This document shows positions 1 through 64,000 of a stretch of DNA of 64,000 nucleotides, one piece after another (within the stretch, counting starts at the first letter, position 1; every line of letters starts with the position of its first letter). A program made the position numbers and the translations under genes. The DNA comes from Streptomyces sp. IMTB 2501 (lineage in GTDB: Bacteria > Actinomycetota > Actinomycetes > Streptomycetales > Streptomycetaceae), in the NCBI RefSeq assembly GCF_001953885.1, contig NZ_MQUS01000010.1, positions 186,001-250,000 on the forward strand, read 5' to 3'. The notes beneath the pieces were generated by a model that did no database searches, was not told the origin of the DNA, and saw only the letters and a list, made by a program, of their open reading frames with translations.

Positions 1-466
1 CCAGGGTGCGACGGTAGTTGTCCACGACGCCCAGATCGTGCCCGGGGATGCCGACGGTGACCTCGGCCAGCAGGGTCAGGGAGCCGAAGTCGACCCGGCC
101 GTAGGGGAACTGGCCGTCGCTCTGCAAGGTGTCGTTCGGACCACCGGTCCACAGGGTGGCGTCGGTGATCGTCAGCAGTTCGCTGGAGGGGTCGTTGCTC
201 GCGAGCGCTCCGAGGCGCCCGTTCCCGACCGGCAGACCCTGCCGGATCATCGAGCCGGGGGAGCCGGGTTCCTGCCACCACAGCTGGTTCCTCGCGGCGA
301 CGGCCGGCGACAGCAGGGGCGAGGAGGTGGGCCGGACGGGGGCCGCCGAGGCCGTGAAGGCGGGCAGTCCGCCGAGGGCTGCGGCGGTACCGGCTGCGGC
401 GGCGACAGCGAGAAAGCCCCTGCGGCTCGGGTGGTCGTCGCGCGATGCGGTGTGCTGAATGTCCAC
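1..466 (-). CDS. Secreted GH95-type glycoside hydrolase, N-terminal part
   Basis: This is the first 155 codons of a gene that runs off the left edge of the window. The GTG start at 466 follows a GGAG with 7 bases between. The protein opens with a twin-arginine signal (SRRGFLAVAAAAG), then a mature region starting near residue 40. The segments LPVGNGRLGA and TLWTGGPND match the N-terminal beta-sandwich of glycoside hydrolase family 95, whose members remove alpha-L-fucose or alpha-L-galactose from glycans outside the cell. The catalytic (alpha/alpha)6 domain is beyond the window, so the substrate cannot be judged. It lies 88 bases downstream of the GH27 gene on the same strand, with a hairpin in the gap, which suggests a joint but attenuated transcription unit for plant or host glycan use. 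Confidence 0.85.
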   Translation of the reverse strand, partial: MDIQHTASRDDHPSRRGFLAVAAAAGTAAALGGLPAFTASAAPVRPTSSPLLSPAVAARNQLWWQEPGSPGSMIRQGLPVGNGRLGALASNDPSSELLTITDATLWTGGPNDTLQSDGQFPYGRVDFGSLTLLAEVTVGIPGHDLGVVDNYRRTL

Positions 467-516
467 GTGTGCACTCCATGTCCGGGGGGAACGGCACGTG
501 CGGGAGGGTGCGCGGG

Positions 517-548
517 CGCGGGTCCCGGTCGTGTCCCCGGGACCCGCG
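517..548 (-). terminator. Hairpin between GH27 and GH95 genes
   Basis: There is a perfect 12-base inverted repeat (arms 517-528 and 537-548, CGCGGGTCCCGG on the plus strand) with an 8-base loop. It lies directly behind the GH27 stop codon. There is no T-run, as is usual in Streptomyces. It may end or attenuate GH27 transcription before GH95. Confidence 0.6.
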
Positions 549-554
549 GAGGCG

Positions 555-2420
555 TCAGAGGGTCTTGGGTACGTCGATCCTGTCGATGTCAGGTGCGTAG
601 TCCCAGCCGCTGTCGAACGTGATGGTGTTGGAGCCCGCCTTCAGAGCCAACTGGACGCTGACGGTGTCGACCGTGTTCCAGTCGCCGGTGGAGGGGAACT
701 TCAGGCTGGTGCCGTTGCCGCTGTTGGAGTAGACGGTCACCGAGCGGGGGTCGCCGCTGACGTAGGCGACGTTGACGGTGTAGATGCCGTCCTTCTTCAC
801 CCTGATGTCGTTGAACTGCAGCTTGCTGTCGAGGTAGAGGTTGCCGACCTTCTTGCCGCCGGAGCAGGCGTCGCATACGGCGACAGAGGCGTTGCCGGTC
901 AGGGCGTTGTCCGCGGACTCGGCCTCGTAGCCGGTGGTCAGCAGCCTGCTGCCGCCGGGCCTCACGGTGAGGAGCCGTGAACCGTGCGCGGGCAGCGTCA
1001 CGGTGATCCTCTTCTTGTACGTCCCGAGGTTCTGGTGATTCCACAGATCGCGTACGGAGGCCGCGCCGGTGAAGCCGAAGGAAGCCCAGTCGGCGGTGAC
1101 GGCGGACGGCGAGTCGCCCAGGTTGAACAGGGCGACTGTGTACGTGCCGTCGGCGTTCTTGGTTCCCCACACCTGCTGGTCGCCCATCGGGGTGACCGGA
1201 CGCGCGACGGGTGAGCTGTTCCGGTCGACGGCGATGACTTCCTGGTTGGTCAGGAGGGACAGGCCATAGCCGTCCAACCGGGTGAGGTCGTCGCCGGTGA
1301 ACAGAGGCGACTTGTTGATGGCCCACAGGGTCATGTAGCTCTGCCGTTCGGCCTTGGTGAGGCCGTCCATCGCTCCGTTGCCGACATCGATCGCGTCGAG
1401 GTCGTTCCAGCCGCCCGGGCCCGCCAGGTGGCTCCACGCAGGGGCGTCGTCCCACCGGTCGTTGACCGAGTTCTCCCAGGTGACCAGGGTGTTGCAGTAG
1501 CACTCGACGTCGGTGTCGATGCGCCAGCCGTTGGAGTACTTCTTCCAGTCGGCCGCGTGACCGATGTCGAGCGACCAGGAGATCTCCAGGTGGATCGGGC
1601 GGCCGGTGGCGGCGATGGCGCGGTGCCAGGCGGCGACGTCCGCGACGTTGTCGTAGTTGTCCCCGGACTTGGACGAGCCGGGGCCCACGCCGTCCAGCTT
1701 CAGGAAGTCGTAGCCCCAGTCCGCGAGCATCTGCGCCTGCGAGTCGATGTACTTCTGGGCACACGGATTGTCGAAGTCCAGCTTGTAGGCGCTGTCCCAG
1801 CCGTTGGTGGTGCGCAGATCCGGGTAGACGACGTCCGCGGTGGTACAGCCGGGGGCGTTCCGGATCGGCACCTTGCCCCCGCCGTACGCCCCCTTCTCCA
1901 GGCCGACGGGCAGGTAGATGCCGGCCCTGAGGCCCTTGGCGTGGATATGGTCCGCGACCGACTTCATACCGTGGGGGAACCGCACCGGGTCAGGTGTCTG
2001 CCGGCCGTACTGGTCGAACTCGGACGTCCAGTTCTTGTCCATCCACCAGCCCGCGTCGATGTTGACGTAGTCGTAGCCGTACTTCTTGAGCGTGATGGCG
2101 AGGGCGTCCGTCTGCTTCAGGACGTTCGCCTCGGTCAGGTAGCTGTAGTTGCCGTCCGGGTTCAGGCCCGGGTACTGCGAGGACTGCATGCTCCAGCTGG
2201 ACCAGCCCATGTACGGCTTGGCGGCCAGTTCGGAGGAGACGTCGGCCGAGTTTGAGGCTGGAGGCATGGGCTTGGGGGAGACGGCCAGGGCCTGGGTGGC
2301 GGCGGTCGGGACGACTACGGCGAGTCCGGCTGTTACGGCCAGGACCAGCATCGATCTGACGGTACGTCGCGGGAAGCCGGGGAAGGCTCCGCGCAGGGCT
2401 CTGTACGGGGATGACCGCAT
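555..2420 (-). CDS. Secreted GH27 alpha-galactosidase-like enzyme with C-terminal CBM
   Basis: The 621-residue protein has an export signal in its first 46 residues (RRTVRSMLVLAVTAGLAVVV then ATQALA). A GH27 TIM barrel covers about residues 68-385: it opens with PYMGWSSW and contains DYVNIDAGWW. The catalytic nucleophile is predicted as D243 in FLKLDG, and the acid/base as D304 in WRIDTDVE, following the family RxxxD pattern. A beta-sandwich follows to about 485. The last ~130 residues (TGYEAESADN to DIDRIDVP) look like a CBM35/CBM6-type carbohydrate-binding module. GH27 also includes beta-L-arabinopyranosidases and isomalto-dextranases, so the exact sugar is open. TGGAGG sits 6 bases before the ATG. 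The neighbouring ROK gene, on the same strand upstream, is the likely sugar-responsive repressor. Confidence 0.93.
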   Translation of the reverse strand: MRSSPYRALRGAFPGFPRRTVRSMLVLAVTAGLAVVVPTAATQALAVSPKPMPPASNSADVSSELAAKPYMGWSSWSMQSSQYPGLNPDGNYSYLTEANVLKQTDALAITLKKYGYDYVNIDAGWWMDKNWTSEFDQYGRQTPDPVRFPHGMKSVADHIHAKGLRAGIYLPVGLEKGAYGGGKVPIRNAPGCTTADVVYPDLRTTNGWDSAYKLDFDNPCAQKYIDSQAQMLADWGYDFLKLDGVGPGSSKSGDNYDNVADVAAWHRAIAATGRPIHLEISWSLDIGHAADWKKYSNGWRIDTDVECYCNTLVTWENSVNDRWDDAPAWSHLAGPGGWNDLDAIDVGNGAMDGLTKAERQSYMTLWAINKSPLFTGDDLTRLDGYGLSLLTNQEVIAVDRNSSPVARPVTPMGDQQVWGTKNADGTYTVALFNLGDSPSAVTADWASFGFTGAASVRDLWNHQNLGTYKKRITVTLPAHGSRLLTVRPGGSRLLTTGYEAESADNALTGNASVAVCDACSGGKKVGNLYLDSKLQFNDIRVKKDGIYTVNVAYVSGDPRSVTVYSNSGNGTSLKFPSTGDWNTVDTVSVQLALKAGSNTITFDSGWDYAPDIDRIDVPKTL

Positions 2421-2710
2421 GGGTCGCCTCCAGAGGTGAGGTGGGCGCAGCCGCTGTTGCGGGAATCGCGCGGTGGCACCCGGTGGGGGACGGGCGTTGT
2501 CGGGAGAAGGGAACCGGCGTATCCGGAAGGACGCCGGGGGAGAGACGACGGTCGGTCGAGAACCGGCTGTCAGAGAGGCGGACCGGGCAGCTCAGCCGCC
2601 GCCCGCGCCGCGGGCGTCGGGAGCGGCACGGCTGCGGCGGCGGCCCGACACCGGGCAGACCCGGAACACCGTGCGGTGCCTGCCTCCCGCGGGATTCTTC
2701 GTTCTGCGGC

Positions 2711-3898
2711 TCATCGCCACTCCTCCCACATGCCCGATCCCATGAAGGACTGAATGGCGGTGGCCGCGGCCCCACGTGCCCACTCCTCGAAGGGCAGGGG
2801 ACGTGTTGTCAGATCGCACTGCGCGGCGGTACCGAAGGCGGACACGGCGAACGCGTCCCGGATGCCCTCGGCCACCAGGTCGTAGGCGGCCAGGCCCTCC
2901 CCGGAGATGATCACCCGCTCGGGACCGAGGATGTTCACCAAGAAGCCGATGGCCTGGCCGATCGCCTCGCCGGCCCGTGCGTAGACCCCTCTGACAGCGG
3001 GATCTCCCCTGTGGGCCAGCGCCAGCGCGTCGGCCGCGTCGGTCACCGGCTGGTCCGTGGCCGCGCGCACCGCGCGCAGTATGGCGGGGTCCGACGCGAT
3101 CGCCTCCACGCACCCCCGATTGCCGCAGTGGCACACGGGGCCGTGCGGGTCGAGTGACAGGTGCCCGATCTCGCCGGCCACGCCGTACGCTCCCGACACC
3201 ACCCGCCCGTGCACCACCAGGCCGCACCCGATACCGGCGCCCACGGTCACCAGGGCGAAGTCCGAGAGCCCGACACCGGCTCCGAACCAGTGCTCGGCGA
3301 CCGTCAGCGCCCGTACGTCGTTGTCGACCGTGACCGGCAGCCCGGTCGCGGTCCCGGCGATCTCGGCGAGCGGAACGTCGCGCCACTCCAGGAAGGGCGA
3401 GTAACGGACCACACCACCGGCGCGGTCCACGTCCCCCGAGATCGCGATGCCCAGCCCACGGACCCGCACACCGAATCCGTCGGCCTCCGTGAGCAACTCC
3501 TGTACCAGCGCGGTGAGGGCGGGGAGCACCGCCTCCGGAGCCCGGCCCGTGAGCCGTACATGCCGGGCCATCCGGATACGGCAGCGCAGATCGGCCAGTA
3601 CGGCGATGATCTCGTCCCCCGTCACCTTGATCCCGATGAACAGCGCCGTCCCCCCTTCCACCCAGACCAGATTGGCCGGACGTCCCACCGTGGGCCGCGC
3701 CTCTTCGTCCACCCCCTCGACCAGATAGCCGAGTTCCATCAGCGGACGGACCGCCTTGGTGACGGCGGCTGGCGAGAGACTGGTCCGCCGTCCCACCTCG
3801 GCCCGAGTGAGCGGACCGTGGGAGAGCAGGGTGGTGAACACCAGGGAAGCGGCCGACGTCATCGCCGGGGGCGCCTCGTGGGAGGGGGCCGAGCGCAT
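2711..3898 (-). CDS. ROK family transcriptional repressor
   Basis: With the ATG at 3898 the protein has 395 residues, typical for ROK repressors. A winged helix-turn-helix lies at about residues 15-65 (LTRAEVGRRTSLSPAAVTKA). A sugar-kinase-like ROK domain follows, with the zinc motif CHCGNRGC and the phosphate loop around ISGEGL. ROK repressors such as NagC and XylR release DNA on binding a sugar; the GH27 gene 290 bases downstream is the likely target. A longer frame reaches 3994, but it lacks a ribosome site. The promoter at 3906-3934 places transcription start at the ATG at 3898, which supports the shorter, leaderless form. The inducer is unknown; a galactoside or other sugar released by the adjacent hydrolases is an inference. 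Confidence 0.92.
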   Translation of the reverse strand: MRSAPSHEAPPAMTSAASLVFTTLLSHGPLTRAEVGRRTSLSPAAVTKAVRPLMELGYLVEGVDEEARPTVGRPANLVWVEGGTALFIGIKVTGDEIIAVLADLRCRIRMARHVRLTGRAPEAVLPALTALVQELLTEADGFGVRVRGLGIAISGDVDRAGGVVRYSPFLEWRDVPLAEIAGTATGLPVTVDNDVRALTVAEHWFGAGVGLSDFALVTVGAGIGCGLVVHGRVVSGAYGVAGEIGHLSLDPHGPVCHCGNRGCVEAIASDPAILRAVRAATDQPVTDAADALALAHRGDPAVRGVYARAGEAIGQAIGFLVNILGPERVIISGEGLAAYDLVAEGIRDAFAVSAFGTAAQCDLTTRPLPFEEWARGAAATAIQSFMGSGMWEEWR

Positions 3899-3905
3899 GG
3901 CCGGA

Positions 3906-3934
3906 AACTTAGAGAGGTTCTTTTTCGCTGTCAA
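3906..3934 (-). promoter_or_regulatory. Leaderless promoter of the ROK gene
   Basis: On the minus strand TTGACA (3929-3934) and TAAGTT (3906-3911) are separated by exactly 17 bases. Only 7 bases separate the -10 box from the ATG at 3898, so the transcript should begin at or next to the start codon. The spacer is AT-rich for this genome. Confidence 0.7.
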
Positions 3935-4381
3935 TGAATAAGGCACGGCCCCTTGCGAGAGGGTGAGCTGACTCGCGGCAGGCCCGCAAAACATAGGTCA
4001 GGAGCGGTAGTTGGCGCCTGATCAAAGGCAAGGCTGGCTGTGTGCCGCACGGGTGGCCTCTAGAGTGGCCTCCGTCCATATCCTGCACGATCCTGATCAA
4101 TTCACATCGACCGCCCGGCACGACGGCAGCCGCCGTGAATGGCGGCCGCTCCGTCGTCCACGCCACCCCGCCGCCGAGATCCGGCACCACGGCCGCGACC
4201 GCCACCGCGACCCACACGACGAGGCCCCGCCGTGCCCGCGCCGCCCCCGTCGCGCCAGTCATCCGCGCATCACGCAGACGTGGTCAACCTCCCTCCTTGC
4301 CAACCCACTTGGCTTCTCGGGTTTCGCGCCTGCAGCAGGGGCCGCCACAAGCAGATGTCGCCTGAGCTCCGCTCTTGCGGA
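3935..4381. other. Intergenic region without a convincing gene
   Basis: This 447-base gap separates the stop of the secreted hydrolase from the ROK promoter. It contains a short direct repeat (GTGGCCTC twice, about 4053-4072). An antisense frame of about 117 codons is present, but it has no ribosome site and no family resemblance. I see no RNA gene. Confidence 0.4.
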
Positions 4382-5623
4382 TCAGTGGGCGGTCAGGTGC
4401 TGTGCGAAGAACCCGCGGACGGCGTGGCGGATCTCCGGCACCGAGACCGTAGGGCTGACCGTGCCGATCAGAGCGTTCCGTTGCCGTGCTGTCATCAGCC
4501 CTGCTGTCTGGAGCTGCGGAAGCACCGCGGCGTAGTCGGTGAAGATCCAGTGGTTGGCGTCGGCGATGCGCTCGGTGCGTACCCGTCGGCCCGAGCGAGT
4601 AGTCAGGGCCGACCAGGAGCGATCCATTTCGCGTCGGCGATTGAACCCGGCACTGCCCAGCAGGAACAGCGGACGGTCCACTCCCTCCGACGTCACAGGG
4701 AACGGCGTGGCAGCGCCGCCGGGCGTGGTGGGCGGGTAATCGAGGTAACCCTCCAGATTGATGCCGGCGCGGACCCGCCGGTTCTCGAAGAGCACCTCGG
4801 TGACGGCACTTCCGCCGGCCGAGTGGCCGTATACGCCGACGCGACTCAGATCGAGCGTGCGGGCGAGCCCATGTGGCAGCGGCAGGTCGGCCGCGTGCTC
4901 GAACCGGTCGAGGACGAAGTGCAGGTCGGCGATCCGTGCGTCGATCACGGTGCGCCACAAGGACGGCTGGTCCCGCGGATCGCCGCGCAGGACTGTCATA
5001 CGAACCCGATCCCGCCTGAACGGGGTGACATCCGGGAACTCGACCGCGGCCGCGTCCCCGGGGTGGTCGACCGTGACGACGACGGCGCCATGACTGGCCA
5101 GGTCCTCGGCCAAGGAGGTCCCCCACCCGCGAGGGTCGCCGCCACCCGGGCTGTACACGAGCACCGGGCGCCGGCCCGGCCGCGGTGTGGCGCCCACGAA
5201 CGAGTGGGACAGAGTGGCACGCCAGTCCACGCCCGCCGCCGGCAGATGGAGGGGGCCGAGTGGAGCGATCCGTCCGAACAGGCCTGCCGCTCGCGGCGGG
5301 AGCTGCGGAGCGCGGGCGAGTCCGGTGACGTCGCGAGCCGGGTAGAAGACCGTCAACATCAGCTCCCGAACCGGGAATTCGGGCGTCAGGGGGTCAGGCC
5401 GGGAGGTGTCGACGAGGTAGACCGACTGACACCCCACGGGGTGGCGGCCGGTGGGCGCAGGCAGGCGGAGTACGGCATCGTTCCGGGCCGGTGCCGCGGC
5501 GGCGGCCCGGGATCCGGCTTGGGCAGGGCCCCCGGCACCGAGCAACAGCGTGGCGGAGCCCAGCAGGGCGGACTTGGTGACGAGGCGTCGGCTGAGGGAG
5601 AAGTCGTGGGTCACGCGGCACAT
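4382..5623 (-). CDS. Secreted alpha/beta hydrolase, PAF-acetylhydrolase-like
   Basis: The 413-residue protein has a Tat-like signal peptide (SRRLVTKSALLGSATLLLG) ending near residue 36. The core is an alpha/beta hydrolase with the oxyanion stretch VLVYSPGGG and the nucleophile elbow GHSAGG (Ser about 250). The probable catalytic His is in DANHWIF. The run LAEDLASHGAVVVTVDHPG is characteristic of the platelet-activating-factor acetylhydrolase / dienelactone hydrolase-like family, so it probably cleaves an ester outside the cell. The start is the most upstream ATG that gives a complete signal peptide; its ribosome site is weak. It is divergent from the ArsR-like gene at 5718, with 94 bases between them. 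The substrate is not predictable. Confidence 0.85.
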   Translation of the reverse strand: MCRVTHDFSLSRRLVTKSALLGSATLLLGAGGPAQAGSRAAAAAPARNDAVLRLPAPTGRHPVGCQSVYLVDTSRPDPLTPEFPVRELMLTVFYPARDVTGLARAPQLPPRAAGLFGRIAPLGPLHLPAAGVDWRATLSHSFVGATPRPGRRPVLVYSPGGGDPRGWGTSLAEDLASHGAVVVTVDHPGDAAAVEFPDVTPFRRDRVRMTVLRGDPRDQPSLWRTVIDARIADLHFVLDRFEHAADLPLPHGLARTLDLSRVGVYGHSAGGSAVTEVLFENRRVRAGINLEGYLDYPPTTPGGAATPFPVTSEGVDRPLFLLGSAGFNRRREMDRSWSALTTRSGRRVRTERIADANHWIFTDYAAVLPQLQTAGLMTARQRNALIGTVSPTVSVPEIRHAVRGFFAQHLTAH

Positions 5624-5717
5624 GCTGGCCCGCCTGGCGCAGCGTGGGCGATCGTTTAGCTTGGAGGCTCAAGGATGGCGCCGTGGACGGCGTCCGTGTC
5701 GACGAACAGGGGGCGTC

Positions 5718-6677
5718 GTGCTCCGGATCCACTTCACGCCGGACGACTTCGCCAAGGTCAGCCTTGCGCCTCGGCCCGCCCCGCTCCAGGAACTCCACGT
5801 GGCGCTGACGATGATGTGCCGCCAGGACGGCGAACTCCTGCACGGATCTTGGCGACGCAAGGCGCTGCGTACCCTGCCGGAGGCGGCCCACCCGCTTGCG
5901 GATCTCGTCCCGGCCGGGCGAGCGCCGAGCTTCCTGGACGTGATGGCGGACTCCCTGCCGGACGCTCTGGAACAGGTGCGCTCGGCCCCGCCCAAGGTGG
6001 TGAGCGCCGAACTGGAGCGTGTCTACGCGCCCACCCGGATTCCCGCACCGGCATGGATCCACGACCTGCGGCGGGGCGACAGCCGGGCCTGGCGGCTGAT
6101 CCACCGCGCGCAGCACGCGGCGTTCGAGGCGCTGCTGGGTCCTGTCTGGGCACAGGTGCAGGATCTGCACCGCGCCGAGTTCGTGCGCCGAGCCGTGCAA
6201 CTCGCCGAAGGCGGTGTCGGTTCGATGCTCTCCGGGCTACTACCCGGCGCGCGCTTGCACGGTAGCGTCTGGGAACTTCCCGGCATGCCTCGGGAAGTCC
6301 ACGTCGGTGGGCGAGGGCTCCTCCTGCTGCCGACCTTCCACGGGGCCGGAGGGCCGCTGCTGTGTGACCTCCCGGACCGCCCGGTCGTGGTCACCTACCC
6401 GGTCGGCCCTGGCCTTCCGCCGCAGCCCGACGGCTCCACCGGCTTTCAGGCACTGGTCAAGGTGATCGGCAACACGCGCGCAGAACTGCTGCATCTGCTG
6501 GCCGAAGCACGTACGACGACCGAACTCGCCCGACGGCTCCGTGTCAGTGCCCCGACGATCTCGGCCCACACAGCGGCCCTTCGCGGCGCCGGACTGATCT
6601 CCACCGAGCGTGCCGGGAAGGCAGTCCTGCATCGCCGCACCGCGCTGGGCAGCCTGCTGTTGGGGCAGAACCCCTGA
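5718..6677 (+). CDS. ArsR-like winged-helix regulator (DUF5937 type)
   Basis: The protein has 319 residues, starting at a GTG preceded by AGGGGGC. The opening MLRIHFTPDDFAKV is typical of a large actinobacterial regulator family with an N-terminal effector-like region (DUF5937). The C-terminal winged helix (about residues 255-305) is ArsR-like: TTELARRLRVSAPTISAHTA followed by a wing at LISTERAGKAVLHR. No cysteine metal site is visible, so a metal role is not supported. The gene is divergent from the secreted hydrolase, which is a candidate target. An open frame extends to 5451 but overlaps the divergent gene and is not needed. Confidence 0.85.
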   Translation: MLRIHFTPDDFAKVSLAPRPAPLQELHVALTMMCRQDGELLHGSWRRKALRTLPEAAHPLADLVPAGRAPSFLDVMADSLPDALEQVRSAPPKVVSAELERVYAPTRIPAPAWIHDLRRGDSRAWRLIHRAQHAAFEALLGPVWAQVQDLHRAEFVRRAVQLAEGGVGSMLSGLLPGARLHGSVWELPGMPREVHVGGRGLLLLPTFHGAGGPLLCDLPDRPVVVTYPVGPGLPPQPDGSTGFQALVKVIGNTRAELLHLLAEARTTTELARRLRVSAPTISAHTAALRGAGLISTERAGKAVLHRRTALGSLLLGQNP

Positions 6678-6717
6678 AGCCCTTGGCGACCCTTGTTGGA
6701 ACGTCCTGACATATCTA

Positions 6718-6746
6718 TTGACACCGACCGTAGGCCGCCTCATAGT
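6718..6746 (+). promoter_or_regulatory. Strong promoter upstream of a methyltransferase remnant
   Basis: TTGACA (6718-6723) is followed after 17 bases by CATAGT (6741-6746), one mismatch from an ideal -10 box. The promoter is on the plus strand and runs into the operator at 6753-6783. Confidence 0.65.
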
Positions 6747-6752
6747 ACGGGC

Positions 6753-6783
6753 CACTAGAGCGCACTAGTAACGCGCTCCAGTG
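6753..6783. promoter_or_regulatory. Palindromic operator overlapping the transcription start
   Basis: The arms CACTAGAGCGC (6753-6763) and GCGCTCCAGTG (6773-6783) match at 10 of 11 positions around a 9-base centre. It lies just after the -10 box at 6741, as expected for a TetR-like repressor site. The size and symmetry suggest a dimeric repressor, but no matching regulator gene is adjacent. Confidence 0.6.
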
Positions 6784-6811
6784 AACGCACTCCAGCGGCA
6801 CGCACCCCCGG

Positions 6812-7216
6812 TTGCCGCCGGTCCTCGCGTACGCCCGCAGCAGGAGGAGTCGCCCGGACAGTGCCCCCTGTGTCTACCGGGAGGGCATCGCCGAGTCCCT
6901 CGACTTTCCGGATGCCTCTTTCGACACCGTCGTCACCAGCCTGATGCTGCACCACCTGCCGGAGGAGCTGCGGCCCGCGGCCCTGCGCGAGATGTACCGG
7001 GTGCTACGGCCCGGCGGGCGGCTGCTGGTGGTGGAGTTCCGGCCGCCGAAGAGCCGGATCGGCCGCCGCCTGGTGCACGGCGGGGTGGCCCACGCCATGG
7101 CACACAACCGGGTGGACCTGCTGGAGACGCTCGTCACTGACGTCGGCTTCGAGCTGAACGGCCGCGGCGCTGTGCGGCCGTGGCTCACCTACGTACGGGC
7201 GCGGCGAAGGCGGTAG
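6812..7216 (+). pseudogene. Truncated class I SAM methyltransferase
   Basis: The last ~115 residues are a good methyltransferase C-terminal half. ESLDFPDASFDTVV fits motif II/III, LMLHHLP fits the post-II region, and VLRPGGRLLVVEF is motif IV/V. The N-terminal SAM-binding glycine loop (motif I, about 60-80 residues) is missing: the sequence before residue 20 is arginine- and serine-rich filler with no family resemblance, and no upstream frame supplies it. The remnant lies downstream of an intact promoter-operator, so an N-terminal deletion is likely. A distant start could still make a short protein, but it could not bind SAM normally. Confidence 0.75.
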
Positions 7217-7242
7217 CGACAGGGAGTGCTGACCCGCGCGGG

Positions 7243-7899
7243 TCATTGACGGGCGGACCCGTTCAGATGGGCCAGCACAGCCAGGACCCGGCGGTTGGTC
7301 TCCTCGGAGGCGGTGATGCCGAGCTTGCCGAAGATGCTCGCCGAGTGCTTGCCGACGGCGCTCTCGCTGATGAACAGCCGGGCGGCGATGGCGGCGTTGG
7401 AATATCCCTCGGCCATCAGCGCCAGCACCTCCCGCTCGCGCGGTGTGAGCGTGGCCAGGGGGTCGTCGCGGTGGCGGCCGCCGAGCAGTTTGGCCACGAC
7501 CTCGGGGTCCATGGCGGTGCCGCCGTCCGCCACGCGTCGTACGGCTTCGACGAACTCTGCGGCGCCGAGCACTCGGTCCTTGAGGAGATAGCCGATGCCT
7601 CCCGTGCCGTCGGCCAGCAGCTCGCGTGCGTACAACTGCTCGACGTGCTGCGAGAGTACGAGCACGGGCAGTCCCGGTCGGCGGCGGCGGGCCTCCAGCG
7701 CCGCCTGCAGGCCCTCGTCGGTGAAGGTGGGCGGAAGCCGTACGTCCACCACGGCGACGTCCAACTCCATCTCGGCCAGGGCGCGGCGCAGCTCCGGCCC
7801 GCTGGCCACGGCGGCGGCCACGGTGAAGCCGTGCGCCGTCAGGAGGGTGCAGAGCCCTTCCCGGAGGAGGAAGAGGTCTTCGGCGAGGACAACACGCAA
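7243..7899 (-). CDS. NarL/LuxR family response regulator
   Basis: The 218-residue protein has a receiver domain (about residues 1-118) with the acidic pair ED at 7-8 and the phosphorylation site D52 in AVVDVRLPP. A LuxR-type DNA-binding domain occupies about 148-210 (LTPREREVLALMAEGYSNAA, then SAVGKHSASIFGKL). It is the partner of the histidine kinase directly upstream on the same strand. The two reading frames overlap by 61 bases, which suggests tight translational coupling. The signal and targets are unknown. Confidence 0.95.
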   Translation of the reverse strand: MRVVLAEDLFLLREGLCTLLTAHGFTVAAAVASGPELRRALAEMELDVAVVDVRLPPTFTDEGLQAALEARRRRPGLPVLVLSQHVEQLYARELLADGTGGIGYLLKDRVLGAAEFVEAVRRVADGGTAMDPEVVAKLLGGRHRDDPLATLTPREREVLALMAEGYSNAAIAARLFISESAVGKHSASIFGKLGITASEETNRRVLAVLAHLNGSARQ

Positions 7900-9152
7900 G
7901 GCAGCTCCATCGTCACCAGGGTCGGCCCTCCGGCCGGGCTCCGGATGGCGATGCTACCGTCGAAGGCCGACAGGCGTCGGCGGATGCCGCGCAGGCCGCT
8001 GCCGCCCGCCCCGAGCACGGGCCCTTCCTCCTCGTGGGCGCCCCCGCAACCGTCGTCCCACACAGTGCAGCGCAGCACTTGGCCGGTGTGCCTCAGTTCG
8101 ACGCGGGCGTGTGCCGCGTCCCCGTGCCGGGCCGCATTGGTCAGCAGCTCGGCGACGGCGAAGTACAGCGCCGCCTCGATCGGCCCCTCCGGACGGCCCG
8201 TCAGCCCGTCGGCAGCGACCTCGGCTTCCAACGGGGCGTCCAGCGCGAGCGCACGCAGCGCGTCGACGAGTCCGCGCTCGGCCAGTACCGGTGGGTTGAT
8301 GCCGCGCACCAGGGCGCGCAGCTCGGTCAGGGCGCGCGCGGAGTTCTCGCGCGTCTGCCGCACCAGCTCGCGCGCCCGGTCCGGGTCTGTCTCCATCAGT
8401 GTCTCCAGCGCGCCGAGTGCGAGGCCCATGGCCACCAGCCGGGCCTGCGCACCGTCGTGGAGGTCGCGTTCGATACGGCGCAGTTCCGCCTCGCGGCTGT
8501 CCACGGCGGCGGCGCGGGTCTCGGTCAGCTCCTCGACCCGTTCGGCCAGCCGGCGGCGTTCCACCTCGGCGGCGACGGAAGGGTCCGGGCCGAGCAGCCG
8601 GGGCAGCCAGCGGCGGGCGTGCAGGCGCGAGGCGGGAGCGGCCAGCCGCAGCCCGGCGTAGTAGAGGGCGAGGCCACTGGGTAGTGCCACGGCCGGTGCG
8701 TCGAACACCGAGGCGTGGGACACGCCGCCTTCGCCGCCGAAGATTGCGACGATGCCCGAGGCGAGCAGGTCGAAGAGGCCGTACCACACCATCGCGCTGG
8801 GGCCGAGCAGCACCACCGCCCCGATGAGTGGCTCCAGTGCGAGGAAGAACAGGTCACGGCGGGTGGCCGGGTCCTCGCGCGGTGGGCTGTCATGGAGATA
8901 GGGGCTCACGACGGCCGTACCGCCCCAGCGCGCGGGCACCCTGCGGTAGAGGCCGGTCAGCCTGCGCATCGCGTGCAGCCAGCCCTGGTCCGGGTCACCG
9001 TCCGTGAAGAGCCAGGCCGGCAGACAGATGAACAGCATCACCAGGGCCGCCGGGCTGCACCAGCCGACTCCCCAGCAGTACCCCAGTTCCCGGTGTCGCC
9101 GGCCGAAGCGCCGCAGGGCGGTGCCGACGGCGCGTCCGGCGGTGGTGGTCAT
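7839..9152 (-). CDS. Membrane sensor histidine kinase (HisKA_3 type)
   Basis: With the ATG at 9152 (GGAAAGG upstream) the protein has 437 residues. Hydrophobic segments lie at about residues 32-50, 103-135 and 152-172. The dimerisation box with the phospho-acceptor is ERDLHDGAQARLVAMG (H232). The ATPase domain follows with N-box AVAELLTNAARHG, G1 DDGCGG and G2 GSGLRGIRRRL. The C-terminal tail reads about 20 residues (PKTSSSSGKGS) into the start of the response regulator gene, a long overlap for such pairs. The short N-terminal sensor has no recognisable ligand domain, so the membrane itself or a partner protein may be sensed. Confidence 0.93.
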   Translation of the reverse strand: MTTTAGRAVGTALRRFGRRHRELGYCWGVGWCSPAALVMLFICLPAWLFTDGDPDQGWLHAMRRLTGLYRRVPARWGGTAVVSPYLHDSPPREDPATRRDLFFLALEPLIGAVVLLGPSAMVWYGLFDLLASGIVAIFGGEGGVSHASVFDAPAVALPSGLALYYAGLRLAAPASRLHARRWLPRLLGPDPSVAAEVERRRLAERVEELTETRAAAVDSREAELRRIERDLHDGAQARLVAMGLALGALETLMETDPDRARELVRQTRENSARALTELRALVRGINPPVLAERGLVDALRALALDAPLEAEVAADGLTGRPEGPIEAALYFAVAELLTNAARHGDAAHARVELRHTGQVLRCTVWDDGCGGAHEEEGPVLGAGGSGLRGIRRRLSAFDGSIAIRSPAGGPTLVTMELPCVLSSPKTSSSSGKGSAPS

Positions 9153-9222
9153 CGGCCTGCCTTTCCAAAGGGTTTCGCGGTTCGTCGTCTGCACCGGTTC
9201 ACCAGTGTGACGCGCACTTAGG

Positions 9223-9241
9223 CCGGACAGGGTGTGTCCGG
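9223..9241. repeat. Small inverted repeat in the divergent promoter region
   Basis: CCGGACA (9223-9229) and TGTCCGG (9235-9241) are perfect arms around a 5-base centre. They lie between the divergent kinase gene and the membrane protein gene at 9366. This could be an operator, for example for the adjacent response regulator, or a hairpin in the kinase leader. Confidence 0.35.
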
Positions 9242-9365
9242 GTCCCGCTCGGGGGTGGGCCTAGCCCCACTCCGACTCGGTGCCTGAGCCCAATGTGCGC
9301 GTTCCCGCGGGTCCGTAGCGTCGAAGACATCAAGAACGGACACGGATCACGAACCAGGGGTCAGG

Positions 9366-10046
9366 GTGAAGGACATGACGGGGATGCACATGGCGAAGAA
9401 GCCCGAGGGGTCGTCGAACGGGCCGCTGCTGCAGAGCCTGGTGCTGAACGTCGCTGCGCCGCTGGCGATGTTCTACGGCCTGCGGGCGGCCGGAGTCGGC
9501 CTGTGGTGGGCGGTGCTGGCGAGCGCCGTGCCGCCGACCGTGGAGGCGCTGCTGACAGTGGCACGGGAGCGGCGCGTCGGGATGCTGGGCGTCCTGGTCC
9601 TCAGCATGGTCGCCCTGGGTGCGGTGCTGTCGCTGGTGACCGGGAGCCCACGGTTCATGTTCGCCAAGGACGGCTGGATGACGGGAATCGTCGGGCTGGT
9701 GTTCCTGGCCACGCTGCGCGGGCAGCCGATCATCTACCGGGTCCTGTCGTCCGTGGCGAAGGGAGAGAAGCGTGAGGAGCTGGAACGCAACTGGCAGGCA
9801 TCGCCCACCTTCCGCCGGCTGATGCGGCTGCTGACCGTGGTGTGGGGGATGGGTCTGCTGCTGGATTCGGTCGTGCGGGTCGTGCTCGCCTACACGCTGC
9901 CCATCGACTCGGTGATGCTGGTGACCACGCTCCAGTACGTCGCGCTGTTCGTGACCCTGGAGGTCTTCAGCCGTCGCTACGGGCGCAAGCCGGCCCGGAT
10001 AGCCATCATCCACAACGAGGCCGCAGCGGCGGGGACAGCGGTCTGA
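9366..10046 (+). CDS. VC0807-like multi-pass membrane protein
   Basis: The protein has 226 residues from the GTG at 9366; ATG codons at 9375, 9384 and 9390 are possible later starts, and the ribosome site does not decide. About six hydrophobic segments are visible, for example at residues 22-45, 48-66, 72-92, 103-120, 155-178 and 185-203. The pattern matches the VC0807 family of actinobacterial integral membrane proteins, whose function is unknown. Only 31 bases separate it from the SDR gene, so the two are probably co-transcribed. The gene is divergent from the two-component system, which may control it. Confidence 0.75.
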   Translation: MKDMTGMHMAKKPEGSSNGPLLQSLVLNVAAPLAMFYGLRAAGVGLWWAVLASAVPPTVEALLTVARERRVGMLGVLVLSMVALGAVLSLVTGSPRFMFAKDGWMTGIVGLVFLATLRGQPIIYRVLSSVAKGEKREELERNWQASPTFRRLMRLLTVVWGMGLLLDSVVRVVLAYTLPIDSVMLVTTLQYVALFVTLEVFSRRYGRKPARIAIIHNEAAAAGTAV

Positions 10047-10077
10047 CGGTCCATCAGGAACACGGAGGAGCAGGGGC

Positions 10078-10821
10078 ATGGCGCAGGTAGCAGTGGTCAC
10101 GGGTGCGGCGAGCGGGATCGGTGCGGCGGTGGCGCGGCACTTCGGCCGCCTCGGTGCGCAGGTGGTCGTGGCGGACATCGACGAGGCGGGCGGTGCCGCC
10201 GTCGCCGAGGAGGTGGGCGGGCTGTTCGTCCGTACCGACACCACGCGGGAGAAGGACAACCTGGCGCTGATCGACGCCACCGTGGCGGCTTACGGCGGGC
10301 TGGACTTCGTCCACCTCAACGCCGGGATCGGCGACGGCGGCGGGTTCGGCCAGGACGACTACGACGCGGAGCGGCAGCACCGGGTGCTGGCGGTGAACCT
10401 GCACGGCGTGATGTTCGGGCTGCACGCGGCACTTCCGGTGCTGTCCGCACATGGCGGGGGTTCACTGGTGGTCACCTCCAGCATGGCCGGGGTCGGCATG
10501 GCGCCCTTCGACCCGGTGTACGCGGCCACCAAGTACGGCGTGATCGGGTTGGTCCGCTCGCTGGCCCCGACGTGGCGGGACAAGGGTGTGCGGATCAATG
10601 CGATCTGCCCGGGGTTCGTCCGCACGCCGATCCTGCCGCCGGAGGCGATCGACTACATCGTCGGCGAGGGCTTCGCCCTGGCGGAGCCTGCCGAGATCGC
10701 GGCGTCGGTCGCCGAGATCGCGGCGAGCGAGGAGGCGGGGTGCGCGTATGTACTGCAGGCAGGCCGTGCCCCCGAGCCGGTGGCCTTTCCGCGGCTCGAC
10801 CTGGTACGCACCGACACGTGA
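10078..10821 (+). CDS. Short-chain dehydrogenase/reductase
   Basis: The 247-residue classical SDR has the nucleotide motif TGAASGIGAAVA near residue 8 and NAG at about residue 82. The catalytic serine is in VVTSSMAG and the YxxxK pair is in YAATKYG (about residues 147-151). The D after the second strand (VVVADIDEA) suggests NAD(H) rather than NADP(H). GGAGGAG precedes the ATG. It follows the membrane protein gene closely. The substrate cannot be told from the sequence. Confidence 0.93.
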   Translation: MAQVAVVTGAASGIGAAVARHFGRLGAQVVVADIDEAGGAAVAEEVGGLFVRTDTTREKDNLALIDATVAAYGGLDFVHLNAGIGDGGGFGQDDYDAERQHRVLAVNLHGVMFGLHAALPVLSAHGGGSLVVTSSMAGVGMAPFDPVYAATKYGVIGLVRSLAPTWRDKGVRINAICPGFVRTPILPPEAIDYIVGEGFALAEPAEIAASVAEIAASEEAGCAYVLQAGRAPEPVAFPRLDLVRTDT

Positions 10822-10921
10822 ACGCCGCCCGCTCGCCGGGCGCGGAGCCGCCGCCTTTCGGGATGCCTCGACTGGCAATTGCGGTGACCCGCGCGAGGGG
10901 CGCTGTGACCGGCAACGCTCA

Positions 10922-11977
10922 TCAGGAGCCGTCGACCTCCCGCACCAGCTCGATCGCCTGGGCCAAGGTGGCGAGCCGGGCTTCCATGGTGTCGCCGGCC
11001 GGGTACAGACGCACGGTGTCGACGCCGGCGGCACGCCACACCCGCAGCCGCTCGCGCACCATGGCTGCGGTGCCGATCAGCGTCGTGCCCAGGACCATGT
11101 CGTCGGTGACCAGCGCCGCCGCGCCGTCCCGGTCACCGGCCTGCCACCGCTCACGCACCTCGGCGGCGACCTCGGCCCAGCCCTGCCTGCTGTAGGCGTT
11201 GTTGTAGAAGTTGGTGGACGCCGAGCCCATGCCGCCCAGGCTGAAGGCGAGTTCCTTCTTGCGCCGGGCGGTCATCGCGCCGAGGGACTCCTCGTCGGGC
11301 GCGAAGGCGACCTCGGCGCCCTGGCAGACGTCCAGGTCGCCGCGTGTACGACCGCTGCGGGCCAGGCCGTCGTCGAGGTGGGCGAAGTAGGCACCGTCCG
11401 CGCCTTCGGGGACGAAGCTGGTCCCCAGCCAGCCGTCGGCGACTTCCCCGGTGAGACGCAACATGGCCGGTGACAGCGCCGCCAGATAGAGGGGGATGCG
11501 ATGCTCGGCCCGCATGGACAGCCGCATGGGCACCGCTTCGCCGCCGGGCAGGGGGATGGTGAACTCCCTGCCCGAGTAGGCGAGTTTGCCGCCGTTGACC
11601 AGCTGCTGGACGATGTCGACGGTCTCCCGCATACGGCGCAGGGGCCGGGCGAACGGCACCCCGTGCAGGCCCTCCATCACCTGCGGGCCCGAGGCGCCCA
11701 GCCCGAGCAGGAAGCGCCCACCGGAGAGGTTGGACAGCGTGATCGCGGTCTGTGCGACGGCGGCCGGGCTGCGGGTGCCCAGCTGTATGACGCCGGAGCC
11801 CAGGAGCATTCGGTCGGTGAGGGCGGCGTAGTAGCCCAGCGCGGAGGGGGCGTCGGAGCCCCAGGCCTCGGCCACCCAGCAGATGTCCAGGCCCAGTTTC
11901 TCCGCCTCGACGACGAAGTCCGCCTGCTGAGCCCAGTTCTCGCTGCCCGAGGCCTCGATCGTGGTGGCCGTACGCAT
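10922..11977 (-). CDS. LLM-class F420-dependent oxidoreductase
   Basis: This 351-residue protein is a luciferase-like monooxygenase-fold enzyme of the class that in actinomycetes usually binds coenzyme F420. Typical segments are LGLDICWVAEAWGSDA, LGSGVIQLGTRSPA and GGRFLLGLGASGP. The start codon overlaps the stop of the upstream SRPBCC gene (TGATG), and GGAGG lies 4 bases before the ATG. A GTG one codon earlier would leave too little spacing. Coupling to an SRPBCC protein and an HxlR regulator suggests oxidation or reduction of a hydrophobic small molecule. The substrate is unknown. Confidence 0.9.
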   Translation of the reverse strand: MRTATTIEASGSENWAQQADFVVEAEKLGLDICWVAEAWGSDAPSALGYYAALTDRMLLGSGVIQLGTRSPAAVAQTAITLSNLSGGRFLLGLGASGPQVMEGLHGVPFARPLRRMRETVDIVQQLVNGGKLAYSGREFTIPLPGGEAVPMRLSMRAEHRIPLYLAALSPAMLRLTGEVADGWLGTSFVPEGADGAYFAHLDDGLARSGRTRGDLDVCQGAEVAFAPDEESLGAMTARRKKELAFSLGGMGSASTNFYNNAYSRQGWAEVAAEVRERWQAGDRDGAAALVTDDMVLGTTLIGTAAMVRERLRVWRAAGVDTVRLYPAGDTMEARLATLAQAIELVREVDGS

Positions 11978-12483
11978 CACGCCTCCGCCTGCTTCTTGAT
12001 GTGCTCAAGCGTCGAGGCGATGCTCCGCTCGAACTCGCGCAGCCGCACGAACACGATCTTCTGCTCCTTCTCGGGCATCCGGTCGATCGCGACGGACAGC
12101 CCGGAGCGCCCCGGGCCCAGTTGCATCCACTCCGAAAGCTCCGTCCCCCCGTTCTCGGGGCGAAGGCGGAAGCGCCAGATCGCGGAGGGGGTGGCGGGGT
12201 CCTGCACCGCCCAGGCGAGAACCCGCTCCGGTTCGCACTCGATCACATGCGAAGTCGTCGACCATTCACCGAACGCCTCGTGCCTGCTGCGGCCGACGAA
12301 CCTGGCGCCCACGGCCGGAGCATCGGCACCGTCGAGCCATGCGACGGACTCGAGTTCCCCACTCATGGCAGGCATCAAGGTGATGTCGCTGATCAGTGCC
12401 CACACCCGCTCCGTCGTGGCGTCGATCCAGGTTCGTACCTCGACCGTGGGTTTGTCCACGTAGCGCGCGCCCGTCCACTCCAC
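11977..12483 (-). CDS. SRPBCC family (polyketide cyclase/START-like) protein
   Basis: This 168-residue protein has the SRPBCC helix-grip pattern. VEVRTWIDATTERVWALISD is the first strand and helix, followed by the central strands (ARFVGRS, ERVLAWAV, TELSEWMQLG). A long C-terminal helix (VRLREFERSIASTLEHIKK) closes the cavity. The family binds hydrophobic ligands; some members act as cyclases or hydrolases. The GTG start has GAGGAGG 9 bases before it. Its stop overlaps the start of the F420-type oxidoreductase, so the two proteins are probably made together, perhaps as ligand carrier and enzyme. Confidence 0.88.
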   Translation of the reverse strand: MEWTGARYVDKPTVEVRTWIDATTERVWALISDITLMPAMSGELESVAWLDGADAPAVGARFVGRSRHEAFGEWSTTSHVIECEPERVLAWAVQDPATPSAIWRFRLRPENGGTELSEWMQLGPGRSGLSVAIDRMPEKEQKIVFVRLREFERSIASTLEHIKKQAEA

Positions 12484-12578
12484 GTCCGCAGGCCTCCTCG
12501 CTGTAAAGGGGTGTGACCTTCAGAGTTGCGATATGAGACTTACCTGTCAAGGGGGCGTCACAGGGCCGGCGGTTGTGA

Positions 12579-13079
12579 TCAGGCCGCCCCGAATCGTCGC
12601 ACGACATCCGGTCTGCGCTTGAGTCGCTCGGGATAGCCGGGCCCCATCCGCATCGACGTCTCCTGGGCCGCCAGGGGCCTGCGGCAGACGGAGCACACCA
12701 CCTCGGCGGTGGTGTCGTGGCCGCACGCGTCGTGGTGGAACACGACCGGGACGCCCTCCTCGCCGGCCAGCCAACGGTCACCCCATCTGGACATCGTGGC
12801 CAGCACGGTGAAGAGGTCACGTCCCTTCTCCGTGAGAACGTAGTCATAGCGGGGCGGCTCGCTCTCGTAGAGCCGCTTCTCCAGCACCTCCTCCTCCACC
12901 AGGCGGCGCAGCCGGTCGGTCAGGGTGTTACGCGCGATGCCCAGCTCCTGCTGGAATTCGTCGAAGCGGTGAATGCCGTAGAACGCCTCCCGTACGACGA
13001 GGGGCGTCCAGTGGTCACCCAGCAGGTCAAGAGTGCGAGCGATGGAACACGGCCAGTTGGCGAACGACGTTCGTTTCAT
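12579..13079 (-). CDS. HxlR family regulator with CxxC motif
   Basis: The protein has 166 residues from the ATG at 13079. The N-terminal CSIARTLDLLGDHWTPLVVR is the HxlR signature, with the winged helix at about residues 25-100 (RFDEFQQELGIARNTLTDRL). The C-terminal tail carries DACGH and CSVCRRPL. This could be a small zinc knot or redox pair, and it is common in a subgroup of HxlR proteins. It is the first of three same-strand genes with SRPBCC and LLM enzymes 95 bases downstream. It probably represses them and responds to a reactive or phenolic compound; that is an inference. Confidence 0.93.
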   Translation of the reverse strand: MKRTSFANWPCSIARTLDLLGDHWTPLVVREAFYGIHRFDEFQQELGIARNTLTDRLRRLVEEEVLEKRLYESEPPRYDYVLTEKGRDLFTVLATMSRWGDRWLAGEEGVPVVFHHDACGHDTTAEVVCSVCRRPLAAQETSMRMGPGYPERLKRRPDVVRRFGAA

Positions 13080-13086
13080 GTTCCCG

Positions 13087-13092
13087 ATGATA
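13087..13092 (-). promoter_or_regulatory. Putative leaderless -10 box of the HxlR gene
   Basis: TATCAT on the minus strand lies 7 bases before the ATG at 13079, and no ribosome site is visible. No good -35 box is found at the expected distance, so an activator or a different sigma factor may be involved. TGAGACT occurs just upstream and again (opposite strand) upstream of the SRPBCC gene, near 12534. Confidence 0.4.
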
Positions 13093-13255
13093 GGCGCCAG
13101 TCTCACGAAGAAACTCAGCAGATGAATCCTCGCCTGGCCGACGACGGTCGCGCTTCGTGCCGACGGTCGACCAAGGTGTCCCCGAGGCTGGTGGGCCGGA
13201 CGCGGGCGGCGGAAAATCCCTGGCGTGGTGGCCGGAAAGGGCGGAGGCTCGTTCC

Positions 13256-13873
13256 ATGGCTGACATGGGGGCGTTCCGGGAGGCAGTCACCGTGTGGGCG
13301 GCCGGTGGTCCCGGCGAGCCGGCGTGCGAGCTGGCCGCGCGGCTGTCCGTCCGGACGGCCGTTCTGCTCGAAGGGCCGAGCGATGTCGCCGCGGTCGACG
13401 CGCTGGCCGCCCGTCGCGGCCGGGATCTGGCGGCCGAAGGGGTCTGTGTCCTGCCGATGGGCGGTGCGATGAGCGTCGGGCGCTTCGCACGCCTTCTCGG
13501 GCCCACGGGCCTGGGGCTTCGCCTCACGGGACTGTGCGACGAGCGGGAGCGTGGCTACTACGCCCGCGGCCTGGATCGGGCCGGCGCGGCAGAGCAAGGA
13601 TTCTTCGTCTGCGCGGCGGATCTGGAGGACGAGCTGATCCGCGCGCTGGGCGTGGCACGGGTGGAGGAACTCGTCCGGGCGGAGGGCGACCTGCGCGCCC
13701 TGCAGACCTTCCTGCGCCAGCCCGCACAGCGGGGTCGCACCGCACAGCAGCAGTTGCGGCGCTTCCTCGGCACGAAGAAAGGGCGCAAGATCCGCTACGG
13801 CCGTGTCCTCGTCGAAGCCCTCGACCCCGGCCGCGTACCCGCCCCACTCGACGGCCTGCTCGCCGGCGTCTGA
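13256..13873 (+). CDS. Stand-alone TOPRIM domain protein (OLD-like)
   Basis: This 205-residue protein starts at the ATG 8 bases after GGAGG. VRTAVLLEGPSDVAAVDALA carries the TOPRIM glutamate (EG) and the first acidic region (SDVAAV). A second acidic DxE-type region is seen around LTGLCDERERG. The family resembles the TOPRIM domain of OLD nucleases and is annotated in actinomycetes as TOPRIM nucleotidyl transferase/hydrolase. The ABC ATPase part of OLD is absent here and from the neighbourhood. The C-terminal half (RTAQQQLRRFLGTKKGRKIR) is basic and may contact nucleic acid. Its 3' end overlaps the convergent MFS gene by 79 bases. Nuclease or primase-like activity is not proven. Confidence 0.8.
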   Translation: MADMGAFREAVTVWAAGGPGEPACELAARLSVRTAVLLEGPSDVAAVDALAARRGRDLAAEGVCVLPMGGAMSVGRFARLLGPTGLGLRLTGLCDERERGYYARGLDRAGAAEQGFFVCAADLEDELIRALGVARVEELVRAEGDLRALQTFLRQPAQRGRTAQQQLRRFLGTKKGRKIRYGRVLVEALDPGRVPAPLDGLLAGV

Positions 13874-15459
13874 GCGCTCGGCGAGGTCGATTGCTCGGTA
13901 CCGTCGTCCGGCCGCGACGCGTCCTCCTGTGTCGTACGCCCGCGCAGTGCCGTCACGACCAGCAGCGCTGAGAAGAGGGCGGCCGAGCCGCAGACCACGA
14001 ACCCGAGCGCGTAGCCGTGGCCGAGGGCGTCGAGGGCGTAGGTGCGGGCCGCGCCCGGCGGGGAGTTGGTGGGGACGGAGTTCAGGGCGAGGGGGCCGCC
14101 CTCCTTCAGCACCTCGTGTGCCGCCGCCTTCGACTCCGCGTTCAACGATGACGAGGTGGTCAGCGAGGAGGTCACCCGCGAGGCCGCCTGGCTCAGCGCG
14201 ACCGCGCCGATGACCGCGGGGCCGAGGGTGAAGCCGAAGTCGCGCAGCAGGTTGGTGGCCGCGCTGGCCATGCCCGCGAGCGGCAGCGGCACCGTGTTGA
14301 CGGCGGTCGCGGTGATCGACGACACCGTGAAGGCGAAGCCGATCCCGACCAGCCCGAGCGGCAGGATCAGCGCGGGCAGGTTCCGGTCGCCGACGGCGAG
14401 CCCGGCGGCCAGGAAGTCCCCTGCGGCGATCAGTGTCAGACCGGCGGTGAGCAGCGCCCGCGCGGGCAAGCGGTGCAGCAGCCGGGAGGTCAGCGGGGTG
14501 AGGACCGGGGTGATGCCGTTGAGCAGCAGGAACGCGAACGCGGTGCGCATCGGGCTCTGGTGCTGGATGGGGCCTAGCCGGATGCTCGCCGCGTAGGCCG
14601 TGCCCAGGAAGCTGAACATGCCCACGACCGCTACGACGGACGCGATCGCGAAGGAACGGTTACGGAACAGGTCCAGGCGCAGGAGAGGGGAGCCGGCCCG
14701 GCTCTCGGCGACCACGAACAGGCCCACGAACACCGAGGCGATCACGAACGCCACGACCACCGGAGCCGACCCCCAGCCGTCCGTCGGCCCCTGGATGACG
14801 GCGTACAGCAGGGCGAACAGCCCGACACCGATCGTGATCTGTCCGCCGATGTCCAGCGAACGCCCCTCCGGCGCAAGAGAGTTGGTGGCGAGCCACAGGC
14901 TCACCAGAGCGCTGACCGCAGCCAGTACGGCGACGACCGCGAACGCCGCTCTCCAGGAGCCGTAGGTGCCGGTGATCCCGCCGAGCAGCGGGGCGAGGAA
15001 GCCGCCCGCGGACAGGCTGGAGGCCCATAGGGCGATGGCGCGGGCGCGCTGGGCACCGGTGTGTGTGCCGGCGGCGATCATGGCGAGCGAGGTGGGGAAG
15101 AGCGCGGCGGCGCCGAGACCGGCCAGCGCCTGCCCCGCCCACAGCTGGTGGATGCCGGAGGCGCTCGCGGCGACGACCTCGCCCGCGCACAGCAGTGCGG
15201 CGCCCCCGACGAGGAGCTGCTTGCGGCCGAAGAGGTCGCCGAGCACGCCGAAGGAGAGTTCGAGAACGGCGACGGGCAGCAGGAACGCGTCGGAGATCCA
15301 GGTCAGTTGGGAGCCCACCGGATGGAGGTGCTCCTGGAACAGGCCGTTGAGAGTGGCCGGTATCGCGAGGCCGATCTGGGCGAGGCAGACGGCCAGACAG
15401 CCGGCGACGAGCGTGCCGAGGGGGAGGGGCGTACGTGGGGCAGTGGAAGCGTCGGACAT
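13795..15459 (-). CDS. MFS drug exporter, DHA2 (14-helix) family
   Basis: The 554-residue protein has about 14 hydrophobic helices. The conserved loop motif GDLFGRKQLLVGG follows helix 2, and WRAAFAVVAV is typical of DHA2 exporters such as EmrB/QacA. The last ~50 residues are a Ser/Arg/Thr-rich hydrophilic tail that overlaps the convergent TOPRIM gene by 79 bases; the true function may not need this tail. It starts 15 bases behind the secreted hydrolase on the same strand, so both are probably co-transcribed. The substrate is unknown; export of a hydrophobic compound by proton antiport is expected. Confidence 0.92.
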   Translation of the reverse strand: MSDASTAPRTPLPLGTLVAGCLAVCLAQIGLAIPATLNGLFQEHLHPVGSQLTWISDAFLLPVAVLELSFGVLGDLFGRKQLLVGGAALLCAGEVVAASASGIHQLWAGQALAGLGAAALFPTSLAMIAAGTHTGAQRARAIALWASSLSAGGFLAPLLGGITGTYGSWRAAFAVVAVLAAVSALVSLWLATNSLAPEGRSLDIGGQITIGVGLFALLYAVIQGPTDGWGSAPVVVAFVIASVFVGLFVVAESRAGSPLLRLDLFRNRSFAIASVVAVVGMFSFLGTAYAASIRLGPIQHQSPMRTAFAFLLLNGITPVLTPLTSRLLHRLPARALLTAGLTLIAAGDFLAAGLAVGDRNLPALILPLGLVGIGFAFTVSSITATAVNTVPLPLAGMASAATNLLRDFGFTLGPAVIGAVALSQAASRVTSSLTTSSSLNAESKAAAHEVLKEGGPLALNSVPTNSPPGAARTYALDALGHGYALGFVVCGSAALFSALLVVTALRGRTTQEDASRPDDGTEQSTSPSAQTPASRPSSGAGTRPGSRASTRTRP

Positions 15460-15474
15460 GAGCGGGTCCCAACG

Positions 15475-16887
15475 TCAGTGGTGGGTGGGGTACTTGGGGC
15501 GGTCGCGGCCGACCGTCAGCTGCGCCGGGCGGTACGGGATGTACGCCGCGCCGTCCAGACCGAGCGCGGTGGCGGACTTCTGTAGCGCGCCCGGGGTCGC
15601 GGCGTCGTCCCAGTGGCCGGTGGTGACGCGGTGTTCGAGCGCGCGCAGCGCGGCCACGGTCTCGGCAGTGGTGAACGTGCAGTGGCCCTGTCGCTCGACA
15701 TACGCCTGCCGCAGCAGCGCACCGTCCCCGGCCCTGCGCACCCGGTCGCCGAACTGCCGTTCCTGCTCGACCGGGACAAGGTTGTCGGCGATCGCGTGCA
15801 CGTCCAGCAGCGGTACGCCGAGCCCCTGACCGGCGGAGGAGGTGCGCTGCGCTGCGCGGACCGCGGCCGGATCGGCGGTGATCGAGGCGCTCCGGGTCAG
15901 GGACGCGAGGTCGGCGTCCAGATCGAGTCCGGCCGTCCGGTACAAGGCGCGGACCTGCGGGGCGTGGACGGAACCGGCGAGCAGTCGGGCGTAGTCCACG
16001 CCCCGGTTCCAGGAGTTGTTGCCGCCGGCGGACTGCTCGACGGCGTACCGGCCGCCCTCGACGAACGACAGGATGCCCTGCGCGAACCACACGTACTGCT
16101 GATCCTCCTGCCTCACCCAGTCGGACGGGGCGGGCCGGTCCTGTCCGGGCGCCCAGGCGGGCAGGTTGAGGAAGGCCGCGGCCAGCGCGATCCGGGCGCG
16201 GCCCTGCGGGGTGGCCTGAGCGGTGGTGACCGCGTCGGTGAGCTTCTTGGCGGTGGCGGCCGCGTCGTCGGCGGAACCGAAACGGACCAGGCCGGCCTCC
16301 TGCCCCGGCAGGAGCAGCCGGGCGATGGCGTACTCCGCGTCGAGCTGGTAGTTGTCCAGGTCGGTGCCGCCCGCGACCAGCCCGCACAGGCCGAGCGCTC
16401 CGTCGACGCGTCCGGCGCCGTCGCGGGCGATCTGCGCGTTGACGAGCCCGCCCATGGACTGCCCGACCGCCAGCGTGCGCCGTGGGGTGCCGAGCTTCGC
16501 GGTGACGGCGTCGAGCGTGCCGAACTGGTCGTGTTCCGCGCTGTTCAAAGCCCACATCGAGCCATGGGGGTCGTACGACGACCCGGCCATCGCATACCCC
16601 TCGGCGAGCAACTCGCTTCGTACGGCGGCGGAGGGGGCGTCCTGGGCGACGGTGGGGCCGAAGCCGTGGCTGAACAGCAGCAGGGTGCCGTTCCAGTGGG
16701 TGGGGACGTCCGCGATCCAGGTGGCGCCGTCGGACAGTGTGCCGGTGAGGTGGGCGGTGGCCGCCGTGTCCGCCTGGGCGGCCGGCGCGGGGGAGGTGAC
16801 GAGGGTCGCGGACGTCAGCGTGGCCAGGGTGGCCAGGGCGATGCGGAGGCGAGTGCGGGGAGTTCGGGGGCGGATGCCGGCAGGCAT
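15475..16887 (-). CDS. Secreted alpha/beta hydrolase
   Basis: The 470-residue protein has a signal peptide in its first 40 residues (RIALATLATLTSATLVTSPAPAAQA). The alpha/beta hydrolase core has the stretch TLLLFSHGFGP for the oxyanion hole and the nucleophile elbow GQSMGG (Ser about residue 143). The candidate catalytic Asp lies in DVHAIADNLVP and the His in ERQGHCTF. Cysteines near 180 and the C-terminus may form a disulfide. AGGAG is well spaced before the ATG. It is the first gene of a pair with an MFS exporter. Peptidase, esterase or amidase activity cannot be separated from the sequence alone. Confidence 0.85.
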   Translation of the reverse strand: MPAGIRPRTPRTRLRIALATLATLTSATLVTSPAPAAQADTAATAHLTGTLSDGATWIADVPTHWNGTLLLFSHGFGPTVAQDAPSAAVRSELLAEGYAMAGSSYDPHGSMWALNSAEHDQFGTLDAVTAKLGTPRRTLAVGQSMGGLVNAQIARDGAGRVDGALGLCGLVAGGTDLDNYQLDAEYAIARLLLPGQEAGLVRFGSADDAAATAKKLTDAVTTAQATPQGRARIALAAAFLNLPAWAPGQDRPAPSDWVRQEDQQYVWFAQGILSFVEGGRYAVEQSAGGNNSWNRGVDYARLLAGSVHAPQVRALYRTAGLDLDADLASLTRSASITADPAAVRAAQRTSSAGQGLGVPLLDVHAIADNLVPVEQERQFGDRVRRAGDGALLRQAYVERQGHCTFTTAETVAALRALEHRVTTGHWDDAATPGALQKSATALGLDGAAYIPYRPAQLTVGRDRPKYPTHH

Positions 16888-16965
16888 GAGAGTGGCTCCT
16901 TGTGGGTGACTGTGGAGCGACGGAGACCTCGCAGATGCTCAGTGCACTGAACGAAGGCGTGGAGG

Positions 16966-16995
16966 AATGTAGGGCGAATTTCTCGCGGCCGTCAA
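16966..16995 (-). promoter_or_regulatory. Promoter of the hydrolase-MFS operon
   Basis: On the minus strand TTGACG (16990-16995) and TACATT (16966-16971) are 18 bases apart. The predicted leader before the ATG at 16887 is about 70 bases. The region is more AT-rich than its surroundings. Confidence 0.55.
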
Positions 16996-17056
16996 TAGAA
17001 TGCACAACATCGGTTCCGGTGCGAGTGTGCGGTGGTGCGGTGGAGCGCCACAGGCG

Positions 17057-17878
17057 TTACGTCACCGCAATCGTCTCGATCAGCCGGCGCGCCGCGTCCC
17101 GGGCGGGTGCTTCCAGCGCGGCGTGTACCACGCGGAACGTCTTCTCCGCCCCGGCGGCGGGCCAGTCCGCCGGCAGGTGTCGTTCCGGCAGCCGGGGATC
17201 GCCGCGGATGACCTGGAGCCACTCGGCCGTGAGCCGGAGGCGCAGCGCGAGGGCGTCCTCGACGGCCAGGTCCGCGCGCCCCGAGGCGTACGGCCGCCAC
17301 GCGGTGTCGAAGTCCCGGTAACGGACGGCCAGTTCGTGCAGGTCCCAGGTGTCGTCGATCATCTCGGCGATGTCCATCCCGGCGTCCGCGTGGGCGCGGA
17401 AGACCTTCACCTGTGCGGCCAGGCCCAGTTCGGCGACGATCCCGGAGACGTCGACCTCACCCGGTGCGATCCACAGCCCGTTCAACAGGGCGCCGAAGCC
17501 CGCCCAGGTCAGCTGGGAGCGCAGGTCGTGCCGTTGGCGTTGCCATGACTCCGGGAGCGAGAAGCCGAGCAGGGTCCAGGTCCCGTCCCAGCCCCGGTTG
17601 ACCGCGCCCGTCTTCCAGATGCGCCGCTCACCGTCGCGCAGGATCGCCTCCGAGCGGTCGGTGAGGCCGACGTAGGTCCGACGGCCCTCCCGTCGTCGGC
17701 TCAGCAGACCGCGGCCGACCATGCGGGTGAGGGTGGACCGGGTGGCCTGCTCTCCGACACCGGCGCGCCGGAACACCTCGATGACGCTCCCCGTGTACAC
17801 GCACACCCCACGGCCCAGTACCTCGTCACCGAGGAAGCTGAGCAGGAGGGACTGGGGGCGCGGGGCGGGACCGGTCAC
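17057..17878 (-). CDS. PaaX family transcriptional repressor
   Basis: The 273-residue protein matches PaaX over its full length: an N-terminal winged helix (about residues 10-75, VGEQATRSTLTRMVGRGLLS), the central domain (TWTLLGFSLPESWQRQRHDL) and the C-terminal helical domain. PaaX proteins sense phenylacetyl-CoA or related CoA thioesters and repress aromatic catabolism. This fits the nearby operon, which contains an acyl-CoA ligase and a MaoC hydratase. The GTG start has TAATGT 6 bases upstream, which would give a leaderless transcript; no ribosome site is visible. It lies behind the MarR gene on the same strand, but a hairpin separates them. Confidence 0.93.
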   Translation of the reverse strand: MTGPAPRPQSLLLSFLGDEVLGRGVCVYTGSVIEVFRRAGVGEQATRSTLTRMVGRGLLSRRREGRRTYVGLTDRSEAILRDGERRIWKTGAVNRGWDGTWTLLGFSLPESWQRQRHDLRSQLTWAGFGALLNGLWIAPGEVDVSGIVAELGLAAQVKVFRAHADAGMDIAEMIDDTWDLHELAVRYRDFDTAWRPYASGRADLAVEDALALRLRLTAEWLQVIRGDPRLPERHLPADWPAAGAEKTFRVVHAALEAPARDAARRLIETIAVT

Positions 17879-17948
17879 GCGGATACATTACGAGGCCCTG
17901 TCTCTCCTCGACACGCGCGGCGGGTGGCGGTGGGTCGGGCGCGGGGTG

Positions 17949-17985
17949 GCCGACGGCCATGGCCGGAGGGCCGGCGCCCGTCGGC
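17949..17985 (-). terminator. Hairpin behind the MarR gene
   Basis: The outer arms GCCGACGG (17949-17956) and CCGTCGGC (17978-17985) enclose a further GC-rich GGCC/GGCC structure. It lies just downstream of the MarR stop and before the PaaX gene. Confidence 0.5.
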
Positions 17986-17992
17986 CGCGGTG

Positions 17993-18553
17993 TCAGTCGA
18001 GCCCGTCCCCGGCGGCGCGCAGCAAGAGTGTGTGCAGTGTGTCCCGTTCGGCGAGGGAGAGCGGGGTGAGCAGCTCTTCGGTCACCCGCAGGCCGGCCTG
18101 GTCCGTGTCGCGGAGGAACGCGCGGCCGTCCTCGCTGAGTACGACGATGCGGCTGCGGCGGTCGTCCGGGGCGGGGCGGCGCTCGGCGAAGCCCTGCTTC
18201 TCCAGGTCGTCCACCAGGCCGACGATCGCGCTCGGGTCGTAGCCGAGCCGGGCGCTCAGCTCGCGCTGGAGTGCGCCCTCGCAGGTGGCGAGGAAGCGCA
18301 GCACGGCGTAGTGCCGCAGCCGCAGCCCCGACTCCTGCAGGAACGCGTTGAACAGCTGACCGGAACGCAGGCCCAGGCGGTACAGCAGATAGCCCGTGTC
18401 CGCGTGCAGTGCCCGCATCCAGGGCTCGTCCGCGTCGATGGGGGTCGGGTTCTCGGTGTGCTTGCGGGCGATGGCGGGCTCCCTGGTCTCGGTCTCGGGG
18501 GGCTGTTCTCGGCTCCCCTGAGGCGTGTCGGTCTCGTGTGCGGATTCCAGCAT
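17993..18553 (-). CDS. MarR family transcriptional regulator
   Basis: The 186-residue protein starts at the ATG at 18553; a TTG further upstream is less likely because it lies in the operator. The first ~45 residues are hydrophilic and probably disordered. The MarR winged-helix core covers about 50-180: LRLRHYAVLRFLATCEGALQ, then recognition helix DPSAIVGLVDDLEKQGF, then the wing with PAPDDRRSRIVVLS. It is divergent from the SDR / amidohydrolase / ligase / MaoC operon, and two CAACTATTG repeats lie in the shared promoter region. It is therefore the likely repressor of both directions. Confidence 0.93.
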   Translation of the reverse strand: MLESAHETDTPQGSREQPPETETREPAIARKHTENPTPIDADEPWMRALHADTGYLLYRLGLRSGQLFNAFLQESGLRLRHYAVLRFLATCEGALQRELSARLGYDPSAIVGLVDDLEKQGFAERRPAPDDRRSRIVVLSEDGRAFLRDTDQAGLRVTEELLTPLSLAERDTLHTLLLRAAGDGLD

Positions 18554-18574
18554 GACGCACCTGAAGGTCGCCGA

Positions 18575-18599
18575 CAACTATTGACGACATCAACTATTG
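18575..18599. promoter_or_regulatory. Direct-repeat operator in the MarR/SDR promoter region
   Basis: CAACTATTG occurs perfectly at 18575-18583 and 18591-18599, 16 bases start to start. Each copy has CAA/TTG ends, so each is a near-palindrome. The position between two divergent genes, one for a MarR protein, makes it a likely MarR binding site. Confidence 0.6.
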
Positions 18600-18647
18600 C
18601 TCTTAGCTTCGATCTCGCAGTCGCACCCCATGCGAAGGGATCCGCTC

Positions 18648-19565
18648 GTGCCCCCCATCGATCTGACCGGCAAGGCCGCCGTCGTCACCGGCAGCGGCCG
18701 TGGCCTCGGCCTCGCCTATGCGCACGCCCTCGCCGCCCACGGCGCGTCCGTGGTCGTCAACGACATCGACGAAGCCGTGGCCGAACAGGCCGTCAAGTCC
18801 CTCACCGAGGCGGGCGGCACCGCCGTCGCCGAAGTGGTCGCGGTCGGCACCGCCGAGGCGGCCGACCGGCTGGTGCGGCGCGCCGTCGAGGAGTTCGGCC
18901 GGCTCGACATCCTCGTCACCAACGCGGGCATCCTGCGCGACAAGGTGCTGTGGAAGATGACAGACGACGACTTCGACGCGGTGCTCACCACCCATCTCAG
19001 GGGCACCTTCACCTGCGCCCGCGCCGCCGCCGTCCGCATGCGCGAACAGGGCGAGGGCGGCACCCTCGTCCTCGTCGGCTCCCCGGCCGGGCAGCGCGGC
19101 AACTTCGGCCAGACCAACTACGCCGCCGCCAAGGCCGGGATCGCCGCCATGGCCCGTACCTGGTCCATGGAACTGGCCCGCGCGGACATCACCGTCAACG
19201 CGATCGTGCCGGTCGCCGCCACCGCGATGACCGAGACCATCCCCGCCTTCGCCCCGTACATCGAGGCCCTCCACAAAGGCCGACCGCTGCCGGCCTTCCT
19301 GCGTCAGGGGGAGGGCTTCGGCACCCCCGAGGACTGCGCGGCCCTCGTCCCCTTCCTGGCCTCCGAGGCCGCCCGCGGCATCACCGGCCAGTGCATCGGC
19401 ATCGGCGGGGACAAGGTGGCGCTGTGGTCGCATCCGCAGGAGATCCGGGCCGCCTACGCCGACGGCGGCTGGACTCCCCAGACCCTGGCCGACGCCTTCC
19501 CGGCATCGGTCGGCGCGGAGCTCCAGACGGTCGGCATTCCGGCCCCGAAGCTCCCGGAGGCGTGA
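18648..19565 (+). CDS. SDR family oxidoreductase
   Basis: This 305-residue protein starts at the GTG at 18648 (GAAGGGA upstream); an in-frame ATG at 18630 is possible. It has the nucleotide motif TGSGRGLGLAYA, NAG in VTNAGILRDK, and the active-site residues in LVGSPAGQRGNFGQTNYAAAK (Ser, Tyr, Lys). The ~50-residue tail beyond the usual SDR length (GGDKVALWSHPQEIRAAYAD) is typical of multifunctional-enzyme-like 3-hydroxyacyl-CoA dehydrogenases. This fits beta-oxidation chemistry in an operon with a CoA ligase and MaoC hydratase. Its stop overlaps the next start (TGATG). Confidence 0.92.
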   Translation: MPPIDLTGKAAVVTGSGRGLGLAYAHALAAHGASVVVNDIDEAVAEQAVKSLTEAGGTAVAEVVAVGTAEAADRLVRRAVEEFGRLDILVTNAGILRDKVLWKMTDDDFDAVLTTHLRGTFTCARAAAVRMREQGEGGTLVLVGSPAGQRGNFGQTNYAAAKAGIAAMARTWSMELARADITVNAIVPVAATAMTETIPAFAPYIEALHKGRPLPAFLRQGEGFGTPEDCAALVPFLASEAARGITGQCIGIGGDKVALWSHPQEIRAAYADGGWTPQTLADAFPASVGAELQTVGIPAPKLPEA

Positions 19566-20440
19566 TGGACATCGAGCACCTCGTCGCCATCGACGTGCAC
19601 ACCCACGCCGAGGTCTCCGCCAAGGGCCACTCCTCCCTGGACGACGACCTGCACGACGCCTCCTCCGCCTACTTCAAGGTCGCGGGCAAGCGGAAGCCCA
19701 CGCTGGAGGAGACCGCCGCTTACTACCGCGAGCGGCGGATGGCCGCCGTCATCTTCACGGTGGACGCGGAGTCCGCCACCGGCACCGCGCCCGTCCCCAA
19801 CGAGGAGGTCGCCGAGGCCGCCGCGGCCAACGCGGACGTTCTCATCCCGTTCGCCTCCATCGACCCCTTCCGCGGGAAGGCGGGTGTGCGGCAGGCCCGC
19901 CGGCTCGTCGAGGAGTACGGGGTGAAGGGCTTCAAGTTCCACCCCGGCATCCAGGGCTTCTTCCCGAACGACCGCACGGTGGCGTACGACCTGTACGAGG
20001 TGATCGAGGAGACCGGCACCATCGCGCTCTTCCACACCGGCCAGACCGGCATCGGCGCCGGAGTCCCTGGCGGAGGCGGCATCCGTCTGAAGTACTCCAA
20101 CCCGCTGCACGTGGACGACGTCGCCGCCGACTTCCCGCAGCTGAAGATCATCCTGGCGCACCCGTCGTTCCCCTGGCAGGACGAGGCCCTGGCGGTGGCG
20201 ACCCACAAGCCCGGCGTGCACATCGACCTGTCCGGCTGGTCGCCGAAGTACTTCCCGCCGCAGCTCGTGCACTACGCCAACACGCTGCTGCAGGACAAGG
20301 TCCTGTTCGGTTCCGACTTCCCGGTGCTGACCCCGGACCGATGGCTGGCCGACTTCGCGAAGCTCTCCGTCAAGGACGAGGTCAGGCCGAAGATCCTGAA
20401 GGAGAACGCGGCCCGTTTGCTCGGGCTGACGACATCGTAA
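19565..20440 (+). CDS. Amidohydrolase 2 family enzyme (ACMSD-like)
   Basis: The 291-residue TIM-barrel protein carries the full set of metal-site markers of the family: AIDVHTHAE (HxH) near residue 10, GFKFHPG at about 119, ILAHPSFPW at about 198 and the metal-binding Asp in GSDFPVL at about 246. Members are decarboxylases or hydrolases acting on cyclic or 2-oxo acids. Translation is coupled to the SDR gene by a one-base overlap. The CoA ligase gene starts 10 bases later. A decarboxylation or ring-hydrolysis step feeding a CoA ester pathway is a reasonable inference. Confidence 0.9.
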   Translation: MDIEHLVAIDVHTHAEVSAKGHSSLDDDLHDASSAYFKVAGKRKPTLEETAAYYRERRMAAVIFTVDAESATGTAPVPNEEVAEAAAANADVLIPFASIDPFRGKAGVRQARRLVEEYGVKGFKFHPGIQGFFPNDRTVAYDLYEVIEETGTIALFHTGQTGIGAGVPGGGGIRLKYSNPLHVDDVAADFPQLKIILAHPSFPWQDEALAVATHKPGVHIDLSGWSPKYFPPQLVHYANTLLQDKVLFGSDFPVLTPDRWLADFAKLSVKDEVRPKILKENAARLLGLTTS

Positions 20441-20450
20441 GGGGCGTCAG

Positions 20451-21959
20451 ATGCGCAACGAGGGACTGGGATCGTGGCCCGCCCGCAGGGCCCGCAAGAC
20501 CCCGCACCGCACAGCCCTGATCCACGAGGAACGGCCGACCGACTATCGCACCCTGCACACCCGTGTCACCCGCCTCGCGCACGCCCTGCGCGCCCGGGGC
20601 ATCAGACGCGGCGACCGCATCGCCCACCTCGGCCCCAACCACCCCGCGTACCTGGAGACCCTGTTCGCTGCCGGCACCCTCGGCGCCGTCTTCGTCCCCC
20701 TCAACACCCGTCTCGCCGGCCCCGAGATCGCCTACCAGCTCGCCGACTCCGGCGCCAAGGCGCTGGTCCACGGCCCCGCACAGGCCGGACTCGTCGCGGA
20801 ACTGGCGGGCAGCACGGACCTACGGATCCATGTCGAGACCGGCGACGCGTACGAGCAAGCCCTGGCAGCCGCCTCCGACGAGCCGATCGACGAACCCGTC
20901 ACCCCCGACGACACCTGCATCATCATGTACACCTCGGGGACGACCGGCCGCCCCAAGGGCGCGATGCTCACCCACGGCAACCTCACCTGGAACGCCGTCA
21001 ACGTCCTGGTCGACCACGACCTGATCGCCGACGAACGCGCCCTGGTCTCCGCCCCGTTGTTCCACACCGCCGGCCTGAACATGCTGACCCTGCCGGTGCT
21101 GCTCAAGGGCGGCACCTGTGTCCTGGTGGAGGCCTTCGACCCCGAGGCCACCTTCCATCTGATCGAACGGCACCGGATCACCTTCATGTTCGGGGTGCCG
21201 ACGATGTTCGACCGGATCGCCCGGCATCCACGCTGGGCGGGGGCCGACCTGTCCTCGCTCCGCATCCTCACCTGCGGCGGATCACCGGTGCCTACCCCGC
21301 TCATCGCCGCCTACCAGGAGCGCGGGCTCACCTTCCTCCAGGGCTACGGCATGACCGAGGCCGCGCCCGGCACGCTTTTCCTGGACGCGGAGCACGCCTC
21401 CGACAAGGCGGGCTCGGCCGGCGTACCGCACTTCTTCAGCGACGTACGGGTCGTACGGCCCGACCTGACCCCGGTCGACGTCGGCGAGACCGGCGAGGTC
21501 ATGGTGCGCGGACCGCATGTCATGCCCGGCTACTGGGGGCTGCCCGAGGAGACGGAAGCGGCCTTCGCGGACGGCTGGTTCCGCAGCGGGGACGCGGCCC
21601 GGGTCGACGAGGACGGTTATGTGCGCATCGTCGACCGGATCAAGGACATGATCATCTCCGGTGGCGAGAACATCTACCCCGCCGAGATCGAGGACCTGCT
21701 CCTCGCCCACCCTGCCATCGCCGAGTGCGCGGTGATCGGCGTCCCCGACGACACATGGGGCGAGGTGCCGTGTGCGGTCGTCGTCCCCGCCGCGGGTGCC
21801 GAACCGGACCCGGAGGAAATCCTGGCCTCACTGGCCGGACGGCTCGCCAAGTACAAGATCCCCAAGTCGGTGGTGGTCACGGACGAACTCCCGCGCACCG
21901 CCTCCGGAAAACTCCTCAAGTCCCGCGTGCGGCACCTCTGCGGAATCTCAACCACCTGA
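20451..21959 (+). CDS. Acyl-CoA synthetase (AMP-dependent ligase)
   Basis: The 502-residue enzyme has all ANL superfamily motifs: A3 YTSGTTGRPKGAML, A5 GYGMTEAAP, A7 WFRSGDAARVDEDGY, A8 RIKDMIISGGENIYP and the C-terminal catalytic lysine in PRTASGKLL. It makes an acyl-AMP and then a CoA thioester. The similarity is to medium/long-chain fatty acid or aryl-acid ligases. The substrate is not certain, but the nearby PaaX regulator hints at an aromatic or aryl-alkanoic acid. AAGGGG lies before the ATG, and it is the third gene of the operon. Confidence 0.95.
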   Translation: MRNEGLGSWPARRARKTPHRTALIHEERPTDYRTLHTRVTRLAHALRARGIRRGDRIAHLGPNHPAYLETLFAAGTLGAVFVPLNTRLAGPEIAYQLADSGAKALVHGPAQAGLVAELAGSTDLRIHVETGDAYEQALAAASDEPIDEPVTPDDTCIIMYTSGTTGRPKGAMLTHGNLTWNAVNVLVDHDLIADERALVSAPLFHTAGLNMLTLPVLLKGGTCVLVEAFDPEATFHLIERHRITFMFGVPTMFDRIARHPRWAGADLSSLRILTCGGSPVPTPLIAAYQERGLTFLQGYGMTEAAPGTLFLDAEHASDKAGSAGVPHFFSDVRVVRPDLTPVDVGETGEVMVRGPHVMPGYWGLPEETEAAFADGWFRSGDAARVDEDGYVRIVDRIKDMIISGGENIYPAEIEDLLLAHPAIAECAVIGVPDDTWGEVPCAVVVPAAGAEPDPEEILASLAGRLAKYKIPKSVVVTDELPRTASGKLLKSRVRHLCGISTT

Positions 21960-21974
21960 TAAGTAAGGCGACTT

Positions 21975-22430
21975 ATGAGCATCACCGTCATCGGTCTGGA
22001 CGAACTGAAGAAGCTCGCCGGCGGCGACCTCGGCACCAGCGAGTGGATCGAGGTCACCCAGGAGCGCATCGACACCTTCGCCGACGCCACCGGCGACCAT
22101 CAGTGGATCCACACCGACCCGGAACGAGCGGCCCAGGGCCCCTTCGGCGCACCGATCGCGCACGGCTACCTCACCCTGTCCCTGTTCATCCCACTCTTCA
22201 CCGGACTGCTGGACGTGCAGGGCGTGACCACCAAGGTCAACTACGGCCTGAACAAGGTGCGTTTCCCCGCACCGGTGAAGGTGGGATCCCGCATCCGGCT
22301 CCTCGCCCGGCTCGCCTCGGTCGAGGACGTGCCCGGCGGCGTTCAGATCACCGTCGACGGCACGATCGAGTTGGACGGCGGCACGAAGCCCGCCGCCGTC
22401 CTGCAGAGCCTGTCCCGCTTCTACGCCTGA
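21975..22430 (+). CDS. MaoC family (R)-specific enoyl-CoA hydratase
   Basis: The 151-residue single hot-dog protein has the hydratase-2 motif: DATGDHQWIHTDPERA holds the catalytic Asp and His, followed by FGAPIAHGYLTLSL. It hydrates enoyl-CoA to 3-hydroxyacyl-CoA, the step before the SDR in the same operon. It starts 15 bases after the ligase stop, with TAAGG before the ATG. Single-domain length is normal for this family. Confidence 0.95.
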   Translation: MSITVIGLDELKKLAGGDLGTSEWIEVTQERIDTFADATGDHQWIHTDPERAAQGPFGAPIAHGYLTLSLFIPLFTGLLDVQGVTTKVNYGLNKVRFPAPVKVGSRIRLLARLASVEDVPGGVQITVDGTIELDGGTKPAAVLQSLSRFYA

Positions 22431-22573
22431 CCCGCCACCGACGGGAAGTGGCTGACCGGGGGATGCCCGGCGCGTACAGATCCCCGTACAACCCTGGAAC
22501 CAGGTGGCTGGTCTTCATCACCGTACGAACCCGTCCGGCCAGTTGGTCCAACTTGTTCTTACGGGGGGAAGAC

Positions 22574-23023
22574 ATGCGCCTTGTACCCCGCCACACTCGG
22601 GGCGTCGCGGCCGCGGCCTGCACTCTGCTCATGGCGGCCGGTCTCGGGGCCGCCGGCGCCGGAGCGTCCAGCGCCGGCACCGCCGCACCGGGTACCCAGG
22701 TGATCGCCTCAACCGTCCTCGGCAGCGACTACAAGGTCACGCTGACCGCGCTGCGCTCGACGCACGACCAGTACGCCGCCTCCGTACGGTTGCAGGTCTA
22801 CAAGCACACCGACGGCGGCTGGAAGGAGTCCGACCAGGTCACCGTGGGCGATGTCGACGGGTGGTTCTGGTACCCGCTCACCGGCAGCGGCGCCGTCTGC
22901 GAGTTCTCGACCGCGAGCACGGAGCCCGCGCCGCTCACCGTCAGCCTGCTGGTCACACCGTCCATCGGCTGCTCCGAGCCGGCGCACTACGTCGTGAAGC
23001 AGGGCAGGGTCTTCGCCGGCTGA
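22574..23023 (+). CDS. Secreted protein of unknown function
   Basis: The 149-residue protein has a clear Sec signal peptide (RGVAAAACTLLMAAGLGAAGAG) cleaved near residue 34. The mature part is a small beta-rich domain of ~110 residues with two cysteines (in GAVCEFS and SIGCSEP) that probably form a disulfide. I do not recognise the family. GGGGGGAA precedes the ATG. The gene is isolated: 143 bases behind the MaoC gene and followed by a promoter-operator at 23098. Confidence 0.75.
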   Translation: MRLVPRHTRGVAAAACTLLMAAGLGAAGAGASSAGTAAPGTQVIASTVLGSDYKVTLTALRSTHDQYAASVRLQVYKHTDGGWKESDQVTVGDVDGWFWYPLTGSGAVCEFSTASTEPAPLTVSLLVTPSIGCSEPAHYVVKQGRVFAG

Positions 23024-23097
23024 TGCGCGACCGACGGATTCGTCGGACGGCCGCAGGAGCTCTGAGTGGGAGGCCCAGTCGCGCGCGAGACCATTGC

Positions 23098-23141
23098 TTG
23101 TGGGGCGTCCACCGGACGCATACAGTGCGTCCGGTGGACGC
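23098..23141 (+). promoter_or_regulatory. Promoter with a perfect 37-base palindromic operator
   Basis: TTGTGG (23098-23103) and TACAGT (23121-23126) are 17 bases apart. The spacer and downstream part form a perfect 16-base inverted repeat (arms 23105-23120 and 23126-23141; left arm GCGTCCACCGGACGCA) around the 5 bases 23121-23125. Each arm is itself an inverted repeat (GCGTCC/GGACGC). A repressor bound here would cover the -10 box. It could also act as a hairpin terminator for the gene before it. Confidence 0.6.
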
Positions 23142-23222
23142 GTCGGCTCCCGACGCCAGTGGCGCGGGCGATGCGTCCGCGACACCGTGCTCCCTGCCCC
23201 TTCATGGACGGTCGGATCGCAC

Positions 23223-23354
23223 ATGGCTCAGCGCACCACCGCACGGAGTGAAGTGCCGAGTACTGCCGTGTCTGACACCGGGGGAGCGGCGCCTACACAC
23301 GCCGAACGCGCTGCCATGACCTGCCTGTTCGCCGCGACACGGGAGAGCCGCTGA
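23223..23354 (+). CDS. Possible small leader ORF before the hydrolase
   Basis: A 43-codon frame begins at an ATG with GGTCGGA upstream. Its TGA overlaps the ATG of the hydrolase (TGATG). It is downstream of the palindromic promoter. The peptide shows no recognised motif. The overlap suggests a coupled leader peptide or the tail of a lost gene; it could also be chance. Confidence 0.3.
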   Translation: MAQRTTARSEVPSTAVSDTGGAAPTHAERAAMTCLFAATRESR

Positions 23355-24241
23355 TGTCCCAGAACGCCATGCCCGCCAACGCGCACTGGGCCACCGGAGG
23401 GAGCAGGATCACCGTTCAGGGGCGCACGGGACCGCGCACGCTGTTCGTCCGCCAGGACGGTCCCGGCGCCGGCCCGCCCGTGACCCTCGTCCACGGCTTT
23501 CCCACCTCCTCCCACGACTGGTCCCCGATCGTGCCCGGGCTGGCGGCGCGAGGGCACCGGGTCATCACCTTCGACCTGCTCGGCTTCGGGCACAGCGACA
23601 AACCACGACGGCACACGTACTCGGTGCTGGAACAGGCCGACCTGGTGGAGGACGCCTGGCGGCACCTCGACATCGCCGACACGGCTCTGGTCGCCCACGA
23701 CTACGGCGTCAGCGTGGCCCAGGAACTGCTCGCCCGCGGCCCCGCCCGGATCACCCGCATGGCCTGGCTGAACGGCGGTCTCTACCCGGACCTGCACCGG
23801 CCCGTACGCGTACAGCGGCTGCTCCACGGCCCCCTCGGCCCGCTCCTTGCCCACGCCGTCACCGAACGCGGCTTCCGCGCGACGATGCGCCAGGTACTGG
23901 GCAGACCCGTCCCGGACACCGACCTGCATGCCATGTGGGAGGGCATCAGCCATGACGGAGGCCGTCTGCTGGCTCCGCGGCTGCTGCGCTACATCGACGA
24001 GCGGCGCGCCCATGAGGCTCGCTGGGTCCCGGCACTGGAGGGCTACTCGGGCCCCACCCTGTTCCTCTGGGGACCCGCCGACCCGATCAGCGGCGCCCAT
24101 GTGCTGGCGCGCATCAGACAGCGGGTGCCGTCCGCCACCGTCGTCGAACTCACCGGACCACCCGCCGTCGGCCACTACCCCCAGGTGGAGGCCCCGGACG
24201 AGGTCGCCGCACACCTCGGACGCTTCCTCGACATCCGGTGA
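23354..24241 (+). CDS. Alpha/beta hydrolase with Asp nucleophile (epoxide hydrolase / dehalogenase-like)
   Basis: The 295-residue protein has HGFP at residues 47-50 and the nucleophile in VAHDYGVS (D116), the pattern of epoxide hydrolases and haloalkane dehalogenases rather than serine esterases. The catalytic His lies in VGHYPQVE (about 274), with a charge-relay Asp candidate in WGPADPIS. The cap domain is at about 140-215. GGGAGAG precedes the ATG. Which of the two activities applies cannot be decided without the cap-domain tyrosines or halide-binding Trp being modelled. It follows a palindromic promoter-operator and precedes a DUF1330 gene. Confidence 0.87.
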   Translation: MSQNAMPANAHWATGGSRITVQGRTGPRTLFVRQDGPGAGPPVTLVHGFPTSSHDWSPIVPGLAARGHRVITFDLLGFGHSDKPRRHTYSVLEQADLVEDAWRHLDIADTALVAHDYGVSVAQELLARGPARITRMAWLNGGLYPDLHRPVRVQRLLHGPLGPLLAHAVTERGFRATMRQVLGRPVPDTDLHAMWEGISHDGGRLLAPRLLRYIDERRAHEARWVPALEGYSGPTLFLWGPADPISGAHVLARIRQRVPSATVVELTGPPAVGHYPQVEAPDEVAAHLGRFLDIR

Positions 24242-24342
24242 CCCGTGCCTCCGCGTTGATTACCCGGCAGGTCATCGACCGTGGCCCATCCGGGCGGCAG
24301 GATCGTGCACATCAGCAGCCGACCAGCCGGAAGGACGCCGCC

Positions 24343-24690
24343 ATGACCGCCTACGCGATAGCTCACCTTCAGGAAGCCGCCCCGCATCCCGAGATCGCCG
24401 AGTACATCGCGCGGATCACCGCCACCTTCGAACCGTACGGCGGCCGCTTCCTGGTCCACGGCGCCGCGCACGAGGTGAAGGAGGGCGCATGGCCCGGGCA
24501 CGTCGTCGTGATCGGCTTCCCGTCGATCGCGAAGGCGCGCGCCTGGTGGGACTCCGACGCTTACCAGGCCATCGCGCCCCTGCGCGCACGGCACATCGAG
24601 GGCGACATCGTCCTGGTGCCGGGCGTGACCGAGGGCTACGACGCGACGGACACCGCACAGACGATGCTGGAAGCGCTCGCCGTCCGCTGA
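24343..24690 (+). CDS. DUF1330 domain protein
   Basis: This 115-residue protein is a compact ferredoxin-like (dimeric alpha/beta barrel) protein. AIAHLQEAAPHPEIAEYIAR, the strand GGRFLVHGA and the FPSIAKARAWWDSDAY segment are the hallmarks of DUF1330. The function of the family is unknown; the fold resembles small-molecule-binding or monooxygenase-like proteins. GGAAGGA is 7 bases before the ATG. It is on the same strand as the Asp-nucleophile hydrolase, 101 bases after it. Confidence 0.9.
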   Translation: MTAYAIAHLQEAAPHPEIAEYIARITATFEPYGGRFLVHGAAHEVKEGAWPGHVVVIGFPSIAKARAWWDSDAYQAIAPLRARHIEGDIVLVPGVTEGYDATDTAQTMLEALAVR

Positions 24691-24708
24691 CGGGCGACCG
24701 GCCGGCCG

Positions 24709-27204
24709 TCAGCAGGGAGCCTTGGCCGGCAGCAGCTGCTCCGCCCAGATGGTTTTGCCCGTCTCGGTGTACCGCGTGCCCCAGCGCTGGGCGACCTGCG
24801 CGACCAGGAAGAGACCCCGCCCTCCCTCGTCGGTGTGGCGGGCACGGCGCAGATGGGGCGAGGTGTTGCTGGCGTCCGACACCTCGCAGATGAGAGTCCG
24901 TTCGTGGATCAGACGCAGGCGGATCGGTCCGCAGGCATGCGTGATGGCATTGGTGATCAGCTCGCTCACGATCAGCTCGGTGGTGAAGGCGATGTCGTCC
25001 AGACCCCACGCGGCCAACTGACGAGTGGCGTTGTCACGCGCCTCGTGGACCGCCTGAGGGTCGGCGGGGACCTCCCAGGAGACGACGAGGTCCGGGGCCA
25101 GGGCGCGCGTCCGGGCGATGAGGAACGCGACGTCGTCGTGCGGATGGTCGGGCAGCAGAATGCGGACCATCGTGTCGCAGATCTCCTCCAGCGGCCGGTC
25201 GGGGTGGGCCAGGGCGAAGCAGAGACGCTCGAAGCCGACGTCGACATCGCGGTCCGAGGCCTCGATCAGCCCGTCGGTGTAGAGAGCGACGACGCTGCCC
25301 TCCTCCAGCTCGATCTCGGCCGACTCGAAGGGCAGACCGCCCAGTCCCAGCGGGGGGCCGGCAGGGATGTCGGGCAGTTCCACCGGTTCGCTGAGGTGGG
25401 CGATGGCGGGGGTGGGGTGGCCGGCCCGCGCCACATTGAGTTTCCGCGAGATCGGGTCGTAGACCGCGTAGACGCAGGTCGCCCCGATCACCACCGGTCC
25501 GTCCGTGGCCGCCTCCGCCTCGTCCGCCAGGCGCAGGACGAGATCGTCGACATGGGCGAGCAGCTCGTCCGGGGGCAGGTCGAGGTCGGCGAGTGTCTGC
25601 ACCGCCGCCCGTAGCCGGCCCATGCTGGCCGCGGCGTGGATGCCGTGGCCGACGACGTCCCCCACGACAAGGGCGACGCGGGCGCCGGACAGCGGGATGA
25701 CATCGAACCAGTCGCCGCCCACGCCGGCCTCGGCGTCGGTCGGCAGATAGCGGTAGGCGACCTCGACGGCGCAGTGATCGGGCAGGACCGGGGGCAGCAG
25801 ACTGGTCTGGAGGGCGAGGGCCGCGTGATGCTCGCGGACGAAACGCCGGGCATTGTCCACACACACCGCGGCCCGCGCCACCAGCTCCTCCACGAGCAGC
25901 AGGTCGTCCTCGTCGAACGGATTGGGATTCTCCCAGCGCAGCAGGCTGACCACGCCCATGGTCGTGCCCCGCGCCCGCAGTGGCACCACCAGGTGGGTGT
26001 GCAGACCGAGACCGACGATTTTGGCCATGCGCTGCGGATCGTCGGCGAGCCACCATGTCGTGCGGTCCAGCACCGGATCGAGGATCGGCCGGCCCGTGGT
26101 CAGGCAACGCTGCTGCGGCGACTTCGGCGGGTACTCGGCGGGCCCCCCGATCGGCACGACCGCCTCCGGCTGCTCCTCGTGGATCGACACGTGTGCCGCC
26201 CGCTGCAGCGTGCCACCGGTGACCGGCCCCGGGGTGAGATCCCTGGCCGCGAGGACGCCCTGGAAGAGGTCGATCGCCACGAAGTCGGCGAGTTGCGGCA
26301 CCAGGACCTCGGCCAGTTCCTGCACCGTGCGGTCCAGGTCCAGTGTGGTGCCTATGCGCTGCGCCGCCTCGTTGACCAGCGCGAGCCGCTCGCGCGCCCG
26401 GTCCTGGGCGGTGAAGTCGACGGCGGTGTGACACACCCCGAGCGTCTTGCCGTCGCCGTCCCGCAGCGGGAACGACGAGCGGAGCCGGAGATGGCCATGC
26501 GAGTTCCTGCGGTTCCTGCCCTGCGGGGGCGGCACATGCTCCACGGCCGGTGTGGCCCGACCCGACAGCAGGGCCTGGCGCGCCTGCCAGTCCACGGCCG
26601 ACGGCACCTGCCCCGGTCCGGCGGCCGCGGCTGTGAGGTGGTCCCCGAGGTGCGCGGGCAGGCCCTCCATGGCAGCCAGTACCTGGTTCACCCACTGGAA
26701 GCGCAGCTCACTGTCGAGGACGGCGATGCCGATCGGCGAGTCCTCCAGGAGGCCGCGCAGCACGGCCTGGTCGAGTTCCCACCGGCGCGAGTCGGAGGCC
26801 TCACATGCCACGGCGAGCCAGACGGAGCCCTGCTCCGCGCGCAGCGGACACACCCGTACGGCCAGCTCGACCGGGTGTCCCGCACGGTGACGCGCGGTGA
26901 TCAGGCCCTCCCAGCCCTCCCCGATCCGCTCCGCCACGGACAGCGCGGACACCGGTGAGTCCGTGGTCGAGTCCCCGCCCGTGACGCTCGTGAGGAGCGA
27001 GGCGGCGGGCCGCCCCAGCACGCTGGGCGCCGGATACCCGAGAAGACCTTCCGCCCGCTGACTCCAGTACCGGATCAGGCCGCGTGCATCCACGAGGGCG
27101 ACGGCGGCAGACATGATGCCGAACGGATCGCCCCGGTCCTTGTCAGCCAGATCCCTGAGATCCATCGTGTCGGCCGCGTCCGCAGGCGGATTACCTGACA
27201 CCAC
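24709..27204 (-). CDS. PAS-GAF-SpoIIE phosphatase with anti-sigma-like ATPase domain
   Basis: The 831-residue protein has, in order: a PAS domain (about 30-130, VALVDARGLIRYWSQRAEGL), a second PAS (about 140-265), a GAF domain (about 280-450, with VVPLRARGTTMGVVSLL), a SpoIIE PP2C phosphatase (about 470-690, GGDWFDVIPL, VVGDVVGHG, ALYTDGLIE, HDDVAFLIAR) and a RsbW-like HATPase (about 700-825, LIVSELITNAITHA and DEGGRGLFLVAQVA). Such proteins dephosphorylate anti-anti-sigma factors and can phosphorylate them in turn. No partner STAS or sigma gene is adjacent. The GTG at 27204 is used; an ATG at 27165 is equally possible because neither has a good ribosome site. Confidence 0.93.
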   Translation of the reverse strand: MVSGNPPADAADTMDLRDLADKDRGDPFGIMSAAVALVDARGLIRYWSQRAEGLLGYPAPSVLGRPAASLLTSVTGGDSTTDSPVSALSVAERIGEGWEGLITARHRAGHPVELAVRVCPLRAEQGSVWLAVACEASDSRRWELDQAVLRGLLEDSPIGIAVLDSELRFQWVNQVLAAMEGLPAHLGDHLTAAAAGPGQVPSAVDWQARQALLSGRATPAVEHVPPPQGRNRRNSHGHLRLRSSFPLRDGDGKTLGVCHTAVDFTAQDRARERLALVNEAAQRIGTTLDLDRTVQELAEVLVPQLADFVAIDLFQGVLAARDLTPGPVTGGTLQRAAHVSIHEEQPEAVVPIGGPAEYPPKSPQQRCLTTGRPILDPVLDRTTWWLADDPQRMAKIVGLGLHTHLVVPLRARGTTMGVVSLLRWENPNPFDEDDLLLVEELVARAAVCVDNARRFVREHHAALALQTSLLPPVLPDHCAVEVAYRYLPTDAEAGVGGDWFDVIPLSGARVALVVGDVVGHGIHAAASMGRLRAAVQTLADLDLPPDELLAHVDDLVLRLADEAEAATDGPVVIGATCVYAVYDPISRKLNVARAGHPTPAIAHLSEPVELPDIPAGPPLGLGGLPFESAEIELEEGSVVALYTDGLIEASDRDVDVGFERLCFALAHPDRPLEEICDTMVRILLPDHPHDDVAFLIARTRALAPDLVVSWEVPADPQAVHEARDNATRQLAAWGLDDIAFTTELIVSELITNAITHACGPIRLRLIHERTLICEVSDASNTSPHLRRARHTDEGGRGLFLVAQVAQRWGTRYTETGKTIWAEQLLPAKAPC

Positions 27205-27258
27205 GGTCTCACATGCACCCCGGAGTGTCTTCGTGCCGACGGCCCGGGCGCTCGAAGG

Positions 27259-27399
27259 TCAGCAGCCGGCCTTGAGGCCCCAGCCGTCCTCGGCGTGCTT
27301 GTTCAGCATCTTCTCCAGCTTGTCGCTGTCCAGTGCGTCGCCGATCAGCGACTCCCGGAAGGTGACGACCTTGTACTCGTACGCGTAGCCGTTGCTCAT
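27259..27399 (-). CDS. DUF4177 small protein
   Basis: The 46-residue protein contains YEYKVVTFRE and KLEKMLNKHAEDGWGL, the compact DUF4177 pattern (one strand pair and a helix ending in GW). GGAGG lies 10 bases before the ATG. Its function is unknown. It sits between the SpoIIE phosphatase and the GT39 gene on the same strand, 77 bases behind the GT39 stop, so it may be read from that transcript. Confidence 0.8.
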   Translation of the reverse strand: MSNGYAYEYKVVTFRESLIGDALDSDKLEKMLNKHAEDGWGLKAGC

Positions 27400-27476
27400 G
27401 GGGCGGAGTCCTCCTGACTGCCAGGGCGGGTGGTGGCACCAAGGCCGGGCGCCCAGGTGCCCGATCAGGCTGTCTG

Positions 27477-29750
27477 TCACCGCCCGGGACGGCACTGGTA
27501 GAGAATCTGCTCGGTGGCGCCGTAGGCGGCGTTCGGGATGCGACGGCAGGACGACTCGACCCATGCGGTGATCTGCCCGTCGGCCGTTTTCCCACTGCTC
27601 TCGCCGAACATGCCGCCCCCACCGCGCCCCGCGCCGCCCAGCACCACGTACTTCAGCTTGCCGGAGTCGACCAGCTGCCGGAACTGCGCCGTGCTCGGGA
27701 ACGGCACCCTCCCGCTGAAGCCGCCGAGCGGCAGCACATGGGCCCCGGTGGCGAGGATGTACGGCGCCGCGCCGCTCCAACTCGCGGTGGCGAAGACGTA
27801 GGTTGCCGAACCGCGGTGCGCGGACGTGTAGGCGAGCAACTTGCGCTGATCTGCGGTGAGTTGACCGCCCATGCTGGAGCCGCCGGGACCGCCGATGCCA
27901 CCGGCACCGGCGAAGCCGCCGAAGTCGCCCAGGCCGCGCGTCCCGTCGGCTCCCGCCGCCCGGCCGCGCTGTGTTCCGCCCGCCCACGACACCCGTCCGG
28001 TACGACGACCCGCCGAGGTCACAGAACCGTGGCCGCGGCTCATGCCGGACGGGCCCACCGCGCCCATCCCGGAGTCCCGGTACGAAGGCCTGAGCACCTG
28101 CGCCGCCCAGAAACCCGGCGCGATGAGCATCGCCACGAGGGAAACGACCAGCCCGACCAGGGCGAGCCTGCCGCCGGACGCGGTACGAACGGTCCTGGCC
28201 AGCACCAGCATGACGACGGCGGCGAGACCGAGCAGACCCACCACGGGCACCAGCCACGGCAGGAACGACGGGAACCGGCCGGCGAGGTACGCGCCCCATG
28301 CCGCCGTCGCCGCCACCGCACCGGGCAGTGCCCACGCACGGGGGCCGTCCGCCCGGTAGGCACGCCACATCAGAACGACGCCGCCACCGGTGAGCGCGGC
28401 GAGGGGGACCGCGATCACGCCCATGTAGTACGTGTGGCCGCCGACACTGCCCGCGCTGAAGACGAGGAAGTATGTGGCCAGCCAGGTGCCCCACAACACG
28501 AATCCGGCACGCAGACGGTCGGTGCGCGGCTTGCCGCGGCGCCAGAGGAGACCACAGACTCCGGCGAAGGCACCCATCGGATACAGCCAGCCGGTCTGCG
28601 AGGCCAGCGACGCGCCGAACATCTTCGACCAGCCGTTCTGGTCACCGCCCCAACCGCCCCCGGCGCGGAACCTGCCCCCGGCCCCGGACCCGAATCCTGC
28701 CGCCGCCCCCAGTGCCCGGCCCCCGGCGTTCTGCGCACCCTGCGCCCCGCCCGCCCCGGTGGGACGACGGTTGGCCGCCCCGCGCCCTACGGCACCGCCA
28801 GCGCCACCGGCTCCGCTGTCCGAAGGCGACGCCTGGCCGTGCCGGCCGCCTCCGCCGCCCTGCGTGGCGCTCACACTGCCGGTGGAGGCCGCGCTGATAC
28901 CGAGTGAGGAGAAGCGGTTCAGGAAGTTATAGCCGACCACCATGCTGAACGCGGAGTTGTTCGTGGTGCCATCCACATAGGGCCGGTCCTTGGCCGGGAC
29001 GAGCGTCACCGCGAGCATCCACGAAACCGACACGGCAGTCATCACCACGGCGGACAGCGCGAGATGTATCAGCCGCTTCCGCAGGGCGATCGGCGCCGAG
29101 ACGAGGTAGACAAGGGCGAGCGCCGGCAGCACCGCCCACGCTTCCAGCATCTTGGCTTGGAAGCCGACGCCGACCCACACACCCGCGATCACCAGAGGGC
29201 GCAGGCGGCCGTTCACGGCGGCGCGCTGGGTGGCCTCGGCCGCCAGCAGCACGCAGAGGGTGAAGGCGGGGTCCTCGACGGCGGTGCGGAAGAGCCCCAC
29301 AGCCACCGGGGTCACCAGGAACGCCGCGTCGGCGATCAGCGCCGCGTGGACACCGGCCCATCGGCTCACCACGCGGTGCAGCACCAGCAGGCTGGCCACT
29401 CCCTCCAGGACCTGGGGCAGAACCAGCGCCCACGGATGAAATCCGAAGATACGGGCAGAAATGGCTTGTGGCCAAAGGAACCCCGGCAATTTGTCCAGGG
29501 TGATGGAGTTTCCCGGGTCGAAAGAACCGTAGAGGAAAGCCTTCCAGCTCTCCGCCATGCTGCGTGCGGCGGTCGCATAAAACGTGTGGTATTGGCTGTG
29601 CTCGATACCCCACGTGTACAGCACGGCCGCGAGCATGGTGATGACCAGCAGCGTCGGACGCACATATCCGGGCTGGCCCGCCGGCGACCGCCACGGAGCG
29701 CGACGAACGGCGCGTAGGGAGGCGGCCGGCCTGAGAACTGTCGTAACCAT
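27477..29750 (-). CDS. GT39/PMT-like membrane glycosyltransferase
   Basis: The 757-residue protein starts at an ATG at 29750, with other ATGs at 29759 and 29786; the ribosome sites are weak. It has about 12 hydrophobic helices. The first loop holds the conserved acidic region (WGIEHSQYHTFYATAARSM, then SITLDKLPGF), and TAVEDPAFTL follows. This is the ArnT/PMT-like family that transfers a sugar from a polyprenyl-phosphate donor outside the membrane. Two long Gly/Ala/Arg-rich segments, at about residues 290-370 and 550-625, interrupt the protein and look like disordered loops outside the membrane. The C-terminal ~140 residues form a soluble domain (LPLGGFSGRVPFPSTAQFRQ) with two cysteines. The acceptor is unknown. 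Confidence 0.88.
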   Translation of the reverse strand: MVTTVLRPAASLRAVRRAPWRSPAGQPGYVRPTLLVITMLAAVLYTWGIEHSQYHTFYATAARSMAESWKAFLYGSFDPGNSITLDKLPGFLWPQAISARIFGFHPWALVLPQVLEGVASLLVLHRVVSRWAGVHAALIADAAFLVTPVAVGLFRTAVEDPAFTLCVLLAAEATQRAAVNGRLRPLVIAGVWVGVGFQAKMLEAWAVLPALALVYLVSAPIALRKRLIHLALSAVVMTAVSVSWMLAVTLVPAKDRPYVDGTTNNSAFSMVVGYNFLNRFSSLGISAASTGSVSATQGGGGGRHGQASPSDSGAGGAGGAVGRGAANRRPTGAGGAQGAQNAGGRALGAAAGFGSGAGGRFRAGGGWGGDQNGWSKMFGASLASQTGWLYPMGAFAGVCGLLWRRGKPRTDRLRAGFVLWGTWLATYFLVFSAGSVGGHTYYMGVIAVPLAALTGGGVVLMWRAYRADGPRAWALPGAVAATAAWGAYLAGRFPSFLPWLVPVVGLLGLAAVVMLVLARTVRTASGGRLALVGLVVSLVAMLIAPGFWAAQVLRPSYRDSGMGAVGPSGMSRGHGSVTSAGRRTGRVSWAGGTQRGRAAGADGTRGLGDFGGFAGAGGIGGPGGSSMGGQLTADQRKLLAYTSAHRGSATYVFATASWSGAAPYILATGAHVLPLGGFSGRVPFPSTAQFRQLVDSGKLKYVVLGGAGRGGGGMFGESSGKTADGQITAWVESSCRRIPNAAYGATEQILYQCRPGR

Positions 29751-30209
29751 GCCCGGCATTCTTCGACACCGTCCGAGCCCGTCCATCGAGAAGTGGCGAC
29801 TTTCAAGGAGATTCTTGTCAGATCGAGGCAGATTCTTTACTGGCCTTGCCTGGCCTTAAATCCGGGGAGTGCTGTGCATTGCCTCCCGCACAATTAACCC
29901 GTACACAGGAATTCAACAGATGGCGCACAGCTGCCGGAAAGGGCGCCGGGCGGGTCGGTTTCTCCCCCCTTCGTGCACCTACGGCGCTCTGGTCCACGGC
30001 CGACGCACGGGTCACGGTCGGTCTGCCTGCCCTGATGGTGGCCGGGCAACCGCTTGCAGCGGCCCCGTCGAGCCCTCAGCATGGCCCTTCCCACCCGTTG
30101 TTCGGCAGCGAGCGGCCCCTGCGCCCGAGGGCGTGCGCAGGGGCCGCGAACCGCGCAGAGCGCGACGGGCGGACAGCGGGGTCCTGTGTCCTTTCGGAAG
30201 GGGCTGGAC
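29751..30209. other. Divergent intergenic region, no clear gene
   Basis: The gap holds the leader of the GT39 gene and the upstream region of the YbdK-like gene. It is more AT-rich near 29800-29930, which suggests promoters in both directions, but no consensus pair stands out. An open frame in phase with the YbdK-like gene extends back to 30054; its codons do not resemble the family. Confidence 0.35.
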
Positions 30210-31379
30210 GTGCCAGAGCCGTTTGATGCCATGACTCCTGCCGTCGCCGGCGGACCCGGGTTCCCACCGGAGGCGCCCGCACCGCCGACGCTCGGGGTGG
30301 AGGAGGAGTTCGTCCTGGCCGACCGGCACAGCCGGTCGGCTGTCCACAGGTCCCTGTCCGTCGTGGCTGCCGCGCGCGCTCACCTCGGCGGGCCGCACGC
30401 CACTCCCGAGCTCTCGTTGTCGCAGGTGGAGACCGTCAGCGCGGTGTGTCGTAGCGCCGTGGAACTGGAGGCGGAAATCGTACGATTACGCACCGGTGCG
30501 GCCGTCGCCGCGGCCGAGTACGACTGCCTGCTGGTGCCCAGCGGCATGGCGGTCCTCGGCCGTCCCGGGCCGCCACCCGTCCTCGACCAGGCACGCTACC
30601 GCGCCCTCGCCCGCCGCTTCGGACCCGTCGTCCATGGGCAGGGAGTGAACGCCTGCCACGTGCACGTCGGCGTGGCCGACCGCGAGGAAGCCGTACAGGC
30701 GGTCAACCACCTGCGCGGCTGGATGCCCCTGCTGCTGGCCCTCACCGCCAACTCCCCGTACAGCGACGGGGCGGACACCGGCTATGCGAGCTGGCGCTCG
30801 ATGGTCTGGAGCCGCTGGCCCTCGGCGGGACCTCCGCCCTACCTGCGTGGTGTGGCCCACTACGCATGGGTCGTCGACCAACTCGTGGCCAGCGGAGCGG
30901 CGATGGATCCGGCCATGCTCTACTGGCACGTGCGCCCCTCCGCACACCTCCCCACCATCGAGGTGCGCGTCGCGGACGTGATGCCCGACGCCGGGACCAC
31001 CACCGCGTACGCGCTGCTCGTGCGCGCCCTCGTCGCGCACGCCGTCGAGATGGTACGCGCCGGCGAACGCGCGCCCGAGGTCCCCGATCTGCTGTTGCGG
31101 GCGGCGTGCTGGCAGGCCGCCCGGCAGGGGCCGATCGGCGCCCTGCCCGGCACCCACACCCGCGACTGCGCCCCCTTGGCCGTCGGCCGCCTGATCGAGG
31201 AGCTGTGGAAACGGGTCGAGCCACACCTCAGCCGGCACGGCGACGACCGGCGTGTCGGCGACTGGCTGGGCGATGTCCAGCTCAACGGGCCCGGCTCCGC
31301 GCGACAGAGACGTGTCGCGCAACAGCACGAGGACGGCCTACGAGCCGTGGTGGACAACCTCGCCGTAGTGCTTCCGTAA
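30210..31379 (+). CDS. YbdK-like carboxylate-amine ligase (GCS2 family)
   Basis: The protein has 389 residues from a GTG 8 bases after GGAAGG. TLGVEEEFVLAD near residue 30 is the metal/ATP-binding signature of the glutamate-cysteine ligase type 2 family. HVHVGVAD, NSPYSDGADTGYASWRS and the C-terminal arginine-rich region complete it. The family makes gamma-glutamyl-type amide bonds; E. coli YbdK has weak glutamate-cysteine ligase activity. Streptomyces make mycothiol rather than glutathione, so another amine acceptor is likely. It converges with the CrtC-like gene across 50 bases that contain a 13-base repeat. Confidence 0.9.
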   Translation: MPEPFDAMTPAVAGGPGFPPEAPAPPTLGVEEEFVLADRHSRSAVHRSLSVVAAARAHLGGPHATPELSLSQVETVSAVCRSAVELEAEIVRLRTGAAVAAAEYDCLLVPSGMAVLGRPGPPPVLDQARYRALARRFGPVVHGQGVNACHVHVGVADREEAVQAVNHLRGWMPLLLALTANSPYSDGADTGYASWRSMVWSRWPSAGPPPYLRGVAHYAWVVDQLVASGAAMDPAMLYWHVRPSAHLPTIEVRVADVMPDAGTTTAYALLVRALVAHAVEMVRAGERAPEVPDLLLRAACWQAARQGPIGALPGTHTRDCAPLAVGRLIEELWKRVEPHLSRHGDDRRVGDWLGDVQLNGPGSARQRRVAQQHEDGLRAVVDNLAVVLP

Positions 31380-31381
31380 AT

Positions 31382-31410
31382 CCGTCCGTTCCGCAAACCG
31401 TCCGTTCCGC
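31382..31410. repeat. Perfect 13-base tandem repeat between convergent genes
   Basis: CCGTCCGTTCCGC occurs at 31382-31394 and 31398-31410, separated by AAA, a period of 16. It begins 3 bases after the YbdK-like stop codon and ends 20 bases before the CrtC-like stop. Confidence 0.8.
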
Positions 31411-31429
31411 CCGGCGGACATCAGCCGCA

Positions 31430-32272
31430 TCAGCCGATGACGTCCGTGAAGCCGTGTCCGGTGATGTCCTCTCCCGCGAGAGTGCCGGTCACGTGACATG
31501 CGCCGGTGTAGGCGCCAGGAACGTCGGAGAGTGCCTGATGGGAGACTTCGAGGGAGGCGTCGAGGGCGGGAACGGCGAGAACCCAGTTGCCGTCGTGGTC
31601 GGTTCGCTGAGCGTGAGTGATCAGATGTGTGCCGTCGGCCGTGAGTCGGGTGAGCCAGGACGTGCCGTCTCCCGCGGTGTCCCAGACGCTCAGATACCGG
31701 CCCCCGCCGAGGTCGAGCCCGAGCCAGGTGAAGCGCGGCGGCCGGGTGATGCCGGCGACCCACTGCCGGTCGAACCAGGTGCGTCCGTCGACCTGATGCG
31801 TGATGCCTTCGACGGTGATGGTTCCTGACGTCATCAGGCCGGGCAGCGCGTACTGCCCGGTGGTCCCGCCGAAGAAGGGGAAGACTCCACCGCCGCCGTT
31901 GTAGAGGACGGGTTCCTCGCGTCGCAGGGTGAGCCGGATCGACGCGGTGTCCGTCGTACCCGAGATTTCGAGTCGGTCCAGGTCTCCGCTCACGGCGAGG
32001 ACCGATGTCTGCACATTGAGGGAATCCGCGGACACCTTCACATCGTCGACGGCTTCGTCGGCGTACCTGCCGCCGGCGTGGCCGTCGCCTTCCTCGCGCA
32101 GGGCGACCGTGCTGTGACAGACGCCCTGCATCGTGATCGTGTGGATCTTCACCCAGAAGACCTTCTCACCGGCGTGCAGCTTGGCGCAGAACCACCAGGA
32201 GTCCGTGTTGTCGGGGGAGGTCGGGGCGAGGTCACCTGCGGCGTCGATCAGTGTGGGGCGAGTCGTGGTCAT
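31430..32272 (-). CDS. CrtC/AttH-like lipocalin-domain protein
   Basis: The 280-residue protein has the two-lobed beta-rich pattern of the carotenoid 1,2-hydratase (CrtC) / AttH family: DNTDSWWFCAKLHAG at the start and the conserved WFDRQWVAG (about residue 168) with the lipocalin-like second half (FTWLGLDLGGGRYLSVWDTA). No signal peptide is seen. Members hydrate or bind hydrophobic molecules. No carotenoid genes are nearby, so a hydratase role is only possible. GGAG is 5 bases before the ATG. It is divergent from the bleomycin-hydrolase-like peptidase. Confidence 0.87.
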   Translation of the reverse strand: MTTTRPTLIDAAGDLAPTSPDNTDSWWFCAKLHAGEKVFWVKIHTITMQGVCHSTVALREEGDGHAGGRYADEAVDDVKVSADSLNVQTSVLAVSGDLDRLEISGTTDTASIRLTLRREEPVLYNGGGGVFPFFGGTTGQYALPGLMTSGTITVEGITHQVDGRTWFDRQWVAGITRPPRFTWLGLDLGGGRYLSVWDTAGDGTSWLTRLTADGTHLITHAQRTDHDGNWVLAVPALDASLEVSHQALSDVPGAYTGACHVTGTLAGEDITGHGFTDVIG

Positions 32273-32409
32273 CGAATCTCCTATTACCGGGCGGCAGTTG
32301 CCGCTTGATCACATTGAACCAAAGGGGCACTGCCCTTCAGCGGGCGCGGCGGAAGCGGGAGAACCGCGGATCGGACGCGCGGTGGCGGTGGCTCACCCTC
32401 GATGCTCCG

Positions 32410-32438
32410 TTGACTCCGGCTGAACGGCCGTGTAACGG
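32410..32438 (+). promoter_or_regulatory. Promoter of the C1 peptidase gene
   Basis: TTGACT (32410-32415) and TAACGG (32433-32438) are 17 bases apart. The predicted leader to the GTG at 32488 is about 43 bases. Confidence 0.55.
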
Positions 32439-32487
32439 TGAGGACGCGCTTTTCTCGAGAATCACTGGGTACGGGAGGCTGAACGCT

Positions 32488-33849
32488 GTGTCCTTCGGAA
32501 ACGACAACTCCCGCCAGGCCATGGATCGCAGACTGACACCGGATCAGCTTGATGTCTTTGAGAAGGAGTTCGCCGCCCGGCCGGTGAACCGGCTGATGCA
32601 GAACGCCGTCACCCAGACAGCCGTGGACGATGTGGCCCTGGACCGCCGGATCCTCACCGGCATCGACCACTCCGTCTCCCATCACCTGGACGACTGGAAG
32701 GCCACCAACCAGAGGCAGAGCGGCCGCTGTTGGATGTTCGCCGGGCTCAACCTGCTCCGGGTCGGAGCCGCCCGGAAGCTGGGCGTGAAGGACTTCGAGT
32801 TTTCCCAGAACTACCTGCTCTGGTGGGACAAGTTCGAGCGGGCCAACCATGTCCTAGAGGCGATCATCGAGACCTCGGACCGGGATGTGGACGACCGTAC
32901 TGTCGCGCACCTGCTGGCGGACCCGATCGGTGACGGCGGGCAGTGGAACATGTTCGTGGCGCTGGTCGCCAAGCACGGTCTCGTACCCAAATCGGCCATG
33001 CCGGAGACCGACAGCTCCTCCGCGACCCGGGCGATGAACCGGGCCCTGAAGACCCTCCTCCGCCAGGGCGCCCACGACCTGCGCGGGCGGGCCACCGAGG
33101 GAGTCGAAGCGCAGCGGGAGCACAAGCGGGAGGTGCTGGCCGCCGTCCACCGGGTGCTCAGCATTCACCTCGGCACGCCTCCGCAGCGGTTCCTGTGGCA
33201 GTGGGAGGACAAGGACAAGGCGTTCCACCGCGACGGCTGGCTCACCCCGGCGGAGTTCGCCGCCTCGTATGTCCAGCTCCCGCTGGACGAGTATGTCTGC
33301 CTGGTGCACGACCCGCGGGAGTCGAGCCCGGTCGGCCGCACCTTCACCGTCGAGTACCTCGGCAACATCGTGGACGCCCCGCCGGTCGTCTATCTCAACG
33401 CTGAGATGGAGCTGCTGAAGCGGCTGGCGATGGACACGATCGTCGGCGGCGAGCCGGTGTGGTTCGGCTGTGACGTGACCAAGATGATGCGCTCGGACGC
33501 CGGCGTCTGGGACGCCGGGCTCTTCGACTACGCGGCCGTCTACGACACCCCCTTCACCATGGACAAGGCCACCCGGCTGATGTACCACGACACGCAGATG
33601 ACCCACGCGATGCTGTTCACCGGCGTCGACGTGGTCGACGGGAGCCCGCGCCGTTGGCGGGTGGAGAACAGCTGGGGCGAGGAGAAGGCCGACAAGGGCT
33701 TCTGGACCATGAACGACTCGTGGTTCGGCGAGCATGTCTTCGAGATCGCGGTCCGACGCTCCGCGCTTCCGCCGGAGCTGGCCGCCGCCCTCGACCAACC
33801 GCCGATCGTCCTCCCGGCCTGGGACCCGATGGGCGCCCTGGCGGACTGA
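32488..33849 (+). CDS. pepC: Aminopeptidase C / bleomycin hydrolase family cysteine peptidase
   Basis: The 453-residue length is that of PepC and bleomycin hydrolase. The catalytic cysteine is in NQRQSGRCWMFAGLN (C81), the His in THAMLFTGVD and the Asn in WRVENSWGEE. LAEFxx-type features such as NYLLWWDKFERAN are conserved. The enzymes form cytoplasmic hexameric chambers that trim peptides and can inactivate bleomycin. The GTG start has GGGAGG 9 bases upstream; an open frame continues back to 32251 but lacks homology. The C-terminus (AWDPMGALAD) is a little longer than the usual self-compartmentalising tail end. Confidence 0.95.
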   Translation: MSFGNDNSRQAMDRRLTPDQLDVFEKEFAARPVNRLMQNAVTQTAVDDVALDRRILTGIDHSVSHHLDDWKATNQRQSGRCWMFAGLNLLRVGAARKLGVKDFEFSQNYLLWWDKFERANHVLEAIIETSDRDVDDRTVAHLLADPIGDGGQWNMFVALVAKHGLVPKSAMPETDSSSATRAMNRALKTLLRQGAHDLRGRATEGVEAQREHKREVLAAVHRVLSIHLGTPPQRFLWQWEDKDKAFHRDGWLTPAEFAASYVQLPLDEYVCLVHDPRESSPVGRTFTVEYLGNIVDAPPVVYLNAEMELLKRLAMDTIVGGEPVWFGCDVTKMMRSDAGVWDAGLFDYAAVYDTPFTMDKATRLMYHDTQMTHAMLFTGVDVVDGSPRRWRVENSWGEEKADKGFWTMNDSWFGEHVFEIAVRRSALPPELAAALDQPPIVLPAWDPMGALAD

Positions 33850-33864
33850 GGAGACCGATGTGGC

Positions 33865-33978
33865 GTGCGCCGTAGCCGCGGCCTGAGCCACATGGTGCAG
33901 GTTTCGACCAAGCTGCTCGGCCCGCTCGCCGGCGCACGCGGCATGGAGATGTACGCGCACATGCTCCCGACCCACTGA
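33865..33978 (+). pseudogene. Short frame, probable remnant
   Basis: A 37-codon frame just behind the peptidase reads like a protein tail (MVQVSTKLLGPLAGARGMEM then YAHMLPTH). GGAG lies 11 bases before a GTG. I do not recognise the family. It may be the end of a lost gene or a very small protein. Confidence 0.3.
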
Positions 33979-34565
33979 CCTGATCCCGACACCGCTGGAA
34001 TGACCGTCCTGCCCGCGCAACTGGGCTGTGCCGTGGGCTCGGTGGCGGTGGGTGTCGCGGATGGTGGCGGACTGGATCGCCGGGGCCAGATGGGCAGGGA
34101 CGACGCACATGGTGTGCCGCACACAGCGGATGCGCTCCAGTCCGGGAACACCAGCGGGGCGTGACAGACGGAGCGGTCGATGGCGGCGGCGGTCGGGGCA
34201 CGGGCGCCCGGCCGGGACGAGCGCCGCTGCGCTGTGGTGGAGCGGCCTGTGCTGGAGGCGCCGGCCGCGCGCGGTGGGGCCACTGCCGCGGAACTCGCCG
34301 TAGAGACAACCAACTTGCGTGAGCAGTGCGTCACCTTCCCCGGCAAGCCGTACGAGTCCCGGCAGCGCGCCGGCGCACAGCCCAGGCGGAGGCGAAGAGC
34401 CGCTCGCTCGGTGGACGGGGTGCCGTGGAACTGGACGCCCTGGCCTTCCTCGATGGCACCAGAGTCACCCCCTGCTACCGCATCCCTCTCGAACGCCGCC
34501 TCACCACATGGCACGCCGTGTACGGGAGGACCGCCTCGGGCTCCGCGTCGTTCTCGGCTCCGGGA
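33979..34565. other. Decayed region with a possible transposase scrap
   Basis: No intact gene is visible. A plus-strand frame at about 34400-34565 contains LDALAFLDGT followed by TTWHAVYGRTASG, which resembles the N-terminal segment of IS5-type transposases (RTG...W.TVY.R) but is too short and divergent to be sure. Upstream frames are of mixed composition. I read this as degraded DNA. Confidence 0.35.
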
Positions 34566-35000
34566 TCAGCCGATGAGTGAGTGGAACTGCTCGATCGTAC
34601 GGCGCCGCATGGTGAGGAAGGCGAGCCAGGAGCCGTCGGAGTAGTGCAGCCGGAAGCGGGCCATCAGCTGTGTGCGGGGCCGGCGTTCGACCCGGATCAC
34701 CCAGGCCCGCGGCACCTCCCACACCGGGGTGCCGTCCAGGGGCCGGACCAGCCCGACGCGCTGGTCGGTCACGCGCAGCAGCAGCGCGCCGGACGTGCGT
34801 GGCATCCCTGCGGCGATGCTGCCGACCTGGGCGGACTGAGCGCCGATGTTGTTGACCAGCTGGTTCGCGATGGCCGCGCCGATGCCGACGCCTCTGGCGC
34901 TGCTGGCGGGGACGACGGAACCGTACCCCAAGAGCTGCTCACCTGGGGTCAGTTGACTGTGTGCGGAACGCTCACGGAGGGCGGACATGTCCATGATCAT
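34566..35000 (-). CDS. Hypothetical protein with PH/GRAM-like domain
   Basis: Up to 144 residues from the ATG at 35000; ATGs at 34994 and 34988 are alternatives and none has a clear ribosome site. The region LLLRVTDQRVGLVRPLDGTP followed by VWEVPRAWVIRVERRPRTQL and ARFRLHYSDGSWLAFLTM has the strand pattern of bacterial PH or GRAM-like domains, ending in a helix (RRTIEQFHSLIG). The first half has a Gly/Ala-rich stretch (GVGIGAAIANQL). No function is known. The gene lies 100 bases downstream of the NUDIX gene on the same strand. Confidence 0.7.
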   Translation of the reverse strand: MIMDMSALRERSAHSQLTPGEQLLGYGSVVPASSARGVGIGAAIANQLVNNIGAQSAQVGSIAAGMPRTSGALLLRVTDQRVGLVRPLDGTPVWEVPRAWVIRVERRPRTQLMARFRLHYSDGSWLAFLTMRRRTIEQFHSLIG

Positions 35001-35100
35001 AGGGGGCACCGGGGGGCCACGCTGCACGGGCCCCACGTCTCGGCTTCCTTGCGCGCTTGCGTCTGGCGAGGGGGTGCCCCGGACAGTTGGCCCAGGCGGC

Positions 35101-35616
35101 TCAGATCCAGTGGTAGTTGGTGTCGTCCAGGGTCGGCAGGAGGCATCGGGCGGCGTCGAGCGGCGCGCTGGGGGTGGGGAGTTCGGCGACGGGCACCGGT
35201 GGGAACAGCGCCTTGTCGGCTGTGTCCTTGTAATGACTCCAGATGAGGTGGCCGGCACCGACGACGTCGTCGTACTCGACCGTGCGCAAGCGGGCGCGGA
35301 CGAGGTCGCAGATGTGGACGCGGAAGACCAGGTGAAGTTTGCGAGGTGGAGCGCCGCCGGGGCGGGTGACCATGGCGTCCTGGATCCAGGTCAGCTGCGG
35401 GGGGCTGTTCACATCCGTGCCGTTCAGGCCCAGCTCCTCGTCCAGTTCGCGTGCAAGGGCCTCAAGGACGGGTTCGCCCGGTTCGACGTTGCCACCCGGC
35501 AGGGTGTACTGGTCCTGGCCGTTCTTGGCGCGATGGATGAGCGCCATCTCATCGCCGTTGAACAGAGCTGCGGCGACGCGGATCTTGATACGGGTGAACG
35601 GTTCCGCGGAGGCCAC
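35101..35616 (-). CDS. NUDIX hydrolase
   Basis: The 171-residue protein has a perfect NUDIX box, GxxxxxExxxxxxxREUxEExGU, in GNVEPGEPVLEALARELDEE followed by LGL (about residues 42-64). The GTG start has GGAGGG 8 bases upstream, which excludes the longer open frame. The family cleaves nucleoside diphosphates linked to another moiety. The conserved stretch LVFRVHICD and the C-terminal HLIWSHYKDTADKALFPPVP are features of the ADP-ribose or mutT-like actinobacterial group. It is divergent from the asparaginase gene. Confidence 0.93.
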   Translation of the reverse strand: MASAEPFTRIKIRVAAALFNGDEMALIHRAKNGQDQYTLPGGNVEPGEPVLEALARELDEELGLNGTDVNSPPQLTWIQDAMVTRPGGAPPRKLHLVFRVHICDLVRARLRTVEYDDVVGAGHLIWSHYKDTADKALFPPVPVAELPTPSAPLDAARCLLPTLDDTNYHWI

Positions 35617-35743
35617 GGAGAGCTCCCTCCTTCGGTGGGCGTGATGCGGTGGCGTCCGAGCGGGACGGGTGACGCAAACAGATCGGTGAAACAGGCGTTG
35701 TACGTTGGGGGCGCCCAGCGGGTCTCCGCTCGGCGGAATCGGT

Positions 35744-36736
35744 GTGAGGGGGCGGGCGTTGAGCGTCGTACTGCTGGCACTTGGGGGAACGATATCGGTG
35801 CCGGGCGCCGCGCGGGGGACGCGGCTCAGCGGTGCCGAGATCACTGCGGCCGTACCAGGTCTGGCGGAGCTGGGGGTCCATCTGGACGTACGGGACGTGC
35901 ACGCCGTACCCAGTGGGAGCCTCACCTTCGCGCAGATCCTCGATGTCATCGCTGTCGCCGCGCGGGCCGTGGCCGAGGGCGCGGACGGGGTCGTCGTCAC
36001 GCAGGGCACGGACACCCTGGAGGAGACGGCCTTCCTGGCCGATCTGGTGTGGCCGCACGAGGCGCCGTTCGTGCTGACCGGCGCGATGCGGCAGCCGGCC
36101 ATGGCGGGGGCGGACGGCCCGGCGAACGTGCTCGCCGGTGTGCGCGTCGCCATGGCACGGGAGGCGCGCGGCGCGGGTGCGCTGGTCGTCCTCAACGACG
36201 AGGTACACGCGGCGCGATGGGTGCGCAAGACGCACAGCACGAGCACCGCGACTTTCGCCTCGCCGAGCACCGGTCCGCTCGGGCACGTCGTCGAGGACCG
36301 GGTACGGATGCTCCTCGCGCCGCCCCGGCATGAGCCGCTGTCGGCCGGGTTCGACCGGGAGCGGCTCCAGGCCACCCGCGTCGCCCTGCACGTCGTCACC
36401 CTGGACGACGACGGCACACAGCTCCAGGGGCTTGAGGCCACGCACAGCGGCCTGGTCGTCGCCGGCTTCGGCGTCGGTCACGTACCCGGCGTGCTCGCGC
36501 CCCGGCTCGGCACGCTGGCCGAGCACATGCCGGTCGTGCTGACCTCCCGCACCGGGAGCGGTTCGGTTCTGCGGCACACCTACAGTGCGCCCGGCTCGGA
36601 GCAGGACCTGCGCCGGCGCGGGCTGATCGACGGCGGATACCTCGACCCGTACAAGGCCCGGGTGCTGCTCCGGCTGCTGTTGGCGGCCGGCGCCGGACAC
36701 GGCGACATCGCGGAGGCGTTCGCGCTGCGGGGCTGA
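35744..36736 (+). CDS. Asparaginase family protein
   Basis: The 330-residue protein (GTG at 35744; a TTG at 35759 with AGGGGG upstream is a good alternative) has the family's two threonine motifs: LLALGGTISVPG at the start and VVTQGTDTLEETAF at about residue 90. GAMRQPAMAGADGPANV is the third conserved block. Type I/II bacterial asparaginases hydrolyse Asn to Asp; no signal peptide is present, so it should be cytoplasmic. A hairpin at 36738 ends the transcript. It is divergent from the NUDIX gene. Confidence 0.92.
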   Translation: MRGRALSVVLLALGGTISVPGAARGTRLSGAEITAAVPGLAELGVHLDVRDVHAVPSGSLTFAQILDVIAVAARAVAEGADGVVVTQGTDTLEETAFLADLVWPHEAPFVLTGAMRQPAMAGADGPANVLAGVRVAMAREARGAGALVVLNDEVHAARWVRKTHSTSTATFASPSTGPLGHVVEDRVRMLLAPPRHEPLSAGFDRERLQATRVALHVVTLDDDGTQLQGLEATHSGLVVAGFGVGHVPGVLAPRLGTLAEHMPVVLTSRTGSGSVLRHTYSAPGSEQDLRRRGLIDGGYLDPYKARVLLRLLLAAGAGHGDIAEAFALRG

Positions 36737-36737
36737 G

Positions 36738-36763
36738 CCCGTCGGCAACGGGATGCCGTCGGG
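36738..36763. terminator. Hairpin between convergent asparaginase and DUF2993 genes
   Basis: The arms CCCGTCGGCA (36738-36747) and TGCCGTCGGG (36754-36763) pair at 9 of 10 positions around a 6-base loop. The position right behind the asparaginase stop fits a bidirectional terminator. Confidence 0.6.
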
Positions 36764-36798
36764 TGCAGATCAGGTGCCCGCTCGTACGAGCGGTGACT

Positions 36799-38040
36799 TC
36801 AGTGGCCCAGAAGCAGCCCCGTCCCCGACACGTCGGCGCGGATGCCGTCCTTGTCCACGGCCACGCGCTGCAGTTGCAGCGAGCCTCCCGGCGGTTTCGG
36901 CAACTGGAAGGCGAAGGAGAAGCGGTCGGCGATCTGGGGACGGGTGAGCTTGGTCAGGGTGGTGAGCAGGGACAGGTCGAGGCCCAGTCGCTTGAGGAGG
37001 CTCGGGTGGGCGAGCGCCACGTCCACGAGGTTGATCTCGGTCAGATCGTGCAGGAAGCGTGGCGCGCCGGTGAGTTGATGGAGTTTGTCCTCGTCGTGGA
37101 GCGCGGCGCTCACCGCGCTGTCGGGGACACCCAGGCGGTGCACGATCGCCGGGACGGTCAGCATCGACTTGATCTGATCAGCCTCGCGGGTGATACGGCG
37201 TGCTGAGGCGGGGGTGAGGTGGAGGCCCTCGGAGGGCCTGGTGCCGGGCCGGTATGTCGCGAGGTCGTCGATGTCGAGCTGTATGCCGTCCACGGAGGTG
37301 GCGATGCCGCGTTCTCCCTCGCGCCGGATCTGGGCATCGGCCCGCACGCTCAGGGCACGGCCTCCGATGCGCAGCGTGCCCTGGGCTTGCACGCGGCCGG
37401 GTCCCTGAGCCGTGAAGGCCACCTGCGAGGCGCCGAGTTCACGGTTCATGTCGGCGAACGACAGCAGAACCTGGCCGTGCACCTGGCGCACGAGTGCGCC
37501 GCGCACCGAGGTCGGTCCGTCGCCGTCGATGCGTATGTCGTCGGCGGTCGCGGTGACCTGGGTGAGGGTGACTCGGTGGGCGGGGATGTCGGGGACGGTG
37601 ATCCGGACCGAGTCCAGGCGCCCCGCGGCGACCTGGGTCAGGAAGGGAAATCCGCCGATCGAGACCTCGGGGGCCGCGGCGAGATGCATCGAGTCCTTGA
37701 TCCGCTGGGAAGCCTTGTGCTCGGCGTAGAGCAGCGCCCACCGGTCGGCCAGGACGACGAGGCAGACAAGGGTCAGCACCCAGACGAGGAATCTGACGAT
37801 GGTGGGCAGACCGGTGGCGCGATTACGACGACGGCTGCCGCGCCGGTGATTGGGCGGCTCCCAGGACTCCTCGCCGTCGTCCTGCTGGGCCTCCGCGCCG
37901 TCCTCGGTCAGGAAGTCGTCCAGCGGATTGTCCGCCAGCGACGCCAATTCGTCGTATGGATTGCGGCCGGACGGAACCTGAGCGGTGGGTGGCCCGTCCG
38001 ACTGAGCAGATTGATGCGTGTGTATGTGGGGGGTACGCAT
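36799..38040 (-). CDS. DUF2993 (LmeA-like) membrane-anchored protein
   Basis: The 413-residue protein has a hydrophilic cytoplasmic N-terminus of ~75 residues, one membrane helix (about 80-98, IVRFLVWVLTLVCLVVLAD) and an extracellular DUF2993 domain (SVRITVPDIPAHRVTL to LQLQRVAVDKDGIRADVSGT). The mycobacterial homologue LmeA is a periplasmic phospholipid-binding protein that supports lipomannan synthesis. A role in envelope lipid handling is thus plausible here. The ATG at 38040 gives the complete N-terminus, but the ribosome site is weak. Confidence 0.88.
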   Translation of the reverse strand: MRTPHIHTHQSAQSDGPPTAQVPSGRNPYDELASLADNPLDDFLTEDGAEAQQDDGEESWEPPNHRRGSRRRNRATGLPTIVRFLVWVLTLVCLVVLADRWALLYAEHKASQRIKDSMHLAAAPEVSIGGFPFLTQVAAGRLDSVRITVPDIPAHRVTLTQVTATADDIRIDGDGPTSVRGALVRQVHGQVLLSFADMNRELGASQVAFTAQGPGRVQAQGTLRIGGRALSVRADAQIRREGERGIATSVDGIQLDIDDLATYRPGTRPSEGLHLTPASARRITREADQIKSMLTVPAIVHRLGVPDSAVSAALHDEDKLHQLTGAPRFLHDLTEINLVDVALAHPSLLKRLGLDLSLLTTLTKLTRPQIADRFSFAFQLPKPPGGSLQLQRVAVDKDGIRADVSGTGLLLGH

Positions 38041-38136
38041 CGCCAGATTTCATCACATAGTCACTCCTGGTCCGCAAGTCCTGCCTGAAGTAAGGGAAGA
38101 TATGAGTCACTTCGCGACCCGCCCCCGTGGCCGGAC

Positions 38137-39364
38137 TCACACGTTGAGGGCGTCCAGAACCGACTCCATGGCGAGGACACCGCCGAGGCCGAGGACCGCG
38201 AGCATGGTCGTATAGCGAGGACCATGATCTCCGGATGGACTCCGCTGCCGGCGAGCAGCGGCAGTGCCACGCCCGAGGCGGTGACGACGGCGACGGTCGC
38301 CGAGCCGAGGGCCACGCGGAGGATGGCCGCGATGAGCCAGGCGAGGATGATCGGCGACAGTGACCAGCCGTGGGTGGCGTTCTTGATGTAGTCCGAGATC
38401 CCGCCGTCCACGAGGACCTGCTTGAAGGCGCCGCCCGCGCCGATCACGAGCAGGATCATCGCCATCGCCTGGGCGGCCGACCGGCAGGACGCACTGACCT
38501 CTTCCAGGCTGCGGCCGGTCCGCGGGCCGAACGCCCAGATCGCGACGGCCAGCGTGAGCAGCAGGGCGATGGGCGCGGAACCGATGAAGGCGATGAAGTG
38601 CAGGACGGGCCCCGACCCGGAGGTGGCCACGTCGGTCACCGCGGCTCCGGCGATGAGTACGACGGGCAGGAGGGCCACCGAGAGCGACCAGCCCATGCCC
38701 GGCAGCTCTTCGTCGGTGAAAACGCGGTCACTGACCAGGCCGCTGGGTATGGAGGGGCCCATCCTCCGGATGAACGGAAGCCGCGGCCAGATCAGAGCGA
38801 TCAGCGCACCGGCCGGGACGGCGATGAACAGGCCGTGGAACAGCGTCAGTCCGAGCGAGGCGTGGAACGTCGCGGCGACCGAGGTCGGGCCGGGGTGCGG
38901 TGGCAGGAAGCTGTGCATGGTGGACAGCGCGATCGACATCGGCAGCCCGACCCACAGCAGATTCGCCCGCGTGACACGTACGAGCGTGAAGGCGACCGGC
39001 ACGATGATGACGAAGGCGACCTCGTAGAACATGGTGACGCCGATCAGCATGGCGGACAGCACCATGGCGAGCTGAACCCAGCGCGGCCCGCACAGGTCGA
39101 GCAGTCTGCCGGCTATCCGCTGGGCGGGCCGGAGTCACCCATCACCGGGCCGACCATCGCGCCGAGCCCTATGGTGAGCATGGTGTCGCCGATCTGCCCG
39201 CCGATGCCCTCGGAGAGCACGTCGGGGATCTTCTCCAGCGGGATGCCCCGGACGAGGCCGACCCCCACGGCCACCAGCAGCAGGGCGGCGAAGCCGTTGA
39301 GCTTCAGCTTCGTCATCAGGAAGAGCAGGATCAGCACACCGATGGCTACGACGACCAGTGGCAT
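38137..39364 (-). pseudogene. GntP family gluconate permease, broken
   Basis: The start at 39364 (AAAGGGG upstream) gives a normal GntP N-terminus (MTKLKLNGFAALLLVAVGVG, then GAMVGPVMGDSG). The frame then ends in a stop near 39113. A one-base loss around 39125-39135 explains this, because the next frame continues RIAGRLLDL and on through the body of the protein (MFYEVAFVIIVP, SFLPPHPGPTSVA). Near 38212 a second lesion deletes about 35 codons: HPEIMVLAI is joined out of frame to TMLAVLGLGGVLAM, the normal C-terminus, ending at 38137. Two independent defects make sequencing error unlikely as the only cause. Confidence 0.85.
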
Positions 39365-39427
39365 GGGCCTGTTCCCCTTTGCACCGCGATCGCCTCAATG
39401 GACCAGGTCCCCACATGAGGTGGAGCG

Positions 39428-39441
39428 TCTACATATGAAGA
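39428..39441. promoter_or_regulatory. Near-palindromic site upstream of the broken permease
   Basis: TCTACATATGAAGA matches its own reverse complement at 12 of 14 positions and lies 64 bases upstream of the permease start. Such CATATG-centred sites are used by several GntR and IclR-type repressors. No regulator gene is adjacent. Confidence 0.4.
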
Positions 39442-39567
39442 TGGAGGCCAAGGACGTGGACGATCAAGGTCAATGAGTCTGCACGGAACGGGATCTGACA
39501 CACCGTCCGCTCAAGCGATACCAGGGGGAGAACTTGCCGCTGCTCGGCGCGCTCTGCCGCGTCGTCG

Positions 39568-40233
39568 TCAGTTGTCCGGCGAGTGGGCCAGGATGTCGAC
39601 GCCTCGGTGGCGGTCCGGGATCCGAGCCAGTCGCCGTTCCAGGTGGGTACGGCAGTCGGGCCACTCCGCCGCGGTGATCGAGAAGATCGCGGAATCGCGG
39701 AGCAGACCGTCCTCGCCCGGCGCCCACGACCGTGACCAGTTCCGCAGCACGCCCTCGAACCGTGCTCCCACCTTCTCGATAGCGGCTCGCGAACGGCCGT
39801 TGCGTGCGTCCGTCTTCAAGTCGACGCGCGCCACGCCCCAGTTCTCGAAAGCGTGCCGGAACAGCAGGAACTTGGCCTCCGTGTTCAGTCCCGTGCCCAG
39901 GGCCGACGCGGTCAGCCAGGTGAAACCGACCTCGATCGCGCAGAGGCCGTCCCCGGTGGGCCACAGCCGCGGATCCCAGTAGGCGGTGGCCCCCACGGCC
40001 CGCCCCGTCGACTTCTCGACCTGTGCATACGGAGCGAGCTTTCCGGCAGCGGCACGAGCGAGCTGCAGGTCGATGTACTCCTCGACCTCGCTCGCCCGAG
40101 GCACCCATGTGAACCGGTATGCGCCCCGGTCCTCCTCGGCCGAAGCAGCCAGGTCTGCGGCATGGCGATGACCCAGGGGCTCCAGACGCACGAGCGATCC
40201 TTCGAGAACCGGGCCCTCAAGCGTGAATCCCAC
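39568..40233 (-). CDS. GNAT N-acetyltransferase (RimJ/RimL-like)
   Basis: The 221-residue protein has the RimJ/RimL-type GNAT pattern: LEGSLVRLEPLGHRHAADL at the start, EVGFTWLTASALGTGLNTEA for the acetyl-CoA binding loop (residues ~105-120) and RSRAAIEKVGARFEGVLRN near the C-terminus. It probably acetylates a protein N-terminus or a small amine such as an antibiotic. The GTG start has GGGAG 9 bases upstream. A possible small upstream frame overlaps its start by 17 bases. Confidence 0.92.
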   Translation of the reverse strand: MGFTLEGPVLEGSLVRLEPLGHRHAADLAASAEEDRGAYRFTWVPRASEVEEYIDLQLARAAAGKLAPYAQVEKSTGRAVGATAYWDPRLWPTGDGLCAIEVGFTWLTASALGTGLNTEAKFLLFRHAFENWGVARVDLKTDARNGRSRAAIEKVGARFEGVLRNWSRSWAPGEDGLLRDSAIFSITAAEWPDCRTHLERRLARIPDRHRGVDILAHSPDN

Positions 40234-40429
40234 TGATCACCACTCCCTGTCGGCGCAGACCGTCCGCACCTATCCGGGGCGTCAGCGTTCCAGAGTCGTC
40301 ACGCCATGTCGCGCGAATTTGGCCCCGCCATGTGATGGCGCTCGCCTTGTGCGTCCCGTCGGACGTGATCCAGCGAAGGCCGGCCGCGGGCTTGCCGAGT
40401 GTGACCGCGCGTTCACGACGCGCCTCCAC
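40217..40429 (-). CDS. Candidate 70-residue Trp-containing small protein
   Basis: A 70-codon frame on the minus strand reads GLRWITSDGTHKAS followed by AITWRGQIRATWRDDSG, which looks like beta-strand protein. It would overlap the start of the GNAT gene by 17 bases. The start is a GTG with a poor ribosome site. Its third positions are less GC-biased than in neighbouring genes, so it may be foreign, decayed, or not coding. No family is recognised. Confidence 0.35.
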   Translation of the reverse strand: MEARRERAVTLGKPAAGLRWITSDGTHKASAITWRGQIRATWRDDSGTLTPRIGADGLRRQGVVISGIHA

Positions 40430-40481
40430 GTGCCGACCCGGGGGGCGCGCTGTCGGGATCCGGCCGGGCCGACCTGTGCGA

Positions 40482-41294
40482 TCACAGGTTGAAGATCCGG
40501 CGGGCGTTCCCGGACAGGAACAGCTCGGTGGCCTCTTCGTCCAGGTCGAGATCGCCGAGGTGTTCCAGTGCCTGGGCCGGGGTGATCATGGGGTAGTTGG
40601 TGCCGAACAGCACCTTCCTGCGGCCCCGGCCGCGCAGATAGTCGACCAGTTCTCGCGGGTAGCGCCGGGCGGTGTAGGCGCTGGTGTCGATGTAGACGCT
40701 GACGTGTTTGTCGGCCACGGCGATCATCTCCGTGGTCCACGGATAGCCGATGTGCCCGCAGACGATGGTCAGTTCGGGGAAGTCGAGCGCGACCTGGTCG
40801 ATATAGGGGATGGGGCGTCCGGTTTCGGAAGGGCGCAGCGGGCCGGTGTGGCCGACCTGGGTGCAGAAGGGGATGCCGAGATCGACGCAGGCGGCGTACA
40901 GCGGGTAGTACAGCCGGTCGGTGGGCGGCAGTTGCCACAGCCAGGGCACGATCCGCAGGGCCAGGAAGCCGAGCTCCTCAACAGCGCGGCGCAGTTCGCG
41001 TACGGCCTGGATGGGCCGGGAGAGGTCCGCGCCGGCGACCCCGCGCAGCCGTCCGTCGGACTGGGCGACGAACTCGGCCACCTCGTCGTTGCTGATCAGC
41101 GGGCCCTGAGGGCCGTACCAGGCCGCCGAAAGACCGATCTCCACGTCTGCCGCGGCCATGGCGGCCACAGTGGCCTTGACCGGCAACGGCTCCTCCAGGA
41201 GTCCCTGCCCCGTCCAGCGACGCAACGACTCGAACATCTCGTGGTTGGAGTGACGGAGCGTGGGGTGCTGCATCCACACATCGACGACCGACAC
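40482..41294 (-). CDS. Amidohydrolase 2 family protein lacking standard metal ligands
   Basis: The 270-residue TIM-barrel protein (GTG at 41294 after GAGGAG) aligns in layout with ACMSD-like amidohydrolases: IVCGHIGYPWTTEM for the helix-7 region and a C-terminal GNARRIFNL. But the first motif is DVWMQHPTLRH instead of HxH. The Lys/His block is replaced by LRIVPWLWQLPP, and the metal Asp is Asn in FGTNYPM. It may bind a ligand without a metal or use a different mechanism. The same D-to-N change may be shared by its subfamily. The metal-complete relative is at 19565. Confidence 0.8.
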   Translation of the reverse strand: MSVVDVWMQHPTLRHSNHEMFESLRRWTGQGLLEEPLPVKATVAAMAAADVEIGLSAAWYGPQGPLISNDEVAEFVAQSDGRLRGVAGADLSRPIQAVRELRRAVEELGFLALRIVPWLWQLPPTDRLYYPLYAACVDLGIPFCTQVGHTGPLRPSETGRPIPYIDQVALDFPELTIVCGHIGYPWTTEMIAVADKHVSVYIDTSAYTARRYPRELVDYLRGRGRRKVLFGTNYPMITPAQALEHLGDLDLDEEATELFLSGNARRIFNL

Positions 41295-41763
41295 GGGCTC
41301 CTCGCCCCTCTCCTGGCATCGCCGCCCATAGGCCACCCGAAGTGCCTGAGCAATCGCTTATCGCAACCCTAGTCGCTGTGGGTCACCGATGGCCACCCAA
41401 GAGGCACGGCGGCGCACCTTCGCTCGGCTGGGTCCTCGCGTCCGACCTGCCGCCGATCGGGGGAGATGGGTGCGGCACCGGGCTGTGGCCCGGCCCGATG
41501 ATGTGTGCGGTTTTGGCCCCCGCTGGTCCGCCGCCCCGGGACTGGCGGACCGGCGCCCTTGCGGACGCTCTCGCGGGGTAAACGGAACCTACGCTTCCAT
41601 CGGCTGTGGCGGAAGACCTCACGACGTGTGGTCCAGCTCACGTCGTCCCGGAAGTTTAGGAGGCCGGCCGTCCTCTGTGAAGCGAGCATGCTCACCGGAC
41701 ACAGCCTGGAAAGGCTTCGGGCCGTTCCCGTGGTTCTTCGAGCCGGAGACATACGATGGCCGA
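41295..41763. other. Intergenic region with inverted repeat before the cyclophilin gene
   Basis: No convincing gene is present. GGTCCGCC (41525-41532) and GGCGGACC (41544-41551) form a perfect 8-base hairpin. Plus-strand frames from 41342 and 41389 are open for 80 codons or more but lack ribosome sites and family similarity. The promoter of the cyclophilin gene should lie near its 3' end. Confidence 0.4.
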
Positions 41764-42255
41764 ATGACCACAGTTTTGCTGAATACCTCCGCCGGGGACA
41801 TCACCCTGGAGCTCGACGAGTCGAAGGCGCCGAAGACGGTGGCGAACTTCATCGAGTATGTCCGGTCCGGTCACTACGACGGCACCATCTTCCACCGGGT
41901 GATCTCCGGTTTCATGGTGCAGGGCGGCGGCATGACCGCGGACATGAAGCAGAAGGCCGCACCGCAGCGGGTGGAGAACGAAGCCAAGAACGGCCTGCAC
42001 AACGACAAGTACACGGTGGCGATGGCGCGGACGTCGGACCCGCACTCGGCGAGCGCGCAGTTCTTCATCAACACCAGCGACAACGATTTTCTGAACTACC
42101 CGGGCCAGGACGGCTGGGGCTACGCGGTGTTCGGCAAGGTCGCCGCGGGCACCGAGGTGGTGGATGCGATCGACGGAGTGCGCACCACGTCCCGAGCCGG
42201 GCACGGCGATGTGCCGGTGGAGCCCGTGACGATCGTGTCCGCGCAGTTGGTCTGA
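41764..42255 (+). CDS. ppiB: Cyclophilin-type peptidyl-prolyl isomerase
   Basis: The 163-residue protein is a single cyclophilin domain without a signal peptide, so it acts in the cytoplasm. The active-site blocks are IFHRVISGFMVQGG (Arg and Gln of the catalytic site), ASAQFFINTSDNDFLN and YAVFGKVAAGTEVVD. It speeds prolyl cis-trans isomerisation in protein folding. Two strong hairpins follow the stop codon. It appears to be a single-gene unit. Confidence 0.96.
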   Translation: MTTVLLNTSAGDITLELDESKAPKTVANFIEYVRSGHYDGTIFHRVISGFMVQGGGMTADMKQKAAPQRVENEAKNGLHNDKYTVAMARTSDPHSASAQFFINTSDNDFLNYPGQDGWGYAVFGKVAAGTEVVDAIDGVRTTSRAGHGDVPVEPVTIVSAQLV

Positions 42256-42269
42256 GGTCGGCGACCTCA

Positions 42270-42300
42270 ACCGCGTGGCCCCTCGATGAGGCCACGCGGT
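42270..42300 (+). terminator. Terminator behind the cyclophilin gene
   Basis: The perfect 11-base arms ACCGCGTGGCC (42270-42280) and GGCCACGCGGT (42290-42300) enclose a 9-base loop. They begin 14 bases after the stop codon. Confidence 0.8.
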
Positions 42301-42344
42301 CGACCTTCCGGGCGCTGCCCAGCGCTCTTCTCTTGGGTCACGAC

Positions 42345-42381
42345 GCCTGGCCGGGGCTCCTCTTCAGGGCCCCGGCCAGGC
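42345..42381. terminator. Second hairpin before the kinase gene
   Basis: The perfect 13-base arms GCCTGGCCGGGGC (42345-42357) and GCCCCGGCCAGGC (42369-42381) enclose an 11-base loop. Two strong hairpins in series insulate the kinase operon from the cyclophilin gene. Confidence 0.75.
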
Positions 42382-42634
42382 CTGTCCTGGGCGGCCGCAA
42401 TCGCGGAGTCCACCGCGACAGCCCAGCCGCAGGTCACCCTCGGCGCCCGCCGATCGAGCAGGGTGCCGGCCAAACGCCGTACTGCACACGGCAGTTGGGC
42501 GGCATCAGCCCGTGATCCGCTCCTGGGGGGATCCTGTGACGGTTGGCCCGACGGCTCCTGGGGCTGATCGCCACTGAGTACACTCTGTGACCCGTACGGG
42601 ACCAGGCGTGTCGGTGTGGGCAGGGAGTGGGGCG

Positions 42635-44623
42635 GTGCCGGTGACACCGGAGGCCGGTTACAGGGTCGGGGGCCGGTATCAGCTGCAGGAGCCGATCGGC
42701 CAGGGCGGGATGGGCGTCGTCTGGCAGGCCCGGGACGAACTGCTGGACCGGCGTGTCGCGGTCAAGTGCGCCCGCCCGGACGACGCCAAGGCCGCCCAGC
42801 GGCTGAAGAAGGAAGCGCGGTACGCCGCGCGGCTGCACCACCCCAACGTCGTAGCCGTCTTCGACTACGTCGCCGAGGGCGACGCCTGCTGGATCGTCAT
42901 GGAATACGTGCCCTCGCGCAGCCTGGCCCAACTGATGCACGAGCGCGGCCCGCTCTCCCCGCAGGAGGTCGGCTCGATCGGCAGCCAGATCGCGGCCGCG
43001 CTGGCGAAGTCCCATGGCGAGGGCGTGGTGCACGGCGATGTGACGCCGGAGAACATCCTGGTCACCGATGACGGTGTGGCTCGGCTGACGGACTTCGGGA
43101 TCGCGCGGGCCCTGTGGAGCGAGGTCACCCAGACGGCCACGCACACCACGACGGGCACGGTGCGCGGCAAGCCCCGCTATCTCGCCCCCGAGGTGGCCAA
43201 GGGCAAGGCGCCGGACGCGAAGGCCGATGTCTTCTCCCTCGGCGCCGGCCTGTTCGCGGCGGTCGAAGGCCGCTCGCCCTACGGGGAGTTCCAGCACGTC
43301 ATGGGCTATCTCGCCAGAGCCCTCGAAGGACACGTGGACGCCCCGCAGCAGGCGGGCCCGCTCACCGCACCGCTCACCGCCCTGCTGCAGGTCGAGCCCT
43401 GGAACCGCCCGGACGCCGCCGAGGCACGCAGCCTGCTCACGCGCGCCGCACCGCCGCCCACGCACATCCAGGAATACATCCAGGAGCATCAGAGCCAGAG
43501 CCAGAGCGAGGAGTCGGCGACGCGGGCGACGCTGCGGCTCCGCCCTACGCAGGCCCTGTCGTCCCTCACGCTGTGGCTGCCGCGGAAGCTGCGTGGCCGG
43601 CTGACCGGCCGGCGCCGCGCGCTGACGGTCATGGCGGCGGCCCTGGCCGTAGCAGGGCTCGCAATCGGGCTGCTCGCTCTCTTCGGTCTCTGGCCGTTCG
43701 GGCACAAGGGCGGCACCGGGCACCGCTCCGACGCCAAGCCCTCGACGACGACGCAGGCTCAGGCCGGTGCCCTGGGCGACGCCCCGAGCGCCGATCCCTG
43801 CAAGGTGATGGACGCCGCGTCGCTGAGCCGTTTCGGTCACACGGAACTCGCCCCCGCCTACGGGCAGTTGAACCGGTGTGACGTACTGGTGCTGAACTCC
43901 GGCGGGGGCGAGATCGCCGACGCCGAGGTCGACTTCAGCAATGATCTCCAACAGTTCGACAGCAGCGTGGCCGTCAGGAAAGTCAGCAACGTCGAAGTCG
44001 CGTCCCTCAAGCGCGACGGGGACCAGTGCCTGCGGTTCATCACGACCCCCGACCGCAAGCAGATCGTGGTCAGCGGCAAGCGGGACGGAGCCGGCGCGCC
44101 CGACCCGTGCGCCCTGTCGGACGCCGCCGTCGACTACGCGGTCACGGTGCTGGACAAGGGCCCGGTACCCCGGCGTTCGGCGGCGTGGCCCGCGGACTCC
44201 CTGGGCCGGCTGAACGCCTGCGCGGTGCTGGACCCGGCCACGCTGAAGAAGGTCCCCGGCCTCGCGCAGCGGCCGAAGGACCGGGGCTTTGCCGACTGGA
44301 CGTGTGACTGGGCCAGCCCCGACGGTCAACGCGCCTACGTGCAGTTGCAGTTCACGCAGGACAACGACCTGTCCAACAACGGACGGCCCGCGCGGGTCGC
44401 CGGAACGACCAGCTATGTCTCCCCCAAGGAGGAGGGGGACGACAGCTGCGTCGTCTACACACCGCACCGTACGTTCACGGACTCCGTCGGCGAGCCGACC
44501 ATCGAGCTGTTCCGGCTGACTCTTCAGCAGCAGGGGGAGCAGAACGCCACGGTGTGCGACGGCGCCAAGTCGCTCGCGGGCGCCGCCGTACAGAACATCG
44601 CGAAGAGGCTGCCCGCCAAATGA
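42635..44623 (+). CDS. Transmembrane Ser/Thr kinase (non-RD) with paired extracellular sensor domains
   Basis: With the GTG at 42635 (GGGAG 7 bases upstream) the protein has 662 residues. The kinase domain (about 15-270) shows the glycine loop IGQGGMGVVW, K44 in VAVK, the catalytic loop HGDVTPEN (D134, Gly in place of the usual Arg), DFG at 152-154 and LAPEV. A ~60-residue Gln/Ser-rich and basic linker leads to one membrane helix (about 329-351). The extracellular part (about 370-660) contains two repeats of a DUF3558-like unit, each with paired cysteines (DPCKVMDAASLSRFG...NRCD and NACAVLDPATLKKVPG...WTCD). No PASTA repeats are present. The start codon and a GTG at 42587 are both possible. 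The next gene encodes an FHA protein, the likely phosphothreonine reader. Confidence 0.92.
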   Translation: MPVTPEAGYRVGGRYQLQEPIGQGGMGVVWQARDELLDRRVAVKCARPDDAKAAQRLKKEARYAARLHHPNVVAVFDYVAEGDACWIVMEYVPSRSLAQLMHERGPLSPQEVGSIGSQIAAALAKSHGEGVVHGDVTPENILVTDDGVARLTDFGIARALWSEVTQTATHTTTGTVRGKPRYLAPEVAKGKAPDAKADVFSLGAGLFAAVEGRSPYGEFQHVMGYLARALEGHVDAPQQAGPLTAPLTALLQVEPWNRPDAAEARSLLTRAAPPPTHIQEYIQEHQSQSQSEESATRATLRLRPTQALSSLTLWLPRKLRGRLTGRRRALTVMAAALAVAGLAIGLLALFGLWPFGHKGGTGHRSDAKPSTTTQAQAGALGDAPSADPCKVMDAASLSRFGHTELAPAYGQLNRCDVLVLNSGGGEIADAEVDFSNDLQQFDSSVAVRKVSNVEVASLKRDGDQCLRFITTPDRKQIVVSGKRDGAGAPDPCALSDAAVDYAVTVLDKGPVPRRSAAWPADSLGRLNACAVLDPATLKKVPGLAQRPKDRGFADWTCDWASPDGQRAYVQLQFTQDNDLSNNGRPARVAGTTSYVSPKEEGDDSCVVYTPHRTFTDSVGEPTIELFRLTLQQQGEQNATVCDGAKSLAGAAVQNIAKRLPAK

Positions 44624-44694
44624 GCCGCCCCACACAATGACTCTGCATGGGCAATGAGCCTGGCCGGACGACAGACCCGCCCCGGAATACGGAC

Positions 44695-45498
44695 ATGACA
44701 CAGACACCAACCGGCATGACACGGACACCAACCCGAGTTCTCCCCGCCACCCACGGCAGCCTGGCGCGCGGCGTCTCCGCGCCGGTGCCAGGCACGCTCT
44801 TCGCCCTCGCGCTCACCGGCGGCATCACACTCCGGCCGGGGGAGGGGCGCGAGGTCCTGTTCGGCCGTAACAGGCCCGAGGTCCACGTCTGTCTGGGCGA
44901 GGACGATCCGCGCGTCAGCCGCTACCAGGGCACGCTCACGCATCGGGACGGCCGGTGGTGGCTGAGCACCAGCGGGCAGCTGCCGATCCGCTGCCCCGAG
45001 GGCCGGCTGTTCTTCCGCGGCGAGGAACCGCTTCCGCTGTCCACCGGCTACACCCCGCTGTTCGTCCAGGGTTCGCGGGGACGCGAGCACCTGTTCGAGG
45101 TCTTCGTCACCGGCGCCGACGACGAGCCTCCGCGCCCCCGGCACACGGACACCACCCGCCCGCCGCGGGTGTGGGTGCTGACCGAGCAGGAGAAGCTGGC
45201 CCTCGTCGTACTCGGCCGGCGCTATCTGCTGCACGAGCCGAAGCCGCAGCCGCTGACCTGGAAGCAGACGGCCGCTCAGCTCGTCGAGTCGCAACCGGGG
45301 GCCGGCTGGACGGACAAGCGCGTCGAGCACATCGTCAACGCTGTGCGCACCCGGCTGTCCCGCGATGGCGTGCCGTATCTGACCCGCGAGGAGGTCGGCG
45401 AACCGGTCGGCAACGCCCTGAACGACCATCTCCTGCGCGCCCTGCTGGCCTCCACGACGCTCGTCCCGATGGACCTGGCCCTCGTCGAGGCGACCTGA
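44695..45498 (+). CDS. FHA domain protein with C-terminal winged-helix region
   Basis: The 267-residue protein (ATG at 44695; one at 44647 is possible, neither with a strong ribosome site) has an FHA domain at about residues 30-125. EVLFGRNRPEVHVCLGEDDP, then RVSRYQGTLTHRDGRWWLST, give the GR, SR and typical strand residues; the His after SR is Gln here. The C-terminal ~110 residues (LTEQEKLALVVLGRRYLL to HIVNAVRTRLSRDG) look like the DNA-binding-like domain found in actinobacterial FHA regulators. It follows the kinase by 71 bases on the same strand, so it is the likely substrate or docking partner of the kinase. Confidence 0.88.
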   Translation: MTQTPTGMTRTPTRVLPATHGSLARGVSAPVPGTLFALALTGGITLRPGEGREVLFGRNRPEVHVCLGEDDPRVSRYQGTLTHRDGRWWLSTSGQLPIRCPEGRLFFRGEEPLPLSTGYTPLFVQGSRGREHLFEVFVTGADDEPPRPRHTDTTRPPRVWVLTEQEKLALVVLGRRYLLHEPKPQPLTWKQTAAQLVESQPGAGWTDKRVEHIVNAVRTRLSRDGVPYLTREEVGEPVGNALNDHLLRALLASTTLVPMDLALVEAT

Positions 45499-45566
45499 GG
45501 CCGAAGCCCCGCCCGCGAGCCACCATGGACAACCGAGCCCGAGACCCCGGCCCTACGTTCCCCGCC

Positions 45567-46280
45567 ATGCCGACCTCATCACGACGTGCGCTCCGGACCG
45601 CCGCCCTGCTCGCCGCGGCAGCGGCCATGGGCGCGACCGCGTCGTGCCCGTCATCCGCCTCGGCCGCCGCGCACCCGCGCCTCGTCGTCACCCACGGCGG
45701 CACCACGGCACACCCAGCCGTGTACGACGGTCACGGTCGCACGGTCGCCGGCATCACGGTCGAGGCGAACCACGTGATCGTGGAGAACTACCGGGTCACC
45801 CGGCCCAAGGCGCCCGGCATCGAGATCACCGGCGACGACATCACCGTACGGAACAACACCGTGACCAGCCCGCACGGCGGCGACGGTGACGGGATGCGCT
45901 TCTTCGGAGACGACCTGAAGATCCAGCACAACACCGTGCGCGGCGCCTCCAACCCCCACACCTTCGACTTCACGATCCGCGACAACAACTGCGAGACCCT
46001 GAAGGCGTCCCAGGCCCTGATGTTCGAGGACGTTCAGCACGTCACCATCGTCCACAACACCTTCGCCGCCCCCACCGACCACGCCATCGGCCTGGCCATC
46101 CACTCCACGAGCGCCCCCGTCCGCGGCAACAGGACCAACCCCCGCGTCCGTTACGAGGTCGGCATCGACGCCTCCTCGCGGCCCGGCTACCGCGGCCCGA
46201 AAGGGGCGGCCCTCTCTGACCGCTCCCGGCCCGGACCGGCGCCAGTGCGATCAGGTCTACGCCGGCGCGAGATCCCGTGA
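45567..46280 (+). CDS. Secreted right-handed beta-helix protein, possibly shortened
   Basis: The 237-residue protein has a signal peptide (SSRRALRTAALLAAAAAMG, cleavage near residue 34). The mature part repeats beta-helix rungs (IVENYRVTR, IEITGDDITVRNNTV, LKIQHNTVRG, VTIVHNTFAAP) as in pectate-lyase-like proteins. The helix is short for the family, and the stretch after SNPH jumps to a late rung, so an internal loss is possible. The last ~25 residues are Arg/Pro-rich and look unrelated. There is no ribosome site; TACGTT lies 7 bases before the ATG and would give a leaderless transcript. Confidence 0.7.
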   Translation: MPTSSRRALRTAALLAAAAAMGATASCPSSASAAAHPRLVVTHGGTTAHPAVYDGHGRTVAGITVEANHVIVENYRVTRPKAPGIEITGDDITVRNNTVTSPHGGDGDGMRFFGDDLKIQHNTVRGASNPHTFDFTIRDNNCETLKASQALMFEDVQHVTIVHNTFAAPTDHAIGLAIHSTSAPVRGNRTNPRVRYEVGIDASSRPGYRGPKGAALSDRSRPGPAPVRSGLRRREIP

Positions 46281-46293
46281 TCCTTCGCTCGAC

Positions 46294-46731
46294 TCAACCA
46301 GCCGGTGGGGGCTCTTCGCCGAAGACCCAGGGCGCCAGCACGACCTGCCAGCCGTCCGGGTCCTCGAAGACGACCGCGCCGTGTTCCGGCCAGTAGGGGT
46401 TCGCGGCCGGAACCGGGCTGCGCCCTTGCTCGGTGAGCCGCCGGGCGGCGACGGCGACGGCTTCGGTGCCGCGAAGGTAGAGCACCAACTGGTTCTCCGG
46501 GTGCGGCTCGGGGATGCGGGGTGGGTCGCCGTGCTGCAGAAGTTCCATGTGCACCGGGGTGCCTGGCAGGCCGAAGACGACGCCGTCATAGCCCTGGTGG
46601 CCACGCCATTGGGCGAGTACCGGCAGGCCGAGGACGTCACGGTAGAAGACGAGGACCTCGTCGTACTTCGCGGTCGGCCGGGCGAAGCGGACCGCTCCGA
46701 CGTCGAGGTGGCTGGGCCAGGAGTGTGCCAT
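46294..46731 (-). CDS. VOC family protein (glyoxalase/dioxygenase fold)
   Basis: The 145-residue protein has the two beta-alpha-beta-beta-beta repeats of the vicinal oxygen chelate fold: VGAVRFARPTAKYDEVLVFY and the second half ending VVFEDPDGWQVVLAPW. Metal-ligand candidates are the Glu in PVHMELLQ and the Glu in AVVFEDPDGW. Members include glyoxalase, bleomycin-binding and dioxygenase proteins. It is convergent with the beta-helix gene. A specific reaction cannot be assigned. Confidence 0.9.
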   Translation of the reverse strand: MAHSWPSHLDVGAVRFARPTAKYDEVLVFYRDVLGLPVLAQWRGHQGYDGVVFGLPGTPVHMELLQHGDPPRIPEPHPENQLVLYLRGTEAVAVAARRLTEQGRSPVPAANPYWPEHGAVVFEDPDGWQVVLAPWVFGEEPPPAG

Positions 46732-46932
46732 GGGGCGATCCTGCCACGTGCCCGACGGGAGCCGAATCGGGCTTTGGACCTACGTCGGGAGACCGGCGCT
46801 TTCGTCTGTTCGGCGGAAGGTGGTGTCTGGTGCGGGCCGAGCGAGGCGGAGACAGGAAACCGGTCGGGGCCGGTGAGCGTCATCTGACTTGGAGAGCGAC
46901 CCAATCGGCGAAGAAGCTCGGGGGACGCGACG

Positions 46933-47595
46933 ATGACTTTCTGGCGCGAGCCGCTGTGGCCGTGGCTGCGGGTGCTGATCCTCCTGGCGGCGGCGGGCGG
47001 GATCGTCGTCTGTGCGTTATGGGCGGCCGGGCAGTACGACGACGTCATGGACTTCCGGCACGCGTCCGTCTGCCACGGCACGGCCCACCACGGCTGTCTG
47101 CTGCCGGCGCCGGGCACGGTCGTCGACCGGCGCACCAGTGAGTCCTGCACCACGGACAGCAACGGCGTCGAGCACTGCACCACCAGGTACGAGGTTCGGG
47201 TGCGCCGCCCGGACCGCACGCAGTGGCTCGGCGTCGACGAGGGCACGTACCAGGATGCACACCGGGGCGACCCCGTGGACCTGCGGAGCTGGCACGGTGC
47301 GGTGGTACGCATGACGGTGGACGGCCACACCGAGACCTACTCCCCGCCCTCCTCGGACTCGATGGCCTGGCGGCTGAGCGGGGCCTGGTTGTTCCTGGGC
47401 CTGGCGTCGTGGGCGGGCGTGAGCGGGCGGCCGTCGGAACTGATCGCGTTCCCGAACTTCGGATGGCTGTGGCTGACCGTCCCGTTCGTCATGGTGGTCC
47501 ATGGCGTCCTGCTCGGCAACGTCCTGGAGCTGGCCTGGGCCGGGCTGTTGGGCACCTTCGGCGTCGCGTGGATGGTCTTCGCCCGGCGGATGTGA
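46933..47595 (+). CDS. Hypothetical membrane protein
   Basis: The 220-residue protein has a membrane helix at about 12-32, an extracellular segment of ~100 residues with four or more cysteines (ASVCHGTAHHGCLL, ESCTTDSNGVEHC), and three further hydrophobic helices after residue 148. The layout (helix, cysteine-containing beta domain, helices) resembles DUF3592-like proteins of actinomycetes, but the match is not certain. The ATG at 46933 follows GGGGACG. It has no partner on the same strand. Confidence 0.75.
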   Translation: MTFWREPLWPWLRVLILLAAAGGIVVCALWAAGQYDDVMDFRHASVCHGTAHHGCLLPAPGTVVDRRTSESCTTDSNGVEHCTTRYEVRVRRPDRTQWLGVDEGTYQDAHRGDPVDLRSWHGAVVRMTVDGHTETYSPPSSDSMAWRLSGAWLFLGLASWAGVSGRPSELIAFPNFGWLWLTVPFVMVVHGVLLGNVLELAWAGLLGTFGVAWMVFARRM

Positions 47596-47657
47596 CCGGC
47601 GGACACGGAACGTGGGACAGCGTGCTGCCGGCCACGCCCGCTCGTGAGGTGGCCCGA

Positions 47658-48143
47658 TCAGAAGTCGACGATCTCGGTGTCGTCGACGCGGGCCACGGAT
47701 TCCTGTCGGAACCGCTTGTCGTAGGTGGCACGGATCTTCTCGATCTTGCCGCTGTCGGCGTCGGCCTCGTTCAGCGGGTAGAGGAGAGTGAGCTTGTACG
47801 AGCGCTCGCGTTCGATGATCCCGTGCGAGTCCCGGTACTGGCCGGAAGCATCCTCGATGGTCAGGCCGGCCGGGAAGCGCGGAGTGATGAACTCGTCGAC
47901 GAAAGCGTGGAACTGCTTGCCGGTCACCGGAGAGCCACCGTCGGGCTTGGCCGTTCCGAACAGAAGCTCGGTCTTGATGTAGGGCTTACCCGGTGCTCTG
48001 TCGGGCGCCGAGACGTGGGCCGGGCGCCCGCCTCCGTCGACAAACGTCGCGTAGGCGGCGGGGGCGCTCGCGCAGAGGAGTGCGGTTCCGAGGGCCAATA
48101 CGGTCGTGCGAATGCGGGGGGTGGCTTTGCGTGACACGGGCAT
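47658..48143 (-). CDS. Secreted DUF3574 protein
   Basis: The 161-residue protein starts at the ATG at 48143. A signal peptide (TTVLALGTALLCASAPAAYA) ends near residue 35. The mature part has the DUF3574 signature: YIKTELLFGTAKPDGG, FVDEFITPRFPAGLTIED, GQYRDSHGIIERERSYKLTL. The family is small, secreted and of unknown function. It converges with the membrane protein gene. AAGGA lies close (2 bases) before the ATG; an upstream TTG at 48167 is less likely. Confidence 0.85.
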   Translation of the reverse strand: MPVSRKATPRIRTTVLALGTALLCASAPAAYATFVDGGGRPAHVSAPDRAPGKPYIKTELLFGTAKPDGGSPVTGKQFHAFVDEFITPRFPAGLTIEDASGQYRDSHGIIERERSYKLTLLYPLNEADADSGKIEKIRATYDKRFRQESVARVDDTEIVDF

Positions 48144-48757
48144 GGTCCTTGTGATCTCGTCCGGCAATTCCCTCGGAAATTAGCGGCAGTTGCGCTGACC
48201 ACGCCGATTCTCGAAGGCCCGTTCACCTTGTCGAGTGGTGGTTGAGCGGCTTGCTTGCAGCGCGCCGACGGACGTGACTCGCAGCGGTAGTTGGCCTGAC
48301 GTTCCAGGGACGGGATGGTCGAGCCCTTTGTACGGTCAGACCGCCTGGGGGAGCCGGGAGTGGCTTTTGGCTGGCTGCCGTCCATGGCTGGAGTGGCTCG
48401 GCCGCCCGGCGCCCCACGACGGCCCCGGCCGGCGGATTGGGAAGTGCGCTGCTGCTGCCGCAGCGTGAGGGCCGCTTTCCCTGTTCGGACACGGTGACGT
48501 ACGCCATTCGAACACGGTGACTTACGCCCGCACCCGACCCAAGGTCCAGGTGCAGGTCTATTCCACGATTGGCCCAGTTGGTCACTCTTCAAATGGACCA
48601 GATGCCCGGGCAACTGGCTGCATAGGCTCGACACCGATGCGGCTGAGACCGCAAGCGAACTCTGTAGGGGATCCCGAGGTCGACACTGGTGCCTGCTGTG
48701 GGTTTCCGGCCCGTACCTACCGGTCGGTCGGACTGAGTGAGAGGACAAAGATCTGCT
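48144..48757. other. Long intergenic region with tandem repeats
   Basis: This 614-base gap contains no convincing gene. It holds two 22-base near-identical repeats at 48484-48528 and, at its 3' end, the promoter of the oxidoreductase. Several frames are open by GC bias only. The mixed composition and absence of ribosome sites suggest old non-coding or decayed DNA. Confidence 0.4.
48484..48528. repeat. Two 22-base near-identical direct repeats
   Basis: Copy A (48484-48505, starting TTCGGACACGGTGACG) and copy B (48507-48528, starting TTCGAACACGGTGACT) are identical at 20 of 22 positions, with one base between. The period of 23 bases is close to two helical turns. They may be a protein-binding site, or the left end of an old IS21-like element, where short multiple repeats are usual. 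Confidence 0.75.
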
Positions 48758-49672
48758 GTGAAGGCGTGCGGAGTGTCCGGGGCCGAGAAGGAAGTCGCCC
48801 TGCTGGAGTTGCCCGAACCGTCATCTCCCGGGCCCGGTCAGATCCTGGTGGCGGTTGAGGCGGCCGGGGTCGGCCCGTGGGACGAACTGCTGAACGGCGC
48901 TGGTTGGGACGTGGGGCTGCACCCCCCGGCGGCGCTGGGGGTCGAGGGCGCGGGCAAGGTGCTGGCGGTCGGCGCGGGTGTCACCGGGTTTGCCGTAGGC
49001 GACCGGGTGCTCGCACACGAGGCCCCGCTGCCCGGGGGAAGCGGCTTCTGGGCCGAACGCGTTCTGATCAACGCGGATCACACGGCAGCCTGCCCACCCG
49101 GGTTGGACGCCGTGCACGCGGCGGCGCTGCCGGTCAACGGGCTCACCGCGTTGCAGGCCCTGGAGAAGCTGGACCTCAGCCGAGGACAGCGGCTCCTGAT
49201 CACCAACGGAGGCGGGGCCACCGGAGCCCTGGCCGTCCAGCTCGCCGCGGCCAAGGGCATCGAGGTGACCGCGACCGCGTCTACTGCCGCCGCACAGCGC
49301 CTGCTCGGTCTGGGAGCGATGGAGGTCGTCGACTACCACGACCCGAACTGGTCGGCCAAGGTACGCGGCGGGTTCGACGCCGCCCTCATCATCGCCACCA
49401 GCACGGCGGAAGCCGCCCTGCCCTTGGTGCGGGACGGCGGCCGGCTGTGCTCCCTGACCTCGGACGCGCCTCCGGAGGAACGAGGCATCACGAGTTGGGA
49501 CCTCTACGTCGAGCCCAACGCCACGCAGCTTGTCCAGCTGGCGGAGCAGGTTGCCACGGAGACCTTGAAACTCGCACCGGAACCCCTGCCGCTGAGCCAG
49601 GGACCCGCTGCGTTCGCCCGGGTGGTTACCGGACGGGCCGGCGGTAAGAAGATCGTGCTCACCCGAGCATGA
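48758..49672 (+). CDS. MDR family zinc-independent alcohol dehydrogenase / quinone oxidoreductase
   Basis: The 304-residue protein has the medium-chain reductase plan: GroES-like N-terminus (VAVEAAGVGPWDELLNGAGW, GVEGAGKVLAVGAGVTGFAV), a nucleotide-binding GxGxxG-like loop in LLITNGGGATGALAVQLA and the C-terminal VVTGRAGGKKIVLT typical of NADPH quinone reductases. The zinc ligands of classical alcohol dehydrogenases are missing. The GTG at 48758 follows AGAGGA with 11 bases between. A hairpin at 49679 ends the transcript. No neighbour suggests a substrate. Confidence 0.9.
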   Translation: MKACGVSGAEKEVALLELPEPSSPGPGQILVAVEAAGVGPWDELLNGAGWDVGLHPPAALGVEGAGKVLAVGAGVTGFAVGDRVLAHEAPLPGGSGFWAERVLINADHTAACPPGLDAVHAAALPVNGLTALQALEKLDLSRGQRLLITNGGGATGALAVQLAAAKGIEVTATASTAAAQRLLGLGAMEVVDYHDPNWSAKVRGGFDAALIIATSTAEAALPLVRDGGRLCSLTSDAPPEERGITSWDLYVEPNATQLVQLAEQVATETLKLAPEPLPLSQGPAAFARVVTGRAGGKKIVLTRA

Positions 49673-49678
49673 TCCGAC

Positions 49679-49717
49679 CGGGCACCGCCCGATCCCGATG
49701 CTGGGCCACGGTGCCCG
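49679..49717 (+). terminator. Hairpin behind the MDR gene
   Basis: The 9-base arms CGGGCACCG (49679-49687) and CGGTGCCCG (49709-49717) pair perfectly, 21 bases apart. They start just after the stop codon and precede the IS remnants. Confidence 0.55.
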
Positions 49718-49794
49718 CCGGGCGCGGATCGAGAAGTCGTCAGGCTGAGGGTGGGCGACCGAGGAGGGCTGGCGAGGTTTGCTCACGCCGGGGC

Positions 49795-50022
49795 CGCGCC
49801 GCGGCCCATGGGTGATCAGGCAGCAGGCGAGCTTGAGGAGCCTTTCGTGGTGTCAGCCCGTCGTTCCCATCGGATCCGCAGACTTCGAAAGCCGCGCAGC
49901 CACGCGAAACTCCGCTCGATCACCCATCGGTAGGTGCCCAGTCCGGTGCCGTGGCGAGTGCCGCGCCGGGCGATCGCAGGCACGACGCCCCGATCGCGGA
50001 CCTGGTCGCGGTAAATGCCGGC
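49795..50022 (-). mobile_element. IS5-type transposase, C-terminal fragment
   Basis: On the minus strand the frame reads GLGTYRWVIERSFAWLRGFR and SLRIRWERRADTT, the conserved C-terminal block (with the catalytic Glu in WVIERSFAWL) of IS5-family transposases. A shift then moves the end, LLKLACCLITHG, to another frame. The N-terminal two thirds are missing: the fragment ends abruptly at about 50020, where an IS110 fragment begins on the other strand. This is a dead remnant. Confidence 0.85.
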
Positions 50023-50450
50023 TCATCGAGGCCCGCTTCCGGACCCACGAGCTGGCCGACATCGTGCCCGGCATGCCCGGCATCGAGCCGCTGCCGGGCG
50101 CCGAGTTCCTCGCAGCGATCGGCGACGACCGCACGGCCTTCGACAGCCCGGACGGACTCGCGGCCTTTCCCGGCCTGGCTCCGGCACCGAATGATTCCGG
50201 AAAGCGGAACGGCAACCTGCACCGCCCCCGCCACTGCCACCGAGGTCTCCAGCGAGTCTTCTACATGTCCGCCCTGATGAGCGTCCGCTACGACCCAACT
50301 CCCGAACCTTCTGCGACCGAAAGCCGGCCGAGGAGAAACGCCGTACCCAGGGCGTGATCGCTCTCGTCCGCCGCCGAGTCAACGTGCTTTGGGCCCTGGT
50401 CCGAGACCGGCGCCTCTGCGCAGTGGCCCCGCCCCAGCCGACCGGCTGGT
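50016..50450 (+). mobile_element. IS110-type transposase, C-terminal fragment
   Basis: The plus-strand frame reads IVPGMPGIEPLPGAEFLAAI, then GNLHRPRHCHRGLQRVFYMS, the helix-hairpin-helix region of IS110 (COG3547) transposases. Near 50300 one base is off: the other frame continues CDRKPAEEKRRTQGVIALVR and RVNVLWALVRDRR, the normal end. The N-terminal RuvC-like domain is absent. It adjoins the IS5 fragment with no recognisable border, which suggests a deletion between two elements. Confidence 0.85.
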
Positions 50451-50686
50451 CCGGGCGATCATCCGACCGCCACAACCAGCGCAAGGCATCAGGGAGCAGG
50501 ACTCCACCGTGGTTGGGGTATGCGGAGCGGCGAGGAACGGGTATGGCGCGAGGGGGTCGAGGCCGCGATGTCCGGGCCTGGCCAGCGAGCCGGACGGCGA
50601 CGAACGGTTCCGCCGGACGGGCGGTGAATTCGCCGGCCAGACAGCCCAGCGGCGGACGAGCGGCGAGCGTCGACAGGGGAGAGGCG

Positions 50687-51152
50687 TTGACAGGGCACCC
50701 GACCCCAGAGCCGGACCTCGGCGTGCTCGCGGCCCAGGTCCTCTTCTCCGTCCAACGCGAACTGTTCACCGCCCTCGCCGAGCAGGGCTTCGACGACATC
50801 CAGCCGCGCGCCGGTGCCGTCCTGGCCCACCTGCGCACCGACGGCATCCGGCCCAGCGCACTCGCCCGCGCCTCGGGACAGCACATGCAAGTCATCGGCT
50901 CCCTCGTCGACGACCTCGGACGCAAACCCGACCCCGCGGACCGCCGCGCCAAACTGATCCACCCCACCGAAACGTGGCCTCCTCCAGATGCAGACCGCCG
51001 CCTCGATCATGCGCGCCATCGAGGAGCGCCATGCGAGGGCACTGGGTGAGTGGGAGTACGCCGCCTTCAGGACGGCTCTGCACCGAGTGGCCGAGCTTCA
51101 GCGTGAGGTCATCGTCACGGGTCCCGCGCCATCACGCGGCCAGGGCAGGTGA
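50687..51152 (+). pseudogene. MarR family regulator, frameshifted
   Basis: A TTG start with GGGGAGAGG upstream opens a MarR protein (LFSVQRELFTALAEQGFDDI, IRPSALARASGQHMQVIGSL). Between VDDLG and RKPDPADRRAKL the helix-to-wing linker seems shortened. Around 50966-50976 the frame shifts and the rest continues in another frame (LLQMQTAASIMRAIEERHAR, WEYAAFRTALHRVAELQREV) to a stop at 51152. The gene is therefore broken. It lies next to the IS remnants. Confidence 0.8.
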
Positions 51153-51371
51153 AGCGACCGCGACCGTCCGTGCCGCCGCGCCCCGGGGAGCCGACGGCGC
51201 CGAAAGGGAGGGCCTGCTCGCCCGCGCGACGGTCCCGGGACGCCTTGCTTCACGGCGAACTTCGCGCGTGGGTAACCCGGATACGAGTTCTGATCCGCCT
51301 CTGGTGGGGCTGCTCACCCGCTCGGATGCGCTCGGCGCGACACCGGTCGCGAGCGTGTGCATGGTGATTTC

Positions 51372-51608
51372 ATGATCACTACACCTCACCCCAAGAAGAC
51401 CGTTTCCCGGATTCCGCGAGTATTCGCGGTGTGTGCCGCCGTGGGCATCAGTTGTGCGGCGGGGGTGGCGACTGCCACATCCGCCGTGGCCGCGACGCCC
51501 GCCACGCACGTCGTGACAAAGGCCGCCCCGGCCTACGGCGGCGGCGGGGGAGGGGAGGAAAACAAGTGCGGCAACGGCCTCCTCGACCTCCTCAACTTCT
51601 GCAACTGA
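51372..51608 (+). CDS. Small secreted peptide with glycine stretch and two cysteines
   Basis: The 78-residue precursor starts at an ATG with GGTGA 4 bases before it; a GTG 5 codons upstream is possible. A signal peptide (FAVCAAVGISCAAGVATATS, cleavage near residue 40) leaves a mature peptide of about 38 residues with a run of six glycines, then EENKCGNGLLDLLNFCN at the end. The two mature cysteines could form a loop. I do not recognise a known class; surface peptide, signal or structural roles are possible. The gene stands alone between the broken MarR gene and a terminator. Confidence 0.7.
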   Translation: MITTPHPKKTVSRIPRVFAVCAAVGISCAAGVATATSAVAATPATHVVTKAAPAYGGGGGGEENKCGNGLLDLLNFCN

Positions 51609-51637
51609 CGGACAACGGGCGATAGTTCCTGCCCGCA

Positions 51638-51661
51638 AACCGCACAACCGCACAACCGCAC
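51638..51661. repeat. Three perfect 8-base tandem repeats
   Basis: AACCGCAC occurs three times in a row (51638-51645, 51646-51653, 51654-51661) behind the small secreted peptide gene. Confidence 0.85.
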
Positions 51662-51682
51662 ATGGAAGAAGTCCAACCACCC

Positions 51683-51729
51683 CAGGGCGGTCAGGAACAG
51701 GGGCACGATCCCTGGCCCTGACCGCCCTG
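51683..51729. terminator. Bidirectional terminator between peptide and urea transporter genes
   Basis: The perfect 13-base arms CAGGGCGGTCAGG (51683-51695) and CCTGACCGCCCTG (51717-51729) enclose a 21-base loop that can itself pair (GGG/CCC). The position between convergent genes fits termination from both sides. Confidence 0.75.
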
Positions 51730-51816
51730 CCGACTACGACCGACGGCCTCCGCGCCCACTGCTCCGGCTGGGGCGGCGACCGCAGCGGCAGTCCATCCAG
51801 TCGAGCGGGACCTCGT

Positions 51817-52923
51817 TCAGGCGGAGCCGAGCTGCCTCCGGGCGGCGGCTCGGTCGTCGCGGAGTGGGTCGGCGGGACGGTCCGGACCGCGGTCGGCGCT
51901 CGGGACGGTCAGGTGCGGAAAGCGGCGGGCGGCCAGCAGGAAGCCGAGTGTGGTGAGCACGAACGGCCAGGTGAACGCGTGGCCGCCGGAAGGGGCGAGG
52001 AGGGCGGCGACGGCCGGGGTGAGGGCGGTCGCGGTCGCGGCACCGAGCAGCGCGTACAGCAGCGTCCTTCGGGTGACCGCAAGGAACACCCCGCACAGCG
52101 CCGATGCGACGAGCACCGCGTTGTAGCCCATCGTGCCGTCGGCGATCCGTGCGGCCGGTGCCCCGAGCGCCCACGCCGTCAGGATGCTCGTCGCGCTGCC
52201 GCAACAGGCCACGCACCCCGCTGCCCGGCTCGCCAGGAAGAGGCCCGCGAGCAGCAGAGCCCCCGCGTACCACTGATCCATGAACAAGACCTGGGACAGA
52301 TTGCGCAAGAACGCTCCTGCCACGTCGTACGGTCCAAGGATGGTGGGTCCGGATGCCGCGTGGGGCAGCGCGGCGACGCTGCCGCCACGGGTCCAGATCC
52401 GCTGGAAGGCGGGCGCGGCCACGGTGACGGCGCCCGCCAGCAGGCAGTAGGGCAGGGTCAGCGTCGGCAAATTCCAGACGTGCAGCAGCTGGACGACGGC
52501 CGCCGTGACGACGGTGACCACGAGGCAGGCCGCGGCCGCGAGCAGTGCCGTGGCCGGCCTCCGCGCATCGAGGAACACGGCGAAGCACAGCGCGATCAGA
52601 CAGGAGTTGAAGCCTTCCAGCCCCGCCCGCACCCGGTCGCGGGCCACGCCCAGCAGACATGCGACACCGGTGCCGAGAGCGGCGCCGCCCACACCGTAGG
52701 CGCCGTACCGCCAGTCCGCGGTGAACAACGCGAGGCCGAAGACAGTGCCTGACCAGGCGTTGTCCAGGAACATGACCTGGGCGAGGCCGCGCAGCACGCG
52801 CACCCCGAACTCCAGGCCGCGTCTCGGTTCCCGCCCATGGGGACGGGCCGGCAATCGCCTGTCCCACCCCTTCCCGGACACATCTCTGCAGCCGTGCACA
52901 TCCATCCGCATGCGGCGCCGCAT
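51817..52923 (-). CDS. Urea transporter (UT/SLC14 family)
   Basis: The 368-residue protein has the repeated membrane architecture of urea channels: in the first half VMFLDNAWSGTVFGLALF and LEGFNSCLIALCFAVFLDA, in the second half VLFMDQWYAGALLLAGLFLA and MGYNAVLVASALCGVFLAV, forming the two pseudo-symmetric pore halves. The ATG at 52923 has GGGGG upstream; an in-frame extension to 53016 is not needed. The first ~35 residues are Arg-rich. No urease or amidase gene is present, so the urea would be used or excreted elsewhere. Confidence 0.93.
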   Translation of the reverse strand: MRRRMRMDVHGCRDVSGKGWDRRLPARPHGREPRRGLEFGVRVLRGLAQVMFLDNAWSGTVFGLALFTADWRYGAYGVGGAALGTGVACLLGVARDRVRAGLEGFNSCLIALCFAVFLDARRPATALLAAAACLVVTVVTAAVVQLLHVWNLPTLTLPYCLLAGAVTVAAPAFQRIWTRGGSVAALPHAASGPTILGPYDVAGAFLRNLSQVLFMDQWYAGALLLAGLFLASRAAGCVACCGSATSILTAWALGAPAARIADGTMGYNAVLVASALCGVFLAVTRRTLLYALLGAATATALTPAVAALLAPSGGHAFTWPFVLTTLGFLLAARRFPHLTVPSADRGPDRPADPLRDDRAAARRQLGSA

Positions 52924-53093
52924 ACCCAAGCCCCCAAGGTCATATTTTCCGCTTCGCGGCATCATATTTCCACGATGCGACATTGCACCACCATGGAAGC
53001 AGGTGCATGGAAGCACGGAGGCAAAGGCCCCTCTTGCATGGCAGGCTCTACGGCGGTGACTCTCGCCCGTGCCGCATCGCCAGGAGGCTCCGC

Positions 53094-53339
53094 ATGTTGT
53101 CGCTCGATCTCCACCCGATCTTCCGCAACAACCGCGACATCGAACTTGCGCTGCGCCAGTTCCTCTTCAGAGCCAACAACTCGGGCGAGCGGGTCGTGGA
53201 GATCATTCCGGGCAAGGGCTCCGGGCGGCTGAAGGCCCGGGTTCTCGCGTTCCTGGATCAGAAGCACATCAGGAAGCTGTACGTCCGGCGTGAGGTCGAC
53301 AGCGGCAACACCGGACGCATTCTCATCTACTTCCAGTGA
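53094..53339 (+). CDS. Small Smr domain protein
   Basis: The 81-residue protein is almost only an Smr (small MutS-related) domain: LSLDLHPIFRNN carries the LDLH motif and VEIIPGKGSGRLKARVLAFL the GKGxG loop near residue 40. Stand-alone Smr domains can nick DNA or RNA; here the usual His of the HGKG motif is Pro, so activity may be reduced. AGGAGG is 7 bases before the ATG. It is divergent from the urea transporter gene and convergent with the S53 peptidase gene. Confidence 0.88.
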   Translation: MLSLDLHPIFRNNRDIELALRQFLFRANNSGERVVEIIPGKGSGRLKARVLAFLDQKHIRKLYVRREVDSGNTGRILIYFQ

Positions 53340-53460
53340 TCAGCAGCGGATGTCGTACCTGGTGAGAGGCCCGTTCCGGCACGAAGCCGACTGGCTTGCC
53401 CGCGGTGCGCTGCACGGCCGGCGGCATCTTTCAGATCGCTCGCGACGGATGCCCAAGGTT

Positions 53461-53477
53461 CTTCGGCACAGCCGAAG
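53461..53477. terminator. Small hairpin behind the Smr gene
   Basis: CTTCGGC (53461-53467) and GCCGAAG (53471-53477) pair perfectly with a 3-base loop, 120 bases behind the Smr stop. Confidence 0.5.
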
Positions 53478-53480
53478 GCA

Positions 53481-53518
53481 GCACTTCGCCCCGCCGGAGG
53501 ACCGACGGGGCGAAGTGC
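53481..53518. terminator. Bidirectional terminator of Smr and S53 genes
   Basis: The perfect 13-base arms GCACTTCGCCCCG (53481-53493) and CGGGGCGAAGTGC (53506-53518) enclose a 12-base loop. They lie 72 bases behind the S53 peptidase stop on the minus strand. Confidence 0.8.
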
Positions 53519-53590
53519 CGCGGAGCCGTGAGCGACGGCCGGTGGCCGTTGGTGTCGCCTCAGGCCTGCCGCGTGGGACTCATGTTCTGC

Positions 53591-54841
53591 TTACTTGGTG
53601 AAGGCCGCGACACCGTTCGGGGTACCCAGGCCCGTCGGACCGTCGTAACCCTTGCCCGCCTTGCACAGGTAGTTGCTGCAGGACCCGTTGGAGCCCTCGG
53701 TGATGTCGTTCAGCTTGTCCGGGTGGGCGTAGGGGTACGAGGCCGGGACGTCACTGGCGCCCGGGGCGCCCGCGAGGGCGTAGACACCGGCGATGAACGG
53801 CGAGGAGGCGCTGGTGCCGCCGTACACGTTCCAGCCGCTTGCCTGGTACGTGTCGTAGACGGCGAGCCCGGTGGCCGGGTCGGCGACGGCCGCGACATCG
53901 GCGACGCTGCGCTTGCCGCAGTCGGTGTCCTTCTGCCAGGACGGCTTGGCGTCGAACTGCGAGCAACCCGAGCCCGCTCCGTTGCCGCCGGCGGACGTGC
54001 CCCAGACGGACTCGGAGTAGCCGCGGGTGCTGCTGTCCTTCTTGAGCGAGGTGCCTCCGACGGCGGTCACGTACTGGGAGGCCGCCGGGTACTCGACGCC
54101 GTATCCGCTGTCGCCGGAGCTGACGGTGATGGCGACGCCGGGGTGCTTGAAGTACTTGTCGTCGGCGGAGGTGTCGTTGGACTCCTCGCCGCCGCCGTAG
54201 CTGTTGGACACGTACTTGGCGCCCTGCTTGACGGCCTGGTTCACGGCCGCACCGAGGTCGTCCATGTTCGCGGACTTGGCCTCGACGAGCAGGATCTTGC
54301 ACTGCGGGCAGGCCGCGCTGACCATGTCCACGTCGAGGGAGATCTCTCCGGCCCAACCGGCGTCGGGCGTCGGGTAGTTCGAGCCGCCGTCCTGGTCGAT
54401 CTTCTTGAAGCAGCTGTTGCTGGTGCTGCACTCCGGCAGGCCGTACTGGGACCGGTAGGCCGCCAGGTCCTTCTCGGCGTTCGGGTCGTCGTTCGCGTCG
54501 ACGATCGCGACGGTGGCGCCCTTGCCGCCGTCCTTGGGGAGGTTGTACGCGGCCTGCAGGTCGGCTGGTCCGAAGCCCTTGGGGGTGTCGTGCCGGCCGA
54601 GGGTCTTCTGCGGGGCGAGGTCGGTGCGGACCTCTGCCTGGCAGGCCATGTAGCCGGGCTTGCTCGGCTGGGAACAGAGCCGGTGCGTCTGCACCGTCGA
54701 GGCCGTGGATGATGCGGGGGTCGTCGTCGCGAAGGCCGACGACTGAGTGGCGATGGCCACACCGCCGGTGATCAGAGCTGCTGCAGACAGGAGCGCGGGC
54801 GCGCCGCGACGTATGGAGTTCCTTCTGCGATGAGAATGCAA
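53591..54841 (-). CDS. Secreted S53 family serine-carboxyl peptidase (sedolisin-like)
   Basis: The 416-residue protein starts at a TTG with GGAGGG 7 bases upstream. A signal peptide (LLSAAALITGGVAIATQSSA) ends near residue 38. The S53 catalytic set is present: E166 and D170 in AGEISLDVDM, the oxyanion Asp in VSSGDSGYG (D244) and the nucleophile S344 in GGTSASSPF. Six or more cysteines suggest disulfides. A full Pro-kumamolisin prodomain is absent; only ~60 residues precede the catalytic core. The protein acts outside the cell as an endopeptidase. It is divergent from the TrmB regulator gene. Confidence 0.93.
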   Translation of the reverse strand: MHSHRRRNSIRRGAPALLSAAALITGGVAIATQSSAFATTTPASSTASTVQTHRLCSQPSKPGYMACQAEVRTDLAPQKTLGRHDTPKGFGPADLQAAYNLPKDGGKGATVAIVDANDDPNAEKDLAAYRSQYGLPECSTSNSCFKKIDQDGGSNYPTPDAGWAGEISLDVDMVSAACPQCKILLVEAKSANMDDLGAAVNQAVKQGAKYVSNSYGGGEESNDTSADDKYFKHPGVAITVSSGDSGYGVEYPAASQYVTAVGGTSLKKDSSTRGYSESVWGTSAGGNGAGSGCSQFDAKPSWQKDTDCGKRSVADVAAVADPATGLAVYDTYQASGWNVYGGTSASSPFIAGVYALAGAPGASDVPASYPYAHPDKLNDITEGSNGSCSNYLCKAGKGYDGPTGLGTPNGVAAFTK

Positions 54842-54968
54842 TGAACTGCCCTCCGTGGGGGGATGGGTGGCTCCGTGACGGCGGCCGGGCGGCGATGCCA
54901 CGTACATGACAAGCGCTTTCCGTTGGGGGTAGCCGTGCGGAACCTGCTTCCGGGCATACTGCTGATGC

Positions 54969-54989
54969 TGCCACCACGGTCAGTGGTGG
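54969..54989. promoter_or_regulatory. Inverted repeat in the S53/TrmB divergent region
   Basis: GCCACCAC (54969-54976) and GTGGTGGC (54982-54989) are perfect arms around a 5-base centre, roughly mid-way between the divergent genes. It may be an operator or hairpin. Confidence 0.45.
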
Positions 54990-55032
54990 CTATGGATGAG
55001 GTTATTGACTGTTTGCCGAAGAGAACAGAGGC

Positions 55033-55057
55033 AGTTGGAAAAACTTTGCCTCCAACT
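55033..55057. promoter_or_regulatory. Likely operator before the TrmB gene
   Basis: AGTTGGA (55033-55039) and TCCAACT (55051-55057) are perfect arms 11 bases apart. A TATACC box lies about 18 bases downstream (10 bases before the start codon). The spacing suits an autoregulating dimer. Confidence 0.5.
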
Positions 55058-55087
55058 TCTCAGCGCGGGCATATACCTTGTGCAGCC

Positions 55088-55909
55088 ATGGAGCTGAAAG
55101 ATGGAACCATCAACGACCTCATGTCACTGGGGCTGCCCCGGTATGAGGCACGGGTCTACCTGTCCCTCATCAGGCGTGGTTCCTACACGGCGGCCGAGGT
55201 GGCACGGGAAGCCGACGTGCCGCGCCAGCGTGTGTACGACGTGCTGGACGCGCTCGTACGGCGGCAGTTGGTCATCGCACACGCCGGACGGGTGGCCACA
55301 TACTCCGCCGTCACGCCCGAGTTGGCCCTCGCCCGGCTGATGACCGTGCAACGGGAGTCCGTCGACCGGCTGGAGCGGGTCTCGCAGGAGCTGGCCGGTG
55401 TCCTGCAGCCGCTCTGGTCCCAGGGGCGGGAGCACACCGATCCGCTGGACTACATCGAGATCCTGCGCGACCCCAAAGCGATCTCCGAGCGCTTCGCCGA
55501 CATCCAGCGGCAGGCGCGGCATGAGCTGCTCACCTTCTGCAAGCCGCCGTTCGTCGCCCCCGCCGAGAACACGGAGGGCCTGGCGGTGGTCCACCGACTC
55601 CACCGGGCGGGCGGTACCGTCCGGGCGCTCTACCTCGACGAGGCCCTGGACGACCCCGAGACGGTCGAGCATGTACGGCGCTTCGCCGCAGCCGGGGAGG
55701 AGGCCCGCTTCGCCCCGGAACTGCCCCTGAAGCTCGTCATCGCCGACGCTTCCCTGGTCCTGTGCGACATGCCCGACCCGGTGGCCGGCGCGGGTTCCAC
55801 CACCACCCTCTTCATCGAGCATCCGGCCCTCGCAGGCTGCCTGCGGCTGGCCTTCCACACCGTCTGGAAGGACGCCGCGCCGGCCCCGGAGTCCAGCGTG
55901 GCGCCGTAA
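55088..55909 (+). CDS. TrmB family transcriptional regulator
   Basis: The 273-residue protein begins with the TrmB winged helix (about residues 5-75: LMSLGLPRYEARVYLSLIRR, YTAAEVAREADVPRQRVYDV). A short coiled-coil (LMTVQRESVDRLERVSQELA) follows, then the C-terminal effector domain (DPLDYIEILRDPKAISERFA to LFIEHPALAGCLRLAFHTVW). Such proteins sense sugars or other small molecules. The promoter has a TATACC box and inverted repeats. It is divergent from the S53 peptidase, a candidate target. Confidence 0.93.
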   Translation: MELKDGTINDLMSLGLPRYEARVYLSLIRRGSYTAAEVAREADVPRQRVYDVLDALVRRQLVIAHAGRVATYSAVTPELALARLMTVQRESVDRLERVSQELAGVLQPLWSQGREHTDPLDYIEILRDPKAISERFADIQRQARHELLTFCKPPFVAPAENTEGLAVVHRLHRAGGTVRALYLDEALDDPETVEHVRRFAAAGEEARFAPELPLKLVIADASLVLCDMPDPVAGAGSTTTLFIEHPALAGCLRLAFHTVWKDAAPAPESSVAP

Positions 55910-55945
55910 TCCTCGGGGGGTGTCCTGGACGCCGACGTTCCCCCG

Positions 55946-56635
55946 TCAGTCCCGTCCGTTTCGGCTCGGGGTGGACTCGGCGGGGCCCGCGAGGAGGTGG
56001 TCGGCCATTTCCTGGTGGCTCGGGGGCGGGGGCAGGGTGATGGAGGGGTCGGGACGTAGTCCGTCGAGGAAGACGCCGAGGTGACGCGCCGTCAGTGCGG
56101 CGGCCTGCTGGGGAGGAAGGTGGGGGAGGGGGCGGCACAGCAGCGCGGCGGTGGTGATCAGGTCCACTGCCGTCACGTCCGCACGGATCATGGTGTGTCG
56201 GCGCCCCTGCTCGAGGACGTCTTCCAGGGCGGCGGCGATGTCCCGTTGCAGCTCGCGTGCCTCCGGGGCGTCGGTCTGGGGGCCGCCGATCAGGGGCAGA
56301 ACGAGCATGTCCCGGCTGTCGACCACGCTCTGCAGGAACGCCTGGACGGCAGCGGGCGGATCCGTCCGCGCTGACGTCGCCGCCGCCCGTGCGGCGTCCA
56401 GCACGATGCCGAATCCGTCGACGACGACCTGTGCGATCAGCGCCTCGCGGTTCGGGAAGCGCCGGTAGAGAGTGGCGATGTTCACGCCTGCACGACGGGC
56501 GATCTCTTCCAGCGGAACGGCGGTCCCTGCCTCCAGGAAGGCACTGCGGGCGGCACTCAGAATCTGGGCGCGGTTGCGAGCCGCGTCGGTGCGCAACCGC
56601 GCGGTCGCGCGCCCTTGGGCCGGTCGGGCGGTCAC
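55946..56635 (-). CDS. TetR family transcriptional regulator
   Basis: The 229-residue protein starts at a GTG with AGGGG upstream; a longer frame to 56911 adds nothing typical. The N-terminal helix-turn-helix is clear: ILSAARSAFLEAGTAVPLEE, IARRAGVNIATLYRRFPNRE. The ligand-binding C-terminal domain (TetR_C_33-like) spans residues ~90-200, and the tail is Pro-rich. It is divergent from an SDR and an ABC-2-like membrane protein, the likely targets. Confidence 0.94.
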   Translation of the reverse strand: MTARPAQGRATARLRTDAARNRAQILSAARSAFLEAGTAVPLEEIARRAGVNIATLYRRFPNREALIAQVVVDGFGIVLDAARAAATSARTDPPAAVQAFLQSVVDSRDMLVLPLIGGPQTDAPEARELQRDIAAALEDVLEQGRRHTMIRADVTAVDLITTAALLCRPLPHLPPQQAAALTARHLGVFLDGLRPDPSITLPPPPSHQEMADHLLAGPAESTPSRNGRD

Positions 56636-56773
56636 TGGTTCACCCCTGCTGTCGTCGTGGCCTGCCAGCCGAGAGACTACGACACCTCCATAAGTGAAGG
56701 AATCCCTGCGGTTAGTGTTAGCCTCGGCGTGCCGCCACAGCGGAGCCGTGGCGCCCGCTGCCATAGCCGCGCC

Positions 56774-56815
56774 TACGCGGTGCAGGTCAGCACCGTGTAC
56801 GCGCTGCACGTCAGC
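56774..56815. repeat. Two 18-base direct repeats in the SDR leader
   Basis: TACGCGGTGCAGGTCAGC (56774-56791) and TACGCGCTGCACGTCAGC (56798-56815) match at 16 of 18 positions with a period of 24 bases. They lie between the TetR gene and the SDR start and may be regulator sites. Confidence 0.6.
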
Positions 56816-56896
56816 CACGCCTGCGCGGTGTACGACGGCACCGGGCGAAGGGCGGAGCTCGGCGCGGCGCACCCACCAGTGGAAGGAACACATCCG

Positions 56897-57682
56897 ATGA
56901 CCGCAGGGCACTGCTCGCGATTCACAGGCAAAGTCGCCGTCGTCACCGGCGGCAGCCGGGGTATCGGCGCGGCGGTCGCGACGCGGCTGGCCGCCGAGGG
57001 GGCCGCCGTCGTGATCGGCTACCGGGGCAACGAGCAGGCGGCACAGGCAGTCGTCTCCGCCCTCAGCGCCGAGGGCGCCCGCGCCGTCGCACTACGCGCC
57101 GACGTCGCCGAACCCGACCAGACCAGGGCCCTGTTCGAGCGAGCCATGGACCAGTTCGGCCGGCTCGACGTCCTGGCCTCGTGCGCGGGCGTCGAGCACT
57201 TCGACGCGCTGGAGAACATCACCTCGGCCGACTTCGACCGTGTCTTCGCCGTGAACACCCGCGGCCAGCTGTTCGCCGCCCAGCACGCGGCCGCCCACAT
57301 GGGCGCCGGCGGCAGGATCGTGCTCACCTCGTCCGTCAGCGCCTCCCGCGCGGTCTTCGGCCACACTCTGTACGCGGCGTCCAAGGCGGCCGTGGAGGCG
57401 ATGGTCCTCAACCTGTCCGCCGAGCTCGGACAGCGCGGCATCACCATCAACGCCATCGCCCCGGGAGGCACCGCGACCGACATGGCCGCCGAACACGCCC
57501 CCGGCTACCAGCACCCCGCACTCCGCGGCACCATGCCCCTGCCCCAGTGGCTCGAGGTCCACGGCGCGCTCGGCCGCCTCGCCGAGCCGCGGGAAGTCGC
57601 CGCCGGATACGCCTTCCTCGCCTCCGACGACGCCGCCTACCTCACCGGCCGCACCCTCCCCGTCGACGGCGGCTTCTTCTAG
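56897..57682 (+). CDS. SDR family oxidoreductase (FabG-like)
   Basis: The 261-residue SDR has TGGSRGIGAAVATRL at the nucleotide site, the catalytic Ser in LTSSVSASRA and YxxxK in YAASKAAVE. The residue after the second strand (GYRGNE) suggests NADP(H). The length and the C-terminal AYLTGRTLPVDGGFF are classical. GGAAGGA lies 9 bases before the ATG. The TAG stop sits within the CTAG border of an inverted-repeat element (57678-57742). It is divergent from TetR and probably under its control. Confidence 0.93.
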   Translation: MTAGHCSRFTGKVAVVTGGSRGIGAAVATRLAAEGAAVVIGYRGNEQAAQAVVSALSAEGARAVALRADVAEPDQTRALFERAMDQFGRLDVLASCAGVEHFDALENITSADFDRVFAVNTRGQLFAAQHAAAHMGAGGRIVLTSSVSASRAVFGHTLYAASKAAVEAMVLNLSAELGQRGITINAIAPGGTATDMAAEHAPGYQHPALRGTMPLPQWLEVHGALGRLAEPREVAAGYAFLASDDAAYLTGRTLPVDGGFF

Positions 57683-57742
57683 GGCCTGTCCGGCAGATCA
57701 GGCCCCCGCGTCTGCGACAGGATCCGCCGGACAGGCCCTAGA
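57678..57742. mobile_element. Miniature inverted-repeat element with CTAG borders
   Basis: A perfect 17-base inverted repeat (arms 57678-57694 and 57726-57742) encloses a 31-base spacer. Within the arms GGCCTGTCCGGC is flanked on both sides by CTAG, so the core (57683-57737) looks like an insertion duplicating a 4-base CTAG target, as IS5-family elements often do. There is no coding capacity. The left CTAG contains the TAG stop of the SDR gene. It could also serve as a terminator. Confidence 0.65.
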
Positions 57743-57876
57743 CCACCCCGAGCAGCCGCCCCCCGTGCCCTCCTGCGGAGACCAGCATCCGCCGGCCCAG
57801 GCCCGCGCCGGTTTCCGTGACCACCCACGCGACCACCCGGTCGGCACAGCCGAGCCGACGTCGACAAGAAGAGACC

Positions 57877-58998
57877 ATGCCCCCCTTGAACTCCCCGGCA
57901 GCCGTCGAGCCCAGCCGGCCGCGCCACCGCGCGGCCCACGCCGACCGCCAGCCCCACCACCTGGACGACACCGAGCACGGCATACCCGCCCCGGTCCTCG
58001 CCTCCGGTGCCCCGCCCCGCAAAGCGATCACCGTCCCGGTGATCACCTCGCTGCTCGTCGGCGCCGCGTTCATCGCCGTATTCCTCGCGGCGTTCCACGC
58101 GCCGACCTCCCACGGGCTGCCCCTGGGCGTAGCCGCGTCCGACAGCGCCGCAGCCCGCGTCGAACTCGAGATCAACGACCTCGACCGCCAGGCCATGACC
58201 TTCCACCGCTACCCCACGGCAGCGGCCGCCCGCACCGCGATCAGGCATGACGAGGTCCCCGCCGCCCTCGTCACCGATGCGCACCAGAACCTGAAGCTGC
58301 TGGTGGCCGGTGCCCAGGGACCCTCCGCCACCGGCTCGGTCCAGGCCACACTGACCGCCGCGCTCGGCCACCCGATCCCCGTGACCGATGTCGTACCGCT
58401 GGCCCACGAAGACTCCCGCGGACTGTCGATCTTCTACTCCTGCTTCGGAGTCGTCCTGGCCGGCTACCTGTTCGCCGTGTCCTCGTACCAGATCGCCCCC
58501 CGCATGGCCCTCGCGGCACGCACAGCCAGCATGGCCGCCTTCTCCGTCGCCTCCGGCGTGACCGTGGCCGCCATCGCCTGCCTCGGCCTCGGCGCGATCC
58601 CCGCCCCCTTCGCCACCACCGCGGCCGTGACCGCCCTGCTCGCCTTCGCCCTGGCCGCCTCCGCCGGCCTGATCATGCGCGCCTGTGGGCCCGCCGGGAT
58701 CCCGCTGGCCTCCATCGCCCTACTCATCCTCGGCAACGCATCCAGCGGCGGCATCCTGCCCCCGCAGTACCTGCCCAGCTGGCTGGAGCCCCTCGCCTAT
58801 GGCATGCCACCCGGTATCGCCGTCCGTGCCCTGCGCGGAGCGTCGTACTTCCACGCAGCGCACCTCGCGGCCGGGCTGACCCTCCTGGCCTGCTGGACCG
58901 CCGCCTGCCTCACCGCCCAGTACGCACTGGACCGCGCGGCCCGCCACCGCGCCGAGCCGAAGGCAACGACGCCGGCGCCCACCCGGGCGACCATGTGA
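57877..58998 (+). CDS. ABC-2-like membrane protein (YhgE/Pip or DUF3533-like)
   Basis: The 373-residue protein starts at the ATG at 57877. The first ~65 residues are Pro/His-rich and cytoplasmic. One membrane helix follows (about 70-92), then an extracellular domain of ~110 residues (HGLPLGVAASDSAAARVELE, TFHRYPTAAAARTAIRHDEV), then five C-terminal helices (about 205-365). This 1+5 layout is that of YhgE/Pip and DUF3533 exporters or phage-receptor-like proteins. It lies behind the TetR-controlled SDR and may be the exporter of that unit. Confidence 0.8.
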   Translation: MPPLNSPAAVEPSRPRHRAAHADRQPHHLDDTEHGIPAPVLASGAPPRKAITVPVITSLLVGAAFIAVFLAAFHAPTSHGLPLGVAASDSAAARVELEINDLDRQAMTFHRYPTAAAARTAIRHDEVPAALVTDAHQNLKLLVAGAQGPSATGSVQATLTAALGHPIPVTDVVPLAHEDSRGLSIFYSCFGVVLAGYLFAVSSYQIAPRMALAARTASMAAFSVASGVTVAAIACLGLGAIPAPFATTAAVTALLAFALAASAGLIMRACGPAGIPLASIALLILGNASSGGILPPQYLPSWLEPLAYGMPPGIAVRALRGASYFHAAHLAAGLTLLACWTAACLTAQYALDRAARHRAEPKATTPAPTRATM

Positions 58999-59051
58999 GC
59001 CACGAGGGATGTGGCTCACCCGGTGCCTGTGCCTGGGTGTCCTGCGGTGTC

Positions 59052-60014
59052 TCAGACGTCGGCCCACAGGTCGGTGGAGAGATACTTGAGCCCGGAGTCG
59101 CAGATGATGATGGCGAGGGTCTTTCCCCGCATCCGGCCGTCGAGCAGTTTCAGGGCCGCGGCGAGGTTGGCGCCGGAGGAGTAGCCGCCGAAGATGCCTT
59201 CCCGGGTGGCCAGTTGGCGGGCGGCGCTTCGCGCCTCGGCACCGGTGACCTGGACGAAGCCGTCGATCGGCACACCCGTCAGGAAGTCCAGGTCGCTCAT
59301 GGCGTAGCCACCTCCCTGGATCGGGTGATCGGGGTGGGTGAGGGGCCGGCCGGCCACGACCGCGGCGCCGGCCGGTTCGACGACGTAGCAGAGCGCGGCC
59401 GGGTTGTGCTCCTTGAGGGCTTTGGTGACGCCCGCGTATGTCCCGCCGGAGCCGAGGAAGTCGACGAAGCCGTCGAGGGCGCCGCCTGTCTGCTGCCACA
59501 GTTCCTGGCCTGTGCCGTGGTAATGGGCGAGCCAGTTGCCGTCGCGATGGAACTGGTCGGCGCGGAACGCGCCCCGGCTCCGGGTGATCTCCTGCGCCGC
59601 GGCGTCGACCAGTTCCAGGTCTCCGCCCGAAACCTGCCCTGGTACGGAGCCGGGCAGTTGGTCGACGAGGACCACCTCGGCGCCGAGCGCGGCCATCATC
59701 CGGGCTCGTTCCGGTGAGTTCCCCCTGGACATCACCGCGATGAACGGATGGCCCCTGACGGCACACACGATGGCCAGTCCGGTGCCCATGTTGCCGCTGG
59801 TCAGCTCGACTACGGGTTGCCCGGGCCCGAGCAGTCCGGAGCGTTCGGCCTCCTCGATGATCCCTTTCGCGGCACGGTCCTTCTTGGACCCGCCCGGGTT
59901 GAGATAGTCGAGCTTGGCCAGGATGGTCCCGTCGAGCCCGCTCGTGATCCGGTCGAGCCGCACCAGCGGGGTCGCCCCGACGGCTTCCACGACGGAGGGC
60001 AGCACGTCGTTCAT
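59052..60014 (-). CDS. Cysteine synthase-like PLP enzyme
   Basis: The 320-residue protein is a fold-type II PLP enzyme of the cysteine synthase / cystathionine beta-synthase family. The PLP lysine is K45 in NPGGSKKDRAA, the phosphate and substrate loop is TSGNMGTGLA and the glycine loop is FLGSGGTYAGV. The middle part (FRADQFHRDGNWLAHYHGTG) follows CysK/CysM. A substitution at one of the substrate positions (M for T after SGN) suggests a non-standard substrate, as in specialised-metabolism homologues. GAAGGA is 6 bases before the ATG. It stands alone on its strand. Confidence 0.9.
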   Translation of the reverse strand: MNDVLPSVVEAVGATPLVRLDRITSGLDGTILAKLDYLNPGGSKKDRAAKGIIEEAERSGLLGPGQPVVELTSGNMGTGLAIVCAVRGHPFIAVMSRGNSPERARMMAALGAEVVLVDQLPGSVPGQVSGGDLELVDAAAQEITRSRGAFRADQFHRDGNWLAHYHGTGQELWQQTGGALDGFVDFLGSGGTYAGVTKALKEHNPAALCYVVEPAGAAVVAGRPLTHPDHPIQGGGYAMSDLDFLTGVPIDGFVQVTGAEARSAARQLATREGIFGGYSSGANLAAALKLLDGRMRGKTLAIIICDSGLKYLSTDLWADV

Positions 60015-60211
60015 CGTCAGTCCTTCACTGATCGGATCGCTGTGAAGCGCTGTTCGTCAAGTCGAACGCTCATACTTCCATACCGAACGAAGGTGACTCA
60101 TCCACGAGAGCCCAAAAAACTTCCGACGGTGATGTCGAGAAGCCGTGATCGGCTCCGTCCCCGAGGTGAACGCGACCACAATGGGGCGCACCAGCACCGA
60201 GGAGAACGACG

Positions 60212-60619
60212 ATGGCCAAGTACTTGCTGCTCAAGCACTACCGCGGCGCTCCGGCTCCGATCAACGACGTGCCCATGGACCAGTGGACGCCTGAGGAGAT
60301 CTCGGCGCACGTGCAGTACATGAACGACTTCGCGGCCCGGCTTGAGAAGACCGGAGAGTTCGTCGACGGCCAGGCGCTCGCCCCCGAGGGGGCATGGGTC
60401 CGGTACGACGGTGAGGGGCGTCCGCCGGTCACCGACGGTCCGTTCGCCGAGACCAAGGACCTCATCGCCGGCTGGATGGTGATCGACGTCGACACCTATG
60501 AGCGCGCCGTCGAGCTGGCGGGGGAACTGTCGGCCGCCCCCGGCGCGGGCGGCAAGCCGATCCACGAGTGGCTGGAGGTGCGCCCGTTCCTGGCCGCGTC
60601 GCACACCATCACCGAGTGA
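60212..60619 (+). CDS. YCII (DGPF) domain protein
   Basis: The 135-residue protein has the DGPF signature VTDGPFAETKDLIAGWMVID (residues ~71-90) and a YCII-type ferredoxin fold (KYLLLKHYRGAP at the start). The function of the family is unknown. Its stop codon overlaps the start of the sigma factor (GTGA), a gene order characteristic of the ECF42 sigma group. Co-expression suggests the small protein takes part in the sigma-factor response. Confidence 0.94.
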   Translation: MAKYLLLKHYRGAPAPINDVPMDQWTPEEISAHVQYMNDFAARLEKTGEFVDGQALAPEGAWVRYDGEGRPPVTDGPFAETKDLIAGWMVIDVDTYERAVELAGELSAAPGAGGKPIHEWLEVRPFLAASHTITE

Positions 60620-61785
60620 CCACCACTGTGGACGAGGCCCTGCTCCGAAGCCTCACGCCGAGCGTCCTCGGGATCCTCGTCCGCCGCGGAGCCGACTTCG
60701 CGGCGGCCGAGGACGCCGTGCAGGACGCACTGGTCGAGGCGGTCCGTGCCTGGCCGGCCGACCCGCCGCGGGACCCGAAGGGCTGGCTGGTCACCGTGGC
60801 CTGGCGCCGGTTCCTCGACGCGACCCGGGCGGACACCGCCCGCCGCCGGCGTGAGGACCTCGTCGACGAGGAGCCGGCGCCCGGTCCCACGCCCGCGGTG
60901 GACGACACGCTCCAGCTCTATTTCCTGTGCGCCCACCCGTCGCTGACGCCCGCGTCCGCGGTCGCACTGACGCTGCGCGCCGTCGGCGGCCTGACCACCC
61001 GCCAGATCGCCCAGGCCTACCTCGTGCCCGAGGCGACCATGGCGCAGCGGATCAGCCGGGCCAAGCGCACCGTCTCCGGCGTACGGTTCGACCAGCCCGG
61101 CGACGTCGCGACCGTGCTGCGCGTCCTCTACCTCGTCTTCAACGAGGGCTACTCCGGCGACGTCGACCTCGCCGCCGAGGCCATCCGGCTCACCCGGCAG
61201 CTCGCGGCCGCTATCGACCACCCCGAGGTGGCCGGGCTGCTCGCCCTCATGCTGCTCCACCACGCCCGGCGAGCGGCCCGTACCGCGTCCGACGGCAGTC
61301 TGGTGCCGCTGGCCGACCAGGACCGCAGCCGGTGGGACACCGGGTTGATCGCCGAGGGCGTCGAGATCCTGCAAGCGGCACTCGCCCGGGACCGGCTGGG
61401 CGAGTTCCAGGCCCAGGCCGCCATCGCGGCACTCCACGCCGACGCGCCCGCCGCCGAGGAGACCGACTGGGTGCAGATCGTCGAGTGGTACGACGAGCTC
61501 ACGCACCTGACCGACAGCCCGGTCGTACGGCTCAACCGCGCCGTCGCCATCGGCGAGGCCGACGGACCGCGTGCCGGCCTGGCGGCGCTCGCGGAGTTGC
61601 ACGACTCACTGCCCCGCCACACCGCGGTGGCGGCCTACCTCCACGAACGCGCGGGCAACCTGACAACGGCGGCCAAGCTGTACGCCGAGGCGGCCCGAAA
61701 GGCACCCAACCTCGCCGAACGCGACCACCTGACCCGCCAGGCCGCCCGACTCAACTCCCACCGCTCATCCACGTCCAGCCCCTGA
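60616..61785 (+). CDS. ECF42-type RNA polymerase sigma factor with C-terminal extension
   Basis: The 389-residue protein has sigma region 2 near residues 10-75 (ADFAAAEDAVQDALVEAVRA, PPRDPKGWLVTVAWRRFLDA) and region 4 at about 110-155 (VGGLTTRQIAQAYLVPEATM, AQRISRAKRTVSG). A long C-terminal extension (about 170-389, LRVLYLVFNEGYSGDVDLAA to AAKLYAEAARKAPN) is rich in TPR-like helices. These features and the coupled DGPF gene match the ECF42 family. No anti-sigma factor is adjacent, as is usual in this group. The GTG start overlaps the YCII stop. Confidence 0.95.
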   Translation: MTTTVDEALLRSLTPSVLGILVRRGADFAAAEDAVQDALVEAVRAWPADPPRDPKGWLVTVAWRRFLDATRADTARRRREDLVDEEPAPGPTPAVDDTLQLYFLCAHPSLTPASAVALTLRAVGGLTTRQIAQAYLVPEATMAQRISRAKRTVSGVRFDQPGDVATVLRVLYLVFNEGYSGDVDLAAEAIRLTRQLAAAIDHPEVAGLLALMLLHHARRAARTASDGSLVPLADQDRSRWDTGLIAEGVEILQAALARDRLGEFQAQAAIAALHADAPAAEETDWVQIVEWYDELTHLTDSPVVRLNRAVAIGEADGPRAGLAALAELHDSLPRHTAVAAYLHERAGNLTTAAKLYAEAARKAPNLAERDHLTRQAARLNSHRSSTSSP

Positions 61786-62305
61786 GCGCGAGCTCACCTC
61801 TGGCGTGATCATGATCGGGTGTCGGCCGCACTGGCAGTCCAGGTACACGGCTGGGACTTGCACGTGGGATCTGCCTACCTGCCGCAAGGCGTGCTCAGTG
61901 CCCGGGCAGGCGCGCCGTCGGTCCGTGGCTGAACGGGCCGATGCACCGAAACCGGCCCGGCCGGTGCACGGTTCCTTCTCGACCCGTTCGAGGCAGTCCG
62001 GGCCGCGGGTGTCCTCGGCGCGCGCCGCGCGAGTAGCGAGCGCAGCGGGTCTGGATGGCGCATTCGAGATGTACGTGCGCCTCTCCGAAGCCCTTGCACC
62101 AGTCCCGGCAGGGCCCTCTCTTGCGCAGTGAGCTGACACGATCACGGGTGACGGGTCGGACGCGGTCTCCAGCCCGCAAAGACCGTGCGGGAAAGAGGGC
62201 CGACCGGCCCTGGCCGTTCGCCCCTGACGGGGGAAGGATCTTGCGAGCGAGGCCGATCCCGTCCACGAACGGCATCGGCATGGACCGCGGAGCGAGGAGC
62301 ATGCG
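61786..62305. other. Intergenic region with a remnant frame and palindromic operator
   Basis: A 37-codon frame (61819-61932) starts ALAVQVHGWDLHVG, which resembles the AVxVHGWDLA segment of mycothiol-dependent maleylpyruvate isomerase-like proteins, but nothing else of that family is present; it may be a scrap. A palindrome (62196-62211) lies before the response regulator. No other gene is seen. Confidence 0.4.
62196..62211. promoter_or_regulatory. Palindromic box before the DevR-type gene
   Basis: AGGGCC (62196-62201) and GGCCCT (62206-62211) are perfect arms around GACC. The layout resembles GGCC-rich sites of DevR/OsdR-type regulators in actinomycetes and would fit autoregulation. It is an inference. 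Confidence 0.4.
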
Positions 62306-62989
62306 ATGGCGGACGGCGAGCAGGGCAGCCCGATCCGGGTCTTCCTGCTGGACGACCACGAGGTGGTACGGCGTGGCGTGCGCGACCTGCTGGACGACGA
62401 ACCGGACATCAGCGTGATCGGCGAGGCCGGCACGGTGGCGCAGGCCGTCGTCCGCGTTCCCGCATTGCGCCCGCAGGTGGCGGTGCTGGACGTCCGGCTG
62501 CCCGACGGTGACGGCGTGAGCGTGTGCCGGGAGCTGCGCTCCCGTATGCCCGAGCTGGCCTGTCTGATGCTGACCTCCTTCGACGACGAGGAGGCCCTGC
62601 TGGACTCGATCATGGCGGGCGCCTCCGGGTACGTCCTCAAACAGATCCAGGGCTCGGACCTGGTGTCAGCCGTACGCACCGTGGCCGCGGGCCAGTCGCT
62701 CCTCGACCCGAACGCCACCACCAAGCTGATGGCCAGGCTGCGCGGCGGTCAGCAGCGGGAGGAGGAGCCGGACGGCCTGCAAGGGCTGACCGACCGGGAA
62801 CAGGAGATCCTGGCCCTGATCGGTGAAGGCCTGACCAACCGCCAGATCGGCGAGCGCCTCTACCTGGCCGAGAAAACGGTGAAGAACCACATCTCGCGCC
62901 TGCTGGCCAAGCTCGGCGTGGAGCGCCGCATCCAGGCCGCTGTCATCGCCACCCAGGTCCAGGACCGGCGGAGGCGGGACGGTCGCTGA
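62306..62989 (+). CDS. DevR/DosR-type response regulator
   Basis: The 227-residue LuxR-class regulator has the receiver acidic pair DD (16-17), D62 in [12 protein letters not shown] and a C-terminal DNA-binding domain (about 160-225, [40 protein letters not shown]) that is close to DevR/DosR and its Streptomyces homologue OsdR. GAGGAG is 6 bases before the ATG. No cognate histidine kinase is adjacent inside the window. A universal stress protein gene, a typical DevR target, follows within 800 bases. Confidence 0.92.
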
Positions 62990-63041
62990 GCGCCGAAGAC
63001 GTAGGCAGCCACCGCTGATTGAATTCCCCGGCACCCGAAAG

Positions 63042-63078
63042 CGGCCGCCGCCCCCGACATCGACGAGGGCGGCGGCCG
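63042..63078 (+). terminator. Terminator behind the DevR-type gene
   Basis: The perfect 12-base arms CGGCCGCCGCCC (63042-63053) and GGGCGGCGGCCG (63067-63078) enclose a 13-base loop, 53 bases after the stop codon. Confidence 0.75.
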
Positions 63079-63465
63079 TGGCGAGAGGATCGTGCCTCCC
63101 CCGACACGAAGCCCGCGCGGATGTCCTCACGGCTCCCGGGGCCTGCGGAAGAACCGCCCCAGCTCGAACGAGCCGTAAGGACGTGGTATGCGAGCCAGGC
63201 CTGTTGACACCGCGTCATACGAGCGACCGGCTGCAGTTCGTGGCTTCCATTGTCGGGCTCGGCGCGCTGCCGACGAGGGGCCGACAGGGCCGTGCCGTGG
63301 GCCGAACGGCCCTTGATTCCTTGTCAACGGGCCTGAGCAGTGGGCCAGTTGGGCTGACTGAGCCCCGTCCCCAGCCACTCGCGCAAGGAGCCTCACGGCG
63401 ATGATGGTGCTGAGGTGGATCGCCAAGTGGCCCCCGCCAAGCACCTGTCGGACGGATCACCGCGC
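63079..63465. other. Intergenic region, nothing recognised
   Basis: The 387 bases between the terminator and the small frame at 63466 show only short open frames. A ribosome-like AAGGAG occurs near 63387, but the frame behind it ends after 32 codons. No RNA structure was recognised by eye. Confidence 0.35.
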
Positions 63466-63612
63466 ATGTCGACGAATCCGTTCACCGACTCCCACGTGAT
63501 CCACGCCGTCGCGCTGATCGCCCTGACGGCAGCGCGCGCGGGCACCGCCCGGGGCCTGGGCCACCTGCGGGTGCGGCTGCCGGTCGTCCGCGATCGCACC
63601 TGGCTGCGCTGA
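63466..63612 (+). CDS. Possible 48-residue protein
   Basis: A frame starting at an ATG (weak CGGACGGA upstream) reads SHVIHAVALIALTAARAGTA then LGHLRVRLPVVRDRTWLR, with strongly GC-biased third positions. An in-frame GTG at 63415 is an alternative start. It has no recognised family and may be a fragment of a longer gene or a real small protein of the stress cluster. Confidence 0.35.
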   Translation: MSTNPFTDSHVIHAVALIALTAARAGTARGLGHLRVRLPVVRDRTWLR

Positions 63613-63666
63613 TCCGCACCCGGCGGGAAGGATCCCGCCCCGGACCCGTCCCGCCGACCCGCACGC

Positions 63667-63702
63667 GGGGCCCATGGTCCCTACTGAAGGACCAGTGGCC
63701 CC
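63667..63702. promoter_or_regulatory. Extended 36-base palindrome before the universal stress gene
   Basis: The half-sites GGGGCCCATGGTCC (63667-63680) and GGACCAGTGGCCCC (63689-63702) match at 12 of 14 positions around an 8-base centre. It is 74 bases upstream of the start codon, a normal place for an activator such as DevR. Confidence 0.55.
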
Positions 63703-63775
63703 TGCCTCGCAGAACCCCCCGAACACGACCCTGGAATCGGGTCCCCTCGGGATGCCGATTCAGGAGGTGGAGAAC

Positions 63776-64000
63776 ATGCCCCGCACCATTACCGTCGGCC
63801 TCGACGGCTCGCCCGAGAGCCGCGCCGCGGCCGAATGGGCGGCCCGCGAGGCCACGCTGCGCGGACTGCCGGTGACACTCGTCCAGGTCTGGGAACCGGT
63901 ACCGGAACCGATGGCCCAGGCCCCGCTCCGGGGCGTCGAGGCCTACCGGCACTGGACCGAGAAGATCCTCCGCGAGGCAGCCGAAGGCCTGCGGCTGCGC
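63776..64000 (+). CDS. Universal stress protein, N-terminal part
   Basis: The first 75 codons of a universal stress protein run off the right edge. VGLDGSPESRAAAEWAARE with a preceding short strand is the first beta-alpha unit of the USP fold. The second strand (VTLVQVWEPVPEP) and the following loop (YRHWTEKILREAAEGLRL) are typical of the two-domain actinobacterial type. AGGAGG lies 8 bases before the ATG. The ATP-binding Gly loop is beyond the window. The upstream palindrome suggests DevR-type control. Confidence 0.9.
   Translation, partial: MPRTITVGLDGSPESRAAAEWAAREATLRGLPVTLVQVWEPVPEPMAQAPLRGVEAYRHWTEKILREAAEGLRLR

Follow-up and report, generated by a model that had tools for sequence, protein, structure and literature searches.

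To our knowledge, bacteria have few dedicated routes in which a Ser/Thr kinase relays the signal of an extracellular sensor to a transcription factor. A locus of Streptomyces sp. IMTB 2501 raises the question of whether two adjacent genes, one for a membrane Ser/Thr kinase and the other for a protein with an FHA domain, could form such a route, as an earlier note on this DNA had proposed. The locus lies within a stretch of 64,000 nucleotides, called here the window, and shows the following features, in window coordinates:

42575..42588, + strand: promoter-like element TGAGTACACTCTGT, with a -10-like TACACT, conserved 5' of the kinase in relatives (from upstream regions)
42635..44623, + strand: membrane Ser/Thr kinase gene, 662 aa from GTG 42635 (from Pfam and aligned relatives)
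42677..43447, + strand: kinase domain, with Lys, Glu, Asp, Asn and DFG all retained
43031..43054, + strand: non-RD catalytic loop HGDVTPEN (from the sequence)
43127..43129, + strand: activation-loop Thr, T165 when counted from GTG 42635, a candidate FHA docking site (from the alignment)
43622..43699, + strand: membrane segment of about 26 hydrophobic residues after an Arg run, with approximate limits (from the sequence)
43772..44158, + strand: extracellular DUF3558-type repeat 1, with four cysteines (from alignments and hhalign)
44177..44602, + strand: extracellular DUF3558-type repeat 2, with four cysteines (from Pfam, alignments and hhalign)
44647..45498, + strand: FHA-HTH gene, 283 aa (from the ORF; ATG 44695 is an alternative start)
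44785..45117, + strand: FHA domain, residues 47-157 (from the alignment and predicted fold)
45160..45495, + strand: C-terminal helical HTH-like domain, residues 172-283 (from the predicted model)

Both genes are on the same strand, and the intergenic gap from the kinase to the FHA-HTH gene is only 23 nt. The kinase ORF opens at an earlier GTG (42587-44623); we prefer GTG 42635 as the start because an SD-like GGGAG lies just 5' of it and because of the conserved promoter-like TACACT at 42579-42584. Indeed, TACACTC or TACTCTC occurs in 24 of 26 regions upstream of the kinase, nearly all of them from Streptomyces, the window copy being at 42579-42585, and TGAGTACACTCNGT has a single occurrence in the own genome. 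The kinase protein contains a Pfam Pkinase match (E 2.9e-44) and a single membrane segment. It also lacks PASTA domains, as the earlier note had stated: none appears among the nine Pfam families listed at E ≤ 1, and the NCBIfam PASTA-kinase model scores 234.3 of 450 bits, over the kinase part only.

Conservation of the gene pair

A scan of GTDB genomes, limited by its method to fairly close relatives, retrieved 43 FHA-HTH loci, from Streptomyces to Amycolatopsis, Glycomyces and Promicromonospora. A kinase-like ORF is found upstream, on the same strand and at 2 kb or less, in 40 of these 43 loci; the median distance between the kinase end and the point where the FHA-HTH profile begins to match is 93.5 nt. 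These 40 include three HGG pseudokinase-like partners, which are those of the three Saccharothrix loci, one kinase with a broken reading frame (L037) and one that is reached across an N run (L034, from S. himastatinicus); a kinase-FHA fusion at the last locus was considered and rejected, because the single ORF spans the N run. As for the remaining three loci, L028 has the ectodomain part of the kinase upstream, at a contig end, L030 has only about 2 kb of upstream sequence, and L033, from Labedaea, contains the FHA gene and no kinase. When the neighbouring ORFs were clustered, the kinase/FHA cluster was present in 42 of the 44 neighbourhoods and every other family in six at most; a wider common context therefore fails to account for the pairing.

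The family is uncommon in Streptomyces, where 57 of 392 genomes have a match, marginal or partial in a few cases; phylum-wide, with six candidates scored per genome, there was a match in two of 396 genomes, one of which is the own genome. Among the 392 Streptomyces genomes, the ectodomain is encoded upstream, within 5 kb, at 17 of 19 FHA genes of the window type. A second FHA-HTH subfamily, of which the own genome also contains one member (48% identity), is likewise found near kinases: 51 of 63 genes have one at 2 kb or less, in various orientations (59 regions fetched; the count omits one match, a repeat in G638, and weaker fragments), when approximately 3% would be expected by chance, an estimate based on a density of 42 kinase matches per 10 Mb. 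The remaining 12 genes of this subfamily lack a kinase at 2 kb or less; a contig end is near in three cases, and ectodomain fragments adjoin L090, L125 and L131.

We also examined the pairing from the side of the sensor. Streptomyces genomes yielded 73 ectodomain matches that score 190 bits or more. For 18 of them an FHA-HTH match was lacking at distances of up to 5 kb, and no FHA-HTH was seen in the regions read around them. Nevertheless, 14 of these 18 regions carry a full kinase domain of the window type (one region, L175, ends at a contig end), and a neighbouring partner is therefore not obligatory for these kinases.

The FHA-HTH protein

The earlier note described the second gene as combining an FHA domain with a DNA-binding-like, winged HTH region. 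Predicted models bear out an FHA fold and a helical HTH-like domain, although not the wing. The Pfam FHA match is weak in the window protein (E 0.024, 15.5 bits, for a cut-off of 20.7), and FHA is the only family listed for it at E ≤ 1, with no BTAD. The predicted fold, however, is clearly the beta-sandwich of an FHA domain, matching 6c4u with Z 11.9 (106 residues, 2.2 Å) and EmbR, 2fez, with Z 10.0 (98 residues), and with GarA and OdhI among the close fold matches. In the FHA alignment (A1, composed of the window, L002 and 29 loci), residues G73, R74, S91 and R92 are invariant in the 31 rows, thus including the GR and the Ser of the phosphothreonine site; the canonical NG motif was not seen in this alignment, and the position of the His in SxxH is occupied by Gln in 21 of the 31 rows, the window included, and by His in the other ten.

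The model of the C-terminal domain is all-helical (pLDDT 93), with a presumed recognition helix that is rich in Lys and Arg. We discarded a winged HTH because the model shows no strands and no wing. Structural matches are headed by the LuxR-type domain of VqmA (Z 8.6, 73 residues, 2.2 Å) and the C-terminal domain of DosR (Z 6.4, 65 residues, 23% identity); most of those ranked below are DNA-binding domains as well. These Z scores are near the noise level stated by the structure-search tool for helical folds. Foldseek alone gave no match for this domain under E 0.001, and no Pfam family and no PDB sequence named it in the window protein. Weak Pfam matches do occur in the HTH alignment (A3; the window, L002 and 22 loci), to HTH_SUN2 in six of the 24 rows (best E 0.0039) and to HTH_31 in one (E 0.027), with none in the window, and the Pfam LuxR-type model does not match the domain. 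Comparison of A3 with one NarL-type HTH using hhalign yielded a probability of 0.1, and has little power because PadR-, TetR- and sigma-like proteins gave equal values. From the model, we consider that the C-terminal domain is likely an HTH, and assign it only tentatively to the LuxR/NarL type.

These results bear directly on whether the protein might act on other proteins instead of on DNA. GarA is a phospho-dependent adaptor or inhibitor, and the window protein could function in the same way, with a helical C-terminal domain that binds protein; its closeness to GarA and OdhI in the FHA fold would agree with this, and so would a C-terminal domain that is nameless in Pfam and in PDB sequence searches and has modest structural matches. 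We regard this explanation as rather unlikely, since DNA-binding HTH domains dominate those structural matches and since a presumed recognition helix rich in Lys and Arg points to DNA.

The non-RD kinase and its extracellular sensor

As the earlier note had read it, HGD replaces HRD in the window kinase, with HGDVTPEN as its catalytic loop; Gly thus stands in place of the HRD Arg, and Thr in place of the Lys two residues past the Asp. Within its own genome this kinase is singular, because, in the 30 kinase loci read (of 42 matches), the main kinase is HRD in 29, and the sole HGD is that of the window; one further, neighbouring ORF has HLD. For comparisons within the family, the kinase and ectodomain alignments (A2 and A4) contain the window and 33 of the 43 loci, omitting L028, L030, L032, L033, L034, L037, L038, L039, L041 and L046, where the sequence is cut, split, gapped or broken, or lacks a DUF3558 kinase. 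The Lys, Glu, Asp, Asn and DFG of the Hanks-type Ser/Thr kinase core are invariant in all 34 aligned DUF3558 kinases, and the position of T165 is a Thr in all of them. The position of the HRD Arg, in turn, is occupied by Gly in 29 and by Arg in five, all five from genera other than Streptomyces, so the loss of this Arg looks derived.

The association of the non-RD state with the ectodomain was also evident in a larger set of 155 kinase rows, which contains some repeats and omits L001-L003, L048-L079, hits below 100 bits, short ones and unreadable loops. The 83 rows with DUF3558 comprise 40 HCD, 36 HGD and seven HRD, making 76 non-RD kinases, whereas those without DUF3558 comprise 62 HRD and ten others. 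In a quick, unrooted tree of 115 of the 155 rows, from which near-copies were removed and in which many forks are open, a branch with an SH-aLRT of 97 parts 53 rows without DUF3558 from 62 others. Sixty of these 62 have DUF3558, the exceptions being L034, whose ectodomain falls in an N run, and L122, which is on a very long branch. Setting these two aside, this tree needs no more than one change of ectodomain and a single change from HRD to HCD/HGD or the reverse, with the HGG, HLD and HQD rows requiring three additional changes. This group of kinases, with the HRD Arg apparently lost and the activation-loop Thr kept across a single such change, offers a natural experiment on how a kinase behaves once that Arg is gone and that Thr retained.

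By its position in a T-x-T motif, we take T165 to correspond to the Thr phosphorylated in PknB and PknA. This Thr persists in kinases that have lost the Arg by which its phosphate is usually held, and docking of the FHA domain is one explanation for it. A juxtamembrane S-x-T-x-[RW]-L motif was also considered as a docking site and set aside, because its presence in just 15 of the 34 kinases makes it a weaker candidate than the activation-loop Thr. A different explanation for the loss of the Arg is that the non-RD kinase is weak or regulatory, so that a separate RD kinase gives the phosphate and the protein with the ectodomain is mainly a receptor or scaffold. This would agree with the nine of 51 linked genes of the second type that have both an HRD and an HCD/HGD kinase at 2 kb or less, and with the pseudokinase-like HGG partner of the three Saccharothrix loci. 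However, the invariance of the catalytic residues in the 34 aligned kinases, together with the 27 of those 51 genes with HCD kinases alone within 2 kb, makes it distinctly improbable.

On the other side of the membrane, we found the two DUF3558-like repeats that the earlier note had recognized, with eight cysteines in all, four per repeat. DUF3558 (Pfam PF12079) matches the window protein with E 3.3e-7 and 30.9 bits, which is under the Pfam cut-off of 34.1, and was found in 32 of the 34 family ectodomains at E ≤ 1, with a best E of 4.7e-16. A comparison of repeat 1 with repeat 2 by hhalign shows them to be related (probability 93, E 2.7e-7; alignments A5 and A6, with 21 of the 34 rows). In a set of 103 distinct ectodomains, three of which come from kinase-less proteins, each of the eight positions holds Cys in 100 or more; the exceptions are an Arg at the last Cys in two of them and two rows that are cut. 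The earlier note further suggested redox sensing by cysteine pairs, and eight cysteines would provide for a thiol-disulfide sensor, but their near invariance, even in proteins without a kinase, argues against a redox switch and is the pattern expected of fold-stabilising extracellular disulfides, making this suggestion very improbable.

The three proteins with the tandem ectodomain and no kinase domain (L173, L174 and L180) indicate that the DUF3558 tandem sensor seems to be a reusable module. Two of them, L173 and L174, start with a region that looks by eye like an HTH and that is unnamed by Pfam. A search of PDB sequences with the ectodomain profile gave no match. PknH also carries a membrane sensor, but its family was rejected as a relative of the window sensor, because none of the 34 ectodomains has a PknH_C match at E ≤ 1. 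In the literature searched, as far as its accessible text goes, the DUF3558 sensor family is almost unstudied, its name occurring in a single paper, which is listed as work on mouse meiosis.

A candidate outside-to-DNA pathway and its known counterparts

In all, the observation made in the earlier note is confirmed, with the wing of the HTH corrected, and the anatomy of an outside-to-DNA route without a two-component system is there, in the form of a conserved kinase/FHA-HTH pair in which Pfam finds no histidine kinase and no receiver domain; its functional interpretation is partly supported. We consider it somewhat probable that the pair is an analogue of a sensor kinase and its response regulator, assembled from Ser/Thr-kinase parts, with FHA docking at T165 and an output on DNA. 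We infer that the tandem DUF3558 ectodomain, braced by structural disulfides, would sense a cell-surface signal, perhaps a ligand, and that the non-RD kinase, being active, would autophosphorylate on the activation-loop T165. The phosphorylated T165 would then act as the docking site for the FHA domain of the partner protein, which the kinase may next phosphorylate, and docking or phosphorylation would alter DNA binding by the C-terminal, LuxR-like HTH. The target of the HTH would perhaps be the pair's own promoter.

Upstream of the kinase, a GTGA-N6-TCAC palindrome is found 5' of the TACACTC/TACTCTC element in ten of 26 loci, for a mean of 0.1 in shuffled sequences, although this pattern was chosen out of many and the sequences are related. 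It could be a putative operator for the FHA-HTH protein, as a lead only. No copy exists upstream of the window kinase, and for these reasons we dropped it as a site of autoregulation in the window.

A broader proposal, which we find possible but doubtful, is that these pairs constitute a separate two-component-like class, in which loss of the Arg would have freed the activation-loop phosphothreonine from self-activation, the invariant Thr would be the docking signal for the regulator, and the tandem DUF3558 would be a swappable input module. Because the two genes are adjacent and conserved as a pair among soil bacteria, and the candidate docking Thr is invariant, the proposed outside-to-DNA route is directly testable.

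The system nearest in logic is PknH-EmbR of Mycobacterium tuberculosis, in which, according to the accessible parts of the reports, EmbR depends on its FHA domain both to interact and to be phosphorylated (PMC4601284, PMC9239209). Its phosphorylation in vivo is disputed, and none was seen under normal growth (PMC9239209, accessible part). In both systems, as far as PknH-EmbR is described there, a Ser/Thr kinase gene adjoins that of an FHA transcription factor. Nevertheless, EmbR is described as having an OmpR-type winged HTH followed by BTAD and FHA, unlike the window protein, with its N-terminal FHA domain, C-terminal non-winged HTH and no BTAD found. Likewise, embR is upstream of pknH (PMC9239209, accessible part), whereas the window FHA-HTH gene is downstream of its kinase. 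The different DNA-binding domain, the BTAD and the reversed gene order indicate that the window regulator is not an EmbR, and the sensors also differ, given the lack of PknH_C in the 34 ectodomains.

In PknQ-MupFHA of M. ulcerans, a nearby kinase binds and phosphorylates an FHA protein, with binding through conserved Arg and Ser residues and with involvement of phospho-residues of the PknQ activation loop (PMC4238996, in the text at hand). The FHA domain of MupFHA retains all five canonical residues, unlike that of the window, and the term 'DNA binding' is absent from that text, whereas the window partner has an HTH-like domain. FHA genes in M. tuberculosis cluster with Ser/Thr kinase genes, as stated in the accessible portion of PMC1262709. 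In our search, which left subscription journals mostly outside and reached many sources in part, we found no description of the present kinase/FHA-HTH pair.

The pairing of FHA with a LuxR-type HTH is already known and is by itself not new: a 2012 census, in its accessible sections, reports FHA+LuxR proteins in Rhodococcus and ascribes them to a Rhodococcus-Nocardia ancestor (PMC3466318). By description, the window protein may be like this subfamily, in which FHA is fused to a LuxR-type HTH; however, those sections mention no kinase neighbours for it and list no FHA+LuxR in their rows for S. avermitilis, S. coelicolor and S. griseus (PMC3466318), and the window HTH is unmatched by the Pfam LuxR-type model. 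Finally, the window protein resembles the REC-LuxR regulators (NarL/DosR) in having a phospho-signal domain at the N-terminus and a tentatively assigned LuxR-type HTH at the C-terminus, with the DosR domain itself among the structural matches; the difference is that the FHA domain takes the place of the receiver, and a Ser/Thr kinase that of the histidine kinase.

Upstream regions of the kinases

A GTGA-N6-TCAC palindrome, possibly an operator, was found upstream of 10 Streptomyces kinases (loci L005, L006, L008, L010-L013, L015, L017 and L023) among the 26 kinase upstream regions compared, and is followed, at the loci measured by eye, by a TACACT element after ca. 18 bp.

Directly upstream of the window kinase lies part of an ORF:

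window 41764-42255: cyclophilin-type peptidyl-prolyl isomerase sequence, as we read it

Clustering of neighbouring ORFs over 44 neighbourhoods retrieved a counterpart of this ORF only in S. alanosinicus (L032).

DUF3558 ectodomains without a kinase domain

Three loci from the comparison encode proteins with tandem DUF3558 ectodomains:

L173:6024-8129: tandem DUF3558 ectodomain
L174:6020-7873: tandem DUF3558 ectodomain
L180:6055-7548, minus strand: tandem DUF3558 ectodomain

All eight cysteines are present in the three ectodomains, and a search of these proteins for a kinase domain found none. The L173 and L174 products start with an HTH-looking region.

Other settings of FHA-HTH genes

Second-type FHA-HTH genes lie between two kinases, an upstream HRD and a convergent HCD kinase, at eight loci (L084, L089, L092, L094, L096, L103, L105 and L124); in L084, the former shows a weak Septum_form match and the latter a DUF3558 match. 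In Saccharothrix (L038, L039 and L041), a pseudokinase-like partner, with HGG replacing HRD, directly precedes the FHA-HTH gene, and a MoxR-type ATPase gene, read from its ORF, lies farther upstream in all three; L039 also contains an intervening transglutaminase-type ORF.

The own-genome FHA-HTH paralogue (L047, contig 18) is divergent from an HRD kinase and close to a large ATPase-type gene with a VSGTVVVGSHNTV-like stretch of the kind present in predicted conflict systems.
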